In this document: in pieces, positions 1-64,000 of the stretch
How the letters are laid out: the number at the start of each line of letters is the position of its first letter
How positions within the stretch are numbered: the stretch's first letter is position 1
DNA from: Pedobacter arcticus A12
GTDB taxonomy: Bacteria; Bacteroidota; Bacteroidia; Sphingobacteriales; Sphingobacteriaceae
NCBI RefSeq assembly: GCF_000302595.1
Contig: NZ_JH947126.1
Location: 835,223 to 899,222, forward strand
Direction of reading: 5' to 3'
DNA: 64,000 nt
Program-made: the position numbers and the translations under genes
The notes under the pieces: generated by a model
The model's database searches: none
Told to the model about the DNA's origin: nothing
Seen by the model: only the letters and a program-made list of their open reading frames with translations

Positions 1-630
1 ACGCACTTTAAACTAAAAATAGCGTATGAATGCTACGATGCTGATTTTGCCACATTTTTAAAAATGCTAGAGTTGGACCAATCAAATACAGTAATGCTGG
101 TGTTGGGAAGTCACGAGAAAAGTGGATTAAGTTGGTTAACAGGCAACCATGTAAACGAGGTAATGGATCATGCTACTTTACCCCTGCTAGTTATTTCGGA
201 AAATCAAAGGTTTGTAAAAATCAACAAAATCGCTTTCGCCACCGATTTAAGCACAACAGATATCGCTCAAATCCATTCATTAACTAGTTTAGCAAGTGCA
301 TTTAAGGCGATTATTTTACTGACACATATTGCTGATGAATCTACCGATGAAAGCAAATTGCAGTTAAAGGTAGATTCACTTTTGAAACAGGTAACTGCGA
401 AAGCAAATTATGCCAATGTTTATTACCGCGGTGTTAAAAAAGATGACATTATTGATGGATTAAATTGGATGATTGAAAATGGACAAATAGAAATGCTGGT
501 ATTGGTTCATCGACATAAATCATTTTTCAAAGACCTATTTAACAGTAGTATAAGCAAAAAAATGGCGGTTACGAACGACGTTCCTTTGCTTATTTATCCA
601 GCTCAAAACAGTTGTTTACCAGTTTTCTAA
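1..630 (+). CDS. Universal stress protein, tandem UspA type (5' end outside window)
   Basis: The reading frame is open from base 1 with no stop before the first ATG at 64, so the gene almost certainly begins left of the window. The visible part carries the end of one UspA domain (a VLGSHEKSG stretch, equivalent to the usual GT/SHG nucleotide-binding loop) followed by a second UspA-like domain starting near KIAFATDLS. This two-domain form of about 270-280 residues is usual in Bacteroidota. Usp proteins are cytoplasmic and linked to survival under energy or oxidative stress; the exact role here is unknown. A P-type cation ATPase follows 51 bases downstream on the same strand, which suggests co-expression. 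Confidence 0.85.
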   Translation, partial: THFKLKIAYECYDADFATFLKMLELDQSNTVMLVLGSHEKSGLSWLTGNHVNEVMDHATLPLLVISENQRFVKINKIAFATDLSTTDIAQIHSLTSLASAFKAIILLTHIADESTDESKLQLKVDSLLKQVTAKANYANVYYRGVKKDDIIDGLNWMIENGQIEMLVLVHRHKSFFKDLFNSSISKKMAVTNDVPLLIYPAQNSCLPVF

Positions 631-681
631 AATTGGTCTATTAAAAAAATTATAAAAGGATATCAACACTGAAAACACCAT

Positions 682-3363
682 ATGGAAATTGAATATCCTA
701 TAAAAGACGCTTATTCCTTAACTGCTGAATCGTTAGAAAAAACCTTATCAACTTCGAAAACGGAAGGCATATCTGATGCTGAAGCATTAAAGCGTACCAA
801 ACATTTCGGACTCAACAGCTACAAAAGCCAAAAACAAAAAAGCCTGTGGCGCATGGCTTTAGAGCAATTCAATAGTCCTATTGTTTATCTTCTTTTTGTG
901 GCGGCCTTTGCTTCTTTATATTTTAAAAATAACGTCGAAGCCATTACCATATTTATCGTGATTTTGATTAACGCCATCATCGGATTTTTTATGGAGTTGC
1001 AGGCTCGGAGTTCGATGAAAGCGCTACGAGAAATGGATGTCAGCTATTCCAAAGTCGTTAGAGATGGCAAAACCCTTGAAATTCCTTCCGAAAATCTTGT
1101 ACCTGGTGACCTGCTGTTGCTTGAAGCTGGAGATATGGTTTCTGGCGATGGACGAATTGTATTTTTAAATGCGCTTCAGGTAGATGAATCTTCACTTACG
1201 GGAGAGTCTTTTCCGGTTTTCAAAGCTGTCGAAATCCCAACTGAAAAAACAGAATCTGCCCATGCGCAAAATATGGTTTACAAAGGGACGGCTGTGCTTA
1301 ACGGAAATGCAAAAGTAATTGTTACGGGTATTGCGGAGGAAACAGCACTCGGAAAAATAAGTGAATTGGTGGGCAGTTCAATCTCTAAGAAAACGCCACT
1401 AGACCTTAAAATTAGCAGACTGACGAAAAAGCTGATTTGGATTACTTTGGTCATGACTACTTTATTCGCTGTTTCTGGCTTTATTGAAGGAAGACCGTGG
1501 TTACAAATTTTAAAAACTTCTATTGCGTTAGCTGTTGCTGCGTTCCCCGAAGGGCTTCCAATTGTGGTTACGGTAGCGCTGGCTTATGGAATGTTGCTGA
1601 TGGCCAAAAAGAATTCCATCGTAAAAAAACTCTCGTCGGTAGAAACGCTGGGTTCGGTAAATGTAATCCTAACCGATAAAACGGGAACGCTAACGGAAAA
1701 TAAGATTTATGTGGAGGTACTCTCCTTCCCTACTGAAGAAATTAGGGTTTCTATAAAAAACGGAACGCTAGAGTTTAAAGATGCAAAAATTGGACAAAGT
1801 CAATTGAACTTCGAGTTATTGGTAAGGATTGGTAGCCTTTGCAATAACGCACCGTTAGATCCATCGGCACATAACCAAAAATCTTATGGTGACCCAGTTG
1901 AAGTTTCACTTTTACTTTTGGCGGATGCTGCAGGGTTTCCCGCAAAAACGGCGGTCAATGAATTTAAAAGGATTTCCGAAATCCCTTTCAGTTCTAAGAG
2001 TAAGATGATGGCTACGCTTCATAAAAATGGAAGTGATTTTACCGTCTCAGCCAAAGGAGCTGTAGAAAATCTACTAGCTGTTTGCAACCACATACAATCA
2101 GGAGAAGCTGTAACGGACTTGAGCGAAGAGCAAAGAAAAAAAATCCTTGAAAGTGCTGAAAAGCTTTCTGCATCAGGATTAAGAGTACTCGCTTTTGCAT
2201 ACCTTACATCTTCTGAGAAACCTGCCGAAGATTATCTTAAAAACCTCACTTACGTTGGGTTGGTCGGGTTTTTAGATCCGCCCCGAGCGGATATTAAAGA
2301 TGCAATAAGTGATTGCCGATCAGCAGGGATAAAAATTGTAATGATTACCGGCGACCATCCGATGACCGCTTTGAATATCGCAAAACAAGTGGGAATAATA
2401 GAAGCAAAAGATGAAAATGTAATCTCAGGAATCGACCTACCCAAACCGGATTTATTAAAAGCAGATTGGACGAAAAGGATTTTAAACACTTCAGTATTTG
2501 CCAGAACCACACCCAAACAAAAATTGGAGATTGTTGATATTTATCAAAAAGCTGGTTACATCGTAGCGATGACCGGCGATGGCGTTAACGATGCACCAGC
2601 GCTCAAAAAAGCGGATGTTGGTATTGCAATGGGGTTGAGAGGAACACAGGTTGCAAAAGAAACCGCTAGCATTGTACTTAAAGATGATTCTTTTACTTCC
2701 ATTTCGCAGGCGGTAGAACACGGGCGAGAAATTTTCCAAAACATTCAACGCTTTGTGATTTACCTGGTTTCCTGTAACCTCAGCGAGATTTTTATTGTCA
2801 CGCTTTTAGGTTTTATAGCACCCGCAGCCATGCTCTTCCCTTTACAGATTCTGTTCCTAAATATGGTTACCGATGTTTTTCCGGCACTGGCATTGGGACT
2901 AGGTAAAGGCGACCAAACCGTAATGCAAAGGCCACCGAGAGATCCAAAACTAGATATCGTCTCGAACAGAAACTGGCTGGTTATTATTATCTACGCGGCA
3001 ATGATGACTGGGTCCGTTGTATTGTCCATATTTCTTTGCCGGGTTTATGTAGTTGCAGATGCAATGATTATCAACAACGTTGCGTTTATCACGTTAGCTT
3101 TTTCGCAACTATTCCACGTTTTCAATATGTCATCAATACACTCCGGAATGTTCAAAAACGAAGTCACTAAAAACAAATTTGTATGGATTGCGCTGCTACT
3201 TTGTTTTTCTATTGTTCTGATTGTTTACATTTTCCCAGCCAGTCGTACTGCGCTTAATTTCGAATTTATTCCAATAAAAGCATGGCTAATTGCATTGTTG
3301 GCAAGCTTGCTTCCTTTGTTTTGCGTACAATTGTATAAATTGTTTAGAAGGTTTAAGGAGTAA
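682..3363 (+). CDS. P2-type (Ca2+-like) cation-transporting ATPase
   Basis: An 893-residue inner-membrane P-type ATPase with every catalytic landmark intact. There is an N-terminal cation-ATPase domain, TGES in the actuator domain near residue 173, a PEGLP turn in M4 (residues 289-293, the ion-binding helix of P2 pumps), the phosphorylated aspartate D332 in DKTGT, a KGA nucleotide-binding motif, and TGDGVNDAP (residues 631-639) followed by a C-terminal membrane block. PEGLP rather than a CPC motif argues for Ca2+ or another hard cation, not a heavy metal. Family knowledge says such pumps export Ca2+ or move Na+/K+ at the cost of ATP; the ion cannot be fixed here. It probably shares a transcript with the upstream Usp gene. 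A second, broken P-type ATPase lies at 34892-35505. Confidence 0.95.
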   Translation: MEIEYPIKDAYSLTAESLEKTLSTSKTEGISDAEALKRTKHFGLNSYKSQKQKSLWRMALEQFNSPIVYLLFVAAFASLYFKNNVEAITIFIVILINAIIGFFMELQARSSMKALREMDVSYSKVVRDGKTLEIPSENLVPGDLLLLEAGDMVSGDGRIVFLNALQVDESSLTGESFPVFKAVEIPTEKTESAHAQNMVYKGTAVLNGNAKVIVTGIAEETALGKISELVGSSISKKTPLDLKISRLTKKLIWITLVMTTLFAVSGFIEGRPWLQILKTSIALAVAAFPEGLPIVVTVALAYGMLLMAKKNSIVKKLSSVETLGSVNVILTDKTGTLTENKIYVEVLSFPTEEIRVSIKNGTLEFKDAKIGQSQLNFELLVRIGSLCNNAPLDPSAHNQKSYGDPVEVSLLLLADAAGFPAKTAVNEFKRISEIPFSSKSKMMATLHKNGSDFTVSAKGAVENLLAVCNHIQSGEAVTDLSEEQRKKILESAEKLSASGLRVLAFAYLTSSEKPAEDYLKNLTYVGLVGFLDPPRADIKDAISDCRSAGIKIVMITGDHPMTALNIAKQVGIIEAKDENVISGIDLPKPDLLKADWTKRILNTSVFARTTPKQKLEIVDIYQKAGYIVAMTGDGVNDAPALKKADVGIAMGLRGTQVAKETASIVLKDDSFTSISQAVEHGREIFQNIQRFVIYLVSCNLSEIFIVTLLGFIAPAAMLFPLQILFLNMVTDVFPALALGLGKGDQTVMQRPPRDPKLDIVSNRNWLVIIIYAAMMTGSVVLSIFLCRVYVVADAMIINNVAFITLAFSQLFHVFNMSSIHSGMFKNEVTKNKFVWIALLLCFSIVLIVYIFPASRTALNFEFIPIKAWLIALLASLLPLFCVQLYKLFRRFKE

Positions 3364-3794
3364 TGGTTTAGGGGTTAAGATTTATGCTGAAAGATAGCTT
3401 TAAATATTACAAAACACCTAATCGCAAGCACTGGCCTAAATTAACCTTAAATTCGGCCTTGGCCTTTGCGGTACCGATGAATAAAGTAAAAGCACTCTCT
3501 TTGTAGCAAAGGGCGCAGCCGGCAGTTTTTGGATACTTTTTTCTGTAAAAAAGTTTCTGCCATTTCCCGGCATGAGGGAAGGCAAGCAATGAGCGCAAAA
3601 GCCCTTGCCACAAAATAAGAAAGCAAACCAAATTAACCGTCGAACAGAGATTCCTTTTGACAGGTGAGAATCAGAAAGAAATGTTAACGTTTTAAAGAAG
3701 ATTCATTTTTTCTAAACAACTTAACCTCCCCTAGCCCCCTCCAAAGGGGGATACTTATAAAATGGAAAATAAAAATTAAGATTTATAAAAAACC
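3364..3794. other. Intergenic region with repeat-like segments
   Basis: I see no convincing gene in these 430 bases. The middle (about 3490-3620) is a G/C-richer stretch of the sort scattered between genes in Sphingobacteriaceae. The end (about 3720-3752) contains CTCCCCTAGCCCCC followed by its near-complement AAAGGGGG, a short inverted repeat just before mgtC. A 74-codon minus-strand frame here lacks any recognisable protein features. Confidence 0.5.
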
Positions 3795-4430
3795 ATGATC
3801 TCAACAACAGAAATACTCATAAGATTCTCCCTCGCATTACTTTGGGGAGGCCTGGTTGGTGCAGAACAAGAATTTAGAGGAAAGAATGCAGGTTTCCGTA
3901 CCACCATTATGATTTCTATAGGCGCCTGTGTTTTCACATTGATGTCTGTTACGTTGGGAGCGCCCGCCAGCATGGATAGAATTGCCGCCAACATTGTTAC
4001 TGGAATTGGTTTTTTGGGTGCCGGCGTCATCTTTAAATACGAGAATCGAGTAAACGGAATTACCACCGCTGCAACTATCTGGGCAGTTTCTGCGGTAGCA
4101 ATGGGCATTGGCGCAGGCTATTATTTCCCATCAGGCTATGCCGCATTTCTAATCCTGTTTACGCTTGTGGTTTTACCTTATGTCGATAAAAAAATATCCA
4201 AAAACTATCATTTTACAATAGTGAGGGTAGAGTGTATCAAAAGCGACGAGGTTTTAAACACTCTGGAAGATACAATAGCCAATTCGGGGTTAAAATTTGA
4301 TTTGATTACCCAAAGGTGGGATAAGGAAACCGTTATATTATCATGGAAGATTAAAGGAAAAGAGCAGAGCATCGACAGCTTAATTGTACTGCTCAGAAAA
4401 AACCCTTTGGTAAATAAATTGGACTGTTAG
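3795..4430 (+). CDS. MgtC/SapB family membrane protein
   Basis: A 211-residue protein with the MgtC pattern. The N-terminal half has several hydrophobic helices with the conserved GGLVGAEQEFRGKNAGFRTT segment (residues 18-37) and GIGFLGAGVI. The cytoplasmic C-terminal half (about 140-211) resembles an ACT-like domain. MgtC proteins act in the inner membrane and are linked to growth at low magnesium, control of F-type ATPase activity and acid survival; the precise activity is debated. The gene is isolated from its neighbours by more than 350 bases on both sides. Its presence in the same block as a cation ATPase and an alternative ATP synthase fits an ion-stress theme, which is inference. Confidence 0.88.
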   Translation: MISTTEILIRFSLALLWGGLVGAEQEFRGKNAGFRTTIMISIGACVFTLMSVTLGAPASMDRIAANIVTGIGFLGAGVIFKYENRVNGITTAATIWAVSAVAMGIGAGYYFPSGYAAFLILFTLVVLPYVDKKISKNYHFTIVRVECIKSDEVLNTLEDTIANSGLKFDLITQRWDKETVILSWKIKGKEQSIDSLIVLLRKNPLVNKLDC

Positions 4431-4867
4431 TAAGCTCATAAAGATAACTTTAGTGATATTTTTATTTGGGCGTTCCCAGTGGCTATCGCTCGGGGCTGTC
4501 GCGGCGGGCTATCCGTTACAATCTTTTTTTTCTTGAGCGGAGGCGAAGGTAAAAAGGATTTTCATTTCTATCCCTAACGCGGAACCTTTCTCTATTAAGA
4601 AAATTGATACGTAATTAGGGATTGGTTGTTACCGAACTCTCAGGCACAAGCCATTCAATTAAAAATCAGCAAGAAATACATTATTGACATTCATCACATT
4701 TTAATCGAAAACCACCTAAAAAGCTTCCTATCAACTTGAAAAGCAATACATTTGGGTTAAATTGAATTGATCAAAATAAAATTTTCAGCACAGTTTAAAA
4801 GCTGCTTTTAATCAGCCAATTTACGAAGAAAAGAGCAAGGCAAACGAATTGTAATAACACAAAAGAA
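4431..4867. repeat. Intergenic region holding a candidate dispersed intergenic repeat
   Basis: From about 4465 to 4580 the sequence is markedly richer in G and C and reads GGGCGTTCC..GGCTATCGCTC..GGGCTATCCGTT..CAATCTTTTTTTTC. I recognise this layout as an intergenic repeat type common in Pedobacter-like genomes, although only one copy is in this window. The rest, up to the adaptor gene at 4868, is AT-rich. A lone TAnnTTTG-like box (4747-4754) has no good -33 partner, so I do not call a promoter. Confidence 0.45.
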
Positions 4868-5977
4868 ATGACAAAAAGCATAAACCCTATTTTAAAACAT
4901 CAGCTAAATGCTTTGCTATTTCTAGTAATTTTGTTCAGCGCTTGCCAGCAAAAACAAGACATCATAAAACCTGTAAAGCAATCCATCACAGAATCTGTTT
5001 ATGCTTCTGGCGTTATAAAGAGTAAAAATCAGTATCAAGTTTATGCAACAGTCAATGGCATTGTTGATGAAATTATTGCAGATGAAGGCACTGCTGTAGA
5101 AATTGGCTCGCCTATACTTTCTATTGTAAATGATGCCCAGAAACTACAATCAGACAATGCTAAATTATCTGCCGAGTTTAATTCTGAAAACTTAAATAGC
5201 GGCAAAATAGCTGAAGCGAAGTCGCTGGTTAATTTAGCAAAGAGCCAACAAGACAATGAGGCTTCCATGCTCAAAAGACAAAATAACTTATGGGCGCAAA
5301 ACGTAGGGACGCAGGTTCAAGTAGAACAGCGGGAACTGGCCTACCAAAATGCAGAAAACAATTACAGCTCTGCAAAAGAAAAACTGGCAGAACTACAAAG
5401 GCAAGTGTCTTTTCAATCCAAGCAAGCACAAAACAACCTATCCATCAGCAATAAAAACACTGGCGATTACTTGGTTAAAAGTAAGGTAAAAGGAAAAGTT
5501 TACAAGATGAACCTCGCAAAAGGAGAAATTGTTAGTCCTCAAATAGCCATTGCAACTGTGGGGCAGGATGCCAAATACCTATTAGAAATGCAGATTGACG
5601 AATACGATATCGTATCCATAAAATTAGGTATGCCGGTTTTGGTGGTTTTAAATAGCTACAAAGATTCTGTTTTTAATGCCGTGGTTACTAAGATTAACCC
5701 GATTATGAATGTGCAAAGCAAAACTTTCACCATAGAAGCAGAATTTGTAAAAGCACCAGTTACTTTGTATCCAAACATATCTTTTGAAGCCAACGTAGTC
5801 ATCAAAACAAAAGATAATGCGCTGCTGATTCCAAGAAACTACCTGCTCAATGACTCTACGGTAGTCAACAAAGCTGGAAAGCAAGTCAGTATTAAAACGG
5901 GCTTGAAGGATTACCAAATGGTGGAAATTCTATCTGGGATAAACGTAAATGATGAATTAATTCTGCCCCAGCAATGA
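4868..5977 (+). CDS. HlyD/DevB-type periplasmic adaptor lipoprotein
   Basis: A 369-residue membrane-fusion (adaptor) protein. The N-terminus has a hydrophobic stretch ending in LFSAC, a lipobox, so it is predicted to be a lipoprotein. Biotinyl-lipoyl-like halves flank a long alpha-helical hairpin (about residues 95-190, rich in Q, N, K and A), followed by a beta-barrel region with DEYDIVSIKLGMPV. It would bridge the inner-membrane ABC transporter encoded next door to an outer-membrane channel. Its stop overlaps the start of the permease gene by four bases (ATGA), so translation is probably coupled. The order adaptor-permease-ATPase is that of devBCA. No outer-membrane TolC gene is present here. 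Confidence 0.88.
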   Translation: MTKSINPILKHQLNALLFLVILFSACQQKQDIIKPVKQSITESVYASGVIKSKNQYQVYATVNGIVDEIIADEGTAVEIGSPILSIVNDAQKLQSDNAKLSAEFNSENLNSGKIAEAKSLVNLAKSQQDNEASMLKRQNNLWAQNVGTQVQVEQRELAYQNAENNYSSAKEKLAELQRQVSFQSKQAQNNLSISNKNTGDYLVKSKVKGKVYKMNLAKGEIVSPQIAIATVGQDAKYLLEMQIDEYDIVSIKLGMPVLVVLNSYKDSVFNAVVTKINPIMNVQSKTFTIEAEFVKAPVTLYPNISFEANVVIKTKDNALLIPRNYLLNDSTVVNKAGKQVSIKTGLKDYQMVEILSGINVNDELILPQQ

Positions 5978-7233
5978 AATTTAAACTGATTGCAGAAATT
6001 TCATTCGCTTTGTTAAGGGCAAGGCTAAAGCAAACCATGGTTGCTGCGTTTGGCGTTACTTTCAGCATTACCATGTTTATCACTTTGCTCAGTTTTATGG
6101 GTGGTTTAAATGATTTGTTGGATAATTTGATTTTAAACCGCACTCCGCATATCAGGCTCTTCAACGAAATTTCTGCTTCCTCAATTCAACCCATTGCAAA
6201 ATCCAAAGCTTACGCTGGCGCTTACAACTTCATTAGCCACGTAAAACCAAAAAATGACCTGCTAGAAATCAGGAACAGTGAAGCCATTATCAAAGCGCTA
6301 AAAGCTGACCCAAATGTTCGAGGCGTTGCACCAAAAAATACGGTTCCTGTTTTTTATAATGTGGGCGCTATTAATTTAACCGGTGTTATTGATGGGATTG
6401 ATGTTGATGCAGAAAATAAACTTTTTACTTTTCAGGATTATGTAGTAAATGGCAAAACAATGGATTTAAAAAACACGCCCAACAGCATCATCTTGGGAAT
6501 TGGTGTCGCTAAAAAAATGTTGGTTCAAGTAGGGGATAATATTCAAATTACTACCAGTAAGGGAACGCAATTCCCATTAAAAGTTGTCGGCTTTTTTCAA
6601 TCAGGAATGGATGAGATGGACAAAATCCAAGGCTATGTTACGCTTTCCACTACGCAAAAAATATTGGGGAAACCCGCAAGTTACGTTACCGATATTCAGG
6701 TTAAATTATACGACATGACTTTAGCGCCAGCGCTTGCAAAAAAGTACGGAAAATTATTTGAAACAGATGCGGTGGATATACAGACGACAAATTCACAGTT
6801 TAAAACCGGAAGTTCTATACGAACGCTGATTTCTTACGCGGTAGGAATTACTTTGTTGATTGTTGCTGGATTTGGGATTTACAACATTTTAAACATGATG
6901 ATTTATGAAAAGATGGATTCGATAGCCATTTTAAAAGCAACGGGTTTTTCGGGTAAAGATGTAAATACGATATTTATTACCATTGCCCTAACCATTGGTT
7001 TGGTTGGTGGCGCACTCGGGCTTGTTTTTGGATTCGGACTTTCTGCAGTTATTGGTCAAATTCCTTTCAATACGGCTTCTTTGCCAACTGTAAAGACCTA
7101 CCCTATCAATTATAACCCAAAATTCTACTTAATTGGAGCGGTGTTTTCTGTAATCACAACGTATTTAGCTGGCTATTTCCCTTCCAGAAAGGCAAGTAAA
7201 ATAGATCCGGTAGATATCATTAGAGGCAAATAA
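5974..7233 (+). CDS. ABC transporter permease, MacB/DevC (FtsX) family
   Basis: A 419-residue inner-membrane permease. One transmembrane helix near residues 22-45 is followed by a large periplasmic MacB-type core domain (about 50-280), then three C-terminal helices. It ends with the family signature SRKASKIDPVDIIRGK. The GFGIYNILNMMIYEKMDSIAILKATGFS segment (about 298-325) is the typical FtsX coupling region; I cite only its position and first residues as the landmark. It works with the adaptor upstream (four-base overlap) and the ATPase two bases downstream, in a mechanotransmission type of export. Substrate unknown. Confidence 0.9.
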   Translation: MKFKLIAEISFALLRARLKQTMVAAFGVTFSITMFITLLSFMGGLNDLLDNLILNRTPHIRLFNEISASSIQPIAKSKAYAGAYNFISHVKPKNDLLEIRNSEAIIKALKADPNVRGVAPKNTVPVFYNVGAINLTGVIDGIDVDAENKLFTFQDYVVNGKTMDLKNTPNSIILGIGVAKKMLVQVGDNIQITTSKGTQFPLKVVGFFQSGMDEMDKIQGYVTLSTTQKILGKPASYVTDIQVKLYDMTLAPALAKKYGKLFETDAVDIQTTNSQFKTGSSIRTLISYAVGITLLIVAGFGIYNILNMMIYEKMDSIAILKATGFSGKDVNTIFITIALTIGLVGGALGLVFGFGLSAVIGQIPFNTASLPTVKTYPINYNPKFYLIGAVFSVITTYLAGYFPSRKASKIDPVDIIRGK

Positions 7234-7235
7234 CC

Positions 7236-7931
7236 ATGGAGAAGAAAGTTATCGAAGCCATTGGCATTAGCAAATCATTTCATGATCCGCTCACAGTAAA
7301 AGTGCTCACAGATATTAGTTTTTCTATCAACGCTGGCGAGTTTGTTTCTGTAGTTGGGAAATCTGGTTGTGGCAAATCAACCTTGCTCTATATTTTATCA
7401 ACTATGGATACCAATTATGAAGGCGAACTTTTGTTGGACGGCATCAGCATGACAAATAAAAAAGATGCAGAATTGGCGATGGTTCGGAATGAAAAAATTG
7501 GTTTTGTGTTTCAGTTTCATTATTTGCTAAATGAATTTAACAACCTGCAAAACGTAATGTTGCCAGGACTAAAATTGGCAAACCTTTCGCCAAAGGAAGT
7601 GGAACACCATGCATATCAGAAATTGAAAATATTGGGTATCGAAAAGGAAGCGCTTAAATATCCAAACCAGTTAAGTGGCGGGCAAAAACAGCGTGTTGCA
7701 ATTGCTAGAGCATTAATCAACGAACCCTTGATTATTATGGGCGATGAACCTACCGGTAATCTGGACAAAAAGAACAGTGATGTGGTGTTCAATATTTTTA
7801 AGGAACTGGCAGAAGAATACCATCAATCTTTATTGATTGTAACCCACGATTTAGATTTCGCCGCCAAAACACACAGGACAATTACCATGGAAGATGGCAA
7901 AATAATGAGTCACGGTTTGTCATCATCTTAA
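7236..7931 (+). CDS. ABC transporter ATP-binding protein, MacB/LolD/DevA type
   Basis: A 231-residue nucleotide-binding subunit. It has Walker A GKSGCGKST (residues 41-49), signature LSGGQKQRVAIARAL (from about 146), Walker B ending in MGDEPTGNLD (about 168-177) and the switch histidine in VTHD. The GNLD extension is typical of the MacB/LolD/FtsE branch. The gene starts two bases after the permease stop and closes a three-gene adaptor-permease-ATPase operon. Confidence 0.93.
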   Translation: MEKKVIEAIGISKSFHDPLTVKVLTDISFSINAGEFVSVVGKSGCGKSTLLYILSTMDTNYEGELLLDGISMTNKKDAELAMVRNEKIGFVFQFHYLLNEFNNLQNVMLPGLKLANLSPKEVEHHAYQKLKILGIEKEALKYPNQLSGGQKQRVAIARALINEPLIIMGDEPTGNLDKKNSDVVFNIFKELAEEYHQSLLIVTHDLDFAAKTHRTITMEDGKIMSHGLSSS

Positions 7932-7965
7932 AACATTGAAACGCTATTGAGGTTATATTATAAGT

Positions 7966-8553
7966 ATGAAAATATTATTAATCATGGCAGCAATTTTGAC
8001 TTCTCTACTCTTTATTTCGCAACTCTATTTCACCATGGCAAAAACAGAAACACAACCGTATCGGGTTATAAAAACAGAAAAAGAGTTTGAAATCCGTTTA
8101 TATCCTTCGGCTACAATGGCAACGGTATCTATGAATGTAAGTTCTTACAAAGAGCTTTCGGGTGCGGGTTTTAAGAAATTGGCTTCGTACATTTTTGGTG
8201 GTAATGATGCAAATAAAAGTATCGCCATGACTTCTCCTGTTCACATGGATATTGAAAATTCTAAATCTTCGATGAGTTTTGTAATGCCCGCCGACTACAA
8301 TAAAGACGATTTACCGAAACCAAATGATCCATCTGTAATCATCAACAAAACTGCTGAAGAATATGTGGCAGCCATAAAATTTGGTGGTTATGCCGATGAT
8401 GATGACATTAAAAAGTACGCCACTAAATTAGAGGGTGCCTTGAAAGCCAGTGGAATTGAATATTACGGAAACTTCCGATTTTTGGGTTATAATGCTCCTT
8501 ATCAGTTCATCGGAAGAAGAAATGAGATTATTGTAAGTGTTCGTTGGAACTAA
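7966..8553 (+). CDS. SOUL heme-binding family protein
   Basis: A 195-residue protein with a hydrophobic N-terminus (residues 1-24), so probably membrane-anchored or exported. It shows the SOUL fold landmarks ETQPYRVIKTEKEFEIRLYP, then IAMTSPVHMD and FVMPADY, and ends with a GYNAPY..GRRNEIIV motif. SOUL proteins bind heme or related tetrapyrroles in some lineages; a role here is not established. The gene lies 34 bases after the ABC ATPase and may be the tail of that operon. It converges on the anion symporter at 8568. Confidence 0.88.
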   Translation: MKILLIMAAILTSLLFISQLYFTMAKTETQPYRVIKTEKEFEIRLYPSATMATVSMNVSSYKELSGAGFKKLASYIFGGNDANKSIAMTSPVHMDIENSKSSMSFVMPADYNKDDLPKPNDPSVIINKTAEEYVAAIKFGGYADDDDIKKYATKLEGALKASGIEYYGNFRFLGYNAPYQFIGRRNEIIVSVRWN

Positions 8554-8567
8554 AAATGTATTATTCA

Positions 8568-10196
8568 TTAAAAGAAAACCCCTTTAGGCGTGTAGTGCAA
8601 AAACCGCAAAACAGTTTCTCCCCAAACGATTATCATAACCCAAGTAACAAACAACATTGGAACGCCAAATTTAACGGAATCAATGATGCTATATTGATTG
8701 GTAGAGTAAAGCAATGCTGCGGGTTTACTATTAAAAGGCAGCACATACACATGTTCAATCAGCAATGCTAGCGGAAACGACAAACTCATCACTGGATAGC
8801 CAAACTTTTGCGCAACACCAATCGAAATTGGGATAAAAATCAGCGTTCGCATGGTTTTGGATTGAAAAATAATTGAACTAAAAAGCATGGCGAACGTGAG
8901 TCCTAAATACAATATCCAAAACGGTGTTGCCGCAGTAATGTTAAAGTAAATGAACAGGGAATCAATCATACTACCGGGAAGATTTGTTGCATCCAAACCT
9001 GCACCTAAAGCATAAGCACCCGCCGAAAACAGCATCAAATGCCATGGAATATCAACATCGTTCCATTTAACCACCCCTATTTTTGGAAGCAATGCAATAA
9101 TTGCCGCCATTAATGCGACTGCTGTCTGCGAAATCCCATGCTGTTTATCTGTTACCCATAAAATAAGTACCGAAACAAAAATCGCCAATGACTTATATTC
9201 ATTGAAGGTCATCTTACCTAAAGCTGCGTATTCTTTTTTTAATCGCTCCATTCCTCCTTCAATCTGTGGCTTTTGTTCTTCCGTAGTCATCGGGAAAACA
9301 AGTTTTGTCCCAACAAACCATCCCATCAAAAGTAAGATTACACACAAGGGAAATGCAGCAATAAACCATTCCTGAAACCCGAAAAAACGTTGTCCCAACG
9401 CACCGGCAATCATAGAACCTGCTAATAAGTTTGCGCCAGAACCGGTAATAAAACCACTTGCTCCTACATTGTTTTGAAACAGATTCTGCAACACAATATT
9501 TCTCCCAAAATTATTGCGATGGTTATCATTTGCGCCGTAGATAGCTGCGATAACCATAAAAATGGGTAATAAAATAGTGGCTTTTGCGGTGGTAGCAGAA
9601 ACAAAAACAGAAAGCACCAGGTTAATTACAATAAAACTAAAGAAAATTCCTTGTGCACTTTTCCCAAATTTGATTACAAACCAAAGCGCAAACCTTTTTG
9701 CCAGGTGCGTAGTGACGAGCATACTCGCTAAAATAAATGAGAGAATATTCAACCACATTACCGGATGGCCCAGTTGAGCATACGCGACCTGCTCAGATGT
9801 TACGCCTGTTAACACCATCAATAATATCACAAGCAGTGATGTGAGATAATTTGGAATTGCTTCTGTAATCCACAAAACAATAGCCCCTGCAAAAATGGCC
9901 AACATTGCGTAGTTGATTTTGATGAACTTTGCTTCGCCAAGTTCATTTAAGCGCTGTTCGCCTCCTTTACGCAGTGCCTCTAGGTTAATGTGGCTTAAAA
10001 AAGAAAAATCGGCGAAAAAGTAAATAAATAGAAAAACTAAAATGGCTAATGGTCCTCCGGCAATCTCCATCCATTTTTCAAAACCGACTTTCTCGATTTT
10101 TTTGAATTTCTCCACCCGATAATTGTTCATATCAAGCGGGTCGAAAACTACTTCATCTTCTCCCAATTTATCTGTCACCGATTTTTTTTGAGCCAT
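8568..10196 (-). CDS. DASS/SLC13 family anion:Na+ symporter
   Basis: A 542-residue polytopic inner-membrane protein with about a dozen hydrophobic helices. The FQNNVGASGFITGSGANLLAG region (about residues 238-258) and a pseudo-repeat FSSIIFQSKTMRTL near residue 435 are the two helix-breaking loops that hold Na+ and substrate in divalent-anion:Na+ symporters. It has a charged cytoplasmic N-terminal tail of about 45 residues. Family substrates are dicarboxylates, sulfate or, in related branches, phosphate. The neighbours (CYTH proteins and a phosphate-porin homologue on the same strand) make an inorganic anion plausible, but that is inference. It sits four bases from the CYTH gene. Confidence 0.85.
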   Translation of the reverse strand: MAQKKSVTDKLGEDEVVFDPLDMNNYRVEKFKKIEKVGFEKWMEIAGGPLAILVFLFIYFFADFSFLSHINLEALRKGGEQRLNELGEAKFIKINYAMLAIFAGAIVLWITEAIPNYLTSLLVILLMVLTGVTSEQVAYAQLGHPVMWLNILSFILASMLVTTHLAKRFALWFVIKFGKSAQGIFFSFIVINLVLSVFVSATTAKATILLPIFMVIAAIYGANDNHRNNFGRNIVLQNLFQNNVGASGFITGSGANLLAGSMIAGALGQRFFGFQEWFIAAFPLCVILLLMGWFVGTKLVFPMTTEEQKPQIEGGMERLKKEYAALGKMTFNEYKSLAIFVSVLILWVTDKQHGISQTAVALMAAIIALLPKIGVVKWNDVDIPWHLMLFSAGAYALGAGLDATNLPGSMIDSLFIYFNITAATPFWILYLGLTFAMLFSSIIFQSKTMRTLIFIPISIGVAQKFGYPVMSLSFPLALLIEHVYVLPFNSKPAALLYSTNQYSIIDSVKFGVPMLFVTWVMIIVWGETVLRFLHYTPKGVFF

Positions 10197-10200
10197 TACG

Positions 10201-10671
10201 TTACCATTTAGAAAAAGGTAATTTCATCAACATTGCGTTGTAGTATTTGGTATCTCCGGTTACTTCTTTACCCAACCAAATTGGACGGTCAAAATGGTCG
10301 TCCTCCTTAGCCATTTCCATTTCAGCCATTATCAACCCATCGTTTTCTGCATGAAATTCATCGACTTCAAAAGTGCCACCTTCTACTTTTACTTTGTAGC
10401 GGGTTTTATCAATTACGCCAGGTTCACATAGCTTCATAAGCTCCTCGGCCTCAACAAGTGGGATTTCCTTCTCCCACTCAAAACGAGATGCTCCAGATTC
10501 GTTTCCGATACCTTTAATTGTAATAAAGCCTGACTGGTCTCTGATTCTAATTCGTACTGCTCTTTCTGGAACAGAAGATAAATACCCCTGAATTATATGC
10601 GAGTTTTCAAAAGTTTCCTTCTTGAAAGCATCAGAATTCACTAAAAACTTTTTCTCTATTTCTTGTGCCAT
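10201..10671 (-). CDS. CYTH domain protein (triphosphate tunnel metalloenzyme)
   Basis: A 156-residue protein that is almost entirely one CYTH domain. The N-terminal EIEKKF motif (residues 4-9) is the ExExK metal/triphosphate signature. It is followed by alternating charged strands such as RAVRIRIRD, GFITIKG, FEWEKEIP, KTRYKV, EVDEF and AEMEM, which line the tunnel of these enzymes. Single-domain bacterial CYTH proteins are usually inorganic triphosphatases or class IV adenylate-cyclase-like; the size favours a short triphosphatase. It is cytoplasmic and lies between the symporter gene and a second, possibly related gene. Confidence 0.88.
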   Translation of the reverse strand: MAQEIEKKFLVNSDAFKKETFENSHIIQGYLSSVPERAVRIRIRDQSGFITIKGIGNESGASRFEWEKEIPLVEAEELMKLCEPGVIDKTRYKVKVEGGTFEVDEFHAENDGLIMAEMEMAKEDDHFDRPIWLGKEVTGDTKYYNAMLMKLPFSKW

Positions 10672-10692
10672 ATTTTTTAATTTATGAACGGT

Positions 10693-11316
10693 TTATTTTA
10701 CCATTCCAACAACCCTTTTTAAGGCTTTTAAATAATTTACGTTTTCTATTCCTTCCAGTCCAACATCACTGATTGTTTTTTTGATATCTTCGATTTCCGT
10801 GGATTCCGAGCTCATCGTAGTAAGTTCTGCACCATTAATCAGCACCTTTGCAACCTCGCAAATAGTATTATTCACCATATAAGCAAACCGCTGTTTATGA
10901 ATATTTACCGCAAGCAAATCTGGAAAGGTTTTGATTAAATCGATAAACTCTTCATAGCTGTAATCGTCTTTGTTTGGCTGCGGATAATTTACGTTAAACG
11001 CTGGAAATATGGTGTTGCTCAATAATTCCGCTTTAACAGGGAATGTTGCTTTTAAAATTGGATCCCATTGCTCAAAGCCCTCCAGCGTATTTACCAATTT
11101 TTTAATATCGATTTTACCATCCCTAATTTTCACACTACTGTTATCATTAGCTTTTGATAAAATATAAATTTCGTCGCTCTGCCTTTCCCAAATCTTCTCT
11201 GGAACAGGCACAGAAAGCCGAGCCATTCGTTTAGCGAAATGGTCAAAGTTTTGGCCAAATATCCTAAACTCAAATCTTGGTGCTGATGGCTCAGTTTCTT
11301 CTTTTTTCGTATCCAT
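10693..11316 (-). CDS. Hypothetical protein, possibly a divergent CYTH-like domain
   Basis: A 207-residue cytoplasmic protein with no signal peptide. I do not recognise a named family with certainty. The order EFRIFG (residues 16-21), a DEIYILS strand, VKIRDGKIDIKKLV, GFEQWDP and a late CEVAKVLINGAEL resembles the strand pattern of CYTH enzymes, and it sits 21 bases upstream of a genuine CYTH gene on the same strand. It lacks the plain ExExK N-terminal motif, so if it is a CYTH fold the chemistry has changed. Treat as unknown, with the fold guess as inference. Confidence 0.6.
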   Translation of the reverse strand: MDTKKEETEPSAPRFEFRIFGQNFDHFAKRMARLSVPVPEKIWERQSDEIYILSKANDNSSVKIRDGKIDIKKLVNTLEGFEQWDPILKATFPVKAELLSNTIFPAFNVNYPQPNKDDYSYEEFIDLIKTFPDLLAVNIHKQRFAYMVNNTICEVAKVLINGAELTTMSSESTEIEDIKKTISDVGLEGIENVNYLKALKRVVGMVK

Positions 11317-11365
11317 TATATTGAATTAATACTTTTAATATTATGCGTTAATAGCTGTAAATAAG

Positions 11366-12199
11366 CTAATTATTAGACGTTCCTTTTGTTGGCGCTGTAA
11401 ATACAACCAGGTTTGTAGAACCATCTGGCTGACGTCCGTATGATTTTTTTCCTGATAAACTGATGGTCAAAAAATCTAAAGAAGAAACTAAAACACCAGC
11501 TGTATTTTCCAAATAAACTGCATCACCAGAGCTTCCTAATCCAAACTCAACTGCATACTCGCCTCCTGTATTTTCGGTTTTTAAAACCAGAAATCCTTTT
11601 GCAGGTATAATTGTTCCAGCGTTCAATATTCGTTTAGGCTTTACCCCGGCAGACGATTTAATGCCTTCGTCATAAAAAGCATAACCGCTTAAATCAACCG
11701 GAATATCTGAAGCATTATAAATCTCTGCCCAATCGGGGTCGGTGGCATCTTTAGTGCCGTCAGAAAAAGCTTCATTAATGAAAATTTTAACTACGCTTGA
11801 TACACCGACGGTATAACTGGCAAGTTTTGCAGGTGCTTCTGCAGGAGATAGCGTTTGAAAGCCACCAACGTTTTTTGCTTCAATGTAATACTCAACCTTA
11901 GTATTTAAAGCCAAGGCCGGGATGGTTGCACTAAACAAAGAGCCGTCGCCTTTTGTCATCTCTAGAGGTTGAAACGTCGCAGAGGCAGCTGTTTTATAAA
12001 ATAGTGTAACGGACGTAATACCTTTTAAATCTGTGACTTGAGCAGATACAATAACATCATCAGTAGATTTTGGAGCTTCCGGCAAAATAGACGCCTTATC
12101 TATTGATGCCGGTCCGTTATAAATTTCGTCCTTTACACATGATGGTGTAAGAAACATTACCAGCATTAAGCTGATGACTGAAAAATAGCTGAGTTTCAT
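11366..12199 (-). CDS. Lipoprotein with lamin-tail domain
   Basis: I place the start at 12199, not at the longer frame's ATG at 12292, because the protein then begins with a clean lipoprotein signal ending in LTPSC and no longer overlaps the porin gene. The mature protein has an immunoglobulin-like region (about residues 35-140) and a lamin-tail domain (about 150-277) with the characteristic VKIFINEAFSDG.DWAEIYNASD pattern. Lamin-tail domains in bacteria occur on surface or secreted proteins, often with nucleases or phosphatases. It lies 22 bases downstream of the porin gene and is probably co-transcribed. Function unknown; surface anchoring is likely. Confidence 0.8.
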   Translation of the reverse strand: MKLSYFSVISLMLVMFLTPSCVKDEIYNGPASIDKASILPEAPKSTDDVIVSAQVTDLKGITSVTLFYKTAASATFQPLEMTKGDGSLFSATIPALALNTKVEYYIEAKNVGGFQTLSPAEAPAKLASYTVGVSSVVKIFINEAFSDGTKDATDPDWAEIYNASDIPVDLSGYAFYDEGIKSSAGVKPKRILNAGTIIPAKGFLVLKTENTGGEYAVEFGLGSSGDAVYLENTAGVLVSSLDFLTISLSGKKSYGRQPDGSTNLVVFTAPTKGTSNN

Positions 12200-12221
12200 G
12201 GTTCTATAATTTAGAAATGGT

Positions 12222-13592
12222 TTAAAAATTAATTTCACAGCGAATTCCCAGCTGATTATAATCGTCGCCTGCTTTACCATTGCCATTAGCAACTTTAGTA
12301 GGGTCTTTGGTTAGTAAACCATTCACATCAGATCCAACAAACAATTTATTTTTCCCACTGGCATACCGGTCATGGTTGATGTTGCTATAGTTGAGCATGA
12401 ATTTTACATTCCTAGAAGTGTAAAAGTTAATGCCTGCTGTAATGCATCCTGCAGAACCTCCGTATATGACCTTATCATTTAGGTCAACGTAATCATACCT
12501 TAAAGCCAATTCAACGTCTCCCCATTTTTTACCTTTAACGGGTTGTGTAAATTCGCCTGCTGATTTATCGTACACTTGTTTTCCACCAAATAATAAATAA
12601 GCAGCTTGTGCATAATACCCACCGAACTTTAGTGTTTGTTGATTATTTTCTCTTTTGGTTTGGTTATTAAGTACTTCCACTTGAAAGTTTAAACCTTTGT
12701 AAAAACCAGCAAGTTCAATATTGCTGATGAGCTGATTTTTATAATCCGAAATGAGATCGGTATCTAAATATTTTTTACGGTTAATTTTGCTGAGTGAACG
12801 CGTACTGTATCTAATACTGGTATATTCTGAAGGTTTTACATCAGTTTTTGGCTGTCTGTAAGAATATCCGTAGGCCAAATGCACTCCATAATCCTGGTTA
12901 GCACCAAACGGTTGAAAAACAAATTTTCCAGTTAGCGAAAGACCTTGATCCCGACCGAAGTCCTTATTGTTGTCTTCCACATAAGTAAGCGTTTCTAAGT
13001 CTTTAATTTCCTGAAAGAAAACGGCACCCGATACCAAAAATAATTTTCCGTTATAGGATGTTTCTAAGCCCAGATGGCGAGAAGGAGCAAATGTAGAAAC
13101 TACATTCGCCCTTTCCATAAATTTAAGATAACGTGAAGAAGTGGTTTCTGACATGGAAAAGCCCTCTTTGTAATTTCCAACTCTAACTTTAAATCCATTT
13201 AAAAAATCATAACTAAAATAAGCGTCTTCCAGTTGCAACGCACCGTTAGAAACATTCAAATCCAACTCCCCATACCAGTTTTTTCCCAAATTGGTTTTTA
13301 CAGCAAAACGAGCTCGGCGGATTGTAACACCATTACCGATTGGATTTAATGGCTTACCAAGAAAAATTTGTCCGTCTGTTTCCACCCTGATATCAAACCA
13401 TAGTCTGTACAGCTGATCTGGAGATTCAAACACCAATATGCCATTACGACTTTCCGCAGTAAGTGGAACTCGCTCTACTACTTTTCCATAATGATCAACC
13501 CTTATGGAAGTATCCTGAACCTCTTGACTAAAGACTATGCCGAAGTATAGACCAAGAACCGCTGTCAATAATAATGTTTTCATGATTTTCAA
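12222..13592 (-). CDS. Phosphate-selective porin O/P family outer-membrane protein
   Basis: A 456-residue protein with a signal peptide (cleavage after about residue 22, FGIVFSQ) and regularly alternating beta-strands ending in an aromatic C-terminus (LGIRCEINF), as expected of an outer-membrane barrel. The RRARFAVKTNLGKNWYGEL segment with VSNGALQLEDAY is typical of the OprO/OprP family. In Pseudomonas these take up phosphate or polyphosphate; specificity in Bacteroidota is mostly untested. It heads the run porin, lamin-tail lipoprotein, hypothetical, CYTH, symporter on the minus strand. Confidence 0.85.
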   Translation of the reverse strand: MKIMKTLLLTAVLGLYFGIVFSQEVQDTSIRVDHYGKVVERVPLTAESRNGILVFESPDQLYRLWFDIRVETDGQIFLGKPLNPIGNGVTIRRARFAVKTNLGKNWYGELDLNVSNGALQLEDAYFSYDFLNGFKVRVGNYKEGFSMSETTSSRYLKFMERANVVSTFAPSRHLGLETSYNGKLFLVSGAVFFQEIKDLETLTYVEDNNKDFGRDQGLSLTGKFVFQPFGANQDYGVHLAYGYSYRQPKTDVKPSEYTSIRYSTRSLSKINRKKYLDTDLISDYKNQLISNIELAGFYKGLNFQVEVLNNQTKRENNQQTLKFGGYYAQAAYLLFGGKQVYDKSAGEFTQPVKGKKWGDVELALRYDYVDLNDKVIYGGSAGCITAGINFYTSRNVKFMLNYSNINHDRYASGKNKLFVGSDVNGLLTKDPTKVANGNGKAGDDYNQLGIRCEINF

Positions 13593-13767
13593 TTTATTTA
13601 TTATTAATTAAACAATAGTAATAAATAAACTAATAATACAAAATTACTTTAGTCATTATAGACTTATTTAATTTATAAAGAAATTACTTTAAAAATAAAT
13701 TAAATGACATACGAATGTATTCCGAAAATTACATCTTCAGAACTACCACAATAACCCTCAAAAGGGC

Positions 13768-14754
13768 CTATTTCTTAATGGTTGTTGTCTTGTCCTTTTC
13801 CTGTTTCTTAAAATACCTACGAAATAAAAAGCTGTGTTTTGTGGCTTCCATAATATCACTGAAACCGCCAGTTCCTTTTTGGAGATTGTAAAGACCTTTA
13901 TTTAGATTTTGAGTCATGTTAGAATCACGTAACAATGCAGGTATCGGTCCTTTACCGTTATTTAAATCGTAATCCAATCCATCGACCGTGGTCGATAGTT
14001 TTGCCGTGATTTTTTTTGCATTGCCACTAGTTAGCCTTAGATCTTCAACTGCGTTTTTAAGGTTTGAGGCAAGAACTGGATCTGTCAAAAACATCCCCGC
14101 AGTTCCTTTACCTTTTTTCATATCTTCAACAATCGTGTTGAGTCCAGAACTCATGTTATTGGCATTTTTTGTAGTTTTATTAATCTCACTGAGTGATGAT
14201 TTTAAACTTTTGCTAATTTCAGGATCGTTCAGTAAGCTGAATAGCTCGCTTGTATCCAAACTAAGAACTGTTTCTTTTAAGGCCTTGGCAATTGCAGCAA
14301 CATCATCATTAGTTTTAGATAAGGTCTTCATCATTTCCTCTGTGCTTACCAGTTTGCTACTTTGCAGCATATCTCCATCCGTTACCTTTGCACTCGCTTG
14401 TGGGGCTGGTTCAATATTGATTACCTTGTTTCCCATTAAGCCCTCTGTTCCAATGGCAGCCATTGCATTTTTTTTGATGAATGGCTGTATTTTGCTATCA
14501 ATCTGCATGGTGACTTCAATGATTGTATCGCCAACCATGTCAATCTTTTTCACCGTACCGGCTTGAATACCCGAAAAAAGCACATTATTGCCCTCCGTTA
14601 AACCACTTAGGTTATTAAAGCGAGCTTTTAGTTCAAAGTCTCTTCCAAGTATATTGCTTCCATTTCCAATCATATAAAATGCGATAACTAGCACTAGCAA
14701 CCCTGCGAATACAAATAGGCCTAGTTTGATGTTATTTCCTCCTGTCTTTGCCAT
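13768..14754 (-). CDS. mlaD: MCE-domain lipid-binding protein (MlaD-like)
   Basis: A 328-residue protein with one N-terminal membrane helix (about residues 11-28) and an MCE domain (about 38-120) containing FNNLSGLTEGNNVLFSGI and the usual GxV..I pattern. A long helical, low-complexity tail follows. It is the periplasmic substrate-binding part of an MlaEFD-type system that moves phospholipids between the membranes. Its permease and ATPase partners are at 16072 and 15283 on the same strand, but an IS200/IS605 element now separates it from them, which may change its expression. Confidence 0.9.
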   Translation of the reverse strand: MAKTGGNNIKLGLFVFAGLLVLVIAFYMIGNGSNILGRDFELKARFNNLSGLTEGNNVLFSGIQAGTVKKIDMVGDTIIEVTMQIDSKIQPFIKKNAMAAIGTEGLMGNKVINIEPAPQASAKVTDGDMLQSSKLVSTEEMMKTLSKTNDDVAAIAKALKETVLSLDTSELFSLLNDPEISKSLKSSLSEINKTTKNANNMSSGLNTIVEDMKKGKGTAGMFLTDPVLASNLKNAVEDLRLTSGNAKKITAKLSTTVDGLDYDLNNGKGPIPALLRDSNMTQNLNKGLYNLQKGTGGFSDIMEATKHSFLFRRYFKKQEKDKTTTIKK

Positions 14755-14767
14755 AATATTTAATAAA

Positions 14768-15290
14768 CTACCTCGGGGCAGAGCCCCAGAGGTATTAGAA
14801 CATTTCTAACTGTTGACTGTGTATTTTTTTATATTCTTCTGCTTTTCCTTGAGACTTTACATAATTCTGAATTGTACTCTCATCTCCATGTTTCCCAACT
14901 GTGTTAACATAAAACCCTTTAGACCAAAATTCTCCGCCCCACAATTTCAGCTTAACCTCAGGATGTCTTTTGAAAATCTCTTTTGCTGTGATACTTTTTA
15001 CAGTTCTAATTATTTTTGTTGGACTTTCAATAGGTACACTCTGAATCAGAAAATGAACATGGTCTTTATCTGTCCCAATTTCAATGAAAATTATATCATA
15101 CCGTTTAGAAATCTCAACACAAATTTCTTTTAGACTGATATCAACCGCTTCACTGAATACCACTCGCCTATATTTTGCCGGACATACAAAATGATATAAT
15201 AAAACTGATACATTATGCTTCTTATGAATATATTCACTCACATACCGAAATTACAAATAAATCGAAGCAGAGCTTCGAGGAATCAAACCA
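14768..15290 (-). mobile_element. IS200/IS605-family insertion with subterminal hairpins
   Basis: The element consists of one TnpA gene and a hairpin at each end. On the plus strand the left hairpin is CCTCGGGGCAGAGCCCCAGAGG (about 14771-14792), an imperfect stem. The right hairpin is TCGAAGCAGAGCTTCGA (about 15262-15278), a perfect 7-bp stem. Both share the core GCAGAGC, as expected when one transposase recognises both ends. IS200/IS605 elements move as single strands and leave no target duplication, so the exact edges are uncertain by a few bases. The insertion sits directly after the mlaF stop codon (15283-15285). Confidence 0.82.
14795..15241 (-). CDS. tnpA: IS200/IS605 family HUH transposase TnpA
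   Basis: A 148-residue Y1 HUH transposase of normal length. H61 and H63 form the HUH motif (DHVHFLIQ). The catalytic tyrosine is Y127 in the late helix TIQNYVKSQG. The conserved LWGGEFWSKGFYV segment is also present. It cuts and rejoins single-stranded DNA at the hairpin-flanked ends of its own element. The frame is uninterrupted, so the transposase may be active. There is no TnpB or IscB partner. Confidence 0.95.
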   Translation of the reverse strand: MSEYIHKKHNVSVLLYHFVCPAKYRRVVFSEAVDISLKEICVEISKRYDIIFIEIGTDKDHVHFLIQSVPIESPTKIIRTVKSITAKEIFKRHPEVKLKLWGGEFWSKGFYVNTVGKHGDESTIQNYVKSQGKAEEYKKIHSQQLEMF

Positions 15291-16068
15291 AAAGAGATTG
15301 AAAAAATTGATTGATTTTCGGATCTTCCGAACTTTCGAGTTCTTCATAAGTACCATCTGCATAGCACTTACCATCCAACAGAATAACTACACGGTCAGCA
15401 ATTGTCTTTACACAGCTCATATCGTGAGAAATCACGATGGACGATGTTTTAAGTTTCTTCTGTAGAGTAAGAATGAGTTGATCAATTTCTTTGGAAGTAA
15501 TTGGATCAAGACCTGTTGTTGGTTCGTCGTAAAGTATAATTTCGGGCTTTAAAATTAGCGTTCTGGCTAATGCCACCCGTTTTAACATTCCGCCAGACAG
15601 TTCTGCCGGCATCATATCCATGGTATGCGCAAGCCCTACGTTTTCTAGCGCTTCCTCTACCATTTTTAGCACTTTCGGTTCATCCAAATCTGTCCAATGC
15701 CTGCGTAACGGAAATTCCAAGTTCTCTCTAACCGTCATAGAATCATAGATTGCGTTAGCCTGAAACAGAAAACCGATTTTTTTTCTGGCTTCCGCCAATC
15801 CGTCCTCATCTAACCCAGTAACTTCTTTACCAAGTACTTCTATGCTTCCTTTATCGGGAGTTAAAAGTCCAATAATGCATTTGATCAATACCGATTTTCC
15901 TGCACCGGATTTTCCCAACACCACCACGCTTTCTTCTCTTTGAACGCTCAGCGAAAAATCTTCTAAAATTTGATTATCGCCAAAAGCTTTGTAAAGATTT
16001 TTCATTACAATAACCGACTCGCTTTTCGCAGGTTCGTTTTCTTCATTTGTTTTCGGTTTCGTTTCCAT
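15283..16068 (-). CDS. mlaF: Lipid-transport ABC ATPase (MlaF-like)
   Basis: A 261-residue ATPase with Walker A GKSGAGKS (residues 52-59), signature LSGGMLKRVALARTL, Walker B ILYDEPTTGLD and a switch histidine in VISHD. The GGM in place of GGQ in the signature, and the TTGLDP sequence, are typical of MlaF. It has a 22-residue charged N-terminal extension. It begins three bases after the permease stop. The stop codon is only a few bases from the right-hand hairpin of the IS element, so the last residues could have been altered by the insertion. Confidence 0.92.
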   Translation of the reverse strand: METKPKTNEENEPAKSESVIVMKNLYKAFGDNQILEDFSLSVQREESVVVLGKSGAGKSVLIKCIIGLLTPDKGSIEVLGKEVTGLDEDGLAEARKKIGFLFQANAIYDSMTVRENLEFPLRRHWTDLDEPKVLKMVEEALENVGLAHTMDMMPAELSGGMLKRVALARTLILKPEIILYDEPTTGLDPITSKEIDQLILTLQKKLKTSSIVISHDMSCVKTIADRVVILLDGKCYADGTYEELESSEDPKINQFFQSLLV

Positions 16069-16071
16069 ACT

Positions 16072-16842
16072 TTAATTAAAACCGAGGAGATTAGTGAGTT
16101 GAACGGTTAATAAATCCAAAACAAAAATGAGTACGGAAGAAAGTACAACCGCAGAATTTGCCGATCTGCCAACGCCTTGAGTGCCTTTGGTAGAATTGAA
16201 ACCCTTATAACAGCCAATGATACCAACTGCAAAGCCAAAAAATACTGTTTTAATCACTGCGGGTATGATGTCGCTATAGCTTAAACTTTCAAAAACCTGA
16301 ATAAAGAAAAACTTAATATTGGTTACCGATTTAATGTTGACACCGATATAAGCGCCGAAAAGTGCAATCGCATCTGCAAGAAGGGTAAGCAATGGGAGCA
16401 TTAAGCTTGTAGCAATTACTCGGGTAGCCACCAAATACTTAAACGGGTTGGTTCCGCTCACTTCCATAGAATCAATTTGTTCTGTAACTTTCATTGATCC
16501 CAATTCTGCACCTATGCTACTCGCTATTTTGCCTGCAAATATGAGCGCCGTAATAATTGGACCTATTTCCCTTACGATAGCTATTCCGACCATAACTGGC
16601 AACTCAGATTGTACGCCATAAGTTACCAAAGACGGCCGAAGTTGCATGGTAAGCACTAGCCCCATGATAAAACCTGTAAGTCCTACTAACGGGAAAGACT
16701 TATAGCCGATGACGTAGCATTGCGCCAAAAGCTCTTTAATCTCAAACTTCGGTTTAAGACCGTGAGAAAAAAAGCGACCAGCAAACCTGGATATTTGACC
16801 GGTTTCGTCGAGGAAATCACGTACACTTGAAATGACAGACAT
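16072..16842 (-). CDS. mlaE: MlaE/YrbE-type permease
   Basis: A 256-residue inner-membrane permease of normal length. The conserved core, with TALIFAGKIASSIGAELGSM (about residues 117-136) and EQIDSMEVSG shortly after, is the EQbox that contacts the MlaF ATPase. It is first in the minus-strand order mlaE-mlaF-(IS)-mlaD. The system would maintain outer-membrane lipid asymmetry or move phospholipid outward. Confidence 0.92.
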   Translation of the reverse strand: MSVISSVRDFLDETGQISRFAGRFFSHGLKPKFEIKELLAQCYVIGYKSFPLVGLTGFIMGLVLTMQLRPSLVTYGVQSELPVMVGIAIVREIGPIITALIFAGKIASSIGAELGSMKVTEQIDSMEVSGTNPFKYLVATRVIATSLMLPLLTLLADAIALFGAYIGVNIKSVTNIKFFFIQVFESLSYSDIIPAVIKTVFFGFAVGIIGCYKGFNSTKGTQGVGRSANSAVVLSSVLIFVLDLLTVQLTNLLGFN

Positions 16843-17001
16843 TTTAATGAGCTTAATGATAATTTTGTAGATGATCTTGGTAGTCTATGTAATTACAAAA
16901 ATCCCTATTCCCAAAGGTTAAATCGTTACAGAATTCTACCGATAACTTACAGAATTCATACTTTGTAATGAGCAGGCTATTTGAATAATAAATTTTTGAG
17001 A

Positions 17002-17562
17002 CTAAGGAGTTACAATCCCCTCAAATCGATGCGTCCCGAACTTCTTGAAGTGAGAAGGTGTTAAACCTGTGGTTTTTTTGAATTGATTTGATAAATGAGC
17101 AACGCTGCTGTAGTGCATTTTGTAAGAAATTTCGGTAAGCGAAAGTTCATCGTAAAATAACAACTCCTTTACTCGCTCAATTTTGTGGCTAATGATATAT
17201 TGCTCAATAGTAATTCCAACGGTTTCAGAAAACAGATTAGCCAGATAAGTATAGTTATGGTTTAGTTTTTTACTGAGGTAATTTGAAAAATTGATTTTTT
17301 CTGGATCATCAATGTAATGCACCATTTCAACGATAACCTTTTTTATTTTTTCTATCAGGATGCTTTTTCTACAGTCCATTAGTTCTAAATCATACTTAAG
17401 CAAAGCAGTATTCAATTGTTCTAGCTGAACTGCTGTGGCATTTTCCAATATTTCTATTTCGCCTAGTTCTACAATAATGCCATGCAAAAAAAGCCGTTTA
17501 AGCTCTTGCTCCACAATCATTTTGCATCGAATACATACCATGTTCCTGATGTATAACTTCAT
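17002..17562 (-). CDS. AraC-family regulator with N-terminal CxxC (HMA-like) segment
   Basis: A 186-residue regulator. The C-terminal half (about 80-180) is a two-helix-turn-helix AraC domain (SKKLNHNYTYLANLFSE and LTEISYKMHYSSVAHLSNQF). The N-terminal 75 residues start with a strand, then C10-x-x-C13 in MVCIRCKMIVEQEL, which looks like the metal-binding loop of heavy-metal-associated domains. This short architecture is widespread in Bacteroidota. It is transcribed away from the SHOCT/N-ATPase operon, with a 376-base gap containing two small palindromes. Metal sensing is a guess from the CxxC. Confidence 0.82.
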   Translation of the reverse strand: MKLYIRNMVCIRCKMIVEQELKRLFLHGIIVELGEIEILENATAVQLEQLNTALLKYDLELMDCRKSILIEKIKKVIVEMVHYIDDPEKINFSNYLSKKLNHNYTYLANLFSETVGITIEQYIISHKIERVKELLFYDELSLTEISYKMHYSSVAHLSNQFKKTTGLTPSHFKKFGTHRFEGIVTP

Positions 17563-17938
17563 AATGGGTTGGCTTGTTTATGTGTGGATTAATTTTGCTT
17601 ATCAGAGAAACAATTCTCTATTGATCAAATGAATCAATAACATAGCCACGGGTTAAAATAGTGACAACAGTCACTAATACTTTAAGCCCGTTTAAGCGTG
17701 TAAGTAGTACCGCTTTTTATTGTCAAAAAAGTTTGACTGATGGAAATAATTCAACTATTTGTGTAATTCTTAGTATTTGATTTTCACGTGGCAAAACCTT
17801 TTAAACCCGACCTAAAAGGTGTGAATCATGTAACTTTTAGTTAAAGTTCTACAATAATCATCAATACCAAAACCCGACCTTGTAATAACGACAATTGCGG
17901 TAATACCGTGACTTATAATTCACAAAAAAATTAAAACC
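17563..17938. promoter_or_regulatory. Divergent control region with two small palindromes
   Basis: This 376-base region lies between the minus-strand AraC gene and the plus-strand SHOCT/N-ATPase operon. It holds TAGTGAC-AACA-GTCACTA (17659-17676, perfect 7-bp arms) and GTCAAA-AAAG-TTTGAC (17722-17737, perfect 6-bp arms), both plausible operators. The phrase AACCCGACCT occurs twice (17804-17813 and 17871-17880). I could not identify a convincing -7/-33 pair for the ATPase operon. Confidence 0.45.
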
Positions 17939-18157
17939 ATGTTTTACAACAACTACGGCGGTATGAATTTCATTTGGTGGATCATTTGGATGATTATGCT
18001 CTTCTGGATATTTGCAACACCCTATAAAATCCCAGGCCAACGTCATCAAAAAGAAACTGCACTAGAGATTTTGCAAAAAAGGTTTGCATCTGGTGCGATT
18101 AGCGAAGACGAATATCACGAGAAAAAGAAAATACTCGAAATAGGCCAAGTCAAATAA
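17939..18157 (+). CDS. Small SHOCT-domain membrane protein
   Basis: A 72-residue protein with an aromatic-rich transmembrane helix (about residues 10-26) and a C-terminal SHOCT motif (ALEILQKRFASGAISEDEY, about 41-59). SHOCT is a short helical hairpin found at the ends of many membrane proteins and thought to mediate oligomer contacts. The gene lies 26 bases before atpD on the same strand and probably forms the first cistron of the N-ATPase operon. Whether it acts in ATPase assembly is unknown. Confidence 0.8.
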   Translation: MFYNNYGGMNFIWWIIWMIMLFWIFATPYKIPGQRHQKETALEILQKRFASGAISEDEYHEKKKILEIGQVK

Positions 18158-18167
18158 ATTACAATAA

Positions 18168-19655
<1,488 letters not shown>

Positions 19656-19656
19656 T

Positions 19657-20043
19657 ATGGAGCTAAAGATATTATTGCCTTACAAGGTTTTTGCCGAACT
19701 CAAAAACGTCAAAAATATAATAGCTGAAACAAGTGAAGGATCTTTTGGCTTTTTGCCAGAAAGATTGGATTGCGTTGCCATACTGGTTCCGGGGATTTTT
19801 GCCTACCAAACTGATAAACTACACTATTTGGCAGTTGATGAAGGATTGTTAGTTAAAACTGGATTGCAGGTGTTGGTTTCTGTGCGGAATGCTATTGGCA
19901 ACGTAGCCTTGGGCGAATTGGCAGAAACCATAAAAAAGGAGTTTAAAAATACCGACGAGAATGACGAAAAGCTGAATCAGATGGTATCAAAACTGGAAAC
20001 CGGTTTTTTGGCTAAGCTCAAGAAATTTAACAGCTATGATTAA
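19657..20043 (+). CDS. atpC: N-type ATPase F1 subunit epsilon
   Basis: A 128-residue subunit starting one base after the atpD stop. The N-terminal beta-sandwich is clear (LPYKVFAELKNVKNIIAETS.GSFGFLPERLDCVAIL), followed by a short helical tail. It forms part of the central stalk and typically restrains hydrolysis. It overlaps the next gene by eight bases. Confidence 0.93.
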   Translation: MELKILLPYKVFAELKNVKNIIAETSEGSFGFLPERLDCVAILVPGIFAYQTDKLHYLAVDEGLLVKTGLQVLVSVRNAIGNVALGELAETIKKEFKNTDENDEKLNQMVSKLETGFLAKLKKFNSYD

Positions 20044-20326
20044 ACCAAACAAGGATATCGACGAAGTTTTTGGTGGAATCATCAAAGAAAAAGAAACACG
20101 AAAATTAAAAGCACTTAACGAGAAAAAAAGAAGCGAATGGTTTGGTTTAGGAATGTTTGGAATGGTTGGCTGGTCCATTACTGCACCTACTTTTTTGGGT
20201 GCTATTGGTGGCATTTGGTTAGATAAGAATTATCCCGAAACGTTTTCGTGGACCATAACTGGTTTAGTGTTAGGCTTGGTATGCGGTTGCTTTATAGCCT
20301 GGAATTGGATCATAAAAGAACATTAA
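20036..20326 (+). CDS. atpQ: AtpQ-like (AtpI/AtpZ family) small membrane protein
   Basis: A 96-residue protein with a charged 35-residue N-terminus and two transmembrane helices (about 39-62 and 71-92). The second-helix approach FLGAIGGIWLDKNYPETFSW is the AtpI/AtpZ family pattern. In N-ATPase operons this position is called atpQ. It likely helps c-ring assembly or Mg2+/Ca2+ handling, by analogy with AtpZI. It overlaps atpC by eight bases. Confidence 0.85.
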   Translation: MIKPNKDIDEVFGGIIKEKETRKLKALNEKKRSEWFGLGMFGMVGWSITAPTFLGAIGGIWLDKNYPETFSWTITGLVLGLVCGCFIAWNWIIKEH

Positions 20327-20337
20327 TATTTAGAAAG

Positions 20338-20625
20338 ATGATTGTTGCATTAATAAGCGGATTTGGGTTGGGTATTTTATTTTTCGGTGGTCTTTGGATT
20401 ACGGTTAAGAAAACCATCGGAGAAAATTATATGGGTTTATGGATAGCGGCCAGTTCCATTATTCGTATCGGTATTACGCTAACCGGTTTTTACTTTGTTG
20501 CACAGGGTAATATACAGCGTCTGTTAGTTTGCATAGCCAGCTTTATTGCAACACGGTTTTTGGTTTTATGGTTAACGGCGAAGTATGATCAAAAGCTACT
20601 TATCTCTAAAGCTAAACAATCATGA
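20338..20625 (+). CDS. atpR: AtpR small membrane protein of N-type ATPase
   Basis: I start this at 20338 (ATG after AGAAAG), not at the longer frame's ATG at 20248, because the shorter form begins with a typical membrane helix and avoids overlap with atpQ. The 95-residue product has three hydrophobic helices and a conserved pair of arginines (SIIRIG and FIATRF). Position and size match atpR, the specific companion gene of N-ATPases. In the family it is proposed to interact with the c-subunit glutamates during assembly. It overlaps atpB by ATGA. Confidence 0.85.
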   Translation: MIVALISGFGLGILFFGGLWITVKKTIGENYMGLWIAASSIIRIGITLTGFYFVAQGNIQRLLVCIASFIATRFLVLWLTAKYDQKLLISKAKQS

Positions 20626-21320
20626 ATTTAAGTCCAGATCAAACCGTTTTTTGGAGCAATGGTTTCATTACCATCAACCTTACCATCGTCACTACCTGGG
20701 TAATTATGCTTTTTATGGTCATCGGCGCCATGCTTATTACGAGTAAACTAAAAACCACGAAAACCATTTCTCGCTGGCAGGCTATTTTAGAAATTATTGT
20801 AACCACCATAAACGAACAGATTAAAGAAGTGGGATTAGACAATCCCAATAAATACATCGGTTTTATTGGAACCCTATTTTTATTTATTGCGGTAAGTAAT
20901 TTTTGGATTATTCTGCCTTGGTACGAACCTCCAACGGGCTCACTTTCCACAACGGCAGCATTGGCGATAGCGGTGTTTTTGGCGGTTCCCTTTTTCGGAA
21001 TTCAGCAAACTGGTTTTTTTGCATACCTAAAAACTTATATAAAGCCAACTTTTATTATGCTACCGTTTAATATCATTAGTGAACTATCAAGAACCTTGGC
21101 GTTGGCCATCAGATTATTTGGCAACATCATGAGTGGCGGAATGATCATCGCTATCTTATTAAGCATTTCGCCATTGTTTATCCCCATTGTAATGAAAGCT
21201 TTGGGCTTACTGACTGGCATGGTGCAGGCTTATATATTTTGCATCTTGGCGACGGTTTATATCGCGGCGGCGGTACAGGAGAGCGTGAAGAAGAAGAAAG
21301 TAGTAGGTTGTAAGTGTTAA
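20622..21320 (+). CDS. atpB: N-type ATPase F0 subunit a
   Basis: A 232-residue polytopic subunit with the essential arginine in SELSRTLALAIRLFGNIMSG (the R of IRLFGN, about residue 165) and a C-terminal QAYIFCILATVYIAAAV helix. It provides the ion half-channels next to the c ring. The last eleven residues (from VKKKKVVG) run up to a 14-bp tandem repeat immediately after the stop codon; the basic tail is unusual and may have been shaped by repeat growth. Confidence 0.94.
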   Translation: MNLSPDQTVFWSNGFITINLTIVTTWVIMLFMVIGAMLITSKLKTTKTISRWQAILEIIVTTINEQIKEVGLDNPNKYIGFIGTLFLFIAVSNFWIILPWYEPPTGSLSTTAALAIAVFLAVPFFGIQQTGFFAYLKTYIKPTFIMLPFNIISELSRTLALAIRLFGNIMSGGMIIAILLSISPLFIPIVMKALGLLTGMVQAYIFCILATVYIAAAVQESVKKKKVVGCKC

Positions 21321-21385
21321 GTTTAAAGTGAAGAGTTTAAAGTGAAGAGTTTAAAGTGAAGAGTTTAAAGTGAAGAGTTTAAAGT
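21321..21385 (+). repeat. 14-bp tandem repeat between atpB and atpE
   Basis: GTTTAAAGTGAAGA occurs four times head to tail followed by GTTTAAAGT, about 4.6 exact copies. It begins at the base after the atpB stop codon and ends 24 bases before the atpE start, filling most of the only sizeable gap in the ATPase operon. Exact copies suggest recent slippage and a variable copy number. Confidence 0.97.
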
Positions 21386-21408
21386 ATAAATAATTAAAAA
21401 TCAATACA

Positions 21409-21678
21409 ATGGATAATGTATCATCAATAGCAGTCGTATCAATTATTACTGCAGGATTAACAACTGGAATTGGCTGTATGTTTCCGGCATTAAGCGAGGG
21501 AAAAGCGGTATCAACCGCGTTAAGCGCTATAGCACAACAACCGGATGCAGCACCAACCATAACCCGGACTTTGTTTGTGGGTTTGGCTATGATAGAATCT
21601 ACAGCGATCTACTGTTTTGTGGTTTCTATGATTCTGATTTTCGCTAACCCTTTTTGGACTTTCATCATCGCTAAATAG
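21409..21678 (+). CDS. atpE: N-type ATPase F0 subunit c
   Basis: An 89-residue hairpin of two membrane helices joined by the polar loop AQQPDAAP (residues 42-49). Helix 2 holds the ion carboxylate E63 followed by S64, T65 and Y68 (MIESTAIY). This is the same pattern as the Na+ ligands E65, S66, T67 and Y70 of the Ilyobacter c subunit. Helix 1 has E30 where Ilyobacter has Q32, giving two carboxylates per site, as is usual in N-ATPases. Na+ or H+ use cannot be decided by sequence alone; some N-ATPase rings have been reported to use protons. Confidence 0.95.
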   Translation: MDNVSSIAVVSIITAGLTTGIGCMFPALSEGKAVSTALSAIAQQPDAAPTITRTLFVGLAMIESTAIYCFVVSMILIFANPFWTFIIAK

Positions 21679-21684
21679 TAGCTC

Positions 21685-22461
21685 ATGGAAATTAATTGGT
21701 TTACAGTCATTGCGCAGCTCATCAATTTTTTGGTGCTGGTTTGGCTGATGAAGAAATACCTGTACAAACCTATTTTAGATGCTGTTGAAAAGCGAGAAAC
21801 TAAAATTGCTACCGAGCTTGAGGATGCGAAAAGCAAAGTGACCGAGGCAAAAAAAGAACAGCTGGAATTTAAACAGAAAAATGAAGCTTTTGATGCCAAT
21901 AAAAAGAAAATGATGGGTCAGGTTACTGCTGATGCGGAAAGCGAAAGGCAAAAACTCCTAGATAAAGCTCAAAAAGACGCAGAAGACCTAAAGACTAAAA
22001 TTGAGCAAGCTAGTAAAGAACTTCAAGAGAACTTAAACGCTGATATAGTTCAAAAAACTCAACAACAGGTTTTGTATATTGCTAAAAAAGCACTTGCTCA
22101 ATTAGCTTCTACAAGCTTAGAGGAACAAACTGTTCAGGTATTTATTGGCAAGATAAAATCGCTAAGTGCCAAAGAAAAAACAAAGTTTACAGATGCTTTC
22201 CATTCTGACTCCAAGCCGGTATCAGTTAAAAGTGCTTTTGCATTATCCGGCAAAGAACAAAAAAGCATTAAGGTAGCCATTGCAGATTTACTGGGCGAAA
22301 CCAGCGATTACGAGTTTGAAACACATCCCAAATCCATCAGCGGAATAGAATTGGCCTCCAATGGCTATAAACTTTCGTGGAGTTTCTCGGAATACATCAC
22401 TTCGTTAGAAAAAAGCCTTACCTCTCCCCTAGCTAAAACTCAGGAAACTGAGCAAAACTGA
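21685..22461 (+). CDS. atpF: N-type ATPase subunit b with extended C-terminus
   Basis: A 258-residue subunit. One N-terminal membrane helix (about 5-25) is followed by a long charged coiled coil (about 40-125) and then an extra C-terminal part (about 140-250) that resembles the role, if not clearly the sequence, of subunit delta. N-ATPase operons lack a separate delta gene, and none is found here, so this longer b subunit probably also links to the top of F1. It starts six bases after atpE. Confidence 0.92.
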
Positions 22462-22465
22462 TGAT

Positions 22466-24013
22466 ATGCCGACCAAAACTTTAGAAAATAATATTTCCAA
22501 TACTTTTAATCAGCTTAATCAGGATATTACAAACCATGTATTTGGTTTTTCTCCTCGTGAAGTGGGCTATGTAAAAAGTGTGGCAACTGGCGTTGTGAAG
22601 GTTTCTGGACTTCAAGGAGCGGGTTTTGAGGAATTGTTGAAATTTTCGGATGACCTATATGGCATTGCCTATAATTTGGATGAGGATGAGATTGGCGTCA
22701 TCCTGCTGGGCGAGGATACTTTATTAAATGCCGGAGACGAGGTAGAGCGTACCGGACGAGTAATGGATATCCCGGTGGGTGACCATTTAATTGGAAGAGT
22801 TATCGACCCAATGGGCATCGCCATTGATGGTAAAAGCGAAATTAAAACTTCAAAAAGATTACCCATAGAGCGCCCATCGCCTGCCATTATGGACCGTACC
22901 GCAGTGAATTCGCCTTTGCAAACCGGTATCAAGGTAATTGATGCTTTAATCCCAATTGGGCGTGGACAACGAGAACTGATTGTGGGCGATAGGCAAACCG
23001 GGAAAACCCAAATTGCCATTGATACCATTGTTAACCAGCAGGGAAAGGACGTTATCTGTATTTACTGCGCTATAGGTCAACGTTCTGCTGCAGTTGCAAA
23101 AGTGATTGCTAAGCTCGAAGAAAAAGGTGCAATGGATTATACCATAGTAATGGTGGCTGAAGGAAATAGTGCACCGGGATTAAAATATATTGCACCTTAC
23201 GCAGCCACCAGTATTGCCGAACACTTTATGGAAAAAGGCCGTAACGTACTCATTGTGTATGATGATTTAACGCATCATGCCCGGGCTTATCGAGAGCTTT
23301 CGCTGTTATTGCGTCGGCCGCCAGGTAGAGAGGCTTTTCCCGGGGATATTTTTTATATCCACTCCAGGTTATTGGAAAGAGCTACTCACCTTAGCGATAA
23401 ACTGAAAGGCGGTTCGCTTACGGCATTGCCCATTATTGAAACCGAGGCGCAAAACATATCAGCTTATATCCCCACCAATTTAATTTCTATTACCGATGGA
23501 CAAATTTACCTCTCGCCAAAATTATTTGAAGCCGGAAATTTACCTGCCGTAGATGTGGGAAAATCTGTTTCAAGAGTAGGCTCAAATGCGCAACTTCCCG
23601 CATATAAATCCATCGTTAACTTAAAATTACAATATGCGCAGTTTGAAGAATTGGAAAACTTCTATCGCTTTGGTACTACCTTGGACGAAAACACCAAGAA
23701 AGTAATTGACCATGGCGAGCGCATCAGGATTTGCCTTAAACAGAACGAGCTACATCCTTTAGAAGTTTCGGAACAGATTGTCATTTTATTAGCCTTAAGC
23801 AATGGCCTTTTTGATGAAATTTCAGTTAATAAAATTTTGGAAGCAGAGGCGATGATTCTTCAAAACATAGAACGTTTCCCTAGTGAAATATTAAAAGGTT
23901 TGTTTGGCGATGAACCCTTGAGTGATGTCAATCGTGATATTATTTTAAAAACTACCACTGAAATTCTTCTTCCGTTTAAGGAAAAATCTCAAGCTAAAAA
24001 AACAACAGACTGA
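22466..24013 (+). CDS. atpA: N-type ATPase F1 subunit alpha
   Basis: A 515-residue non-catalytic nucleotide-binding subunit. Walker A is GDRQTGKT (residues 174-181). [21 protein letters not shown] (about 258-278) holds the Walker B region, and [26 protein letters not shown] contains the conserved arginines of the interface. The gene starts four bases after atpF and overlaps atpG by one base (TGATG). Confidence 0.96.
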
Positions 24014-24900
24014 TGGATACCTTAGAAAACCTCAACCGAAAATTGGAAGGTGCAAAAGACATTAAATCTGTAGTTAAAGCTATGAAGGCAATGGCAGCTT
24101 CCAATATTTCACAATATGAAGCTGCGGTGGCTTCACTTGGAGACTATAACCATACCGTAACACTTGGTATTAAAGCTTATTTGATTTCGGAAAAGGTAAA
24201 AAAGATGGCTCAGAAACCGATCTCATCAACATCTAAATCGCATCAAGTTTGCGCCATTGTTTTTGGTTCGGACCTTGGGCTTGTCGGGCAGTTTAACGAT
24301 TTAATTGCAGATTATTTACAACAGTCGTTTCCCGCTTCTACTAGCAATTTGGAAGTCTGGGTAATTGGCGAACGCGTTCAGGGACTTTTATCGGTTGCAG
24401 GCTATAACATTACCAAATCTCATCCAGTTCCTAGTTCAATTGATGCAATTACTCCACTTGTACAAAGCATTTTGTTGGAAATTGAGTCAGCAAATAAAAA
24501 TAAACAGGTAAAAGAATTTTATATCATACATAATCGCCCCAAGGGTGGTTCGGGTTATCAAGCGGTAATGCAGCGTTTACTACCTCTGGATGAAAAATGG
24601 ATGGATAATTTAATGGCGACTAAATGGCCAAGCAACAACATTCCCGAAGTGGTGGGTAGTCCTAAAAATGCTTTGAATGCACTCATCAATGCCTATTTGT
24701 TTGTTTCAGTATTTAGGGCCTGCGCCGAATCTTTAGCCGCAGAAAATGCCAGTAGATTGCAAGCAATGCAAAGAGCAGAAAAAAGTATTAGTGATACATT
24801 AGAAAATTTAAACAAGAAATTCCAAAGTTTAAGGCAGAGTATGATTGATGAAGAACTTTTTGATGTGGTTTCGGGATTTGAGGCGTTAAAGCAGAGTTGA
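24013..24900 (+). CDS. atpG: N-type ATPase F1 subunit gamma
   Basis: A 295-residue central-stalk subunit. The N-terminal helix (residues 1-60, NRKLEGAKDIKSVVKAMKAM) and C-terminal helix (about 230-292, ENASRLQAMQRAEKSISDTL) form the rotor coiled coil. A variable Rossmann-like middle contains FGSDLGLVGQFND. It is the last gene of the operon. No delta gene follows, consistent with the N-ATPase type. Confidence 0.94.
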   Translation: MDTLENLNRKLEGAKDIKSVVKAMKAMAASNISQYEAAVASLGDYNHTVTLGIKAYLISEKVKKMAQKPISSTSKSHQVCAIVFGSDLGLVGQFNDLIADYLQQSFPASTSNLEVWVIGERVQGLLSVAGYNITKSHPVPSSIDAITPLVQSILLEIESANKNKQVKEFYIIHNRPKGGSGYQAVMQRLLPLDEKWMDNLMATKWPSNNIPEVVGSPKNALNALINAYLFVSVFRACAESLAAENASRLQAMQRAEKSISDTLENLNKKFQSLRQSMIDEELFDVVSGFEALKQS

Positions 24901-25078
24901 TTCTTTGACTTTTGTAAGCATGAGCGGAGCCGAAGGTTAACCACAGCGTTCACTGATTTTTAACCACAGAAGGCATTGTTTTTTTTAAAAACCACAGAGG
25001 TTGTAGAGACGCAGAGTTGCGTGTTTATTTAAATTTTCATTTTTTGAAGAAACATCAGTAAAAACAAAAATAAAAAAT
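24901..25078. other. Short intergenic region with ACCACAG motifs
   Basis: About 178 bases with repeated ACCACAG words (around 24941, 24964 and 24992) followed by GTTGTAGAGACGCAGAG. I know this kind of wording from dispersed intergenic sequences in Bacteroidota genomes. I see no gene, terminator or promoter here that I can support. Confidence 0.35.
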
Positions 25079-25372
25079 ATGACAACCATTAAAAACATGA
25101 AACCATTAACAGCAGCAGAACTTTTCGACCTGCTAAAAAAAGAACTTGCAACCTATATAGATGCTAAAATAGATTCGGGATTGACTGTTGAATACGCTCA
25201 CGTTCAGGATATTATAAATATCTCATTCCCAGAAATTATCGATGGTGTTGCATTTACTTTGACCGTAACGGATGAGGAAGTAGCAATAGAAAAAAGCAAG
25301 GAAGAATTTAATTACGATTTGACCTTATTAGAAACTCATTTAACTAGCTTTTTGAAAGAAAAATGTGAGTAA
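25079..25372 (+). CDS. Hypothetical 97-residue acidic protein
   Basis: No family recognised. The product is small, soluble and acidic, with helix-strand alternation (AELFDLLKKELATYIDAKI, then AFTLTVTDEEVAI) and a helical end. It starts with MTTIKNM; the internal ATG at codon 7 is also possible. It precedes the metallopeptidase gene by six bases on the same strand and is probably co-transcribed with it. Confidence 0.65.
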   Translation: MTTIKNMKPLTAAELFDLLKKELATYIDAKIDSGLTVEYAHVQDIINISFPEIIDGVAFTLTVTDEEVAIEKSKEEFNYDLTLLETHLTSFLKEKCE

Positions 25373-25378
25373 ATTAGC

Positions 25379-26143
25379 TTGATGATGTTTTTTGTTATTG
25401 CCTTGATTGTTATTGCTGGCGGGTATTTTTTATTTCGTAAGGGAAAGCCTTCTGTTGTCAATACAGAATCAGATTTGCTCTCCTACAAAAACCTACTTAA
25501 TCAAGAAGTTGATTTTTATAAAAAGTTGGATATAAATAGCAAAAGTAGATTTGAAACACTAGTCTTTGAGTTTTTAAATGATGTTCGGATTGAAGGCGTT
25601 GGTACCGACGTCACTGATAAAGACCGGACATTAATCGCTTCCAGCGCTATTATTCCAGTTTTTGGCTTTCCCGAGTGGAAATATAAAAACCTAACTAACG
25701 TAATTCTGTATCCAGATACTTTTGACAAGGATTTCCAATTTGAAGGAGGAAGCCGAAATATAATGGGAATGGTTGGTACAGGTTATATGAACGGTCAAAT
25801 GTTGCTTTCGCGAGGAGCACTAACTAAAGGTTTTTCAAGCTCGGCCGGAAAAGAAAATGCCGCCATTCATGAATTTATTCATCTTTTAGATAAATCAGAC
25901 GGCGCTACGGACGGTGTTCCAGAAAACTTGTTTGCACATGAATATGCAGTTCCGTGGTTAAAAATGATGCATCAAGAAATGCGGAGGATTGAAGATGGCA
26001 AATCTGACATTAATCCTTATGCTTTAACCAACGAAGCTGAGTTTTTAGCTGTGGCTTCGGAATATTTTTTTGAGAAACCTGAGAAATTTGAACGGATGCA
26101 CCCAGAATTATTTAAGATGTTAAATCGGATTTTTAACATATAG
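25379..26143 (+). CDS. MtfA-like zinc metallopeptidase (M90 family)
   Basis: A 254-residue protein with one N-terminal membrane helix (about 3-18), then a cytoplasm- or periplasm-facing peptidase domain. H164-E165-F-I-H168 is the HExxH zinc motif, and the family context AAIHEFIHLLDKSDGATDGVP is seen; a later NEAEFLAVASEYFFEKP supplies the third ligand glutamate. The E. coli relative MtfA binds the Mlc repressor and regulates sugar uptake. The membrane anchor is an addition relative to E. coli MtfA. Its stop codon lies inside the terminator stem shared with the next gene. Confidence 0.88.
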   Translation: MMMFFVIALIVIAGGYFLFRKGKPSVVNTESDLLSYKNLLNQEVDFYKKLDINSKSRFETLVFEFLNDVRIEGVGTDVTDKDRTLIASSAIIPVFGFPEWKYKNLTNVILYPDTFDKDFQFEGGSRNIMGMVGTGYMNGQMLLSRGALTKGFSSSAGKENAAIHEFIHLLDKSDGATDGVPENLFAHEYAVPWLKMMHQEMRRIEDGKSDINPYALTNEAEFLAVASEYFFEKPEKFERMHPELFKMLNRIFNI

Positions 26144-26179
26144 GATAGAGGCAAGGCATACCTTGCCTCTATCCTATAT
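26138..26179. terminator. Bidirectional terminator
   Basis: A perfect 19-bp stem (26138-26156 with 26161-26179) closed by the four-base loop CATA. The stem core is GGATAGAGGCAAGG and its complement. It lies between convergent genes and overlaps both stop codons, with T-rich sequence on one side and A/T-rich on the other, so it should stop transcription from both directions. Confidence 0.92.
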
Positions 26180-27252
26180 TATTGTTTTAAAAACACTTTA
26201 AATTCTGATCCTTGCCCCACTTTGCTTTTCAATATAATTTTGCCCTTTGAACTGCTTACTATTTCCTTTACCAAATACAACCCAATTCCAGAACCCTCAA
26301 TATCCGTTTCCACTCTATTATATTTTTTAAATATGGCATCTCGGTTAGCTTTTTCAATGCCAATACCGTTGTCTTTTACAGAAATCACTACGTAATTTTT
26401 CTCTCTGGTAGTGTTAATAAATATTTCTGGTTTGCGCTCTGTTGATTTAAATTTAATCGCATTATTTACCAAGTTATAAACGATGCTTCTTAATTTTCTT
26501 CGAGAATAAAGGATTTCAGATACGTTTACTTCGGAGGTTATTTTTGCACCAGAATCTTGGATATTACTAGAAAGTGTAAGCCTAACGTCTTCTAAAATAT
26601 TTTCGAAACTTAAAAGCTCCTCTTGTGTTTTGTATTTTTGTTTTTGCTTTCCGGCATCTGTTAGCTCATTTATTACAGATTGCATTTTTTTTACGGAATT
26701 TTCTAAAATATAAAAGAGTGATTTATATTGTTCTGATGTTTCTATTGAGTTCTTTTTCAATAGGCTAATCGTTAACATCAAACTTGTAAGCGGACTTTTT
26801 ATATCATGAGAAATAGTATCCAGCAGTAATTCATGATCTAAAATTAACTTCTCCTGATCTTTTAAGTCCTTAATACGTATCGTAATCTCAACAAAAGTCA
26901 TGATTACGCCATTTGCTTTTTTAGTTTTTTGTTCTATGTATGGAATAATATCCATCTGAAACCATCTAAAATCGGTGGTTTGAATTTCCTTTTCAAGTAT
27001 TTCTTTATCATCAATTACTTGTTGAATATTTTCAACAATGGTCGGAAAGCGGAAATTATCTTTGATATCACTAATAGATTTGCCAATATCAGTCAACTTC
27101 AGGCTGAATTGCTTCATCGCCGGAGGAGTGAATTTCCTCAATATTAAATCTCCATCTATAAATAATTGCGGAATAATGGTATTCCTGAAATAGTTTTCAA
27201 GTTCGTTATTATGCGCTGCAAGCCTTTCTATTTGTAAATCTTTTGGAAGCAT
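26179..27252 (-). CDS. PAS-domain sensor histidine kinase
   Basis: A 357-residue soluble kinase. The N-terminal PAS-like domain (about 10-125) contains NYFRNTIIPQLFIDGDLIL..KFTPPA, matching the PAS of the two large kinases at 29611 and 32885. A HisKA helix with ISHDIKSPLTSL follows (H near residue 154), then a HATPase domain (about 240-356) with NNAIKFKS, DNGIGIE and GSGIGLYLVKEI. There are no membrane segments. The stop codon lies in the bidirectional terminator. It has no adjacent response regulator. Confidence 0.88.
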   Translation of the reverse strand: MLPKDLQIERLAAHNNELENYFRNTIIPQLFIDGDLILRKFTPPAMKQFSLKLTDIGKSISDIKDNFRFPTIVENIQQVIDDKEILEKEIQTTDFRWFQMDIIPYIEQKTKKANGVIMTFVEITIRIKDLKDQEKLILDHELLLDTISHDIKSPLTSLMLTISLLKKNSIETSEQYKSLFYILENSVKKMQSVINELTDAGKQKQKYKTQEELLSFENILEDVRLTLSSNIQDSGAKITSEVNVSEILYSRRKLRSIVYNLVNNAIKFKSTERKPEIFINTTREKNYVVISVKDNGIGIEKANRDAIFKKYNRVETDIEGSGIGLYLVKEIVSSSKGKIILKSKVGQGSEFKVFLKQ

Positions 27253-27336
27253 AATTCTAATTTATTGGTGTGAATGTAATGTTTTTAGCACTGCATTTTT
27301 TTTAAAAACGCGGTATTTTAAAAATATGAGATGTTA

Positions 27337-28404
27337 TCACAAAGGTAACACATCCGGAATCTCCATTTTAGCAACACCAATTCGGTTGTCAGCCATTCCA
27401 TAATAAACATCAATTCGGTTAGGCTGTGCAATATCATCACGACGGTCTGTGCCGGTTGGGAATACCACATTTGCAATTGTTCCGATGGTTTCTTCTGGCA
27501 ATTCCGGAATCAATATCGGCTTTACCGAACGATATATAACTTTCTGTGGATCTTTTTCTGAAAGAATCATTACTCCAGCAGAATAGCAAAGATCACGTTT
27601 AGCTTCCGTAGAATCAGGTAGTTCATGTACACCATGATAAACCACCAGCCAACCATGCTTAGTTAATAAAGGTGGGGAGCCCGCTCCAATTTTTAAATTC
27701 TCCCAAGCTTCTGCGGGGAGTGCCAAACGGTGATTGGAAGTGAATTTTGCGTATTGAAAAGTATTATCTTCCCCAATATTGTAGTACGAAATCCAAATAC
27801 TTTCCTTGTGCGAATCCATTTGCCTCCCTTGATCTTCGCAAGTTTCTTCTGGCGTTGTACCCGCAAAAAGCGGACGATGCAACATCCCTATAGAGGGGTG
27901 ACCGTTAGGACTAGGAATTGCCGAAGGAAAAATGCTTGCATCTTTGTTATTAATTCCGTTAAAATCAACTTCTTTATAAACTTGGTATTTCACAAGCCCC
28001 AAACGCTCCCAAGTAAACAAATCCTTTGATTTAGCGACTGCGATCCGGGGACCATTTGCACCAAAAGCGGTGTAAGTCATAATATATTCCTGCAAAGGTT
28101 CTACAAAAGTAACTCTTGCATCTTCGCATCCTCCTCCCCCATTTATTCGCTTTTCATAATCAGCTTCTGGCTGTAACGCAATGCCCAACCTTTCTACGCC
28201 AATTGGTTCTCCGTCTTTATCAAACTTCACCCTAGCTATTCCAATGCGGGAATAATTATTTTTCGCAACCAACCGCGGAAAAAGGTACAAACCTCCATCC
28301 GGCCCACGCGTTACCGCAGGGTTAAGCACACCTTCAACTTCCATTTCATTGCCAGCTTCAGGCTCCATGATGGTACAAATGCGTTCTAATTTAAATGGGA
28401 TCAT
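27337..28404 (-). CDS. GH130-family mannoside phosphorylase-like protein
   Basis: I choose ATG at 28404, giving 355 residues, because it overlaps the upstream stop by ATGA, whereas the longer frame from 28437 runs 11 codons into the neighbour. The five-bladed propeller family shows through NPAVTRGPDGGLYLFPRLV, GGGGCEDARVTFV, YTAFG..GPRIAVAKS and KDASIFPS. Databases often call this branch 'pesticidal protein Cry7Aa', a legacy misnomer. GH130 enzymes phosphorolyse beta-mannosides to mannose 1-phosphate; some members are hydrolases. It is cytoplasmic, with no signal peptide. The overlapping gene is a phosphomannomutase-like HAD protein. Confidence 0.85.
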   Translation of the reverse strand: MIPFKLERICTIMEPEAGNEMEVEGVLNPAVTRGPDGGLYLFPRLVAKNNYSRIGIARVKFDKDGEPIGVERLGIALQPEADYEKRINGGGGCEDARVTFVEPLQEYIMTYTAFGANGPRIAVAKSKDLFTWERLGLVKYQVYKEVDFNGINNKDASIFPSAIPSPNGHPSIGMLHRPLFAGTTPEETCEDQGRQMDSHKESIWISYYNIGEDNTFQYAKFTSNHRLALPAEAWENLKIGAGSPPLLTKHGWLVVYHGVHELPDSTEAKRDLCYSAGVMILSEKDPQKVIYRSVKPILIPELPEETIGTIANVVFPTGTDRRDDIAQPNRIDVYYGMADNRIGVAKMEIPDVLPL

Positions 28405-29168
28405 GCTTTTTCTCTTTTTGAATTGCCATTTAAACAAGCAACCATCGTCTCTATAACTCTTTTAGTTTCTTCGGAATCTCTAACTTGGATACAAGCTACG
28501 CCAGTTTTCTTTGCCGGATGATCGTTTCCGCCCTCAAACAGCGCATCGCCTATAAAAATCATTTCAGAAATTTTAATGTCTAAAACCTCCTCAAGTTTAT
28601 GTATGCCGTAAGCTTTATCAATGCCGGCTTTAGTAATATCTACGGAAGTGGTTCCGCCCATTGTTATCGAAAATTGTTGCAGAGATTTATCCAGTGTATT
28701 TTTAATCTTTTTCCGTTTAGAAAAATCACTGTCCCAATCTTTTTTTTCCGCTAACGGAGCTTTTTGTCCCAATGCAGAAAAAGTAATTTGGCTTCCACGG
28801 TCTTCAATCTGCTCTCCCCAAGTTTTTTTGATATCCAGTCCTGCGTCTTTAACCGCTTGGTTTAACTTATCTATGATTTTTGTTTTTTCGGTATCAGTAA
28901 AATTCTCTGCATACAATTGTTGCCAACTTTCTTTGTATTGATAGAATTTAGTGCCACACGTGGGAAGTATGGAGAGTTTACGTTGCAAATCTTTTCTGGT
29001 TAAATGATCTAAAATCTGCTTTTCAAACTGTGACCAGTCGCCACCAGATATAATTGCAACATGTACAACTTTTAACAAAGCGCTTAAATGACCTGCCATT
29101 TCAATATCTATCGCAGATTTGCTTTTAGCTAATGTGCCGTCTAAATCAAAAATAATAAGCTTTTTCAT
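28401..29168 (-). CDS. HAD-IIB phosphatase / phosphomannomutase-like protein
   Basis: A 255-residue protein with HAD motif I FDLDGTL (D8, D10), motif II VAIISGG, and a motif IV region GDALFEGGNDHP like eukaryotic-type phosphomannomutases, which have GD...GGNDHE. The cap is of the C2b type. It could interconvert mannose 1-phosphate and mannose 6-phosphate or act as a sugar-phosphate phosphatase. Translational coupling to the GH130 gene fits use of mannose 1-phosphate. Confidence 0.85.
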   Translation of the reverse strand: MKKLIIFDLDGTLAKSKSAIDIEMAGHLSALLKVVHVAIISGGDWSQFEKQILDHLTRKDLQRKLSILPTCGTKFYQYKESWQQLYAENFTDTEKTKIIDKLNQAVKDAGLDIKKTWGEQIEDRGSQITFSALGQKAPLAEKKDWDSDFSKRKKIKNTLDKSLQQFSITMGGTTSVDITKAGIDKAYGIHKLEEVLDIKISEMIFIGDALFEGGNDHPAKKTGVACIQVRDSEETKRVIETMVACLNGNSKREKA

Positions 29169-29610
29169 GAATTGTTTTAATATAAGGTTAAAGCTTCTAT
29201 GACATTGTTGATATTATTAAATTAAGCAACTAACCTTTATTCCGATTCCGTAGCTGGCTGATTGGAATCACTAGCCAAGGAAAAAAGAACCCTTTTTTAA
29301 GCACAGGTGGAAAACGTTGCCTTAAAAAAAATGTGCAAAAGAACCTAGGGATTCCCACAACGCCTTTTCGCTTTGCCTTGAACCTCGCTTAGCAATTGCA
29401 CAGAAAAAGGGGCAATGCGCAAATACGCTAACTATCACCTTCAGTACCTTTACGCTTAAAATCAGTGTTTATGCTTCGAAATAACACGACAACAAAGAAA
29501 CTTTCGACTACAAACGCCTAAAAAGCATTAATTAAAAAAGTTCTAATTTGTTAAATCTACTGCTCAACGGTATCAATAATTAACTAAACAATATATCAAA
29601 AAACTATGTT
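29169..29610. other. Intergenic region, no gene seen
   Basis: These 442 bases between the HAD gene and the CheB/CheR kinase hold a G/C-richer central part (about 29250-29420) similar in character to the intergenic segment near 3500, and AT-rich flanks. No ORF with protein-like composition, no strong hairpin and no RNA gene could be supported. Confidence 0.45.
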
Positions 29611-32600
29611 TTATATCAAAAAGAAAACTTTAAAAGTACATCCCTTTCCTAGCTCGCAGGCTGCTTCAACTTTACCGCCAGATGCGTTAATAATTTTACG
29701 GATAAGGTATAACCCAACTCCCGTACCTTCAACATCTGCACTTACGCGTACATATTTGTCAAAAATATTTTCTATATCCTTCTGAGCTATTCCGATACCG
29801 TTATCTTCTACTGTCAATATAATAAAATCACCTATTTTTTCGGTTCTGATAATGATTTCAGTATCATGATTTGGCTTGATAAATTTGAGTGCATTGCCAA
29901 TTAAGTTTAGCATCACGCTTCTCAGATTTTTTTTTGCAAATCTAACTTCAGCGTGTTGAAAATCAGTTTTAAATACAGCCTTGGTAAGCCTAATTTTCTC
30001 AGATAGCACCTTTTTAATTTCCTCAAAAAGTGCTGGAAAACTTTCGAAATCGTCGCTGGTGTTTTCTGATTCGATTTGGCCGACCTTAGCTAAATCACCA
30101 ATAATGGTTTTAAAATTGGTGACTGCTTTATTCATCATTCCCGAAAGCTTCATCACCTCTGGGTCTTTGGTGTCCAATTTATCATTAAGTATGCCCAACA
30201 ACATTTCAATATTCAAAATTGGTGCATTCAAATCGTGTGAAGCACCAAAAACAAAATTATTCAAATCCGCATTTATCCGTAAAAGGCTTTGGTTACTTCC
30301 GTCAAGATTACGGTTGCTAACATCCAAGCTTTTATTGCTGATATCCAACTCTCCAAGCAGTTTTTTTAGCTCGGTAATATCATAAAAACTAATAATGGCA
30401 CCGTCAGGGTCTGTACTGTTCCTTTTAAGATAGGGCATCGTCATTACCTGATAGACATTGCCATCTATCGCTTCGGCCTCTTGCGTAATCGTTTCTCCGT
30501 TTTGGATAACTTTTTTTACATCTTCAATTAGCGTTTCAAATTTTATATTGGTGGTAATATTACTCAGTGGGCGTCCAATATCGCTTTCGCGGATATTGAT
30601 ATGTTTTACAGCACCTGGAGAATACCTTTTAAGCAACAAGTTTTGATCAACAAACAGTTGTCCGTTGGTATTGCTTCTGAAATAATTGTTTAAATCATCG
30701 TTCAAATCCGTTAGTTTATCAATTGTACCCTGATGGTCTTTGTTAACCGTTTGTAGTTCCTCGTTTACCGACTGTAGTTCCTCGTTGGCACTTTGCATTT
30801 CTTCATTGGCCGACTGCATTTCCTCATTAGAAGACTGCAATTCTTCATTAAAAGACTGCATGCTCTCGTTTGAAGATTCAATACCTTCATGCGCTACATC
30901 CAACGCATGTTTCAATTGTGCAACCTCTTCTTCTAAACTAACAACGTGTTCTTTGGTTACTTCATTAATATCCTGCACATAAATTACATTATTTTCGGGT
31001 GTTTTAGCGTCACTATCTGTAAATAAAATCAATAATAAACGCTCTTCAGAACCAGTTATAAAAAACGGACTAATTACAATATCCAGCAAGCTTGTTTTTG
31101 CATCAGCGGTAGCTTCTAAATTAAGTCCTTTAAGCGTAACCCGTTCATTTAATTGCAGCGCTTTGTGGGTGGAAGCTTTAACTGAGATTGCAATATGCAC
31201 AGGCAAAAGATCGGGCAGGTTGTAGTTGAAGTTGATGTTCTTTAAATATTTTTTGGTGTCACCAAACGACTCTACAACGGATAATTTTTCATCGGTACAA
31301 ACACCATTTAGCTTGCACTCTTTTACAAGCGCCGCGTTAACCTGATCACGCAGACCGGATTTAGAAACTGGCGCAATTACTTTCTTACTAACTTCTATTC
31401 TGGTGGTTTTAATATCGCCAATTAAGCTAGATGAAAATGCATCAAACCTAACAGTTCTACCAATTTTATTACTCTTTAGTATGTTCCATTTTGCACTAAC
31501 TTCATTAAATCCATCTTTAATTGCTGTTGTGCTTTCGCTCGGTCCTAAAAAAAGATAGCCACCTTCTTTTAATCCAAAATGGAGCATGGCAAAAACCTTA
31601 TGTTGCAAAGTTGAATTAAGGTAAATCAACAAGTTACGGCAACTGATAAGATCTATATTGCAATACGGCGGATTTTTAGTGAGATCATGCTGGGCAAATA
31701 CCAGCATTTTCCTGATTTCGTGTTTTACCTTATAAGTATCGTCTTCTTTTGTAAAAAACTGCTGAAGCCTTTCTTTAGACACCGTTTTTTTAATACTTTC
31801 CGGATAAATGCCTTTAGAAGCCTTATCAAGAGCTACTTTACTAATGTCTGAGGCAAAAATCTTTACCTCCATGTTTTTAGGATGCTTAATTAAATACTCT
31901 TTGATTAAAATCGCCATAGAATACGCCTCCTCGCCGTTAGCACAGCCAGCCACCCAAACTTTTAGTACTTGCGTATTGTTTTGCGAAATAATTTTTGGAA
32001 TAACTGTATCCTCAATAATTTTAAAAGCGTCCGCATCCCTGAAAAAAGAGCTTACATTAATCAAAAAATCATTAGCCAACAAGTTAATTTCTTCCGAGTT
32101 TTTTTTCAAAAACTCATAGTATAAATCTACGGTCCTCAAGTTCTGATGCACCATTCTCCGCTTGATACGACGGATAATTGTAGGGCGTTTATAGTCAGAA
32201 AAATCAAGTGGCAACTGTTTTTTAATGAGGTTAAATATTTTTTCTAACGCTTCTTCACTGATTTCCTCAGATGTTTGGCCGTCTGCTGATTCTGCTAAGC
32301 CATCTTTAACATATTCATCAATAAACTCGGGCATTGCCTTGGGCGAAAGAACCTGACCAACACAACCTGTGGCAATGGCTGCCAATGGCATTCCATTAAA
32401 ACTAGCTGTATCTGGGTCTTGTACTAAAACCAGCCCGCCAGCATTCTTGATTGCTTCAATACCTTTTGAGCCGTCTTTACCTGTTCCAGAAAGTATAACA
32501 CCAATCGCTTTATCCCCGCGTTCTTTTGCAAGGGATTCAAAAAAGCAATCAATGGTCATGTGAGGACGTGGTTGGTCGGTTTTATCAGACATGATAAGCC

Positions 32601-32874
32601 TACCCTTTTCCACAGTCATAAATTTTGAGCTGGGTATCAGGTAAACGGTATTGGCTTTAATATCTACATTTTCAATAGCTTCAATTACGGTTAACTTACT
32701 GTGTTGCGCAAGTATTTGAACCATCTGGCTTTTAAAATCAGCAGAGAGGTGCTGTATCACAATGTATGATACGGAGTCTAACGGAGTATAGTCAAAAAAG
32801 GTGGAAATTGCCTCTAAACCTCCCGCAGATGCACCAATTGCGATAACATATTGTGGATCTTCAATATTATTCAT
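29611..32874 (-). CDS. CheB-CheR-PAS-histidine kinase hybrid
   Basis: A 1087-residue cytoplasmic hybrid. A CheB methylesterase domain occupies about 8-190, with catalytic S16 in GASAGG, QHLSADFKS and LSGTGKDGSKG. A CheR methyltransferase follows at about 210-480 (YKRPTIIRRIKRRM, VWVAGCANGEEAYSMAI, DLISCRNLLIYL). Next comes a sensor region with NGVCTDEKLSVVESFGD, and a heptad coiled coil made of repeated (LM)Q-S-x-N-E-E units at about 670-745. A PAS domain (about 765-875), a HisKA-like helix with GASHDLNAP, and a HATPase with DNGIGIAQ and GTGVGLYLIRKI complete the protein. It lies ten bases after its paralogue at 32885 and is probably co-transcribed. Confidence 0.93.
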   Translation of the reverse strand: MNNIEDPQYVIAIGASAGGLEAISTFFDYTPLDSVSYIVIQHLSADFKSQMVQILAQHSKLTVIEAIENVDIKANTVYLIPSSKFMTVEKGRLIMSDKTDQPRPHMTIDCFFESLAKERGDKAIGVILSGTGKDGSKGIEAIKNAGGLVLVQDPDTASFNGMPLAAIATGCVGQVLSPKAMPEFIDEYVKDGLAESADGQTSEEISEEALEKIFNLIKKQLPLDFSDYKRPTIIRRIKRRMVHQNLRTVDLYYEFLKKNSEEINLLANDFLINVSSFFRDADAFKIIEDTVIPKIISQNNTQVLKVWVAGCANGEEAYSMAILIKEYLIKHPKNMEVKIFASDISKVALDKASKGIYPESIKKTVSKERLQQFFTKEDDTYKVKHEIRKMLVFAQHDLTKNPPYCNIDLISCRNLLIYLNSTLQHKVFAMLHFGLKEGGYLFLGPSESTTAIKDGFNEVSAKWNILKSNKIGRTVRFDAFSSSLIGDIKTTRIEVSKKVIAPVSKSGLRDQVNAALVKECKLNGVCTDEKLSVVESFGDTKKYLKNINFNYNLPDLLPVHIAISVKASTHKALQLNERVTLKGLNLEATADAKTSLLDIVISPFFITGSEERLLLILFTDSDAKTPENNVIYVQDINEVTKEHVVSLEEEVAQLKHALDVAHEGIESSNESMQSFNEELQSSNEEMQSANEEMQSANEELQSVNEELQTVNKDHQGTIDKLTDLNDDLNNYFRSNTNGQLFVDQNLLLKRYSPGAVKHINIRESDIGRPLSNITTNIKFETLIEDVKKVIQNGETITQEAEAIDGNVYQVMTMPYLKRNSTDPDGAIISFYDITELKKLLGELDISNKSLDVSNRNLDGSNQSLLRINADLNNFVFGASHDLNAPILNIEMLLGILNDKLDTKDPEVMKLSGMMNKAVTNFKTIIGDLAKVGQIESENTSDDFESFPALFEEIKKVLSEKIRLTKAVFKTDFQHAEVRFAKKNLRSVMLNLIGNALKFIKPNHDTEIIIRTEKIGDFIILTVEDNGIGIAQKDIENIFDKYVRVSADVEGTGVGLYLIRKIINASGGKVEAACELGKGCTFKVFFLI

Positions 32875-32884
32875 GCTGTTTAAT

Positions 32885-34702
32885 TTAAGCTATTTGATCA
32901 ATTGGTTTAACCGGAAAAACAAGCGTAAAAGTTGTTCCTTCGCCCAGTTTACTTTCAAACTTAATTTTGCCGTTCATCATTGCCGTGTACCTGCTCACTA
33001 TATTTAAGCCCAAGCCAGTACCGGGTATATTTCCAATATTTTGTGCTCTGTAAAATGGTTCAAATAAATGGAGCTGGTCTTTGTCTGGAATTCCCATCCC
33101 GTTATCCTTGATTACAATCGTCAACTCATCCGCAATAATTGTGGTAGAAAATTCAATTAAAGATTCTGGACCCGAATATTTGATTGCATTACTAATTAAA
33201 TTAATAATACCATTCTTAAGCATAGACGAATTTAAAGTAACCATACGATCCACACCGGTATGCTTGTAAGTTATTTGTTGCTCTTTCTTTGTGAGCGATT
33301 CCATGTCTTCAGCAATCTCTTCTGCAAATTCAACCATATCCAAAGTGTTAAGGATTGGATTTATTTTGCCTGTCTCCAAAATTTCCACGGATAAAAAATC
33401 ATTTAAAATGTTCGTTAAATTTTTGACCGCATTTTTAATGGTTTCAGCATATTTTTTTAACGCAATATTGTCGGAGTCAAGAGCTACTTTACCGATTAAT
33501 GCTGCCGAAAGTTGTATAGCGGTAAGCGGGGTTTTAAATTCATGAGATGCCATAGAAACAAAGCGACTTTTTAGCACATTTAACTGCTTTTCCTTTGCAA
33601 GAGATTCCGTTAATTGTTCACGGCTCGATTCAATAATGGCTACCGAATCTGTCAAGCTTTTATTACTGATGTCTAATGCGGCAAGTAGTTTTTTAAATTC
33701 AGTAATATCGTAAAAGCTGATGATGGCACCATCGGTTTTGCCTGTATCTTTTAAAACGTAGGGCATAGTCATCACTTGGTACATTTTGCCATCAGAAGAT
33801 TCTGCTTCTTTTACAATAATTTGCCCGTCAAGCATGACTTGCTTAACATCTGCGACAAGTGTTTCAAGCTTTATGTTGGTAGTAATATCCCCAAATGGTC
33901 TACCAATGTCGCTTTTTTGAAGATTAATATGCTTAACAGTACCTGCTGAATACCTTTTGAGCATCAGGTTATGATCAACAAATAGCTGCCCATTGGTGTT
34001 GCTACGGAAATAATTATTTAAGTCGTTATTAGATTCGGTTAGCTCGGCGTTGGTTTGTTGTTGTTCCTTATTAATAGTCTGCAATTCTTCGTTCACAGAT
34101 TGTAGTTCTTCATTGGAACTGTGCATTTCCTCATTGGCAGACTGCAGTTCCTCATTAAAGGATTGGATATTTTCATTAGAAGAATTAACCAATTCGTAAG
34201 CCGTATTTAACTTGTTTTTTGCGTCTTCTATTTCACGCTCCAAACTAGTCAGATAGTTCATGTTTAATTTTTTGTGATCGCCTGACGAGGTAGTGAATTT
34301 ATTTTTATGCTTTTTTTTATTTGAACTAAAAAGGACAAGCAGTTGCGGGGTATTGTTTTTAGTAGGCAATGGACTAATTAAAACATTAACAAAATAGTTT
34401 TCTGCAAAATCTCCACCGCTGAAATCTAAATCGTTTAACGCTATCGGCTCTTGCTTTTCCAGCGTTTGATGGGCTGCAGCTTTTATAATTAACGCAATAT
34501 TATCCGGTAATAGCTCCGTAAGCTGAAAGTTGAAATTGTCGTTTTTAAGGTAAATGGTGGTATCTCCAAATGCCTTTATCACGTTCAGATGCTCGTCTGT
34601 GCATACTCCCGTTAATCCAGCTGCTTCAAGAATATCGGTTTGTTCATCATTGGTTGTCGTATCTATTGTTTTAGACATGGCTGATTTTTTTTCGTTTTGC
34701 AC
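32885..34702 (-). CDS. PAS-histidine kinase, paralogue of the CheB/CheR hybrid's C-terminal half
   Basis: A 605-residue soluble kinase. Residues about 30-130 (TGVCTDEHLNVIKAFGD, NFNFQLTELLPDNIALIIKA) match the equivalent part of the 1087-residue neighbour. A heptad coiled coil (about 165-235) and the PAS domain (SNTNGQLFVDHNLMLKRYS) match too. It then has a standard HisKA (MASHEFKTPLTAIQ, H near 388) and HATPase (NLISNAIKYSG, DNGMGIP, GTGLGLNIV). It lacks CheB and CheR. The pair looks like a duplication in which one copy kept the receptor-modifying enzymes. Confidence 0.9.
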   Translation of the reverse strand: MQNEKKSAMSKTIDTTTNDEQTDILEAAGLTGVCTDEHLNVIKAFGDTTIYLKNDNFNFQLTELLPDNIALIIKAAAHQTLEKQEPIALNDLDFSGGDFAENYFVNVLISPLPTKNNTPQLLVLFSSNKKKHKNKFTTSSGDHKKLNMNYLTSLEREIEDAKNKLNTAYELVNSSNENIQSFNEELQSANEEMHSSNEELQSVNEELQTINKEQQQTNAELTESNNDLNNYFRSNTNGQLFVDHNLMLKRYSAGTVKHINLQKSDIGRPFGDITTNIKLETLVADVKQVMLDGQIIVKEAESSDGKMYQVMTMPYVLKDTGKTDGAIISFYDITEFKKLLAALDISNKSLTDSVAIIESSREQLTESLAKEKQLNVLKSRFVSMASHEFKTPLTAIQLSAALIGKVALDSDNIALKKYAETIKNAVKNLTNILNDFLSVEILETGKINPILNTLDMVEFAEEIAEDMESLTKKEQQITYKHTGVDRMVTLNSSMLKNGIINLISNAIKYSGPESLIEFSTTIIADELTIVIKDNGMGIPDKDQLHLFEPFYRAQNIGNIPGTGLGLNIVSRYTAMMNGKIKFESKLGEGTTFTLVFPVKPIDQIA

Positions 34703-34891
34703 TGCTTTAAGTTTTATAGCTAATTGCTCACGTATTCAATTTATCGTTTGGAGAGAACAGAGGAAAGTATATAAATGTAACGTATTATAATTCAGTAAAT
34801 AGGATTATAATTTCGAGTATAATTGATGTTGGTTTGCAATTATCAAACTCGTGGGATTTTTATTGATATTTTTTTAAAAAGCAGGTGTTTC

Positions 34892-35505
34892 TTAAATATC
34901 ATATTCCAGGCTTTCGCCGATTTTGCCTAACCGGGTTTGGTTACCAATTGCTGTTATTGTGGCGATGGCCAATCCGCTGGCGACAGTTGTACCATGAAAA
35001 ATTAAATTATCTTTTGAGGATTTGTCTTTGTAAACGGAGAGCGATTCTCCCATAAGGATACTTTCGTTGGCGGAAAAATCATTAGAATGAATAATTATGC
35101 CATCTGCAGTAATCGAACTGCCTTCTTGTACCATCAAGCTGTCGCCTACCACTAGCTTTTTATTTCTATCACTTTCCCATCCCTAATTACCTTACACTTA
35201 GGCTGTGAATAGTCTTTAAGTTTTTCGAACGCATTTCGACTTCTAGAATCCTGATAAAGGGAGATTCCCGCAACCAACACAATTGCTAAAGCAGGGAAAA
35301 CACCATCTCCAGGTTGTTCGCTTGCAAAATAAATACAGGAAGTAACCAGCAATAAAATGACCATTGGTTCTTTCGTCAATCCTTTTAGGGCATCAAAAAA
35401 TCCGTTTGACTTTCTAAATGACAAACTGTTGGCGCCATTTTTTAATCTGGACTTCTCCACAGCACCCTTACTTAGTCCTTGTACGTCAAAATTATTCACG
35501 TCCAT
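34892..35505 (-). pseudogene. Remnant of a P-type cation ATPase
   Basis: The first reading frame (35505-35152) encodes an N-terminal cation-ATPase domain and two membrane helices and ends at RDGKVIEIKS. The continuation LVVGDSLMVQEGSSITADGI appears in another frame (from 35152), so at least one small deletion lies at about 35152-35165. The second piece has the actuator motif as MGES and stops after LGKIGESLE. The phosphorylation, nucleotide-binding and C-terminal membrane parts are missing. The usual length is 800-900 residues; about 200 remain. It cannot be active. Confidence 0.9.
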
Positions 35506-35532
35506 TTTGTTGATCTATTATAAGTAGAAGGA

Positions 35533-37158
35533 TTAATCTTTAGCTTTTCCAGAATCGTCTAAAATCATATCAGCCAAACGTTCATCCAAATCGTAAATAT
35601 CTTTTCTAAAATTCAGCTTTTTATCTTGCCCAACAAATGCAGTAAAGTAGGCAATAAACACAGGCACTTTATCTTTGAGCGTTACATATTTTTGATTTCC
35701 ACTTTTCATGGCCGAATTGATTTTCTCCGCCGTCCACGAAGCATCATTACGAAGAAGGAAGTTTGCAAGTTTCACTGGTTGTTCCACGCGAATACATCCA
35801 TGACTAAAAGCTCTGGAGGTTTCCCCGAATAATGATTTAGCTGGCGTATCATGCAGGTAAGTATTATAGCTGTTTGGAAAAAGGAATTTTACCAATCCTA
35901 AAGAATTGTTGGCGCCAGGTTTTTGCCTTACAATTGGCAAACCATTTCTATAGCCGGTAATCTCCATATCGTGAGTAGAAATATAGTTGGGTTTTTTTCT
36001 GATATGCGGAAGTATTTCATTTCTCACAATACTTTCAGGGATATTCCAATAAGGTCTAAAAACTACATATTTTACTTCTCCGTAAAATAATGTAGTGGGA
36101 TGGCTGGTTTGACCAACTACCACATTACAATTCCATAACAAAGTATCGGCATGAAAAACATGAAGCTTAAAATCGGGAATATTTACAGCGAGCACATCCT
36201 GATAAGTGGAAATAGGCAACCAGCGATTTCGTTCCATATTTACTATAATTTGGCGAATCCTACTTTTTAAAGGAATGTTTAGGGTACGGATGGTTTCTGG
36301 ACCTATTTTACCATCAATACTTAAACCATTTCTTTTTTGAAAACTTTCAACAGCTTGATATAGTTCTTCATCAAATACAGCAGTGGTATCTCCCTTGTAA
36401 TCTCCTAATAAATAAAATCGCTTTTTTACATCAGTAACAATGTTTGAAGTGTCGCCTTGGATTAAGGTACCCGAAGTTTGGATGGTATTCCAATTGTTTA
36501 GTTGCTCTAAAGCTTTGTACTTTTTTAAATAGTCTTTCAGTAAAGCATATTGCCTATAAACGGGTTCTTTAGCGTCTAAATCTTTGTATTTTAAAAGGCT
36601 ATCCAAATAATATTCGTAATTCACTTTTTTACGTGGGAGGTGCCATTTCAAAGATTCGCTCACAGCTTTGTCCATGCCGTCCCAACTCAATTTAGAAAAC
36701 GCAAAGTATTGGGCAGTAAGCATCAGTTCCAACAAAATATTTGGTTTCTTCTGATATTTATCGACCGCATAAAACAAAGAATCTAATTCTTTGCGGTAAG
36801 GAATAGTTTGATAAATCCCCTCTTCTTCTAGGTTGATAATTCTGTTATATAAATTACCCGCTTGTTCAATGGGTAGGCCATTTTCAAACCATGCATAAGC
36901 GTATGCTCTAGTTCTGTAAAAAGTACCAACATCTATTTTTACTTTGTCAATTTGCGGATAAATTTTAAAGAATTCTTCAATCTCTAAACTATCAAAAGTA
37001 AGTTCAACTTGCTCGCTAAAGCTTCCTTTTAGGCTCTGCTCCCAACTTTCTTGTAGTTTATTTGTTGAGTTTTCATTTACCGCCGTTTGCCCGCAACCGA
37101 TGAAAGAAAAAGCGACGAAGAAAAGAGTAAATGCAAAGCGAATGATTTGAACGTTCAT
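35533..37158 (-). CDS. L,D-transpeptidase (YcbB-like YkuD) lipoprotein
   Basis: I choose the start at 37158 (541 residues) rather than 37206, because it opens directly on a signal peptide ending in SFIGC (lipobox) and leaves a ten-base gap to the upstream gene. After a helical scaffold, a peptidoglycan-binding domain occurs near residues 250-300 (LYQAVESFQKRNGLSIDGKI). The YkuD domain (about 320-480) has the catalytic C455 in SHGCIRVEQ. Such enzymes form 3-3 crosslinks in peptidoglycan or attach proteins to it, acting in the periplasm. It is linked to envelope stress in other bacteria. Confidence 0.9.
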   Translation of the reverse strand: MNVQIIRFAFTLFFVAFSFIGCGQTAVNENSTNKLQESWEQSLKGSFSEQVELTFDSLEIEEFFKIYPQIDKVKIDVGTFYRTRAYAYAWFENGLPIEQAGNLYNRIINLEEEGIYQTIPYRKELDSLFYAVDKYQKKPNILLELMLTAQYFAFSKLSWDGMDKAVSESLKWHLPRKKVNYEYYLDSLLKYKDLDAKEPVYRQYALLKDYLKKYKALEQLNNWNTIQTSGTLIQGDTSNIVTDVKKRFYLLGDYKGDTTAVFDEELYQAVESFQKRNGLSIDGKIGPETIRTLNIPLKSRIRQIIVNMERNRWLPISTYQDVLAVNIPDFKLHVFHADTLLWNCNVVVGQTSHPTTLFYGEVKYVVFRPYWNIPESIVRNEILPHIRKKPNYISTHDMEITGYRNGLPIVRQKPGANNSLGLVKFLFPNSYNTYLHDTPAKSLFGETSRAFSHGCIRVEQPVKLANFLLRNDASWTAEKINSAMKSGNQKYVTLKDKVPVFIAYFTAFVGQDKKLNFRKDIYDLDERLADMILDDSGKAKD

Positions 37159-37168
37159 CTGAAAATTA

Positions 37169-37600
37169 TTATTTGGAAAGCAAGTGATGCTTATTTTCTT
37201 CTTCAAAAATATTTTCGCTTAAGGCATACAGATTTTTGCGAACTGCTCGCTCTTCTGCAAATAGGCTTTTTATTTCTTTGGAAATTTCAGCATTTTCATT
37301 TAGTAATTCCATACCTATTTCCGATTGGTCTTTAATTGCCGAAGCCAGCAGACCTTGATGTTTGACAATAACCTCTTTCAGCAGTTGTCGCTTTTCACTG
37401 AGTTTAGTCAAACTTATATTTATGGGATAAAGTCCTTCAATTTTTCTTTCATGAATAGCTAAGGTGATGACTTTATCAAACAGCTTTCTAAAAAACCGCA
37501 CTTCTTCGTCCAAAAACAAAATATCGGAAAGCCATTCTTTGTTTTTAAGATAAAGTTCTTGTAGTTCGGCGGATAATTGCTTTTGCACCATGGTTTCCAT
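37169..37600 (-). CDS. Hypothetical 143-residue helical protein
   Basis: No family recognised. The protein is almost fully alpha-helical and charged, with heptad-like leucine spacing (LYLKNKEWLSDILFLDEEV; later KQLLKEVIVKHQGLLASAI-like stretches), so a coiled-coil bundle is likely. No signal peptide or membrane helix. It ends ten bases before the L,D-transpeptidase start, so it may share its transcript. METMVQ at 37600 or the ATG three codons later could start it. Confidence 0.7.
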   Translation of the reverse strand: METMVQKQLSAELQELYLKNKEWLSDILFLDEEVRFFRKLFDKVITLAIHERKIEGLYPINISLTKLSEKRQLLKEVIVKHQGLLASAIKDQSEIGMELLNENAEISKEIKSLFAEERAVRKNLYALSENIFEEENKHHLLSK

Positions 37601-37694
37601 AATTAGTTGTTTTGTAGGTTATTGAATTGATTGGAACTGGCTTTATTTGGTCTGTAAACGATTATTCGTTTACGTCTTGTATTGTCTTTCAATT

Positions 37695-37940
37695 TTATAC
37701 AGACTGAACGACTTTCTCATTAATAACTTTAAAATTCTTTTCGATCAAAAATAATTGCTTATCATGATTCCATTCTAAAGACGCGGACCAGTTTCCGTCG
37801 GCTAAATCCTTTGATTTTATGTGTACAGTGAAATTTTCATCACTGATGAAAGTGAAGTTTTTAACTGTTTTCGTCGCCTTATTTCTTAACTGAACTCTTC
37901 CTTGAACAGGATGAACAAATTGGATATCTAAAGTTTTCAT
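37695..37940 (-). CDS. Small hypothetical protein, weakly FixH-like
   Basis: I choose ATG at 37940 (81 residues) over 38006, because GGAAAGGAGG lies nine bases upstream, an unusually strong Shine-Dalgarno sequence for this phylum. The product is soluble and strand-rich, with DGNWSASLEWNHDKQLFLIE near residues 46-65. The W..SLEW....F.IEK pattern recalls the C-terminal part of FixH-type proteins, but the membrane anchor of FixH is absent. Function unknown. Confidence 0.6.
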   Translation of the reverse strand: MKTLDIQFVHPVQGRVQLRNKATKTVKNFTFISDENFTVHIKSKDLADGNWSASLEWNHDKQLFLIEKNFKVINEKVVQSV

Positions 37941-38161
37941 AAGATTTTTCCTCCTTTCCAAATTTGAGTAAAATTGAGGATAAAAAGAGTGAGGAAGGTC
38001 ATACATTTAAATGACTTGTTCTTTGTTTTCCAAGTATTTAGATATTTAGAAGAGTTTTTATCGTAAAGGTAATCGAGGTTTCCCGTAGCGGTTCTATCGG
38101 TAAGTGAATTGCGCCAATATTTGAAAATTACCCGCTATAGATAACGGACCGACTTTCATTC

Positions 38162-38217
38162 TTAATCGGCTCAAATAATCAAAAATAATGAGCCGATTAA
38201 TCTTTTTAATCGGCTCA
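38162..38217 (-). terminator. Terminator with alternative pairing downstream of hipA
   Basis: Three 12-base arms occur: TTAATCGGCTCA at 38162-38173, its complement TGAGCCGATTAA at 38189-38200, and TTAATCGGCTCA again at 38206-38217. The middle arm can pair perfectly with either outer arm. In the minus direction the hairpin 38217-38189 (5-base loop) is followed by TTATTTTTG, a normal terminator tail for the hipBA operon. Confidence 0.82.
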
Positions 38218-38258
38218 TGGAAATTGAATACTAATTTGTAAAGAAAATTCAATAGGCT

Positions 38259-39545
38259 TTATATCGATTTTATGAGTGTGTTATCTATCGCTTTCGCTAG
38301 CTTTTCTTCTACTTTATAAGTTTCGGCATAGTGCATCCAATTACTTATCGTATTTAAAACTTCAGCGATTACACCCTCTGGATTACGTATTGAATTTTGT
38401 TTTGCAATGGTTAACAGATCGGCTTTAACAAAATCTTTTCTTTTGCCATTTATACTTAGGTTGTGCTGGCTTACCCATTCACTATCAGGTCGGTATGCGT
38501 AACAAATATCGTACGCTGGTGCTAACTCCCATTTCCCTGTGGGTTCCATCATAAAAGCGAAGTTTTTAGTATGGTCGTCACAGTTGCGGGCGAGTACGTT
38601 AAAAACCATCCGACGGTACATTTCCTCAGCATCGGCATAGCTAAGTTTCAACTGGCGCATCGTTTGGAATAGTTGTTCATAACTGTAGCTGGTAATCTTA
38701 TTGAAATCATAATGCTGTATGGCGCAGAAAGTCTGTACATGCAGTTTCTGATTGCCATTCTTTCTGTCAAAACGCCTGGTCATAAAATGCGCCCTTCCTT
38801 CTTCCTCAATCAAACGGCTTTCCATCATTTTAATTCCCGCATCTTTAGCTATTTTATAATAAGCCATTTCTACCCGACCATAACCATAACTTACTCCAAA
38901 TTGTGAATCGTTTACGCCGTCAAATTTTAAAAGCCAGTGTTCATATCCATTTTCCTGTAACGTCTGTCCCGAACGGATCATCCCTGTTTTATCATTATAA
39001 GCAATGATTGCTTTTGGTCGGGCACCACCTGCTGAAGTTCCCATTTTCAGCACATCCAAAATGACATCCTGCATTTCACGGTCTGTATGGGCTTCAAACT
39101 GTGCTCTACTTTCGGGTAGTTTCATTGTAGTGTCAATCAAGCTAGAAAGCTCCAATGATTGAGAGCTGGCTTTGGTGCTCAGGATAGAAGGTTCAAATTC
39201 TAATGCGCCCATTCCTCGAGTGCCGATAAAACATAAAAGTTCTACTGGATTTAGTGAATTTTCCGGACGTCCGTTGCGGGCAAGCCATATATTGATTAAT
39301 TCTTTTCCATATTTATCAGGCAGGGCATCTGCCAACAATCCCGGCAATCCTTTGAAGGTTGATGTATCTCGTAATTCTGGAAAAGAATAGATACGTGAAG
39401 ACAATGGCATCTTCAACGGGCTTATCTCTATTTTTTTTGCAATAAAGCGTTTTTCATATTCAAAAGAGCCTAATCCCTGAGCTTCATCCCAAGCTACTGC
39501 ACCAATCCTTTCTCCCCATAATTTTATAAAAGCTGTCGTTACCAT
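38259..39545 (-). CDS. hipA: HipA-family serine/threonine kinase toxin
   Basis: A 428-residue full-length HipA. The N-terminal subdomain (about 1-100) has the LPGLLADALPDKYGKELI segment. The kinase core shows GTSAGGARPKA, WLLKFDGVND and the catalytic NCDDHTKNFAF (D near residue 308), then APAYDICYAY. E. coli HipA phosphorylates glutamyl-tRNA synthetase and induces dormancy; the target here is unknown. The start overlaps hipB by seven bases, the normal antitoxin-toxin coupling. Confidence 0.93.
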   Translation of the reverse strand: MVTTAFIKLWGERIGAVAWDEAQGLGSFEYEKRFIAKKIEISPLKMPLSSRIYSFPELRDTSTFKGLPGLLADALPDKYGKELINIWLARNGRPENSLNPVELLCFIGTRGMGALEFEPSILSTKASSQSLELSSLIDTTMKLPESRAQFEAHTDREMQDVILDVLKMGTSAGGARPKAIIAYNDKTGMIRSGQTLQENGYEHWLLKFDGVNDSQFGVSYGYGRVEMAYYKIAKDAGIKMMESRLIEEEGRAHFMTRRFDRKNGNQKLHVQTFCAIQHYDFNKITSYSYEQLFQTMRQLKLSYADAEEMYRRMVFNVLARNCDDHTKNFAFMMEPTGKWELAPAYDICYAYRPDSEWVSQHNLSINGKRKDFVKADLLTIAKQNSIRNPEGVIAEVLNTISNWMHYAETYKVEEKLAKAIDNTLIKSI

Positions 39546-39880
39546 TCTAATCCTTTTTCAGTTTTTACCTCACTTTTTGAAGCTCGTTTTCGGGTCTTCT
39601 CATCTTCTTTTGCCAACTGCATCGGACTTATCTGTTTCGTGATCTTAAACTGTTCGAAAACATATAAGGCATCAAGTACCCGCATAATTTTCAGTAGGTT
39701 TAAAAAGGCAATGCTTTCGCCACGTTCTGCCAAACTTAGGGTGGATCTGCTTATGCTTGCTTTTTCGGCTAAATCATCTTGCGTAAGATTTTGGGCGATA
39801 CGCTTGGATTTAATAAATTCTCCAACTTGTTTCAGAATAGCTAAATCACTATAATCTGAAACGTATGAAATATCATTCAT
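39539..39880 (-). CDS. hipB: HipB-like XRE antitoxin/repressor
   Basis: A 113-residue protein with an XRE helix-turn-helix (about residues 17-72; RIAQNLTQDDLAEKASISRS is the DNA-binding part). The charged C-terminal tail probably contacts HipA. It is first in the operon with hipA. A promoter and a duplicated 12-base word upstream suggest autoregulation. Confidence 0.9.
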   Translation of the reverse strand: MNDISYVSDYSDLAILKQVGEFIKSKRIAQNLTQDDLAEKASISRSTLSLAERGESIAFLNLLKIMRVLDALYVFEQFKITKQISPMQLAKEDEKTRKRASKSEVKTEKGLEW

Positions 39881-39920
39881 AAACTATATTTAAAAGTATC
39901 AATGCGTTAAATATCATTCA
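39868..39920 (-). promoter_or_regulatory. Candidate HipB operator pair
   Basis: AAATATCATTCA occurs exactly at 39868-39879, over the hipB start codon, and at 39909-39920, touching the -7 box. The copies are 41 bases apart, about four helical turns, as expected for paired repressor sites. Assignment to HipB is inference. Confidence 0.5.
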
Positions 39921-39950
39921 AATATATAAAAAATAAATTTAGGATTCAAA
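39919..39950 (-). promoter_or_regulatory. hipBA promoter
   Basis: Read on the minus strand there is a -33 TTTG (39947-39950), a 20-base spacer and a -7 TATATTTG (39919-39926), an exact fit to the Bacteroidota TTTG/TAnnTTTG pattern. The predicted start of transcription is about 39912, some 30 bases before the hipB ATG. Confidence 0.7.
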
Positions 39951-40308
39951 AATATTATTTAGAAAATGCGTGTGTTACAACCCATTGTATCGATACTTTT
40001 TCAACTGTATTCCCAAAGAGATTACGCCAACTAAAAACCATCAAATATCCAGTCCATATTTTAGACAGGATATTCTCTGACATTCTTTTTATTTTTGTAA
40101 AGCGCAATTCGGATGTGCTTATTTTTTATCTACCGTGAAAAATAATCTTGAAAAAAAATATCACAACTACGGTTGAGGTTGTGATGTTTATCCAAAAGCA
40201 GTTCCGAATTTTGAAGAAGATAACAGTTGAGATGGACTAGAAATAAAGCCTTCATGGCAAAAATTTCGTTTCCACTCAGCCTATTTACAAACCTACAAAA
40301 GCAATACT
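39951..40308. other. Intergenic region with palindromes, no gene
   Basis: AT-rich region between hipB and the HTH gene. It contains the 10-base palindrome GTATCGATAC (39987-39996) and an inverted repeat ATCACAAC-N10-GTTGTGAT (40160-40185). No ORF of protein-like character is visible. These may be recombination or regulatory sites belonging to the HTH gene. Confidence 0.45.
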
Positions 40309-40581
40309 ATGGCAGTAGAAATTCTAACCAAAGACGACCTTTATCAGTTCAAAGCAGAACTGCTTAACGAGATCCACAAAATCATCAGACCCGGAAAATT
40401 TGAAGCACCTAAAGAATGGCTCAAAAGTTATGAAGTACGAAAGTTCTTGAACATTTCGCCCGGAACCTTACAGACGCTTCGTGTAAACGGAACTTTAACC
40501 TTTACCAAAATTGGAGGTTCGCTTTATTACAAACGCGAAGATATCATCAGCTTATTGGAAGGCAATGGAGCATCTGAATAA
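40309..40581 (+). CDS. Excisionase-like helix-turn-helix protein
   Basis: A 90-residue DNA-binding protein. The first 40 residues are a helical lead, then comes a winged-HTH/MerR-like domain (about 40-85): KSYEVRKFLNISPGTLQTLR and GGSLYYKREDI. This is the common excisionase-type HTH of Bacteroidota conjugative and mobilisable elements. No integrase or relaxase is nearby, so it may be a relic or a stand-alone regulator. Confidence 0.85.
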   Translation: MAVEILTKDDLYQFKAELLNEIHKIIRPGKFEAPKEWLKSYEVRKFLNISPGTLQTLRVNGTLTFTKIGGSLYYKREDIISLLEGNGASE

Positions 40582-41076
40582 TTTCGCTTTGATTTTCCAC
40601 AAACTATTTAGACGGACGGTCCTATTTTAAGGAGCAAGCAGATTTGGAGCAGGGCCCTACTTTTCTTATCCTAAGCTATCACTGAGGGGGTTGAAAGTAT
40701 CCTCCGGGGATACTTTGCTGGTATTGAGCCTTGGAAACGGACAAAACGGTATACCGAGCGGTATATTCTTGAAAGAAAAACAGATACCTAAGAGAAACAC
40801 TTATTTTCCATCTCTGTATTGTGATATTTGCAAAGATGCAGCAAATTCATTCCACCATCATCATTAATACCTAAGAACTCTGCTGTGCGAAGGCAAATGC
40901 GGGTGAAGGAAAAGTGGCGCTTGCAGAGCGAATGAGGAACCAGCTTTTGCCGATGGGATATTCTATTTGAAAATCAAAAAACTAGAGTCAGCAATTTCCA
41001 AGATTTGAAAATAAATTATTACACAAACTTGTCTAACCAGTAAGAATAAAAATTTTTGTGGGCCTTTCTGAGGAAA
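40582..41076. other. Possible relic of a mobile element (palindromes and coding fragment)
   Basis: After the HTH gene there is a hairpin AAAGTATCC-TCCGG-GGATACTTT (40694-40716) with no T-run, then the palindrome CGGTATACCG (40747-40756), features like those of origin-of-transfer regions. From 40875 to 40970 a 31-codon frame with normal protein composition (EGKVALAERMRNQLLPMGYS) ends in a stop and looks like the tail of a lost gene. The local G+C is higher than in the flanks. Confidence 0.4.
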
Positions 41077-41122
41077 AATCGAAATATAAATCCGGTATTA
41101 AACCGGGATTTATATTTCGATT
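41077..41122 (-). terminator. Terminator downstream of the RraA gene
   Basis: A long hairpin. Left arm 41077-41096 (AATCGAAATATAAATCCGGT) pairs with right arm 41102-41122, with a single bulged base. It closes the minus-strand uronate operon. Confidence 0.85.
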
Positions 41123-41137
41123 AATTAGCAATACATT

Positions 41138-41881
41138 CTAAAAGTACCCACCTTTTGCAGATATTTCATGTATTGTTTCTCCTGAGCGTACCCAACCAAA
41201 AATCTTATCTTCATTCTCTTTGATTTCTTCAGAACGAAGTAGTACTTCGTATGCTATCCCACGAGGAATCACCAGTACTCCGTCTATGTCTCCCAAAACA
41301 ACGTCTCCTGGCTTCACAGTCGCTGTACCAATTAGTAAAGTAGATTGATAGCTTGTAATTAAACAACGTCCTAAACTACCGTTAGAAATTCTGTATTTGT
41401 AAAATATGGGAAAATCGGCTTCCAAAATCTGGTGAGTATCTCTAATTCCTCCATCTATACAAGCCGCTTTTACTTTTTTACCTTTTGCGGTTGCTGTCAT
41501 TACTCCTCCCCATAAAGTTGCTTGCGAATCATTAGAAGTGTCCCATACTACAAATGAATCTTCACCCATTTCATCTAGCATTTCAGTACGATATTCCATT
41601 TCGCCTCTAACTTTTACATGGGGCGCACTTTTCACTGTAAAAGCAAATCCAGCAACAGTTTGATATTCACGAAGAGGGACAATATGGCCTGGCAAAGCCT
41701 GATTAATTAAACAGCGCTCTCTAAGAACATCATTTACAGCACCAGTATATAACTTTTCAAACCTCTTAAGTAGTTCCTTATCTGGGATAGGAAAAACAAC
41801 TTCCTCTACACCTTCCAACATTTCTGTTAGCTTATCAAGCTTCATCATGCTCACTTCCTTTTTATACGTGTCTATACTCAT
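41138..41881 (-). CDS. RraA-family protein (HMG/CHA aldolase-like)
   Basis: A 247-residue protein with the RraA fold. Key segments are the VNDVL.ERCLINQALPG region, FAFTVKSAPHV and the active-site ACIDGGIRDTHQI (the DGxxRD motif, binding the divalent metal and the keto acid), followed by PGDVVLGDIDGVLVIPR. Members range from RNase E regulators to 4-hydroxy-4-methyl-2-oxoglutarate aldolases. In uronate clusters they probably act on a keto acid, but the substrate is unknown. It is the last gene of the minus-strand cluster, with a terminator 16 bases past its end. Confidence 0.85.
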   Translation of the reverse strand: MSIDTYKKEVSMMKLDKLTEMLEGVEEVVFPIPDKELLKRFEKLYTGAVNDVLRERCLINQALPGHIVPLREYQTVAGFAFTVKSAPHVKVRGEMEYRTEMLDEMGEDSFVVWDTSNDSQATLWGGVMTATAKGKKVKAACIDGGIRDTHQILEADFPIFYKYRISNGSLGRCLITSYQSTLLIGTATVKPGDVVLGDIDGVLVIPRGIAYEVLLRSEEIKENEDKIFGWVRSGETIHEISAKGGYF

Positions 41882-42023
41882 AACAATTGTTTTAAATAGT
41901 TTACTCCTTAATTATATTTATATTTTTTTTGTATGCCCAAATGCTCAGCAAATTCCTTTTCTGTTTCTGCAACTTCCTCAATTTTTCTTTCTATTAACTT
42001 TATCACTTCCTCTTAATCAAATC

Positions 42024-43298
42024 TCAACTGTACGTATAAATTCTATCCTTTTTAAAGAAAAACATTGCCGCAATTGTAATAAATATTGCTCCTAAAAAAT
42101 AGCTTACCCATAACCATGATATACCTGTTGCCAAACCTAGCGTTGGCTTTAAAACACCCAATAAATACGGAGAAAAAGCACCTGTTAAAAAAGCAAACAT
42201 GAGCATAATTCCAGATGCTGATGATCTTATATGAGGTTTTACCAATTCATATAAAGAGGCGAAAATATTTGAGTCATATATTCCTCTAAAAAAGCCGAAA
42301 AGGAACAACGATACATACATAAGCGTTTCTGTTTGGGCAATCCCTAAAAAGTAAATAAAGGGTGCTCCACATAATAAGGCAACAGCTTGTATTACTAAAC
42401 GAAAAACCGGATTTTTAAACGCAAGTTTATCTGAAACAGAACCACCTAAAATCACACCTCCTAAAGCGCCTATATGATGATAAAACATCGACGAAAAACC
42501 GGCATTAGATAAAGAAAGATGAAATTTTTCTGTTAAAAAAGATGGCATCCACGTTAAATAGCCCACATTTACAAAAACCATACAGGCGAAGCCGAGGGTC
42601 AATAAAATAACACTAGGTTTTTTTATAATTTCTTTGAGAGTTTCTTTAAAAGGGTGTGTTTTTACTATTACTATAGGTATATCATTAGCCAATCTTTTAA
42701 AGATGACCACAGCTAAAGCAACACCTAAAAAACCAAAGCAATAAAAAGCTTTTTGCCAACCGTATCTTTCTGCAATAAAACCTGCTATAAAACCACTTAA
42801 AATAATACCAGCATATACCGAAGTTTGATGAATTGATAAAGCTATAGACCTCGTTTTTTTATGATGATCGCTCAATAATGCATTTGCAGGCGGGGCATAA
42901 AAAGCTTCTCCGCCTCCAGTTGCCACACCTCTTAAAAGTATAAACTGAACTAAGGTGGTACAGATACCCGTTAACAATGTTGCTGTGCTCCAAATAAAAA
43001 GACTAAATGCAATAATTTTTTTCTTGGAGAATTTATCTCCAACAAAACCAGCTAAAGGCACAAGCAAACCATAAGTCCAAACTAAAACAGATGAAATTAA
43101 ACCCAATTCTGCATCAGTTAAAGAAAGATCTTCACGTATTAGTGGCATAACAACACTAAATATTTGGCGATCTGCTTGATTAAAAAAGAATGCTAACCAA
43201 AGCAACACCAGCAGTTCCCACTTATAAGATTTAGGTACTGTTGTATTGGTGAACACAGCCTTTTCAGTAAGTTTAATTTGTTCCGAATCTGGCACCAT
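42024..43298 (-). CDS. MFS transporter, hexuronate/ACS family
   Basis: A 424-residue transporter with twelve hydrophobic helices. It has the family start LLWLAFFFNQADRQIFSVVMP (about residues 33-53) and the loop GFVGDKFSKKKII of anion:cation symporters such as ExuT. It probably brings hexuronates or unsaturated uronate products into the cytoplasm for the UxuA/SDR pair encoded upstream. Substrate is inferred from context. Confidence 0.87.
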   Translation of the reverse strand: MVPDSEQIKLTEKAVFTNTTVPKSYKWELLVLLWLAFFFNQADRQIFSVVMPLIREDLSLTDAELGLISSVLVWTYGLLVPLAGFVGDKFSKKKIIAFSLFIWSTATLLTGICTTLVQFILLRGVATGGGEAFYAPPANALLSDHHKKTRSIALSIHQTSVYAGIILSGFIAGFIAERYGWQKAFYCFGFLGVALAVVIFKRLANDIPIVIVKTHPFKETLKEIIKKPSVILLTLGFACMVFVNVGYLTWMPSFLTEKFHLSLSNAGFSSMFYHHIGALGGVILGGSVSDKLAFKNPVFRLVIQAVALLCGAPFIYFLGIAQTETLMYVSLFLFGFFRGIYDSNIFASLYELVKPHIRSSASGIMLMFAFLTGAFSPYLLGVLKPTLGLATGISWLWVSYFLGAIFITIAAMFFFKKDRIYTYS

Positions 43299-43369
43299 CT
43301 ATTCTTTATTATTTAATCTACAATTGCATACAAGTAGTATTATATATACACCAAAAAGTATAAATCAGG

Positions 43370-43918
43370 TTAAGCGTTTTCGAAACTTCCTACCTGTTCT
43401 CGCAAATTTTTAATACCTATTTTTAAATGTGTTTTTAAAGAATTAATGCTTATACCCATCACATTTGCCGCTTCTTGATATTTCTTTTTTTCAAAATAAA
43501 CCATCTGTAAAGCCACCTGTCTTTGTTTAGGTAATTGCTGCAATGCATTAGCTAACCTATTGTATAGACTTTCAGTTATATTATTATCTAAAGTATGGTC
43601 TTCATTTGAGTAAATCTCATAAAAGCCTATTCTCTTTCTCTGCTCTGATTCTTCTTTTCTTAAACTATTTAAACACCTATTTTGAACAGATCTGTATAAA
43701 TAACCTTTTATCTCGCCCTCTAAATTTAGGTACAACTTTTTCTCCCATATTTCTAAAAAAAATATTTGAACAAGGTCTTTTGATGCCTGATAATCTTTTA
43801 AAAAAAAATAGGCATTCACACATAATACTTTATAATATTTCAAAAAAATCTGGTCATAAGCTTTTGAATTACCACTTTTCAATTGTTTTAATAACTCGCT
43901 ATCGGTTTGCAGGATCAT
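43370..43918 (-). CDS. ECF RNA polymerase sigma factor (Bacteroidota type)
   Basis: A 182-residue sigma factor. Region 2 is about 25-90 (FLKYYKVLCVNAYFFLKDY..AKDLVQ-like pattern). Region 4 is about 120-175 (LPKQRQVALQMVYFEKKKY, then ANVMGISINSLKTHL as the HTH). In Bacteroidota such sigmas usually pair with a FecR-type anti-sigma and a TonB receptor; neither is next to this one. It lies 82 bases downstream of uxuA and 72 bases upstream of the MFS gene. Confidence 0.92.
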   Translation of the reverse strand: MILQTDSELLKQLKSGNSKAYDQIFLKYYKVLCVNAYFFLKDYQASKDLVQIFFLEIWEKKLYLNLEGEIKGYLYRSVQNRCLNSLRKEESEQRKRIGFYEIYSNEDHTLDNNITESLYNRLANALQQLPKQRQVALQMVYFEKKKYQEAANVMGISINSLKTHLKIGIKNLREQVGSFENA

Positions 43919-43999
43919 AATTATTGTTATAAAAGTTAGTTTTGGTTTAGTAGATTGCTTGTACTTGGTTTATAGTAAAAGTCTTATCAATTTTTTTAT

Positions 44000-44977
44000 T
44001 TATTCTTGGGGTATCCCTAATGTTTCCATAATACCTTTCATATATCCAATTCCAAATAAGTTGCCTTTCATCGCATAACCATGTTGCTCATTATTTTCGC
44101 CGGCCATGGTAGGCACATGGTCTGAACGTACAGGTACGTCAATTCCTGTATTTTGGTAGGCCTTAAACATATCAACCATATTAGTTGGTCCATTATCATG
44201 AAATGTTTCTTTGAAATCTGAAGCGTTCCCCTCTACGTCACGTATATGTACAAAAAATATTTTTTGTTGACTTCCAAACTCATGAATTAAACTTTTTACG
44301 TTTTCTCCCATAGTTGTATAGGTTCCTTGGCAAAAGGTAAGACCATGAGAATTGCTATCAACCAAAGTGAGAGCTTTGCGAATATTTGCAGCATTTATAA
44401 ATATTCTGGAAACTCCTCTTAAAGGAGATACCGGGGGATCATCAGGGTGAAGGGCCATTTTTACGTTTGCTTTTTCTGCAGCAGGCAAAACATGTTCTAA
44501 AAACCACTTATAGTTTTCCCATAATTTCTCTTCGCTTAAAGAAACTAGTTTAGATGGACTTAATTTTTCTGCGTCTGCTAAACTAAAGCCACTAACCAAT
44601 GCGTCACCTCTTTCTTTTAAAGCAGTGTTGGTTCTATACCAGCCAATTCCTGCCATAAAATTATAACAAAGCAGTTTTACACCTAATTTGCCCATGTTCT
44701 TTAACATCAGACAATATTTTTCGACATCCTCTTCTCTGCCTTCTAATCCAAATTTTATACGATTCATATCAAACTGATCTCCTTCGAAACCAATAAGTTC
44801 AAATCCATTTTCTTTGAATATATCATAGGATCTTTTCATCGAACTTAACTCCCATGGGGCAGCGTCTCCCGTGAGTTCTGGATCTAACTTAGCAATCGCA
44901 TACTTTATTCCCATCTGCCTGCACAAAGCCCACTTCTCATCCGGCTTGTTACCGAAAAATAAAAAAGACAGTTTCAT
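44000..44977 (-). CDS. uxuA: Mannonate dehydratase
   Basis: A 325-residue TIM-barrel enzyme of the UxuA family, slightly shorter than the E. coli protein (394). Metal- and substrate-binding segments are visible: MALHPDDPP, FCQGTYTTMG, FFVHIRDVEG, KETFHDNGP and VRSDHVPTMAGE. It dehydrates D-mannonate to 2-keto-3-deoxy-gluconate in glucuronate catabolism. Its start abuts the SDR stop with no spacing, which points to consecutive steps. Confidence 0.93.
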   Translation of the reverse strand: MKLSFLFFGNKPDEKWALCRQMGIKYAIAKLDPELTGDAAPWELSSMKRSYDIFKENGFELIGFEGDQFDMNRIKFGLEGREEDVEKYCLMLKNMGKLGVKLLCYNFMAGIGWYRTNTALKERGDALVSGFSLADAEKLSPSKLVSLSEEKLWENYKWFLEHVLPAAEKANVKMALHPDDPPVSPLRGVSRIFINAANIRKALTLVDSNSHGLTFCQGTYTTMGENVKSLIHEFGSQQKIFFVHIRDVEGNASDFKETFHDNGPTNMVDMFKAYQNTGIDVPVRSDHVPTMAGENNEQHGYAMKGNLFGIGYMKGIMETLGIPQE

Positions 44978-45766
44978 TTAACTAAAATTATAAGTTTGAG
45001 GATTAATATAGCCTTGGTTAAGCATCCAGCCACCATCTACAACAATGGTTGCCCCTGTCATATAAGTACCAGAAGAAAGGAGGCTTACAATTACAGATGC
45101 CACTTCTTGTGCTTGCCCCAACCTACCAAGAGGAATATTATCATTCACTAATCTTAGTTTATTATCGTCTTTCCAGACAGGCGCATTCATGGATGTTTGT
45201 ATTGCCCCCGCAGCAATGGTATTCACTTTTATGTTATGTGGCGCCAATTCTAAAGCAACCCCTTTCATCAATGTTTCCAGAGCACCTTTTGTTGCGCCAT
45301 AAATATTCAGCCCTATACCTGGCTGTATACCATTAATTGAAGTCACGGAATATACACTTCCCTCAGTGCTGGTTTCAACCATTTTCCTTGTAATGGTTTG
45401 AGTTAATAGCAGAGTGCTTTTAAAATTGATATTCGTAAAAAAGTCAATATCTTTTATAGTAGCATCTAAAAAATGAGTCTTATAAGAAACTCCTGCATTA
45501 TTAATTAGATAATCTATAGAACCTAAGCTATCCCAAACATCATTTCCTAATTTAATAGCTTCCTGAGGATCGTTAAAATCAGCTTGAAATAGAAAAGCTT
45601 CTACTCCTAACTCTTTAATTTCAAGAAGAACTTTCTCTGCTTCTATCTTATTGTTAGAATAATGAAGTGCCACAATAACACCCTCTTTGGCAAGCTGTAA
45701 TGCAATCTCTTTACCTATGCCTCTTGATGAGCCGGTAACTAGTGCTCTTTTACCTTTTAATTTCAT
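44978..45766 (-). CDS. SDR oxidoreductase, probably fructuronate/mannonate or uronate reductase
   Basis: A 262-residue short-chain dehydrogenase. It has NAD(P) motif TGSSRGIG (residues 11-18), NNAGVS, the catalytic S-Y-K series ending in YGATKGALETLMKG, and the PLGRLGQAQEVAS and VDGGWM tail. Directly upstream of uxuA it most likely reduces fructuronate to mannonate, the UxuB step. Reduction of an unsaturated uronate-derived keto sugar (KduD/DEH reductase type) is the alternative. Confidence 0.88.
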   Translation of the reverse strand: MKLKGKRALVTGSSRGIGKEIALQLAKEGVIVALHYSNNKIEAEKVLLEIKELGVEAFLFQADFNDPQEAIKLGNDVWDSLGSIDYLINNAGVSYKTHFLDATIKDIDFFTNINFKSTLLLTQTITRKMVETSTEGSVYSVTSINGIQPGIGLNIYGATKGALETLMKGVALELAPHNIKVNTIAAGAIQTSMNAPVWKDDNKLRLVNDNIPLGRLGQAQEVASVIVSLLSSGTYMTGATIVVDGGWMLNQGYINPQTYNFS

Positions 45767-45812
45767 GGACCTTATATTTATAATACAAGAAGTTTATAAT
45801 TTGGAAGTATTT

Positions 45813-45834
45813 GCTTTACTATATAAAGTAAAGC
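45813..45834. promoter_or_regulatory. Palindromic operator at the SDR-uxuA transcription start
   Basis: GCTTTACT-ATATAA-AGTAAAGC, perfect 8-base arms with a 6-base spacer. It sits just downstream of the predicted -7 box (45844-45851), exactly over the expected transcription start, and 47 bases before the SDR ATG. The IclR gene next door is the natural candidate binder. Confidence 0.6.
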
Positions 45835-45843
45835 TCTACTATA

Positions 45844-45874
45844 CAAAGCTACGTTTAAATTTAAATTTTCCAAA
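45844..45874 (-). promoter_or_regulatory. Promoter of the SDR-uxuA operon
   Basis: On the minus strand: -33 TTTG (45871-45874), a 19-base spacer, and -7 TAGCTTTG (45844-45851). This matches the Bacteroidota consensus exactly. Confidence 0.75.
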
Positions 45875-46056
45875 TATTTATTTATTCAATTTTTCGGGAA
45901 TAAATAAATGAGAGGTATACAGGGATTTATTTCTTGAACATAGAAAAAATGCTTAAAATATTGAGTCGAGAGACTAAATGCGATTTGCCTTTTGGTTTAA
46001 AAACTCAACCTATATCGTTTATAAAACCAAATGATTACATCTTTAGTGCAAAGAAA

Positions 46057-46788
46057 CTAAAGAGAAGAGGAAATAAGTTTGGCGGTTTCTTGTAATTCAG
46101 AAATAAGATAACTTTTATCAAAATTAATCAACCTAAAAGATGGCATATATAAGCAAATTGAAGCAATTACTTTATCCTTTTGAAAAACAGCGACAGATAG
46201 GCCGGATATCTGATTCTGAGATTCCTGAATCACATAGTTATCTTTTCTTATCTTCTCTATTTGGGACCAAAAGCCGCTTTTTGTCGCAGCTTCTTTCCAT
46301 ACAGGTAAAGAAGGTAATCCCCAATTCTGCAAATATTTTTCTATTTCGGCATCTTTTTGCACTGCAAGTAATAACCTTCCTGTTGAGGATTCATAAGCAG
46401 GTTTATCTATTGAAGAAGTCGCCTGAATCTCCTGCTTGCTTTTGGTTTGATGTAATAATATTCTTGAGCTTTCTTTAAGCACAGCTAAAGAAGCATTTTC
46501 ATTAATTTTTTCTGTAAGTTTTTCTAAAAGTGGCTTAGCAACTTGAATCAAATCTTTTTTATAACCATCGAAACTTGTGAGCTGGTAAAGCTTTTTACCT
46601 AATAAGTAACCTTTCTTATCGTCTAATTTCTCTAAAAAGCCACGCTTAACCATGGCTTTAATAATATTTGCGCAAGTACCTGTATTTAACCCAACATTTA
46701 TAGCTATATCACTAAAACTGCGTGGTATTTCCGGATCAATTGCTAAATACTCAAGTATATCAAAAGATCTATTTATTGCCTGTTGCAT
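46057..46788 (-). CDS. IclR-family transcriptional regulator
   Basis: A 243-residue regulator. The N-terminal winged HTH (about 1-65) contains FSDIAINVGLNTGTCANIIKAMVKRGFLE. The C-terminal effector domain (about 80-240) has YESSTGRLLLAV and the ISGLSVAVF segment. IclR proteins sense small organic acids or sugars and often repress catabolic operons. It lies 290 bases upstream of the SDR-uxuA operon on the same strand, and a palindrome sits at that operon's start site. Confidence 0.9.
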   Translation of the reverse strand: MQQAINRSFDILEYLAIDPEIPRSFSDIAINVGLNTGTCANIIKAMVKRGFLEKLDDKKGYLLGKKLYQLTSFDGYKKDLIQVAKPLLEKLTEKINENASLAVLKESSRILLHQTKSKQEIQATSSIDKPAYESSTGRLLLAVQKDAEIEKYLQNWGLPSLPVWKEAATKSGFWSQIEKIRKDNYVIQESQNQISGLSVAVFQKDKVIASICLYMPSFRLINFDKSYLISELQETAKLISSSL

Positions 46789-46846
46789 ATAACCTGTTAT
46801 CTTAATTTAACTTTCAAAAATAGTAAACTCTTATTAATTATTGTGG

Positions 46847-47599
46847 TTATTTCACAAGTTCAAATGGCAATACAAACTCACATCCTTTTAAAACAAGAAA
46901 GTCTATAGTTTTAGTAAATTCGTTAAATTGTTCTATAGTCCAGTTATTGGGGTGACCTTGTATAATCATAAAAGACTGCTGGTAAACAACATTTTTCTCA
47001 TAGTTTGATACAAAATATTCGTAGTTAGGATTTCCCACACCTTTTTCCATATCAACCCGATTATTTAAACTTGTTATTTTTAAATGTTTGCCAACATCTA
47101 AACTTGGGAAAAAGATTAATTTATAATTTGAATTTTCTGAAATCACCTTTAATGTAACACTATCTGCTGCATTGTAGGGTGCACCAAAAGTATGCATCTG
47201 AACTCCTAATTTTTTAATTATTAATTGATTGGCATCATTAAAATGTTTTTTTTGAAATCCATAGCTTGTACCACTAAACTCCTTATTGTTATTTGAGAGG
47301 TTATTATTGGAATGATCAAAACCATGATGCCATAATTCTACCATTCTTTCATCCCTACTATTTGTGGCATTTATGTATTTACTTAAAGTAGAAAAAGCTG
47401 TTTCATCTAATCGATTGGCAATTAACCCATACGATGCTTTAATACTCTTTTGCAATAAATAATCCATTACCTGGCCAGCCTTACAAAGGTGATTAGCAAC
47501 ACCGATATCATCAAGTTTAAGCACAATTTTAGGTTGAGCTATCAACATGTTCCGAACGCACATTATTAAGAGAAAGGTAATTATGATTTTCTTTTTCAT
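46847..47599 (-). CDS. Exported polysaccharide deacetylase-like protein
   Basis: A 250-residue protein with a signal peptide (residues 1-21, ending NMLIAQ). KLDDIG near residue 29 and WHHGFDHS near residue 91 supply the Asp-His-His metal triad expected of the NodB/CE4-like fold, and QGHPNNWT near the end supplies the late histidine. The sequence is diverged from classical NodB proteins. It probably removes acetyl groups from a glycan in the periplasm. It is last in a tight run with GH3, esterase and PL8 (8-base gap to GH3). Confidence 0.75.
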   Translation of the reverse strand: MKKKIIITFLLIMCVRNMLIAQPKIVLKLDDIGVANHLCKAGQVMDYLLQKSIKASYGLIANRLDETAFSTLSKYINATNSRDERMVELWHHGFDHSNNNLSNNNKEFSGTSYGFQKKHFNDANQLIIKKLGVQMHTFGAPYNAADSVTLKVISENSNYKLIFFPSLDVGKHLKITSLNNRVDMEKGVGNPNYEYFVSNYEKNVVYQQSFMIIQGHPNNWTIEQFNEFTKTIDFLVLKGCEFVLPFELVK

Positions 47600-47607
47600 A
47601 AACCCGT

Positions 47608-49785
47608 TTAAAGACTAAACTTATGTTTCAATCTGATATCATCAGAGGCACTTCCTATTAATAATTCAAATATACCAGGTTCAACAACCCATTTACCATT
47701 CCTATCATCATAATAACTAAATGCATCGCTGTTTAGTAGAAATGTAAGATGTTTTGACTCGCCATCTTTTAAAAAGACCTTTTGAAAGGATTTTAGTTCT
47801 TTATATGGGCGTGGCAATGAAGATTTCTCATCTTTGATGTATAATTGTACAACTTCAGCACCAGCTATTTTACCTGTATTAGTTATAGACATGGTTACCT
47901 CAACTTTATCTGGTGCGATCTTTCTTGTTTTTATGTTATTATATCTAAAAGTGGTATAGGATAAACCATGCCCAAAAGCAAACTGAGGTTTTACTTTATA
48001 GGTATCAAAATAGCGATAGCCGACATAAATATCATCTTTATAATGAACCGTATTGCCGTTACCCGGATATTCTCCTAGTTTATGAGCCGGAGAATCTTCT
48101 AATTTCCTTGGAAAAGTAACAGGCAGTTTCCCTGATGGGTTTACCTCTCCAAAAATTATTTTAGCAAGTGCATTTCCACCTTCCATACCACTATACCAAG
48201 ACTCGATAATTCCACTTGCTTTTTCTTCCCACTGTGTAATATCTATAGCTCCTCCTCCTAACAGGACAATAATTGTTTTGGGATTGGCTTTTAAAACCGC
48301 TGCTATTAATTTATCCTGGCCAAATGGCATGTCCATATTGGGTTTATCATTAGTTTCTGCATCTAAAAACAAACGATCTGTATCTGTATTTTTGTTTGTC
48401 CAACCTCCAAATACAATAGCTACATCTGCAGAAGAAGCCAATTTTACCGCTTCTTTTATTAAAGAATCTGTATTTGCAGTAGGCGTTCTTTCTATTCGAT
48501 ACCCCTCGGTGAAGTTAATCGCAATTTTATCTTTGGCAATGGTTTTGATTCCTTGCAATGGTGTTATCTCATAAAAAGCTTTTACCTGGGAACTTCCTCC
48601 GCCAAGTGCATTTTTTCTATCGGCATTTGCTCCAATTACGGCGATACTTTTAATTTTTGATTTGTTTAATGGCAATATATTATTCGTGTTTTTCAATAAC
48701 ACAATTCCTTCTTCTGCTACTTTTAAGGCTATCTGCTGATGTTCTAGTGTATTGTATGCTCCCTGAGGCCTGTTTCCTTCTATAACACGGGTTTTATACA
48801 TCACCCGCAAAATCCTACGCACCTTATCATCTATTACAGACTCTGGCACTTTCCCACTTTTAACCAAAGGCACTACAGAAGTATCTGCTAGTACATATTT
48901 ATTATATTTTGTGGGATCTGTACCTAAGTCAATTTCAACTCCCATTTCTATATCTAAACCATAAAGTAATGCCTCTAAAGTATTATTTGCTGCTTCCCAA
49001 TCGCTCATTACCAAACCCTTAAAACCCCATTCTCCCTTCAGTATTTTGTTGTTTAAGTACTCGTTATGCGAAGCATGCTGGCCTCTTAGTTTATTATAAG
49101 CACCCATTACTGTATTTACATTACCTTCCACTACTGCTGCTTTAAACGCTGGCAGATAAATTTCACGTAACGCCCGCTCACTCATTTCAACATTAATGGT
49201 TCGCCTGTCCACTTCCTGGTTATTTGCAGCAAAGTGTTTTACAGATGCCGATACTCCCTGATCTTGTACTCCCTTTATATATTCAACAGATATTTTACCT
49301 GATAAATAAGGGTCCTCACTCTGGTACTCAAAATTTCTTCCGTTAAGAGGTGTGCGAATTATATTTACACTAGGTCCTAGTATAACATCTTTGCCACGAA
49401 AATTTGCTTCGCTGCCCAAAACCTTTCCATAAGCATAACCAAGAATAGGATTCCATGTGGCCGCTAAACACATCCCAACAGGTAAATAGGTAGATGAATC
49501 TAAATATCCCGGACGTGGTTTTCGATAATATTCCCAAAAATTCCCAATTTCACGTCTTACTCCACTTGGCCCGTCACTCATTACCAGTTCTGGTATGCCC
49601 AAACGTTTTACTCCTCCGCTTGTGAATGCACCACTGGCGTGAATCATCCCTATTTTCTCCTGCAAAGTCATTAAACTGATTAAGGAGTCTATTTTCTTTT
49701 CTGTTGAGGTATTGATCTGTGCAAAAGAGCTCGTTGAAATGGCAATACAAAGCAATATTGCCCAGCTTATTTTAAAAAAATTCAT
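47608..49785 (-). CDS. GH3 beta-glucosidase (BglX-like)
   Basis: A 725-residue enzyme with a signal peptide (cleaved after about residue 23, SSFAQ). The GH3 N-terminal barrel (about 30-320) has KHFAANNQEVDRR and the nucleophile D262 in LVMSDWEA. The C-terminal sandwich (about 370-590) has the AIVFGGWTN and GGNALAKIIFGEVNPSGKLP segments. A fibronectin-like end (about 640-715) follows. It would hydrolyse beta-linked glucosyl or xylosyl ends in the periplasm. Confidence 0.94.
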   Translation of the reverse strand: MNFFKISWAILLCIAISTSSFAQINTSTEKKIDSLISLMTLQEKIGMIHASGAFTSGGVKRLGIPELVMSDGPSGVRREIGNFWEYYRKPRPGYLDSSTYLPVGMCLAATWNPILGYAYGKVLGSEANFRGKDVILGPSVNIIRTPLNGRNFEYQSEDPYLSGKISVEYIKGVQDQGVSASVKHFAANNQEVDRRTINVEMSERALREIYLPAFKAAVVEGNVNTVMGAYNKLRGQHASHNEYLNNKILKGEWGFKGLVMSDWEAANNTLEALLYGLDIEMGVEIDLGTDPTKYNKYVLADTSVVPLVKSGKVPESVIDDKVRRILRVMYKTRVIEGNRPQGAYNTLEHQQIALKVAEEGIVLLKNTNNILPLNKSKIKSIAVIGANADRKNALGGGSSQVKAFYEITPLQGIKTIAKDKIAINFTEGYRIERTPTANTDSLIKEAVKLASSADVAIVFGGWTNKNTDTDRLFLDAETNDKPNMDMPFGQDKLIAAVLKANPKTIIVLLGGGAIDITQWEEKASGIIESWYSGMEGGNALAKIIFGEVNPSGKLPVTFPRKLEDSPAHKLGEYPGNGNTVHYKDDIYVGYRYFDTYKVKPQFAFGHGLSYTTFRYNNIKTRKIAPDKVEVTMSITNTGKIAGAEVVQLYIKDEKSSLPRPYKELKSFQKVFLKDGESKHLTFLLNSDAFSYYDDRNGKWVVEPGIFELLIGSASDDIRLKHKFSL

Positions 49786-49804
49786 GTAATGTAAGTATTA
49801 TTCG

Positions 49805-51331
49805 TTAACGACTTTTAGAGGCATCTTTTAATTTATCTGTACGGAATGGGACTGCAGGAAAGCCTTCTTTATTGTAAAAATTAATTGCAGCAGGGCTACT
49901 TTCAAATGTATAGCGCAAATTTATAGGTTGTAATACATCCTCACTCCATACGATTACTTTATTACCTTTTATCGAGGCATTTGCCCTGTGAAATACATTG
50001 TCTTGCCCAGCAATGGCGAATCCTTTTAGTTGGTTGGCACTATCTTTTGCCATTAAACCACTGCCAACATTCTCATAACTTAATTTAAACCTATCTTTAA
50101 GTTTACGTATTTTACTAACTATTGGACCTTGCACCACTAAATTCTTTTGTCTATACGCAATTTTACGAGCCTGATAAGCGAGGCGCTTGCCTACATCTTG
50201 TTTATTTGTTGGATGTATATCATTAGGATCTCCAATATCATTGGTTACTGCCAAACCTACATAATCTAATTTTTTAGAAACATTAGATTGTGCTTCCTGC
50301 ACAACAGCCCATCCAGCAGATTCTGGCTTTTCGGTAACTTTCCCATAGTTAGCCAATTGTACTACTAAAAATGGCAGATTACTATTTTGCCATGATGTTC
50401 TCCAGGAAGTAATCATATTAGTCAACATCTCCTCATAAGTATAGCAAGAGTTCAAGCCTATGTTATTTTCTCCCTGATACCATATGACTCCTTTTATGGG
50501 ATTTGAAAAAAAAGGAGCAATCATAGCATTATAAACAAAGGTTGGATAATGGTTATCTACATTTATAAATCCTTCCGGATTTTTAGTTCCTGGAGGAGCC
50601 GCAGCAATTAATGCTTTATTACGGGCCTTTATACCATTTATATAATCGGGGCTGATAACCGCTATTTTCTTTTGAGCTGATGGAAAATCTTTTAGCGCAT
50701 CAACACTCATAAAAGTTTCTATAGGAGAGCCTCCCCATGAGGAATGAATAATGCCAATAGGAATGCCCTCTTTTTTATATAATTCTTTTGCAAAAAACCA
50801 CGCAACGGCAGAAAAGTCATCAATTGTATTGGAATTAGCAATAGACCATTTTGCGCTTTTAAGATTCAGCTGAGGGCTAAGAGCTGTTACCCGAGATACA
50901 TCTAATTGTCTTATTTGAGGATACTCTGCATCTTGTATCTCTTTATCGTGATTCTGAACTAGTTTTACCTTAAAATTCATATTACTCTGTCCGCTACAAA
51001 ACCACACATCGCCAAAGTAAACATTAACAAAAGACACTTCTTTACCATTACTTCTTATATTGATATCATAAGGCCCTCCTGCTTTCATTAGTGGGAGATT
51101 AATTCTCCAAACACTATCTACTGAAGCTGTTGTCTTATATTCTTTATTATTAAATTTAATAGCTACTTCTTGTGAAGGAGCATTCCAACCCCATATTTTC
51201 ACTACTTGTTCCCTTTGTAGTATCATATCATTACTAAAATAGGTTGGTAATTTCAACTGAGCTTTTGCAGCAAAGTTTAAAAGAGAAAAAATTAAGATGA
51301 TGCAACTTTTTAAATGTATCTTTTTTAGCAC
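49805..51331 (-). CDS. Sialate O-acetylesterase-type SGNH esterase
   Basis: A 508-residue exported esterase with a signal peptide (about 1-25). Catalytic serine is in WFCSGQSNMNF, the glycine block in GVIWYQGEN, and the Asp-His pair in DPNDIHPTNK. Bacteroidota members of this family deacetylate xylan, pectin-like or other acetylated glycans as well as sialic acids. Here it is 16 bases downstream of a PL8 lyase and 19 bases before GH3, so an acetylated plant or microbial polysaccharide is the likelier substrate. Confidence 0.9.
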   Translation of the reverse strand: MLKKIHLKSCIILIFSLLNFAAKAQLKLPTYFSNDMILQREQVVKIWGWNAPSQEVAIKFNNKEYKTTASVDSVWRINLPLMKAGGPYDINIRSNGKEVSFVNVYFGDVWFCSGQSNMNFKVKLVQNHDKEIQDAEYPQIRQLDVSRVTALSPQLNLKSAKWSIANSNTIDDFSAVAWFFAKELYKKEGIPIGIIHSSWGGSPIETFMSVDALKDFPSAQKKIAVISPDYINGIKARNKALIAAAPPGTKNPEGFINVDNHYPTFVYNAMIAPFFSNPIKGVIWYQGENNIGLNSCYTYEEMLTNMITSWRTSWQNSNLPFLVVQLANYGKVTEKPESAGWAVVQEAQSNVSKKLDYVGLAVTNDIGDPNDIHPTNKQDVGKRLAYQARKIAYRQKNLVVQGPIVSKIRKLKDRFKLSYENVGSGLMAKDSANQLKGFAIAGQDNVFHRANASIKGNKVIVWSEDVLQPINLRYTFESSPAAINFYNKEGFPAVPFRTDKLKDASKSR

Positions 51332-51347
51332 AATGATAATATTTGTT

Positions 51348-54300
51348 TTAATAAATAAACTTGGAGTTATACCTGTATTTTCCCGTAGCTAATGTAATTG
51401 TATAAACTCCCCTAATCAGATTACTAATATTTAACGGTATCGTATTGTGACCTTGTACTAAAGAAGTATTCACACTTAAAACAGATCTTCCATACATATC
51501 ATTTATACAAATGGCTGATGATGAAGTTGAGAGATCATTAGCAAAAAAAGACACAACTAATTGTTCAGCAGCATTAACATGTATCTTTAATTCATTTTTA
51601 GCGTTAGTCACATTGGCAGCTATTACCTTAGACAAAAAATATTTCCCATTATTATCAAATTGTTTTAACTGATAATAATTAGCACCAGGAAAAGGGTTAT
51701 AATCTGTAAAAGAATAGAATTTAATCCCTTTAGAGTCACCTCCACCCGGTACATCACCGATAATTTCAAATTCCGAATCTTTTGCTTTTCTTAACACGCC
51801 AAATCCGTAGTTGTTTTGTTCTGATGCTGTTGACCATTTCAACAACATAGAAGAACCATTGCCTGTAATGTTAAAAGATTGAAGAGAGACGGGCATAATA
51901 CTTTGTTCTTCGACATGTCTTATGATAATATTCTGGATATAACCGACAGCATGTTTCGTTGATCCAATTATTGAAGACCTTTGACCTATAAAAACACAAG
52001 CATCTAATTTATTATTAACCGCTAAATTATAACTAGGTATATTGTTTGTTGTAATTCCACCTATAACAGTAGTTAATGGTATCCCGTTGGCCCATATATG
52101 CAAAGCATTGGAAGCAACTGTATATGTTACAGCATCGCGTACATAGTTTTGCTGTTCCGCAGAGTTATTGCAATAGAACTCCATATTATAGGCTGTACCT
52201 TGTGTAAACTTTAGACCGTTCAATACCCGCTCATAGGTTGTTCCTGCAATCTCTTCTCCTATTCCTGACCCTTTATAACAGTATCTGAATTCTGGATTAG
52301 AATTAAAAGGGGAATTTTCAGGTATCTGCCATCTTACAGTGGCAAAAAAATCTGCAAAACCTGTAGTAGACGAATTGGCCGGAACGCCACTGTTTTGATT
52401 AATCAACTGGTTTGCGCCATTGGGGTTGACTCCATCTGTTCGTCCTATAGCAAACTGCCAGTCCATTTCTTTCATAGAACTGTTTTGTTCAAAAGTAATA
52501 GTGTAAAAAAAACTGGCCACTGATGTTGCAGTTTCGATATCGAACATAGAAAATTTGGCTACTCTCCCCGCCTTCGAAGAAACAAATTTTAGTGCAGGTG
52601 ATGCTCCATATTTAACCAAATGCCACTCTCCCTCACCTGTGGGAGTTGGGGTGTTTTTGTTAGCAATTCGTATTTTGCCGGATGATGGAACAGGCATAAA
52701 TCCTAGGGAAGAAGGCATGCTTGTAATAGAGGAGCCTCCCAGCTCGGTAAAACCCAGACTACCTACCTGCCCAGCACCTGTATTTGCACCAAGATTATAC
52801 TCCCATTCAATCGCTGTTTTCTCCCATAAACCTTTCGCATATCTGGGTTTTGAAGCAACTAAAGAAACACTACTGCCCAACATATCACCCAAAGGCATAA
52901 TAAAGTTAAGAACCTCGCTCTCCGAACCAGCATAACTTAACGACACTTGTATTGAACTTTGAATTTGTGCTGGATCTGATAGAGTGACTTTTACTTTTGG
53001 TTTACTGTAATCTACCAGCAGAACACATGCTTTATCTACCGAAATGGTAAGTCCTGGCTCAATCGTGATATTTCCTGGGTTATAAAAAACAATACCCGCT
53101 TGCCTCAACAAAACATGACTCACTGCTTGCAAAGAAGCGGTATTTGCATGTATTGTTACAGGCATATTAGTGGCATAAGCATTAGTTTCTGCTACACTTT
53201 TGTTTGGTAAAACTATATATTCATAGCTTGCGTTAGATGGTGCATTTCCATGATCTATCCATAGTTTAAAAATATCTGCACTTACGGTTTGATTTACCTG
53301 GTTTTTGTTAATAGTGTACCAGTTACCGCTTTGCATATTGGTTTTCATTTGAACAGCTGTATTGTTTGCAAAAACATAACCGGTATTGTCGTGGTGTACC
53401 CATCTCGCATTAGGATAGGTATTTTCTTCCTTTGGGATGATATTGCTATCCACTAGAACAGCTGTTTTTAAATACGATTGATTTATGGTTGTGGTAGTGG
53501 ATGCGCCACTGTAAGAAGAGTTTATGCCTGCACCCAGACAAATCATCTCGCCATTCCACAAAAAATTGGTTTTTTTGGCTTCAATATCTACATTTACCCC
53601 ACCAATCACAGTGTCTTTTTGCAAGTGCATAGCAGTAATACCGTTAATACCATCAGACACACCACCTACAAAACTGGTAGACTGGCTATGATAAACACTT
53701 GTTGAAGGCCATATCACAGGCACCGCAGGGTTGGTGACACCTGGTATTTTTGTCCAGTCCCAAACTCCAAAAATATCGTAATACTCATTCGTATTCCTCA
53801 TAATGGTTGTAGCGCCAAACGGCAGCCAATAAGCTAAAAGATTTTCACTATTTAGTCCTTCCGTTCCCACCGTTCTTGCTGAGCACATTTTTACGCCAAT
53901 AAAAAGATTCTCCCTCCGATGTGTCATATAATCGGCTCGGTAAAAAAAATTATTTCCCATGATACCGGTTATGGTTCCGGTAGGATTATTCAGGTGATTG
54001 TACATTAACTGGTATTGCGCAACTCTTTCAGGATCCACGCTTTGCATCCTAATTAACGTGGATTTCAATCCCGAACTCGATATTCCCTGATCGCTTCTAC
54101 GACTAATATTTCGTCCCACCGTACTAAAATCATACGTCTGTCCATAAGTCATCCACTGATCTCCATTCAATAAGAAATCACTTAACAGCACTACGTTTTC
54201 GGTGCTAAAGCCAACCAATGTAAGCCCCCTTATTAAGTGCATATAGTAACTAATTGTATTTATTAAGGATTTACCATACCCGCCATTATACATTTGTAAC

Positions 54301-54986
54301 CTATGCACTAAGAAAGAGTAATCTTTTTGTACTCCCTCTGTATGCCCCGGCTGGATAGCTAGTTGTGTTGCCATTTTGTTTATCCCCTCCTGCAAAATTG
54401 CTTGATCTTTCTCTATCACCCCGTGATGTATCAGATTGCGGGCTATCCAAACAGCATTAGTAAGTGTGCGAAGATGGTAATTTGTTGGAAATGACAAATA
54501 TTTATCACACCCTGTTTTTATAACAGAATCCCAATCTGCACCGCTAAAATCATTTTTAACTAAAATCAGTATTTTGTTGATATGATCCTGCATGGCTATT
54601 TCATTATCATACCAGTTACTAGAATAGGGCTGAGGAGTGCGATTATACCAGTAAAGTAATCCTGCCTTAATTTTACCTTTTAGGATAGCATTGCCATAAA
54701 ACGAATAACTTGTTTTTTTTAATGCCAATGCCATGCTTGCAAGTCTTTCCCAATGTTTAATAGGCTGCCAACCACCAACAAAAGTATGCTGATCGTAGTT
54801 TATATCTGTCCAGCTTCCATTTGTCTGTTGGCTATCCATATATCCCTGAATAACTAACATTCCTAAAGGAACAGGTGCTACATAATCGGCATATAGTCTG
54901 TCATATAAAACATCATAATCATCTGCCTTTACCGTTGAAGATAATAGCAATGGAAATAAGAATATGAATATGATTTTTTTCATCAA
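51348..54986 (-). CDS. PL8-family polysaccharide lyase with a new C-terminal module and T9SS signal
   Basis: A 1212-residue secreted protein. Signal peptide about 1-21. The PL8 alpha-toroid (about 22-390) has TLTNAVWIARN (catalytic Asn region) and KDYSFLVHRLQMYNGGYG (catalytic His/Tyr region), followed by MTHRRENLF. The PL8 beta-sandwich runs to about 700. A ~300-residue module (about 716-1025) repeats elsewhere in this window and is rich in Trp/Tyr; landmarks are WEYNLGANTGAG, GFMPVPSSG, MDWQFAIGRT and MEFYCNNS. A T9SS sorting domain ends the protein (PLNISNLIRGVYTITL). PL8 enzymes cleave hyaluronate, chondroitin or xanthan by beta-elimination. Confidence 0.92.
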   Translation of the reverse strand: MMKKIIFIFLFPLLLSSTVKADDYDVLYDRLYADYVAPVPLGMLVIQGYMDSQQTNGSWTDINYDQHTFVGGWQPIKHWERLASMALALKKTSYSFYGNAILKGKIKAGLLYWYNRTPQPYSSNWYDNEIAMQDHINKILILVKNDFSGADWDSVIKTGCDKYLSFPTNYHLRTLTNAVWIARNLIHHGVIEKDQAILQEGINKMATQLAIQPGHTEGVQKDYSFLVHRLQMYNGGYGKSLINTISYYMHLIRGLTLVGFSTENVVLLSDFLLNGDQWMTYGQTYDFSTVGRNISRRSDQGISSSGLKSTLIRMQSVDPERVAQYQLMYNHLNNPTGTITGIMGNNFFYRADYMTHRRENLFIGVKMCSARTVGTEGLNSENLLAYWLPFGATTIMRNTNEYYDIFGVWDWTKIPGVTNPAVPVIWPSTSVYHSQSTSFVGGVSDGINGITAMHLQKDTVIGGVNVDIEAKKTNFLWNGEMICLGAGINSSYSGASTTTTINQSYLKTAVLVDSNIIPKEENTYPNARWVHHDNTGYVFANNTAVQMKTNMQSGNWYTINKNQVNQTVSADIFKLWIDHGNAPSNASYEYIVLPNKSVAETNAYATNMPVTIHANTASLQAVSHVLLRQAGIVFYNPGNITIEPGLTISVDKACVLLVDYSKPKVKVTLSDPAQIQSSIQVSLSYAGSESEVLNFIMPLGDMLGSSVSLVASKPRYAKGLWEKTAIEWEYNLGANTGAGQVGSLGFTELGGSSITSMPSSLGFMPVPSSGKIRIANKNTPTPTGEGEWHLVKYGASPALKFVSSKAGRVAKFSMFDIETATSVASFFYTITFEQNSSMKEMDWQFAIGRTDGVNPNGANQLINQNSGVPANSSTTGFADFFATVRWQIPENSPFNSNPEFRYCYKGSGIGEEIAGTTYERVLNGLKFTQGTAYNMEFYCNNSAEQQNYVRDAVTYTVASNALHIWANGIPLTTVIGGITTNNIPSYNLAVNNKLDACVFIGQRSSIIGSTKHAVGYIQNIIIRHVEEQSIMPVSLQSFNITGNGSSMLLKWSTASEQNNYGFGVLRKAKDSEFEIIGDVPGGGDSKGIKFYSFTDYNPFPGANYYQLKQFDNNGKYFLSKVIAANVTNAKNELKIHVNAAEQLVVSFFANDLSTSSSAICINDMYGRSVLSVNTSLVQGHNTIPLNISNLIRGVYTITLATGKYRYNSKFIY

Positions 54987-55026
54987 ATGGCCGATATGGA
55001 ATAAGGCTGTTCAGTATAAATACTAT

Positions 55027-56544
55027 TTACAGTATAAATTTAGTACTCAATTTATTTTCTGACGTAACTAAAGATGCAGTATATATGCCTTTTACCAAGT
55101 TGTTCACATTTAAGCTGAGGGTATTATACCCTTCTTGCAAAGGTGTATTCAGATTTAATAGTATTTTTCCAGATATATCAGTTATGATAATAGTAGAGGA
55201 ACTTATTAGTTTTTTCGAAAAAACGGATGCCATTAATTTTCCTTCACTATTCAAATAGATTTTCAACTCTTGATTTTCTAAAGAAGAACTTAAAGCCACT
55301 ATATTAGAAAGTGAGAATTCGCCATTATTATCAATTTGTTTTAGCTGGTAATAATTAGGACCTGATGAAGGGTTAAAATCGGTAAATGAATAGGTATTTA
55401 TTTCTGTTGAATTACCTGCACCTGCCACATTACCTATAACTTTAAAATCTGAAGTCTCTGTTTTCTTTAGTACATCAAATCCTGCATTATTTTGTTCTGA
55501 TGCAGTTGACCATTTCAACAATATTGATGATCCTTTACTTGTACCGTTGAATGATCTTAAAGAAACTGGCAATGGAGTTTGAACATGGTTTATCTCGATA
55601 TTCTGAATATAGCTAGTAGAGTGCTTTGTTGATCCGCTTATTGACGTTCTTTGCCCGACAAAAACACACGCGTCTAATTTATTGTCCCGTTCTAAATTGT
55701 AACCTGGGATATTAGCTGTTGAACTACCACTTATACTGGCAGTTAATTGAGTTCCGTTTGCCCATATATGCATGGAATTAGAAGGCAATGTATATGTAAC
55801 TGTATTACGCACATATTTTTGCACCTCAGAAGAGTTATTACAATAAAACTCCATATCGTAACTAACACCTTGAGAAAAGGTGATACCATTCAATACTCGT
55901 TCATATGTGGTTCCAGCTGTTTCTCCGTTTCCTCCTGACCCTTTATAGCAGTATCTAAATTCCGGATTTGAATTTGCAGGAGACGCAACTGGTATCTGCC
56001 ATCTAACAGTAGCGAAAAAATCTGGGAAAGACTGCGTTGAAGGGTTGGCAGGGATACCACTATTCTCATTATTTAACTGGTTTGAAGCTCCGTTAGTTCT
56101 TCCTATAGCGTATTGCCAATCCATCTCTGTCATTGAACTGTTTTCTTCAAAAGTGATCTTGTAAAAAAAACTGGCTACTTGAGTAGCATTGGCAATTTCA
56201 TACATAGAAAATTTAGCTACCCTTCCACTCCTTGAAGAAATAAATTTAAGTGCGGGCTTTGACAAATAATTTTTTAGATACCATTCACCTTCTCCTATAT
56301 CTACTGTAGTTTTGTTCGAAAGTTTCACCTTTCCAGAAGGTGGAATAGGCATGAAACCTACTGTTGCAGGGGGTGCTGAAGTGGTGGCAACAGTACCTAT
56401 ATACCCTGATCCGTCTATTGTGCCATTACCTGTTCCTGCACCAAGGTTATACACCCATGAGGTTGAAGCCTTTTCCCATACACCTTGTGCATTGGCAAAG
56501 CTTGTACCTGTAATAAATAATAAAAGTAAAAGTTTTGTTTTCAT
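55027..56544 (-). CDS. Secreted stand-alone copy of the ~300-residue module with T9SS domain
   Basis: A 505-residue protein. Signal peptide 1-20 (FANAQ), module 21-320, then a T9SS type A region (about 321-505). The module is the closest relative of the one on PL8, sharing long identical stretches such as AGTTYERVLNG and FRYCYKGSG. No catalytic domain is present. The protein would be displayed on or released from the cell surface, perhaps binding the same polysaccharide as the lyase, whose gene begins 40 bases downstream. Family name unknown to me. Confidence 0.85.
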   Translation of the reverse strand: MKTKLLLLLFITGTSFANAQGVWEKASTSWVYNLGAGTGNGTIDGSGYIGTVATTSAPPATVGFMPIPPSGKVKLSNKTTVDIGEGEWYLKNYLSKPALKFISSRSGRVAKFSMYEIANATQVASFFYKITFEENSSMTEMDWQYAIGRTNGASNQLNNENSGIPANPSTQSFPDFFATVRWQIPVASPANSNPEFRYCYKGSGGNGETAGTTYERVLNGITFSQGVSYDMEFYCNNSSEVQKYVRNTVTYTLPSNSMHIWANGTQLTASISGSSTANIPGYNLERDNKLDACVFVGQRTSISGSTKHSTSYIQNIEINHVQTPLPVSLRSFNGTSKGSSILLKWSTASEQNNAGFDVLKKTETSDFKVIGNVAGAGNSTEINTYSFTDFNPSSGPNYYQLKQIDNNGEFSLSNIVALSSSLENQELKIYLNSEGKLMASVFSKKLISSSTIIITDISGKILLNLNTPLQEGYNTLSLNVNNLVKGIYTASLVTSENKLSTKFIL

Positions 56545-56563
56545 AATTATTTCATTAAGGTTA

Positions 56564-56590
56564 ATTATTATTATTATTATTATTATTATT
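56564..56590. repeat. (ATT)9 microsatellite
   Basis: Nine uninterrupted ATT units in the leader of the stand-alone module gene at 55027-56544, about 20 bases before its start codon. Slippage could change leader length. Confidence 0.95.
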
Positions 56591-56637
56591 AAAAGGATTT
56601 ATTTAGCCTAATAAATTGCGAAAAAGCTAAAATCATA

Positions 56638-57594
56638 TTACTTCAGTGGATTTTGAACTTGGTTAACTAAGAAATCACTTATATAACAAACAGCAGCTTT
56701 TGCTGGTATACTTGTGGAGCCTTGAAATACAAAAGCATCTAGTTTAAGATTAGGAACAAGTTGATAGCTGCCAATATTCGGAGACCCATTAGCTGTCAAC
56801 TGCACACTATTAACCCATATATGAAAGGAATTAGCTGGAACAGCATAGTCAACTTTATTTCTTAGATAATGTTGATCTCCTGAAGAATTATTGCAATAAA
56901 ACTCCATATTATAAGTGCCCCCCTTTGAGAAAGTGGCGCCATTAAGTTTACGCTCATAGGTATTTCCTTCTGATTCCCCATCTGCTTCTACTCCTCTGTA
57001 ACAATAAGAAAAAGGAATTTCACTACCTTTTGCGGCCCACCTTAAGGTTGCGAAAAAATTAGGAAAACTTGTTTTAGATGTATTTCCAGGTATACCAGCA
57101 GTGGTATTATTTAATTGATTAACACGTCCATTTGTTAATCCAATACCAAAACGCCAGTCCATTACATCTACATTTGCATCAGCAAAAGATATCTTATAAA
57201 AAAAACTACTAACTGGAGATGCATTACCTATATTATATAGTGAAAACTTAGCTACCCTACCTGCCCTTGAAGAAATGAATTTTATAGAGGCAGACGACAA
57301 ATAATTTTCTAAGCTCCATTCTCCTGTACCTACAGGTGGTGTTGCTATATTTGAAAGCATAGCACTTCCTGATGGAGGATAAGGTAAAAAACCTTGATTA
57401 GAAGATGCAGTTGAAACTCTATTCCCACCTGTTGTTTCGGTAGTATAGCCTATTCCTGAATTTAATACTCCTGTACCGGTATTAGCTCCTAAATCGTATT
57501 TCCATGTTGTAACAGGTTTTGTCCATACACCCTGTGTTTGGGCAAAGGCAAATTTGCCAATAAAAATTAATAGTAATAGAGGTTGCAATTTCAT
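56638..57594 (-). CDS. Secreted stand-alone copy of the module without T9SS domain
   Basis: A 318-residue protein. Signal peptide 1-18 (GKFAFAQ). The rest is a single module (about 20-312) that shares WKYDLGANTGTG, GFLPYPPSG, RAGRVAKFSLY, MEFYCNNSS and NSFHIWVN with the other copies. The sorting domain is missing, so it would stay in the periplasm or be exported another way. It lies 93 bases upstream of the T9SS-bearing copy. No catalytic motif is seen. Confidence 0.85.
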   Translation of the reverse strand: MKLQPLLLLIFIGKFAFAQTQGVWTKPVTTWKYDLGANTGTGVLNSGIGYTTETTGGNRVSTASSNQGFLPYPPSGSAMLSNIATPPVGTGEWSLENYLSSASIKFISSRAGRVAKFSLYNIGNASPVSSFFYKISFADANVDVMDWRFGIGLTNGRVNQLNNTTAGIPGNTSKTSFPNFFATLRWAAKGSEIPFSYCYRGVEADGESEGNTYERKLNGATFSKGGTYNMEFYCNNSSGDQHYLRNKVDYAVPANSFHIWVNSVQLTANGSPNIGSYQLVPNLKLDAFVFQGSTSIPAKAAVCYISDFLVNQVQNPLK

Positions 57595-57849
57595 ATTATA
57601 TTCGTTTAATTATTAAGCATGAGACATATAAGCATCGCTTAGTAATCGCATATGATTTATATTTATATATACACCTTAACAAGCTCAACGGGTGAACTGC
57701 CATGCTTATTTCTAATTTAAAAATTGAAAGAGATACGATGTGATATGAATCAGAAGTCCTAAATAGCCAGCACACAACTGGATTTAAAAAAATTTAGAAA
57801 AGAGGATATTCCTAATAATAGTTTTTTGCTTTTATAGCGTAGGTCTTCC

Positions 57850-58884
57850 TTACCTATTTCTGTTACTAAATCCGTCATCTATTACTTTAATAGCAACAGA
57901 TATTCCGGAAGATACATCTGGTTTATCCTGTAAGGAAGGATTTGTTCATTATCCCACTTGTTCTGGTCAATCATAGGCTCATTAAAATATTCATCATCAA
58001 AAATATAAACCTCTTTCCAGTCTGTCCACTGCTTTTCTTTAGTGACTTGCAGAATTTTCAATTTCCCCCGAATATTTCACAATTCTATCAAATGGATCTT
58101 TTTCTATAAAAATCAGATATAGATTACTGTTTCTATCTGCAAGCAACTTAGGACGATTACCAATGGCCGGAATTTGAAATTCTTTCAACTTGCCTTTTTT
58201 ATCCTGATAGTAGTGAAAATAAGCTGAATTTTTTAATCTCGCCCAAGACGGTTCTGCTCCCTCTTTCTTTTAAATGATACATTACAACATGGAATATACC
58301 GTCACGGTTAGAAACCTGAGCCTGACTGTTCATCAGTCCCCATGTCCTGTCAGGAATTTTAAGTTGAATACCGGGAGTAAATGTGTCAACAATTTTATTA
58401 GTACTTGCGCTGGCGACCTTCTCATTTTTATAATTATACCAGTTATTACCCTGATCGGGACTGTAAATATGGCATATATCCCTACTTCCGAGACCATTCC
58501 CCCCCTTCCCGCCAACACCATGAAATATGTAAATTACCCCTATTATCGTAAGAAAGACTATTTTCATAAGGACTACGACCACTGCTACCATGAACGTATA
58601 GCCCCAACTTTTGGATCGAAACGAGAGCTTAACGATTTTGCACTATTAATTAATACCTGTTTATAACATCTGATTGCGTTACCGAAACTGCAATACATCA
58701 TAAATCCCAAATCTTGGGTACCTGTGTTGTATTGTTCTTTTTCTAGCAACGCGAGCTTGTTTAGAGCTTCATTGTGCAATATCGTATCGCCACTGTTTTC
58801 GTGTAAATAAAACAAAGTAACGGTATAGAAACTACTGCTCTTTTTTTGATTGCAACCTGTGATAAAGCTTACAATCAACAACAT
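57850..58884 (-). pseudogene. GH88 / BNR_4 chimeric pseudogene
   Basis: Two broken genes are fused. The 5' part (58884-58585) encodes a lipoprotein start and the GH88 unsaturated-glucuronyl-hydrolase segment EKEQYNTGTQDLGFMMYCSF..RFDPKVGAIRSW, then a stop. The 3' part is a BNR_4 beta-propeller protein whose pieces appear in shifting frames: SPYENSLSYDNRGNLHISWC, then GNGLGSRDICHIYSPDQG, IPDRTWGLMNSQAQV and VVMYHLKER, then GAEPSWARLKNSAYFHYYQD, then TKEKQWTDWKEVYIFDDEY, then LQDKPDVSSGISVAIKVI. At least four frame changes are needed and the middle of GH88 is missing. A few indels could be assembly errors in homopolymers, but the deletion is not explained that way. Confidence 0.88.
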
Positions 58885-58971
58885 AAAACAAATGGTCGGA
58901 TCATTTTTATGATTTTACTATCAATAATAACATGGTCGATTATCTCGCATACTTTTATTAAATCTTTAATT

Positions 58972-60243
58972 TCATAAAAGCTTTTTGATTTCTCTCATTT
59001 GTTCTTTTTGAAGCTTTCTAACATAATCTCTCGATTTTTCTACTTTCTTTATGGCTTCGGGATAATCATTATGAATATTTAATACGACAGCTGTTATTTG
59101 GGATGCAGGCGTTTCATCCATTAAAAAATACCATTCGCCTAAACCTATATCTCTCCACATCTGTCCTTTCCTTGTATCTGAAGGCTGTTTGATATGAATT
59201 GCTGGTACACCATTAGCAATGGACATTATAAGGGAATGAGGTTCTACACCAATAACGATTCTTGATTGGGCATATACTGAAGACGCTTCGTCAGGAAGCC
59301 AGAAACTATCTCTCCAAACAACGTTCTTTTTAATATCTTCCGGTAAAGGGTCGACTAAAGTTTCTTTAGAAAATTCTACCTGGTAAATTACTTCGGGACA
59401 AACAAGAACTTTTAATCCTGTTTTCTCTACCCATTTAATGATTACTTCCCTAAGCTTTTCGGCATCCTCTTTTCGGTATAATTCGGAAACTTTATCTTTC
59501 CAAATATCAAGTTCGGTGGGGATATTTCCTTTAATTTTCCAGTTTGGTGTATATCTAAGACGTGGAATCACACAGATAAATTCCTTTTCTTTCAAACCAA
59601 CAGATTTGAGATATGCTCCCGCTTTATCTGCATTATGGATACTTATTGCAAATGTAGAGTCTGGACCAAACTTCTGTACTGGGCATCTTAATTTCAGGTT
59701 TTTTAGATACTTTAAGGATTCTGTATCTCTGCAGTAAAAGAATGATGCATGATTGATGAGTTCCTGTAATTCTCCATCTACTTCATTTAACGATACGCCA
59801 TATATACCAAATGGCTTTTTTGTTTCGTCCCACCATTCCTGCAAATTTTTTTTGGCGGTTACATAAGGGCCGGAACTATGAAGTATGAAGTTACATTCAT
59901 CAAAAGCTTTTTGTAATTCCAAAGAGCGCTTTCCATCAATAGAAGTTTTACTACTCAGAACAGTCACTTTGGGAAAATATTTTTTTATTAAGGCATCAAC
60001 ACCCCTATCCAACAAATTTGGCCATAACACTATTTCGACCTCCGGGATATACTTTTCTATCAAAGCAATAATACCAAAAGAATGTGCAATGTCTCCGATG
60101 TTAATGGTTTGCCATCCCGAACGAAGCAATATCTTTTGCTTTTTACCTCCATTTATTGTAGCGATTGCCTGAAAAACAGGAGCCAATATTCCCAAGACTG
60201 TCATATACGATGCCTGTTTTAAAAATAATCTTCTATTTTTCAT
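58972..60243 (-). CDS. Tat-exported polysaccharide pyruvyl-transferase-fold protein
   Basis: A 423-residue protein. The N-terminus MKNRRLFLKQASYMTVLGIL has a twin-arginine motif (R4-R5-x-F-L-K) and a hydrophobic stretch, so export by Tat in folded form is predicted. The body matches the polysaccharide pyruvyl-transferase family: INIGDIAHSFGIIALIEKYI, FILHSSGPYV, FFYCRDTESLKYLK, FGPDSTFAI and a C-terminal VIGVEPHSLIMSIANGVPAI. Ordinary members are cytoplasmic and use phosphoenolpyruvate. An exported one in a degradation locus is unexpected; the activity is unknown. Confidence 0.82.
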   Translation of the reverse strand: MKNRRLFLKQASYMTVLGILAPVFQAIATINGGKKQKILLRSGWQTINIGDIAHSFGIIALIEKYIPEVEIVLWPNLLDRGVDALIKKYFPKVTVLSSKTSIDGKRSLELQKAFDECNFILHSSGPYVTAKKNLQEWWDETKKPFGIYGVSLNEVDGELQELINHASFFYCRDTESLKYLKNLKLRCPVQKFGPDSTFAISIHNADKAGAYLKSVGLKEKEFICVIPRLRYTPNWKIKGNIPTELDIWKDKVSELYRKEDAEKLREVIIKWVEKTGLKVLVCPEVIYQVEFSKETLVDPLPEDIKKNVVWRDSFWLPDEASSVYAQSRIVIGVEPHSLIMSIANGVPAIHIKQPSDTRKGQMWRDIGLGEWYFLMDETPASQITAVVLNIHNDYPEAIKKVEKSRDYVRKLQKEQMREIKKLL

Positions 60244-60273
60244 AATAAATTTAACACCTATTTCAAAAAAAAG

Positions 60274-62217
60274 TTAATTAACCCTTTTGTAAGTCACTGA
60301 TATTTTTGCATACTTTACTGGCTCGTTTAATCTTATGGCAAGTCTTGTATAGGGTTTTGGTGCCTCAGTAATTGTTTCGGACACTATTGTATAAGCTGAA
60401 GATGATTGAATAGAAACTATCAATTTTTCCTTTATCCCCTGAAGTTCTATTTGGTTTTTTCCTATTTGCTTCCATTTAGCTCTTGTTATGATTACAGTTT
60501 CATAATCTTTAGACTCAGTAAACTCAACTTCGTCTCCTACTGTGAGGTATCCATCATTTTCCCGGTTATAGGTAAAGCTTCTACATAATTTTTTAAGCTC
60601 TGGAACAGCATACGCAGACGCAATATCCATTACAACCTGGTCTTCTTTATCAGTAAAATCATTTTTCAAAATAATGGCTTTTGACTGAGCTCCTGTAGAC
60701 TGCTCTTTTCCTGCAACTAGCGGAACTGGATGCCCGTAAGAAGCAATGGTTTTAATAGTATAACGTTTTGCTGTAAAAGTTTTAGAGGTATAGGTAGCAA
60801 GTCCAGGATCACCGCTTAGCAATTCTTTATCTGCAACTAAAGTATACGAACCCAAATCGTTATGATTATGCAATTCCTGATTATGACCACCTTTAAAAGT
60901 AACGCCTAATTTACAAGAAGAACCTTCTTCTGGGCGTACAGTAATTACACCTGCTTTATCAAAATAAGACCTGATTCCTGTTTTATGACTTTTATCTCCT
61001 GATGGGTTGGAATAAGTAGCCGCAGTAGGAAAAGCCATATAAATGTTTTGCAATGGTGGATTAAAATTATCATCAAAAGTATAGGCACCATAATTTTTTA
61101 ACCCAAGATTAAGTGTACGGTTCAAATAATACATCATAAATTTGATAGGTTTTTCATTCATTTTGCAATCTCCAATGGTTGGAAATACATTATTCATGAT
61201 CTCAATATTTGGGACATAATGTGCGATCTTGTCTATTTTTGGATCATTAAAAAGATCTATTTTATTATTGGTAGCTTGTAAAAGGGTTTCGCGAAGCAAA
61301 ATATAATGCTTAAAACCATAGTTGTAATAACCTAAACCCTCGGTACAGTATCCATCATCCAGAAATCCTGCAAGCGTGTTTTTTATATATCTTTCTGCAA
61401 TAGCAACATACTTAGCTCGCTCATTTTTATCAGGAATAACGGCTAGCGCAGCACCTGTTACTCCCGCGATTGTAACGGTATTATGATTACCATCTGTATT
61501 AGTTAAAGAAACAAACTGTTCGTTGCCTGTATCATGACCTGTAATTGCTGGTGTAAGTACTTTTGTATAAAGTGCTTCCATCGCTTTTTTCCTTAATTCT
61601 GGTTTGATTTTATCTCCCAATAGATACAACGCCTCCGCAATATCATGCGCATAGCATGACGCACTAAGATGTATCGTATATAATGTTCCGTTGTAATTCG
61701 TCAGCTTGCGATCTTCTGCCGGGAAATTCCACGATTTCTGATTAATAAGATCTACCAGAGCCGCCTCAATTCCGGGCATATACTTACCATCATTTTTCAG
61801 GCACTCTGCCCAAACCATGGCACCAAAAACCACTATTCTTTTTCTGACCAGCATTTTAGAAGTTTCCGAATCGTTTGAATTAAAGAAAGACATGTAAATT
61901 TCATGCGTCAATTCTGGCAACGGACTTAAAATCGCAGCATCAGCATCTGCAATTAACCTGTCGAATTTACCGGAATTTAATAATTTATCCCATGCAGAGC
62001 GATTGGATGCAGGTTCGCCCATTCCTTTGGGTTGTTCAGGCAACATGGCGGATATTTCTTTCAGCCTTGCTGGATCCAATGAATATGTTGACTTTATTCT
62101 ATATTTATTAATCGGCGCTTTATTTGTCTCTTGTGCAGAAACATTACAAACAGAAAAATAAGCAATGGTTGCTACTCCAATTAATTTAGTTACCACGCGG
62201 GTAGTTAATTGCCTCAT
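60274..62217 (-). CDS. Heparinase II/III-family polysaccharide lyase
   Basis: A 647-residue secreted lyase with a signal peptide (about 1-29, NVSAQ). The N-terminal alpha-barrel (about 50-400) has NTDGNHNTVTIAG and GLGYYNYGFKHY, the sites of catalytic Asn/His and Tyr. The C-terminal beta-sandwich (about 420-647) has ELHNHNDLGSYTLVADKELL and GDPGLATY. It would cleave uronate-containing chains by beta-elimination. There is no T9SS domain, so it is probably periplasmic. The sequence end resembles the start of the right-edge gene, suggesting paralogues. Confidence 0.9.
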   Translation of the reverse strand: MRQLTTRVVTKLIGVATIAYFSVCNVSAQETNKAPINKYRIKSTYSLDPARLKEISAMLPEQPKGMGEPASNRSAWDKLLNSGKFDRLIADADAAILSPLPELTHEIYMSFFNSNDSETSKMLVRKRIVVFGAMVWAECLKNDGKYMPGIEAALVDLINQKSWNFPAEDRKLTNYNGTLYTIHLSASCYAHDIAEALYLLGDKIKPELRKKAMEALYTKVLTPAITGHDTGNEQFVSLTNTDGNHNTVTIAGVTGAALAVIPDKNERAKYVAIAERYIKNTLAGFLDDGYCTEGLGYYNYGFKHYILLRETLLQATNNKIDLFNDPKIDKIAHYVPNIEIMNNVFPTIGDCKMNEKPIKFMMYYLNRTLNLGLKNYGAYTFDDNFNPPLQNIYMAFPTAATYSNPSGDKSHKTGIRSYFDKAGVITVRPEEGSSCKLGVTFKGGHNQELHNHNDLGSYTLVADKELLSGDPGLATYTSKTFTAKRYTIKTIASYGHPVPLVAGKEQSTGAQSKAIILKNDFTDKEDQVVMDIASAYAVPELKKLCRSFTYNRENDGYLTVGDEVEFTESKDYETVIITRAKWKQIGKNQIELQGIKEKLIVSIQSSSAYTIVSETITEAPKPYTRLAIRLNEPVKYAKISVTYKRVN

Positions 62218-62237
62218 AAATGGTTTTATTGGTTATT

Positions 62238-62291
62238 ATTATTCTGAATACACCGGAACTCCTATAATGGGTGAATGCTATTCAGAATAAT
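62238..62291. promoter_or_regulatory. Inverted repeat in the leader of the heparinase-like lyase
   Basis: ATTATTCTGAATA (62238-62250) and TATTCAGAATAAT (62279-62291) form perfect 13-base arms with a 28-base loop, starting 21 bases upstream of the ATG. It could be an operator or a leader hairpin; there is no T-run for a terminator. Confidence 0.55.
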
Positions 62292-62354
62292 TTAAACGCA
62301 GCTCGGGTCATAAATATCAACTTCTTTATATTTTAAAATATTTATAAGTATGTT

Positions 62355-62402
62355 TCCATGTAGAGTCCACGTTTAAATATAAAAATGTGGACTCTACATG
62401 GA
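62355..62402 (-). terminator. Terminator downstream of the right-edge lyase/module gene
   Basis: A 16-base perfect stem (TCCATGTAGAGTCCAC at 62355-62370 with its complement at 62387-62402) and a 16-base AT loop, 44 bases past the stop. It separates this gene from the heparinase transcript. Confidence 0.78.
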
Positions 62403-62445
62403 TAAAAAGCAGACTTTCTATTGCTTCATATGGAAATTGGTACGA

Positions 62446-64000
62446 TTACTTTATAAATTTAATACTTGTCTGTTTGTTATCTTTTAACAGAGTTGCCACA
62501 TACACACCTTTCGGAATAGAGGACGAATCAACATTAAACTGATTATAACCTGTTATTAACGTATAATTCCTATCTAATAAAATTTTACCAGAAACATCTG
62601 TTATCCTCAAAGTAGCTGTCCCTTCCGATTGAGAGAATACCATAGCGTTTAAAAGTTCGGTAGCATCCATAAAGACAAAAAAGTCTTTATAATCACTCAT
62701 TTTTATAGATAGCACCTCTGATTCTGTATAAATTCCGTCCGCGTCTTTCTGTCTTACCTTATAATAATTGGCCCCATTAAATGGATATTTATCTGTAAAA
62801 ATATACTGAGAACTTTCAGAAGTGCCAGCTACCGCATCTATTTCACCAATGGGATGAAAGCCAGCAGAAGCATTCTCTGCTCTTAATATTTCATAAGCAT
62901 CATCATGCTTTCCAGAGGTTGCTTCCCATTTTAAACTTACTTTCTCGTCTTCTCTTATGATAGAAAAGTTTTTAAAGAGGAATACCGGTGTATCTTGAGC
63001 AGCATCAAATTGTAAATTACTTAATCTCATTTCAGCAGAAATATTATTACTATTTCCTGTTTTACTGGTTTGACTGGTAAATACAAAACCATCAATTACT
63101 TCATCTGCGGGTAACTCATTGGCCAGAAAATTTGTAGAACCGATGTAGGTCAGCTGTTCATCATTTACCCAAATATGATAACTTCTTGCAGGAACAGCGT
63201 ATTCTGTTGCTCCTTTTATATATTTTTCGGATGCAGAAGAGTTGTTGCAATAAAATTCCATGTTATAGGTACCGCCTTTCTTAAAAAAACCAGAGTTAAT
63301 ATCAATAAAAGTGGTGGTTGCGGAAGCGTTGGCTTTATCTCTGAAAGAAAAAGTATATACTGCGGAGGCCATCAACCACCTAAAAGCAGCAAATATCTCT
63401 GGACGGCTGGCGGTTCCAGAACCAGTAATACCACTTGTACCGTTGATCTGGTTCGCAGCAAGCGTTGTACCTGCTGTTTTGCCGATTGCGAATTGCCAGT
63501 TTGCATCTGTAGTAGTACTATCATTAAATGTGAGTTTATAGCTTATTTTTGCTATCGCCGTAGCTACATCAATATCATACATCGCTAACTTGGCAACTTT
63601 CCCGCTATTAGAAGAAGCAAAACGTATTGCCGACCATTCGTTTGTTCCGGTAAGCCACCATTTACCCTTTCCTGCACCATCGGTGATTCCACCTAATCTC
63701 ACACTTCCAGATTCCGGATAAGGCATAAAACCCTTTACACCACCAAAAGTTGTTGTATTTACTATAGTTCCCTGTGTAAATGGTGCACCGCCTAATATCC
63801 CATCACCTGAATTTGTTCCCGAGTTATAATTCCATTGTGTAGTTGGCCGTAACCAATTTCCAGGGATGCCAGCAATGAAACCTGGCTTGCGAAATGTTAG
63901 TGTAATTTCCCCTGCAAGAATTGGTATGTTTAAAGCAATACCTAAACGTGTATATGGCAATCCTCCTTCTTCAGAGATTACTTCCGGAGTAATGGTAAAA
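62446..64000 (-). CDS. Lyase C-terminal end fused to the ~300-residue module and T9SS domain (5' end outside window)
   Basis: The frame stays open to base 64000, so the gene begins to the right of the window. The first visible residues (TITPEVISEEGGLPYTRLGI and FRKPGF) match the end of the heparinase II/III protein encoded at 60274, which ends PKPYTRLAIRL..SVTYKRVN, so the missing part is probably a paralogous lyase. The module follows: WNYNSGTNSGDG, GFMPYPESG, NWQFAIGKTAG, NMEFYCNNSS and YHIWVN. A T9SS sorting domain ends the protein at SIKFIK. This copy is the most divergent of the four. Confidence 0.88.
   Translation of the reverse strand, partial: FTITPEVISEEGGLPYTRLGIALNIPILAGEITLTFRKPGFIAGIPGNWLRPTTQWNYNSGTNSGDGILGGAPFTQGTIVNTTTFGGVKGFMPYPESGSVRLGGITDGAGKGKWWLTGTNEWSAIRFASSNSGKVAKLAMYDIDVATAIAKISYKLTFNDSTTTDANWQFAIGKTAGTTLAANQINGTSGITGSGTASRPEIFAAFRWLMASAVYTFSFRDKANASATTTFIDINSGFFKKGGTYNMEFYCNNSSASEKYIKGATEYAVPARSYHIWVNDEQLTYIGSTNFLANELPADEVIDGFVFTSQTSKTGNSNNISAEMRLSNLQFDAAQDTPVFLFKNFSIIREDEKVSLKWEATSGKHDDAYEILRAENASAGFHPIGEIDAVAGTSESSQYIFTDKYPFNGANYYKVRQKDADGIYTESEVLSIKMSDYKDFFVFMDATELLNAMVFSQSEGTATLRITDVSGKILLDRNYTLITGYNQFNVDSSSIPKGVYVATLLKDNKQTSIKFIK

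Follow-up and report, generated by a model that had tools for sequence, protein, structure and literature searches.

The genes described here lie at the right end of the window, i.e., the whole 64,000-nucleotide stretch of Pedobacter arcticus A12 DNA that was analysed, and all of them are on the minus strand (Table 1). The earlier note reported a module of about 300 residues in four proteins of this region, two lyases and two stand-alone proteins, and all four copies were recovered at the positions listed. The locus as a whole holds five copies and not four, because the 1401-aa protein at the right edge has a second, N-terminal copy past the window edge; its two copies flank the PL33-like lyase domain. 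The genome has additional copies at other loci. Pairwise identity of the five locus copies was 34-64%. BLASTP among the four module proteins gave E-values from 2e-55 down to 0, with some of the alignments extending into the common linker and tail, and chance similarity was therefore rejected. Five of the six motifs reported for the four copies were found in all of them, and the first, W.Y..G..TG.G, holds when T or S is allowed, because the right-edge copy has WNYNSGTNSGDG. The YCNNS site is not constant as had been claimed: the fifth copy reads YYNNS, and the C is present in about half of the 88 copies compared. The first N of the NN pair is invariant in the weighted count over these copies.

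Table 1. Module copies, sorting tails and neighbouring genes at the right end of the window.
Feature	Position in window	Strand	Evidence
Chondroitinase AC-like PL8 lyase carrying a C-terminal module plus T9SS tail	51348..54986	-	1212 aa by ORF; Pfam Lyase_8_N, Lyase_8 and Lyase_8_C over cut-off
PL8 catalytic part, residues 53-680	52947..54830	-	Pfam ranges
Module copy 1, PL8 residues 717-1027	51906..52838	-	Profile match E 5.6e-151; copy itself in profile
T9SS sorting tail of PL8 protein, residues 1143-1211	51354..51560	-	Narrowly missed the cut-offs of Por_Secre_tail and TIGR04183; own tail HMM, whose seed includes it
T9SS-tailed stand-alone module protein of 505 aa	55027..56544	-	
Module copy 2, residues 19-325 of 505-aa protein	55570..56490	-	Profile match E 1.9e-157; copy itself in profile
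T9SS tail of 505-aa protein, residues 445-504	55033..55212	-	Narrowly missed the cut-offs of Por_Secre_tail (E 1.2e-5) and TIGR04183 (E 1.1e-4)
Tail-less stand-alone module protein, signal-peptide-like start, 318 aa	56638..57594	-	
Module copy 3, residues 20-318 of 318-aa protein	56641..57537	-	
Pyruvyl-transferase-like protein, same cluster, exported-looking leader	58972..60243	-	PF04230 E 7.9e-21; leader by eye
Another PL33-like lyase (647 aa), lacking the module	60274..62217	-	Best PDB matches 8r75/8r6z, E 1.6e-24
3' part of 1401-aa PL33-like lyase with two modules	62446..64000	-	Full gene L009:2669-6874, beyond window
Module copy 4, C-terminal copy of 1401-aa protein	62992..63867	-	Profile match E 1.5e-131; copy itself in profile
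T9SS tail of 1401-aa protein	62452..62634	-	TIGR04183 E 1.8e-7, over cut-off

The stand-alone proteins had been described as having nothing besides a signal peptide and the module, one with and one without T9SS targeting. The difference in targeting was borne out by Pfam, NCBIfam and our own tail HMM, for which the tails of the PL8, 505-aa and right-edge proteins served as seed. In the 318-aa protein none of the three found a T9SS tail and the sequence stops right after the module; "nothing else" thus suits this protein, but not the 505-aa one, where approximately 115 residues and a T9SS tail follow the module. All 61 relatives of these 115 residues in the fetched loci were T9SS-tailed. TIGR04183 was over its cut-off in the right-edge protein and just under it in the PL8 and 505-aa proteins, and Por_Secre_tail was just under cut-off in all three, which by their C-terminal sorting domain are predicted T9SS type A cargo. 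The gene of the 318-aa protein is immediately upstream of that of the 505-aa protein, with a gap of 94 bases. The same order was seen elsewhere: a T9SS-tailed gene directly followed 20 of 22 tail-less stand-alone copies, compared with 34 of 381 control genes, and for 26 of these 34 the gene that follows is itself a tailed module gene. Switching off the HMMER bias filter left both counts unchanged. The module could be a substrate-independent surface dock or scaffold, binding a common surface component or other copies so that T9SS-exported enzymes assemble. This gene order would favour such a dock, as would the T9SS tails, which tailed stand-alone copies carry by definition and many fused copies carry as well.

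Two AlphaFold models from different founder sequences, with the same 10 sequences each (pLDDT 80.7 and 82.3, pTM 0.85 and 0.86), were both nearly all-beta with a ConA-like jelly roll; model m80301eb5114a begins one residue before module copy 3. For both models Foldseek returned lectins, lectin-like domains of sialidases and clostridial toxins, lyases of PL7, PL14 and PL18, GH16 and calreticulin, and the matches listed had E-values from 4e-6 to 8e-4, probabilities of 0.84-1.00 and sequence identities of 6-14%. Since TM-scores did not exceed 0.46 (query length) or 0.51 (target length) and rmsd was mostly above 5 A (best 50 of 1368 and best 50 of 1637 matches), the general fold alone is supported, and the module is predicted to belong, with distant matches, to the ConA-like lectin/glucanase superfamily at the fold level. 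Conserved polar and aromatic strand positions are K98, R167, 180, E213, Y215, N217, Y225 and W242 in model numbering, where position 180 is R in most copies and C in the modelled copy. They alternate with hydrophobic residues on the strands, which suggests, judging by this alternation, that they share one exposed face. Such a module might be an enzyme of a new ConA-like lyase or hydrolase family, the stand-alone proteins being small enzymes and the fusions two-enzyme proteins: PL7, PL14, PL18 and GH16, all among the listed fold matches, use this fold, K, R, E, N and Y are conserved on strands, and several loci hold multiple copies. However, there is no invariant histidine (H240 occurs in about 61% of copies), and the R-Q-H-Y residue set of PL7 and PL18 lyases was not recognised by eye in the conservation of the 88 copies, where other conserved polar positions are present; nor was any enzyme active site recognised when judged without model coordinates. 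The partners are moreover very different (GH5, chitin-type, exonuclease-like) with no common cleavage chemistry evident, and we regard an enzymatic module as improbable. The most conserved positions are common to loci with enzymes as different as chitin-type, glycosaminoglycan-type, GH92 and exonuclease-like ones. This would be unusual in a substrate site and would fit a structural role or a shared ligand other than the substrate. That polar positions are strongly conserved between loci of unrelated substrates also speaks for the surface dock.

The earlier statement that the module belongs to no recognisable named family held up. No match to the module region was found in Pfam (four proteins and 10 copies, models up to 2025, including CBM families such as CBM96), over the curated cut-offs of NCBIfam of June 2026 (four proteins), in PHROGs (three copies) or in PADLOC (one copy). 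Pfam gave chance-level matches only with the 10 copies, the best being Sialidase N-terminal with E 0.036 in one of them. PDB sequences searched with two module profiles contained no credible relative, and the X122 entries 8q28, 8q29 and 8q2a were not returned; no profile search gave a family over the full module. It is a family not modelled in Pfam, NCBIfam, PHROGs, PADLOC or PDB sequences. A viral fold library gave distant matches, mainly to unnamed or phage proteins, with one named ConA-like. At the level of titles and abstract openings, with subscription journals largely outside the scope, no description of the module was found in the literature. It could still be an ordinary member of a defined CAZy binding-module or X-module family outside the libraries searched; according to PMC10916295, unassigned domains of this kind receive X numbers in CAZy. 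In view of the Pfam and NCBIfam results we hold this to be very improbable. Spread by plasmids was rejected as well, as distant BLASTN of plasmids gave no match for either stand-alone gene.

At default settings the HMMER bias filter concealed the module in L099, L101 and L102, and the unfiltered rerun placed it in 93 proteins. Of 301 genomes from the family to which the window belongs, 21 contained the module. These 21 have 55 module loci, of which 37 lie within 15 kb of PL8, GH20, GH18 or heparinase-II/III (PF07940) genes, where 4.3 would be expected at random placement, and 18 have none of these families; loci of related genomes are non-independent observations in these counts. PL8 or GH20 genes were near 33 of the 55 module loci and near 6 of 93 GH43 loci of the same genomes (GH43 loci among the matches listed), and none of the 55 was near a GH43 gene among the matches listed (150 of 224). 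Left out of the context counts were one of 90 module matches (a 41-aa frame with stops), one of 120 GH20 and two of 37 GH18 matches under the Pfam cut-off, and three of 74 PF07940 matches. Two of the latter were under cut-off, one of them the right-edge lyase of the window, and the third, in G108, is more than 1 Mb from any module locus there, so that its omission changes no count. The module was found fused to PL8, Chondroitinas_B, PL33-like, DUF4955, GH5 and alginate-lyase-like (below cut-off) domains. The proposed link to lyases stands as far as fusions to lyases go, but is too narrow, as there are also GH5, DUF4955 and exonuclease-like fusions and loci with GH20/GH18 and GH92. A single common ligand sugar, N-acetylhexosamine, was considered since glycosaminoglycan-, chitin- and heparinase-type loci dominate; as a general claim it was dropped because the window locus has a PL8 resembling xanthan lyases and there are GH92, fucosidase, exonuclease-like and alginate-lyase-like partners. 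Among eight distant module proteins that were scanned, there were proteins with PKD, LTD or fn3 domains in which no enzyme was recognised, which agrees with a dock. The absence of the module from most of the sampled family genomes argues against one.

The sequence tree was a quick one with no bootstrap and weak deepest forks, and it included 86 of the 93 proteins (88 copies); the other seven, all from distant genomes, were lost to the bias filter or to thresholds (E >1e-20 or <180 residues). Module copies group by locus, not by architecture. The five copies of the window locus form one clade (SH-aLRT 99%), and the nearest relative of 49 tested copies was in the same locus in 10 cases, in another genome in 39 and never in another locus of the same genome. 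For 12 of the 49, identity to a copy at another locus of that genome equalled or exceeded the best same-locus identity. The labels fused, tailed and tail-less cluster more than shuffled labels. Grouping by architecture was nevertheless rejected, as the starred branches require each label to have changed at least 10 to 12 times, and architecture therefore switched repeatedly. Copies of a generic dock should resemble one another within a cell, and the result of 0 of 49 speaks against it; taking all points together we find a substrate-independent dock rather unlikely.

As to the substrate, the closest PDB match of the PL8 module protein was chondroitinase AC (E 6.8e-86), and the lyase domain of the 1401-aa protein matched 8r73 (E 8.3e-36). 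The entries 8r75, 8r6z and 8r73 are PL33 structures according to PMC11848413. By sequence both the right-edge protein and the one at 60274 resemble characterised PL33 enzymes (8r73, 8r75), with weaker matches to PL35 chondroitinase and others. The locus also includes a PL8 resembling xanthan lyases, and this PL8 has no module. The target of the locus may be a glucuronate polymer of the xanthan type and not a glycosaminoglycan.

In the reading that we somewhat favour, the module is a secreted domain of ConA-like fold that binds glycans without catalysis and has been duplicated in polysaccharide loci, where it is attached to enzymes, anchored at the surface or tail-less. The earlier note had suggested a polysaccharide-binding module used in a surface kit of several proteins, and the predicted fold, the lyase fusions, the enzyme co-location, the locus-wise evolution and the T9SS tails fit this. 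Following duplication within a polysaccharide-utilisation locus, the module would be deployed in three ways: fused to a polymer-cutting enzyme, held at the surface as a separate protein by its T9SS tail, or secreted tail-less, with the gene lying directly before the tailed one. All forms of one locus would bind the same polymer, and we propose that enzyme and substrate would therefore be kept together at the cell surface, the module probably holding the polymer for the cutting enzymes. The tail-less and tailed proteins might further make up a two-component surface glycan receptor, in which the tail-less copy relies on its tailed partner for surface placement and every locus evolves a matched set of its own, with fused, anchored and free copies; this we put forward as a speculative, rather unlikely extension. 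If true, the module would be a new modular binding platform which Bacteroidota reprogram per polymer. The gene order (20 of 22) makes it testable how proteins with no sorting signal of their own might act on the surface of bacteria that use T9SS. Should the module bind the polymer of its locus, its profile and alignment would help to predict what the substrates of Bacteroidota loci without an assignment are, and the known CBM families would be joined by a new binding platform.

Compared with known systems, the module shares with the ConA-like superfamily the predicted all-beta fold and the listed Foldseek matches, but differs by a sequence identity of 6-14% and has no credible sequence link in Pfam or PDB. 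CBM84 is, according to PMC10881899, a xanthan-binding module of xanthan lyases and likewise an accessory module on PL8 enzymes of the xanthan route. The present module differs in having no Pfam or PDB sequence match to any CBM, including the Pfam CBM models, and the xanthan-lyase-like PL8 of the window locus is without it. TtX122 of Teredinibacter turnerae (8q28, 8q29, 8q2a), among the listed Foldseek matches with 9-13% identity, is similarly an unassigned jelly-roll in extracellular carbohydrate-associated multidomain proteins; X122 is distantly similar to fungal Cip1, as stated in PMC10916295. Unlike the module, with its approximately 300 residues, TtX122 is part of redox proteins and has 231-242 residues. 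Polysaccharide-utilisation loci of Bacteroidota employ surface glycan-binding proteins and CBMs appended to enzymes. The present system resembles these in its non-enzyme secreted proteins among SusD and enzyme genes and in its enzyme-fused domains, but here one homologous module is both free and enzyme-attached in one locus, the tailed copies carry a T9SS tail and not a lipid, and tail-less copies are paired with tailed ones.

The four copies of the ~300-residue module that the earlier note reported at this locus are real (BLASTP between the proteins, E 2e-55 to 0). A fifth, N-terminal in the 1401-aa lyase, lies outside the window. The lyase is therefore ordered as module, PL33-like lyase, module, linker and T9SS tail (a C-terminal sorting tail). 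Pairwise identity among the five modules is 34-64%. Both heparinase-II/III-like lyases, of 1401 aa and 647 aa, had PL33 structures as their best PDB matches (8r73, E 8.3e-36, and 8r75, E 1.6e-24, respectively); PMC11848413 lists the substrates of PL33 as hyaluronan, heparosan, chondroitin and gellan.

Polysaccharide-type gene cluster on the minus strand at the window's right end, in transcription order, followed by genes right of the window (L009, the locus of the 1401-aa lyase) and one gene left of the cluster
Feature	Position	Strand	Remark
1401-aa lyase, two modules	L009:2669-6874	minus	3' part, 62446-64000, inside window
647-aa lyase	60274-62217	minus	
Pyruvyl-transferase-like protein	58972-60243	minus	PF04230
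BNR_4-like piece, 130 aa	58199-58591	minus	
318-aa module protein	56638-57594	minus	
505-aa module protein, T9SS tail	55027-56544	minus	
1212-aa PL8 lyase, module and T9SS tail	51348-54986	minus	
SASA esterase, GH3, DUF2334 protein			leftward extension
Regulator-like ORF	46057		left part of cluster, named by eye
SDR-like ORF	44978		left part of cluster, named by eye
UxuA, ECF sigma factor, MFS transporter, RraA-like protein			further left
Second pyruvyl-transferase-like protein	L009:6932-8215		PF04230
PL8 without module	L009:8335-10719 (G000:C2:903334-905718)		next to GH88-like gene
GH88-like protein, then DUF5017 protein			
SusD-, SusC-, FecR-like ORFs			right of DUF5017 protein, by eye
HipA-like kinase	38259-39545		PF07804, PF13657; left of cluster

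The PL8 without module matched xanthan lyases at E 3.7e-172, versus 1.9e-91 for hyaluronate lyases and 1.7e-79 for chondroitin AC lyase, and together with the adjoining GH88-like gene it points to a xanthan-like substrate. The module-bearing PL8 was closest to chondroitinase AC (6.8e-86), followed by xanthan lyase (1.6e-36). The cluster also has GH88-like, GH3, esterase and pyruvyl-transferase-like genes. With these, a glucuronate polymer that is pyruvylated and acetylated, e.g., xanthan, seems about as likely a substrate as a glycosaminoglycan. No sulfatase was found among the scanned cluster proteins. Both PF04230 proteins of this degradation locus carry Tat-like leaders (RRLFLK and RRSFIR in table order, motif by eye); pyruvyl transfer is normally cytoplasmic, so apparently exported homologues adjoining lyases are odd. 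The one inside the window was without match in the PDB sequence search. The BNR_4-like ORF matched only positions 170-251 of the 272-position model and is probably the remnant of a longer gene.

The earlier note recognised no named family for the module, and this held: module regions were unmatched in Pfam (4 proteins, 10 copies) and NCBIfam (4 proteins). PHROGs (3 copies) and PADLOC (1 copy) gave no module match, and PDB sequences no credible match to profiles built from 5 and 48 copies. The family appears undescribed in these databases and in the literature searched. Profile searches found further copies elsewhere in the window's own genome. Of 301 genomes sampled from the window's family, 21 had the module, own genome included. 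A broader profile gave 11/396 positive genomes in the class sample and 4/198 in the phylum sample, the own genome being in each and one further positive genome shared. Copies per genome are "at least" figures, with at most 6, 7 or 12 candidates scored in each. A module search of genome contigs returned two named loci, both from Pedobacter. In distant genomes the module occupies the first part of its proteins, and in the eight scanned it was accompanied by PKD, LTD or fn3 domains, by T9SS tails, or by no recognised feature.

AlphaFold models, each drawing on 10 sequences, were made for two proteins. The model of the 318-aa protein was all-beta (pLDDT 80.7, pTM 0.85; one stretch of low confidence at 19-37) and that of a Pedobacter homologue nearly all-beta (82.3, 0.86). 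Foldseek listed ConA-like proteins for both, always with low TM-scores, and the fold is therefore assigned at superfamily level only. Hydrophobic residues alternate with conserved polar or aromatic ones at strand positions, and this alternation suggests one conserved exposed face, whose geometry is inferred. The best reading is a putative glycan-binding module, which within one locus would serve appended to an enzyme, as a surface protein with an anchor and as a protein without a tail. Of the two rivals, a docking module independent of substrate is unlikely and a hidden enzyme rather improbable. Function should be read from fold with caution, since the related TtX122 jelly-roll domains gave no clear binding or activity in the tests that PMC10916295 reports.

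The enzymes fused to the module are diverse. In the window they are a PL8 of Lyase_8_N architecture and a PL33-like lyase. Elsewhere in the window's family they are chondroitinase-ABC-like PL8 with Lyase_N/Lyase_catalyt domains (L051, L057, L063), Chondroitinas_B (L053), DUF4955 with a Pect-lyase_RHGA_epim match (L052, L061, L062, L065), Alginate_lyase as a sub-cut-off match (L058), GH5 (L021, L069) and an exonuclease-like domain (L115). Some fused copies, in L054 (sub-cut-off DUF4957 match), L056 and L107 (fn3), had no recognised enzyme.

Of 90 module matches in the 21 positive genomes, 89 were grouped into 55 loci; the one dropped was a stop-ridden 41-aa frame. Within 15 kb lay PL8 at 18 loci, GH20 at 24, GH18 at 4 and heparinase-II/III genes (PF07940) at 10, and any of these at 37/55, versus 4.3 by random placement. 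GH43 loci served as control for other polysaccharide loci: PL8 or GH20 was near 33/55 module loci versus 6/93 GH43 loci (from 150 of 224 GH43 matches listed), a comparison whose Fisher value overstates independence because orthologous loci were counted one by one. Among the same 150/224 listed matches, GH43 was near none of the 55. The remaining 18 loci had none of the four families nearby. Ten proteins scanned from seven of them (L106, L107, L109, L114, L115, L118, L119) comprised GH92, esterase, fucosidase, fn3, LTD, efflux, MFS and exonuclease-like types, and one substrate class does not explain these seven. L115 and L120 hold several module proteins each with large ORFs alongside, besides the exonuclease-like fusion in L115, and may be nucleic-acid or phosphoester utilisation loci.

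A T9SS-tailed gene came next on the same strand after 20 of 22 tail-less stand-alone copies (gap from -85 to 242 bases, with a median of 30), compared with 34/381 non-module genes from the same loci; both counts were unchanged without HMMER's filters, and the 22 include orthologues from related genomes. Fifteen of the 20 tailed genes also contain the module. The two copies without such a neighbour, L054:13052 and L119:8225, are closely related to each other. The tail-less label requires at least 10 changes on the tree. One clade, from L105, L110, L111, L117 and L121, has tail-less modules of 271-289 aa; in every case the next gene encodes a T9SS-tailed protein of 493-901 aa in which no module was detected, and heparinase-II/III genes occur within 15 kb; the L117 partner (880 aa) had no PDB match.

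The tree of 88 copies (86 proteins) was a quick one with SH-aLRT support only and weak deepest forks. Clades were formed by the five window copies (99%), five L054 copies with one from L119 (98%), nine from the GH5-type loci L021, L022 and L069 (97%), and six from L115/L120 with single L106 and L116 copies (99%). The nearest relative of 49 testable copies was in the same locus for 10, in another genome for 39 and at a different locus of their own genome for none; in 37/49 the best identity within the locus was higher than that to the genome's other loci. A locus-specific ligand predicts this pattern, to which local duplication alone would contribute too. In kind the family is not new: glycan-binding modules of polysaccharide loci, whether appended or free, are already known.
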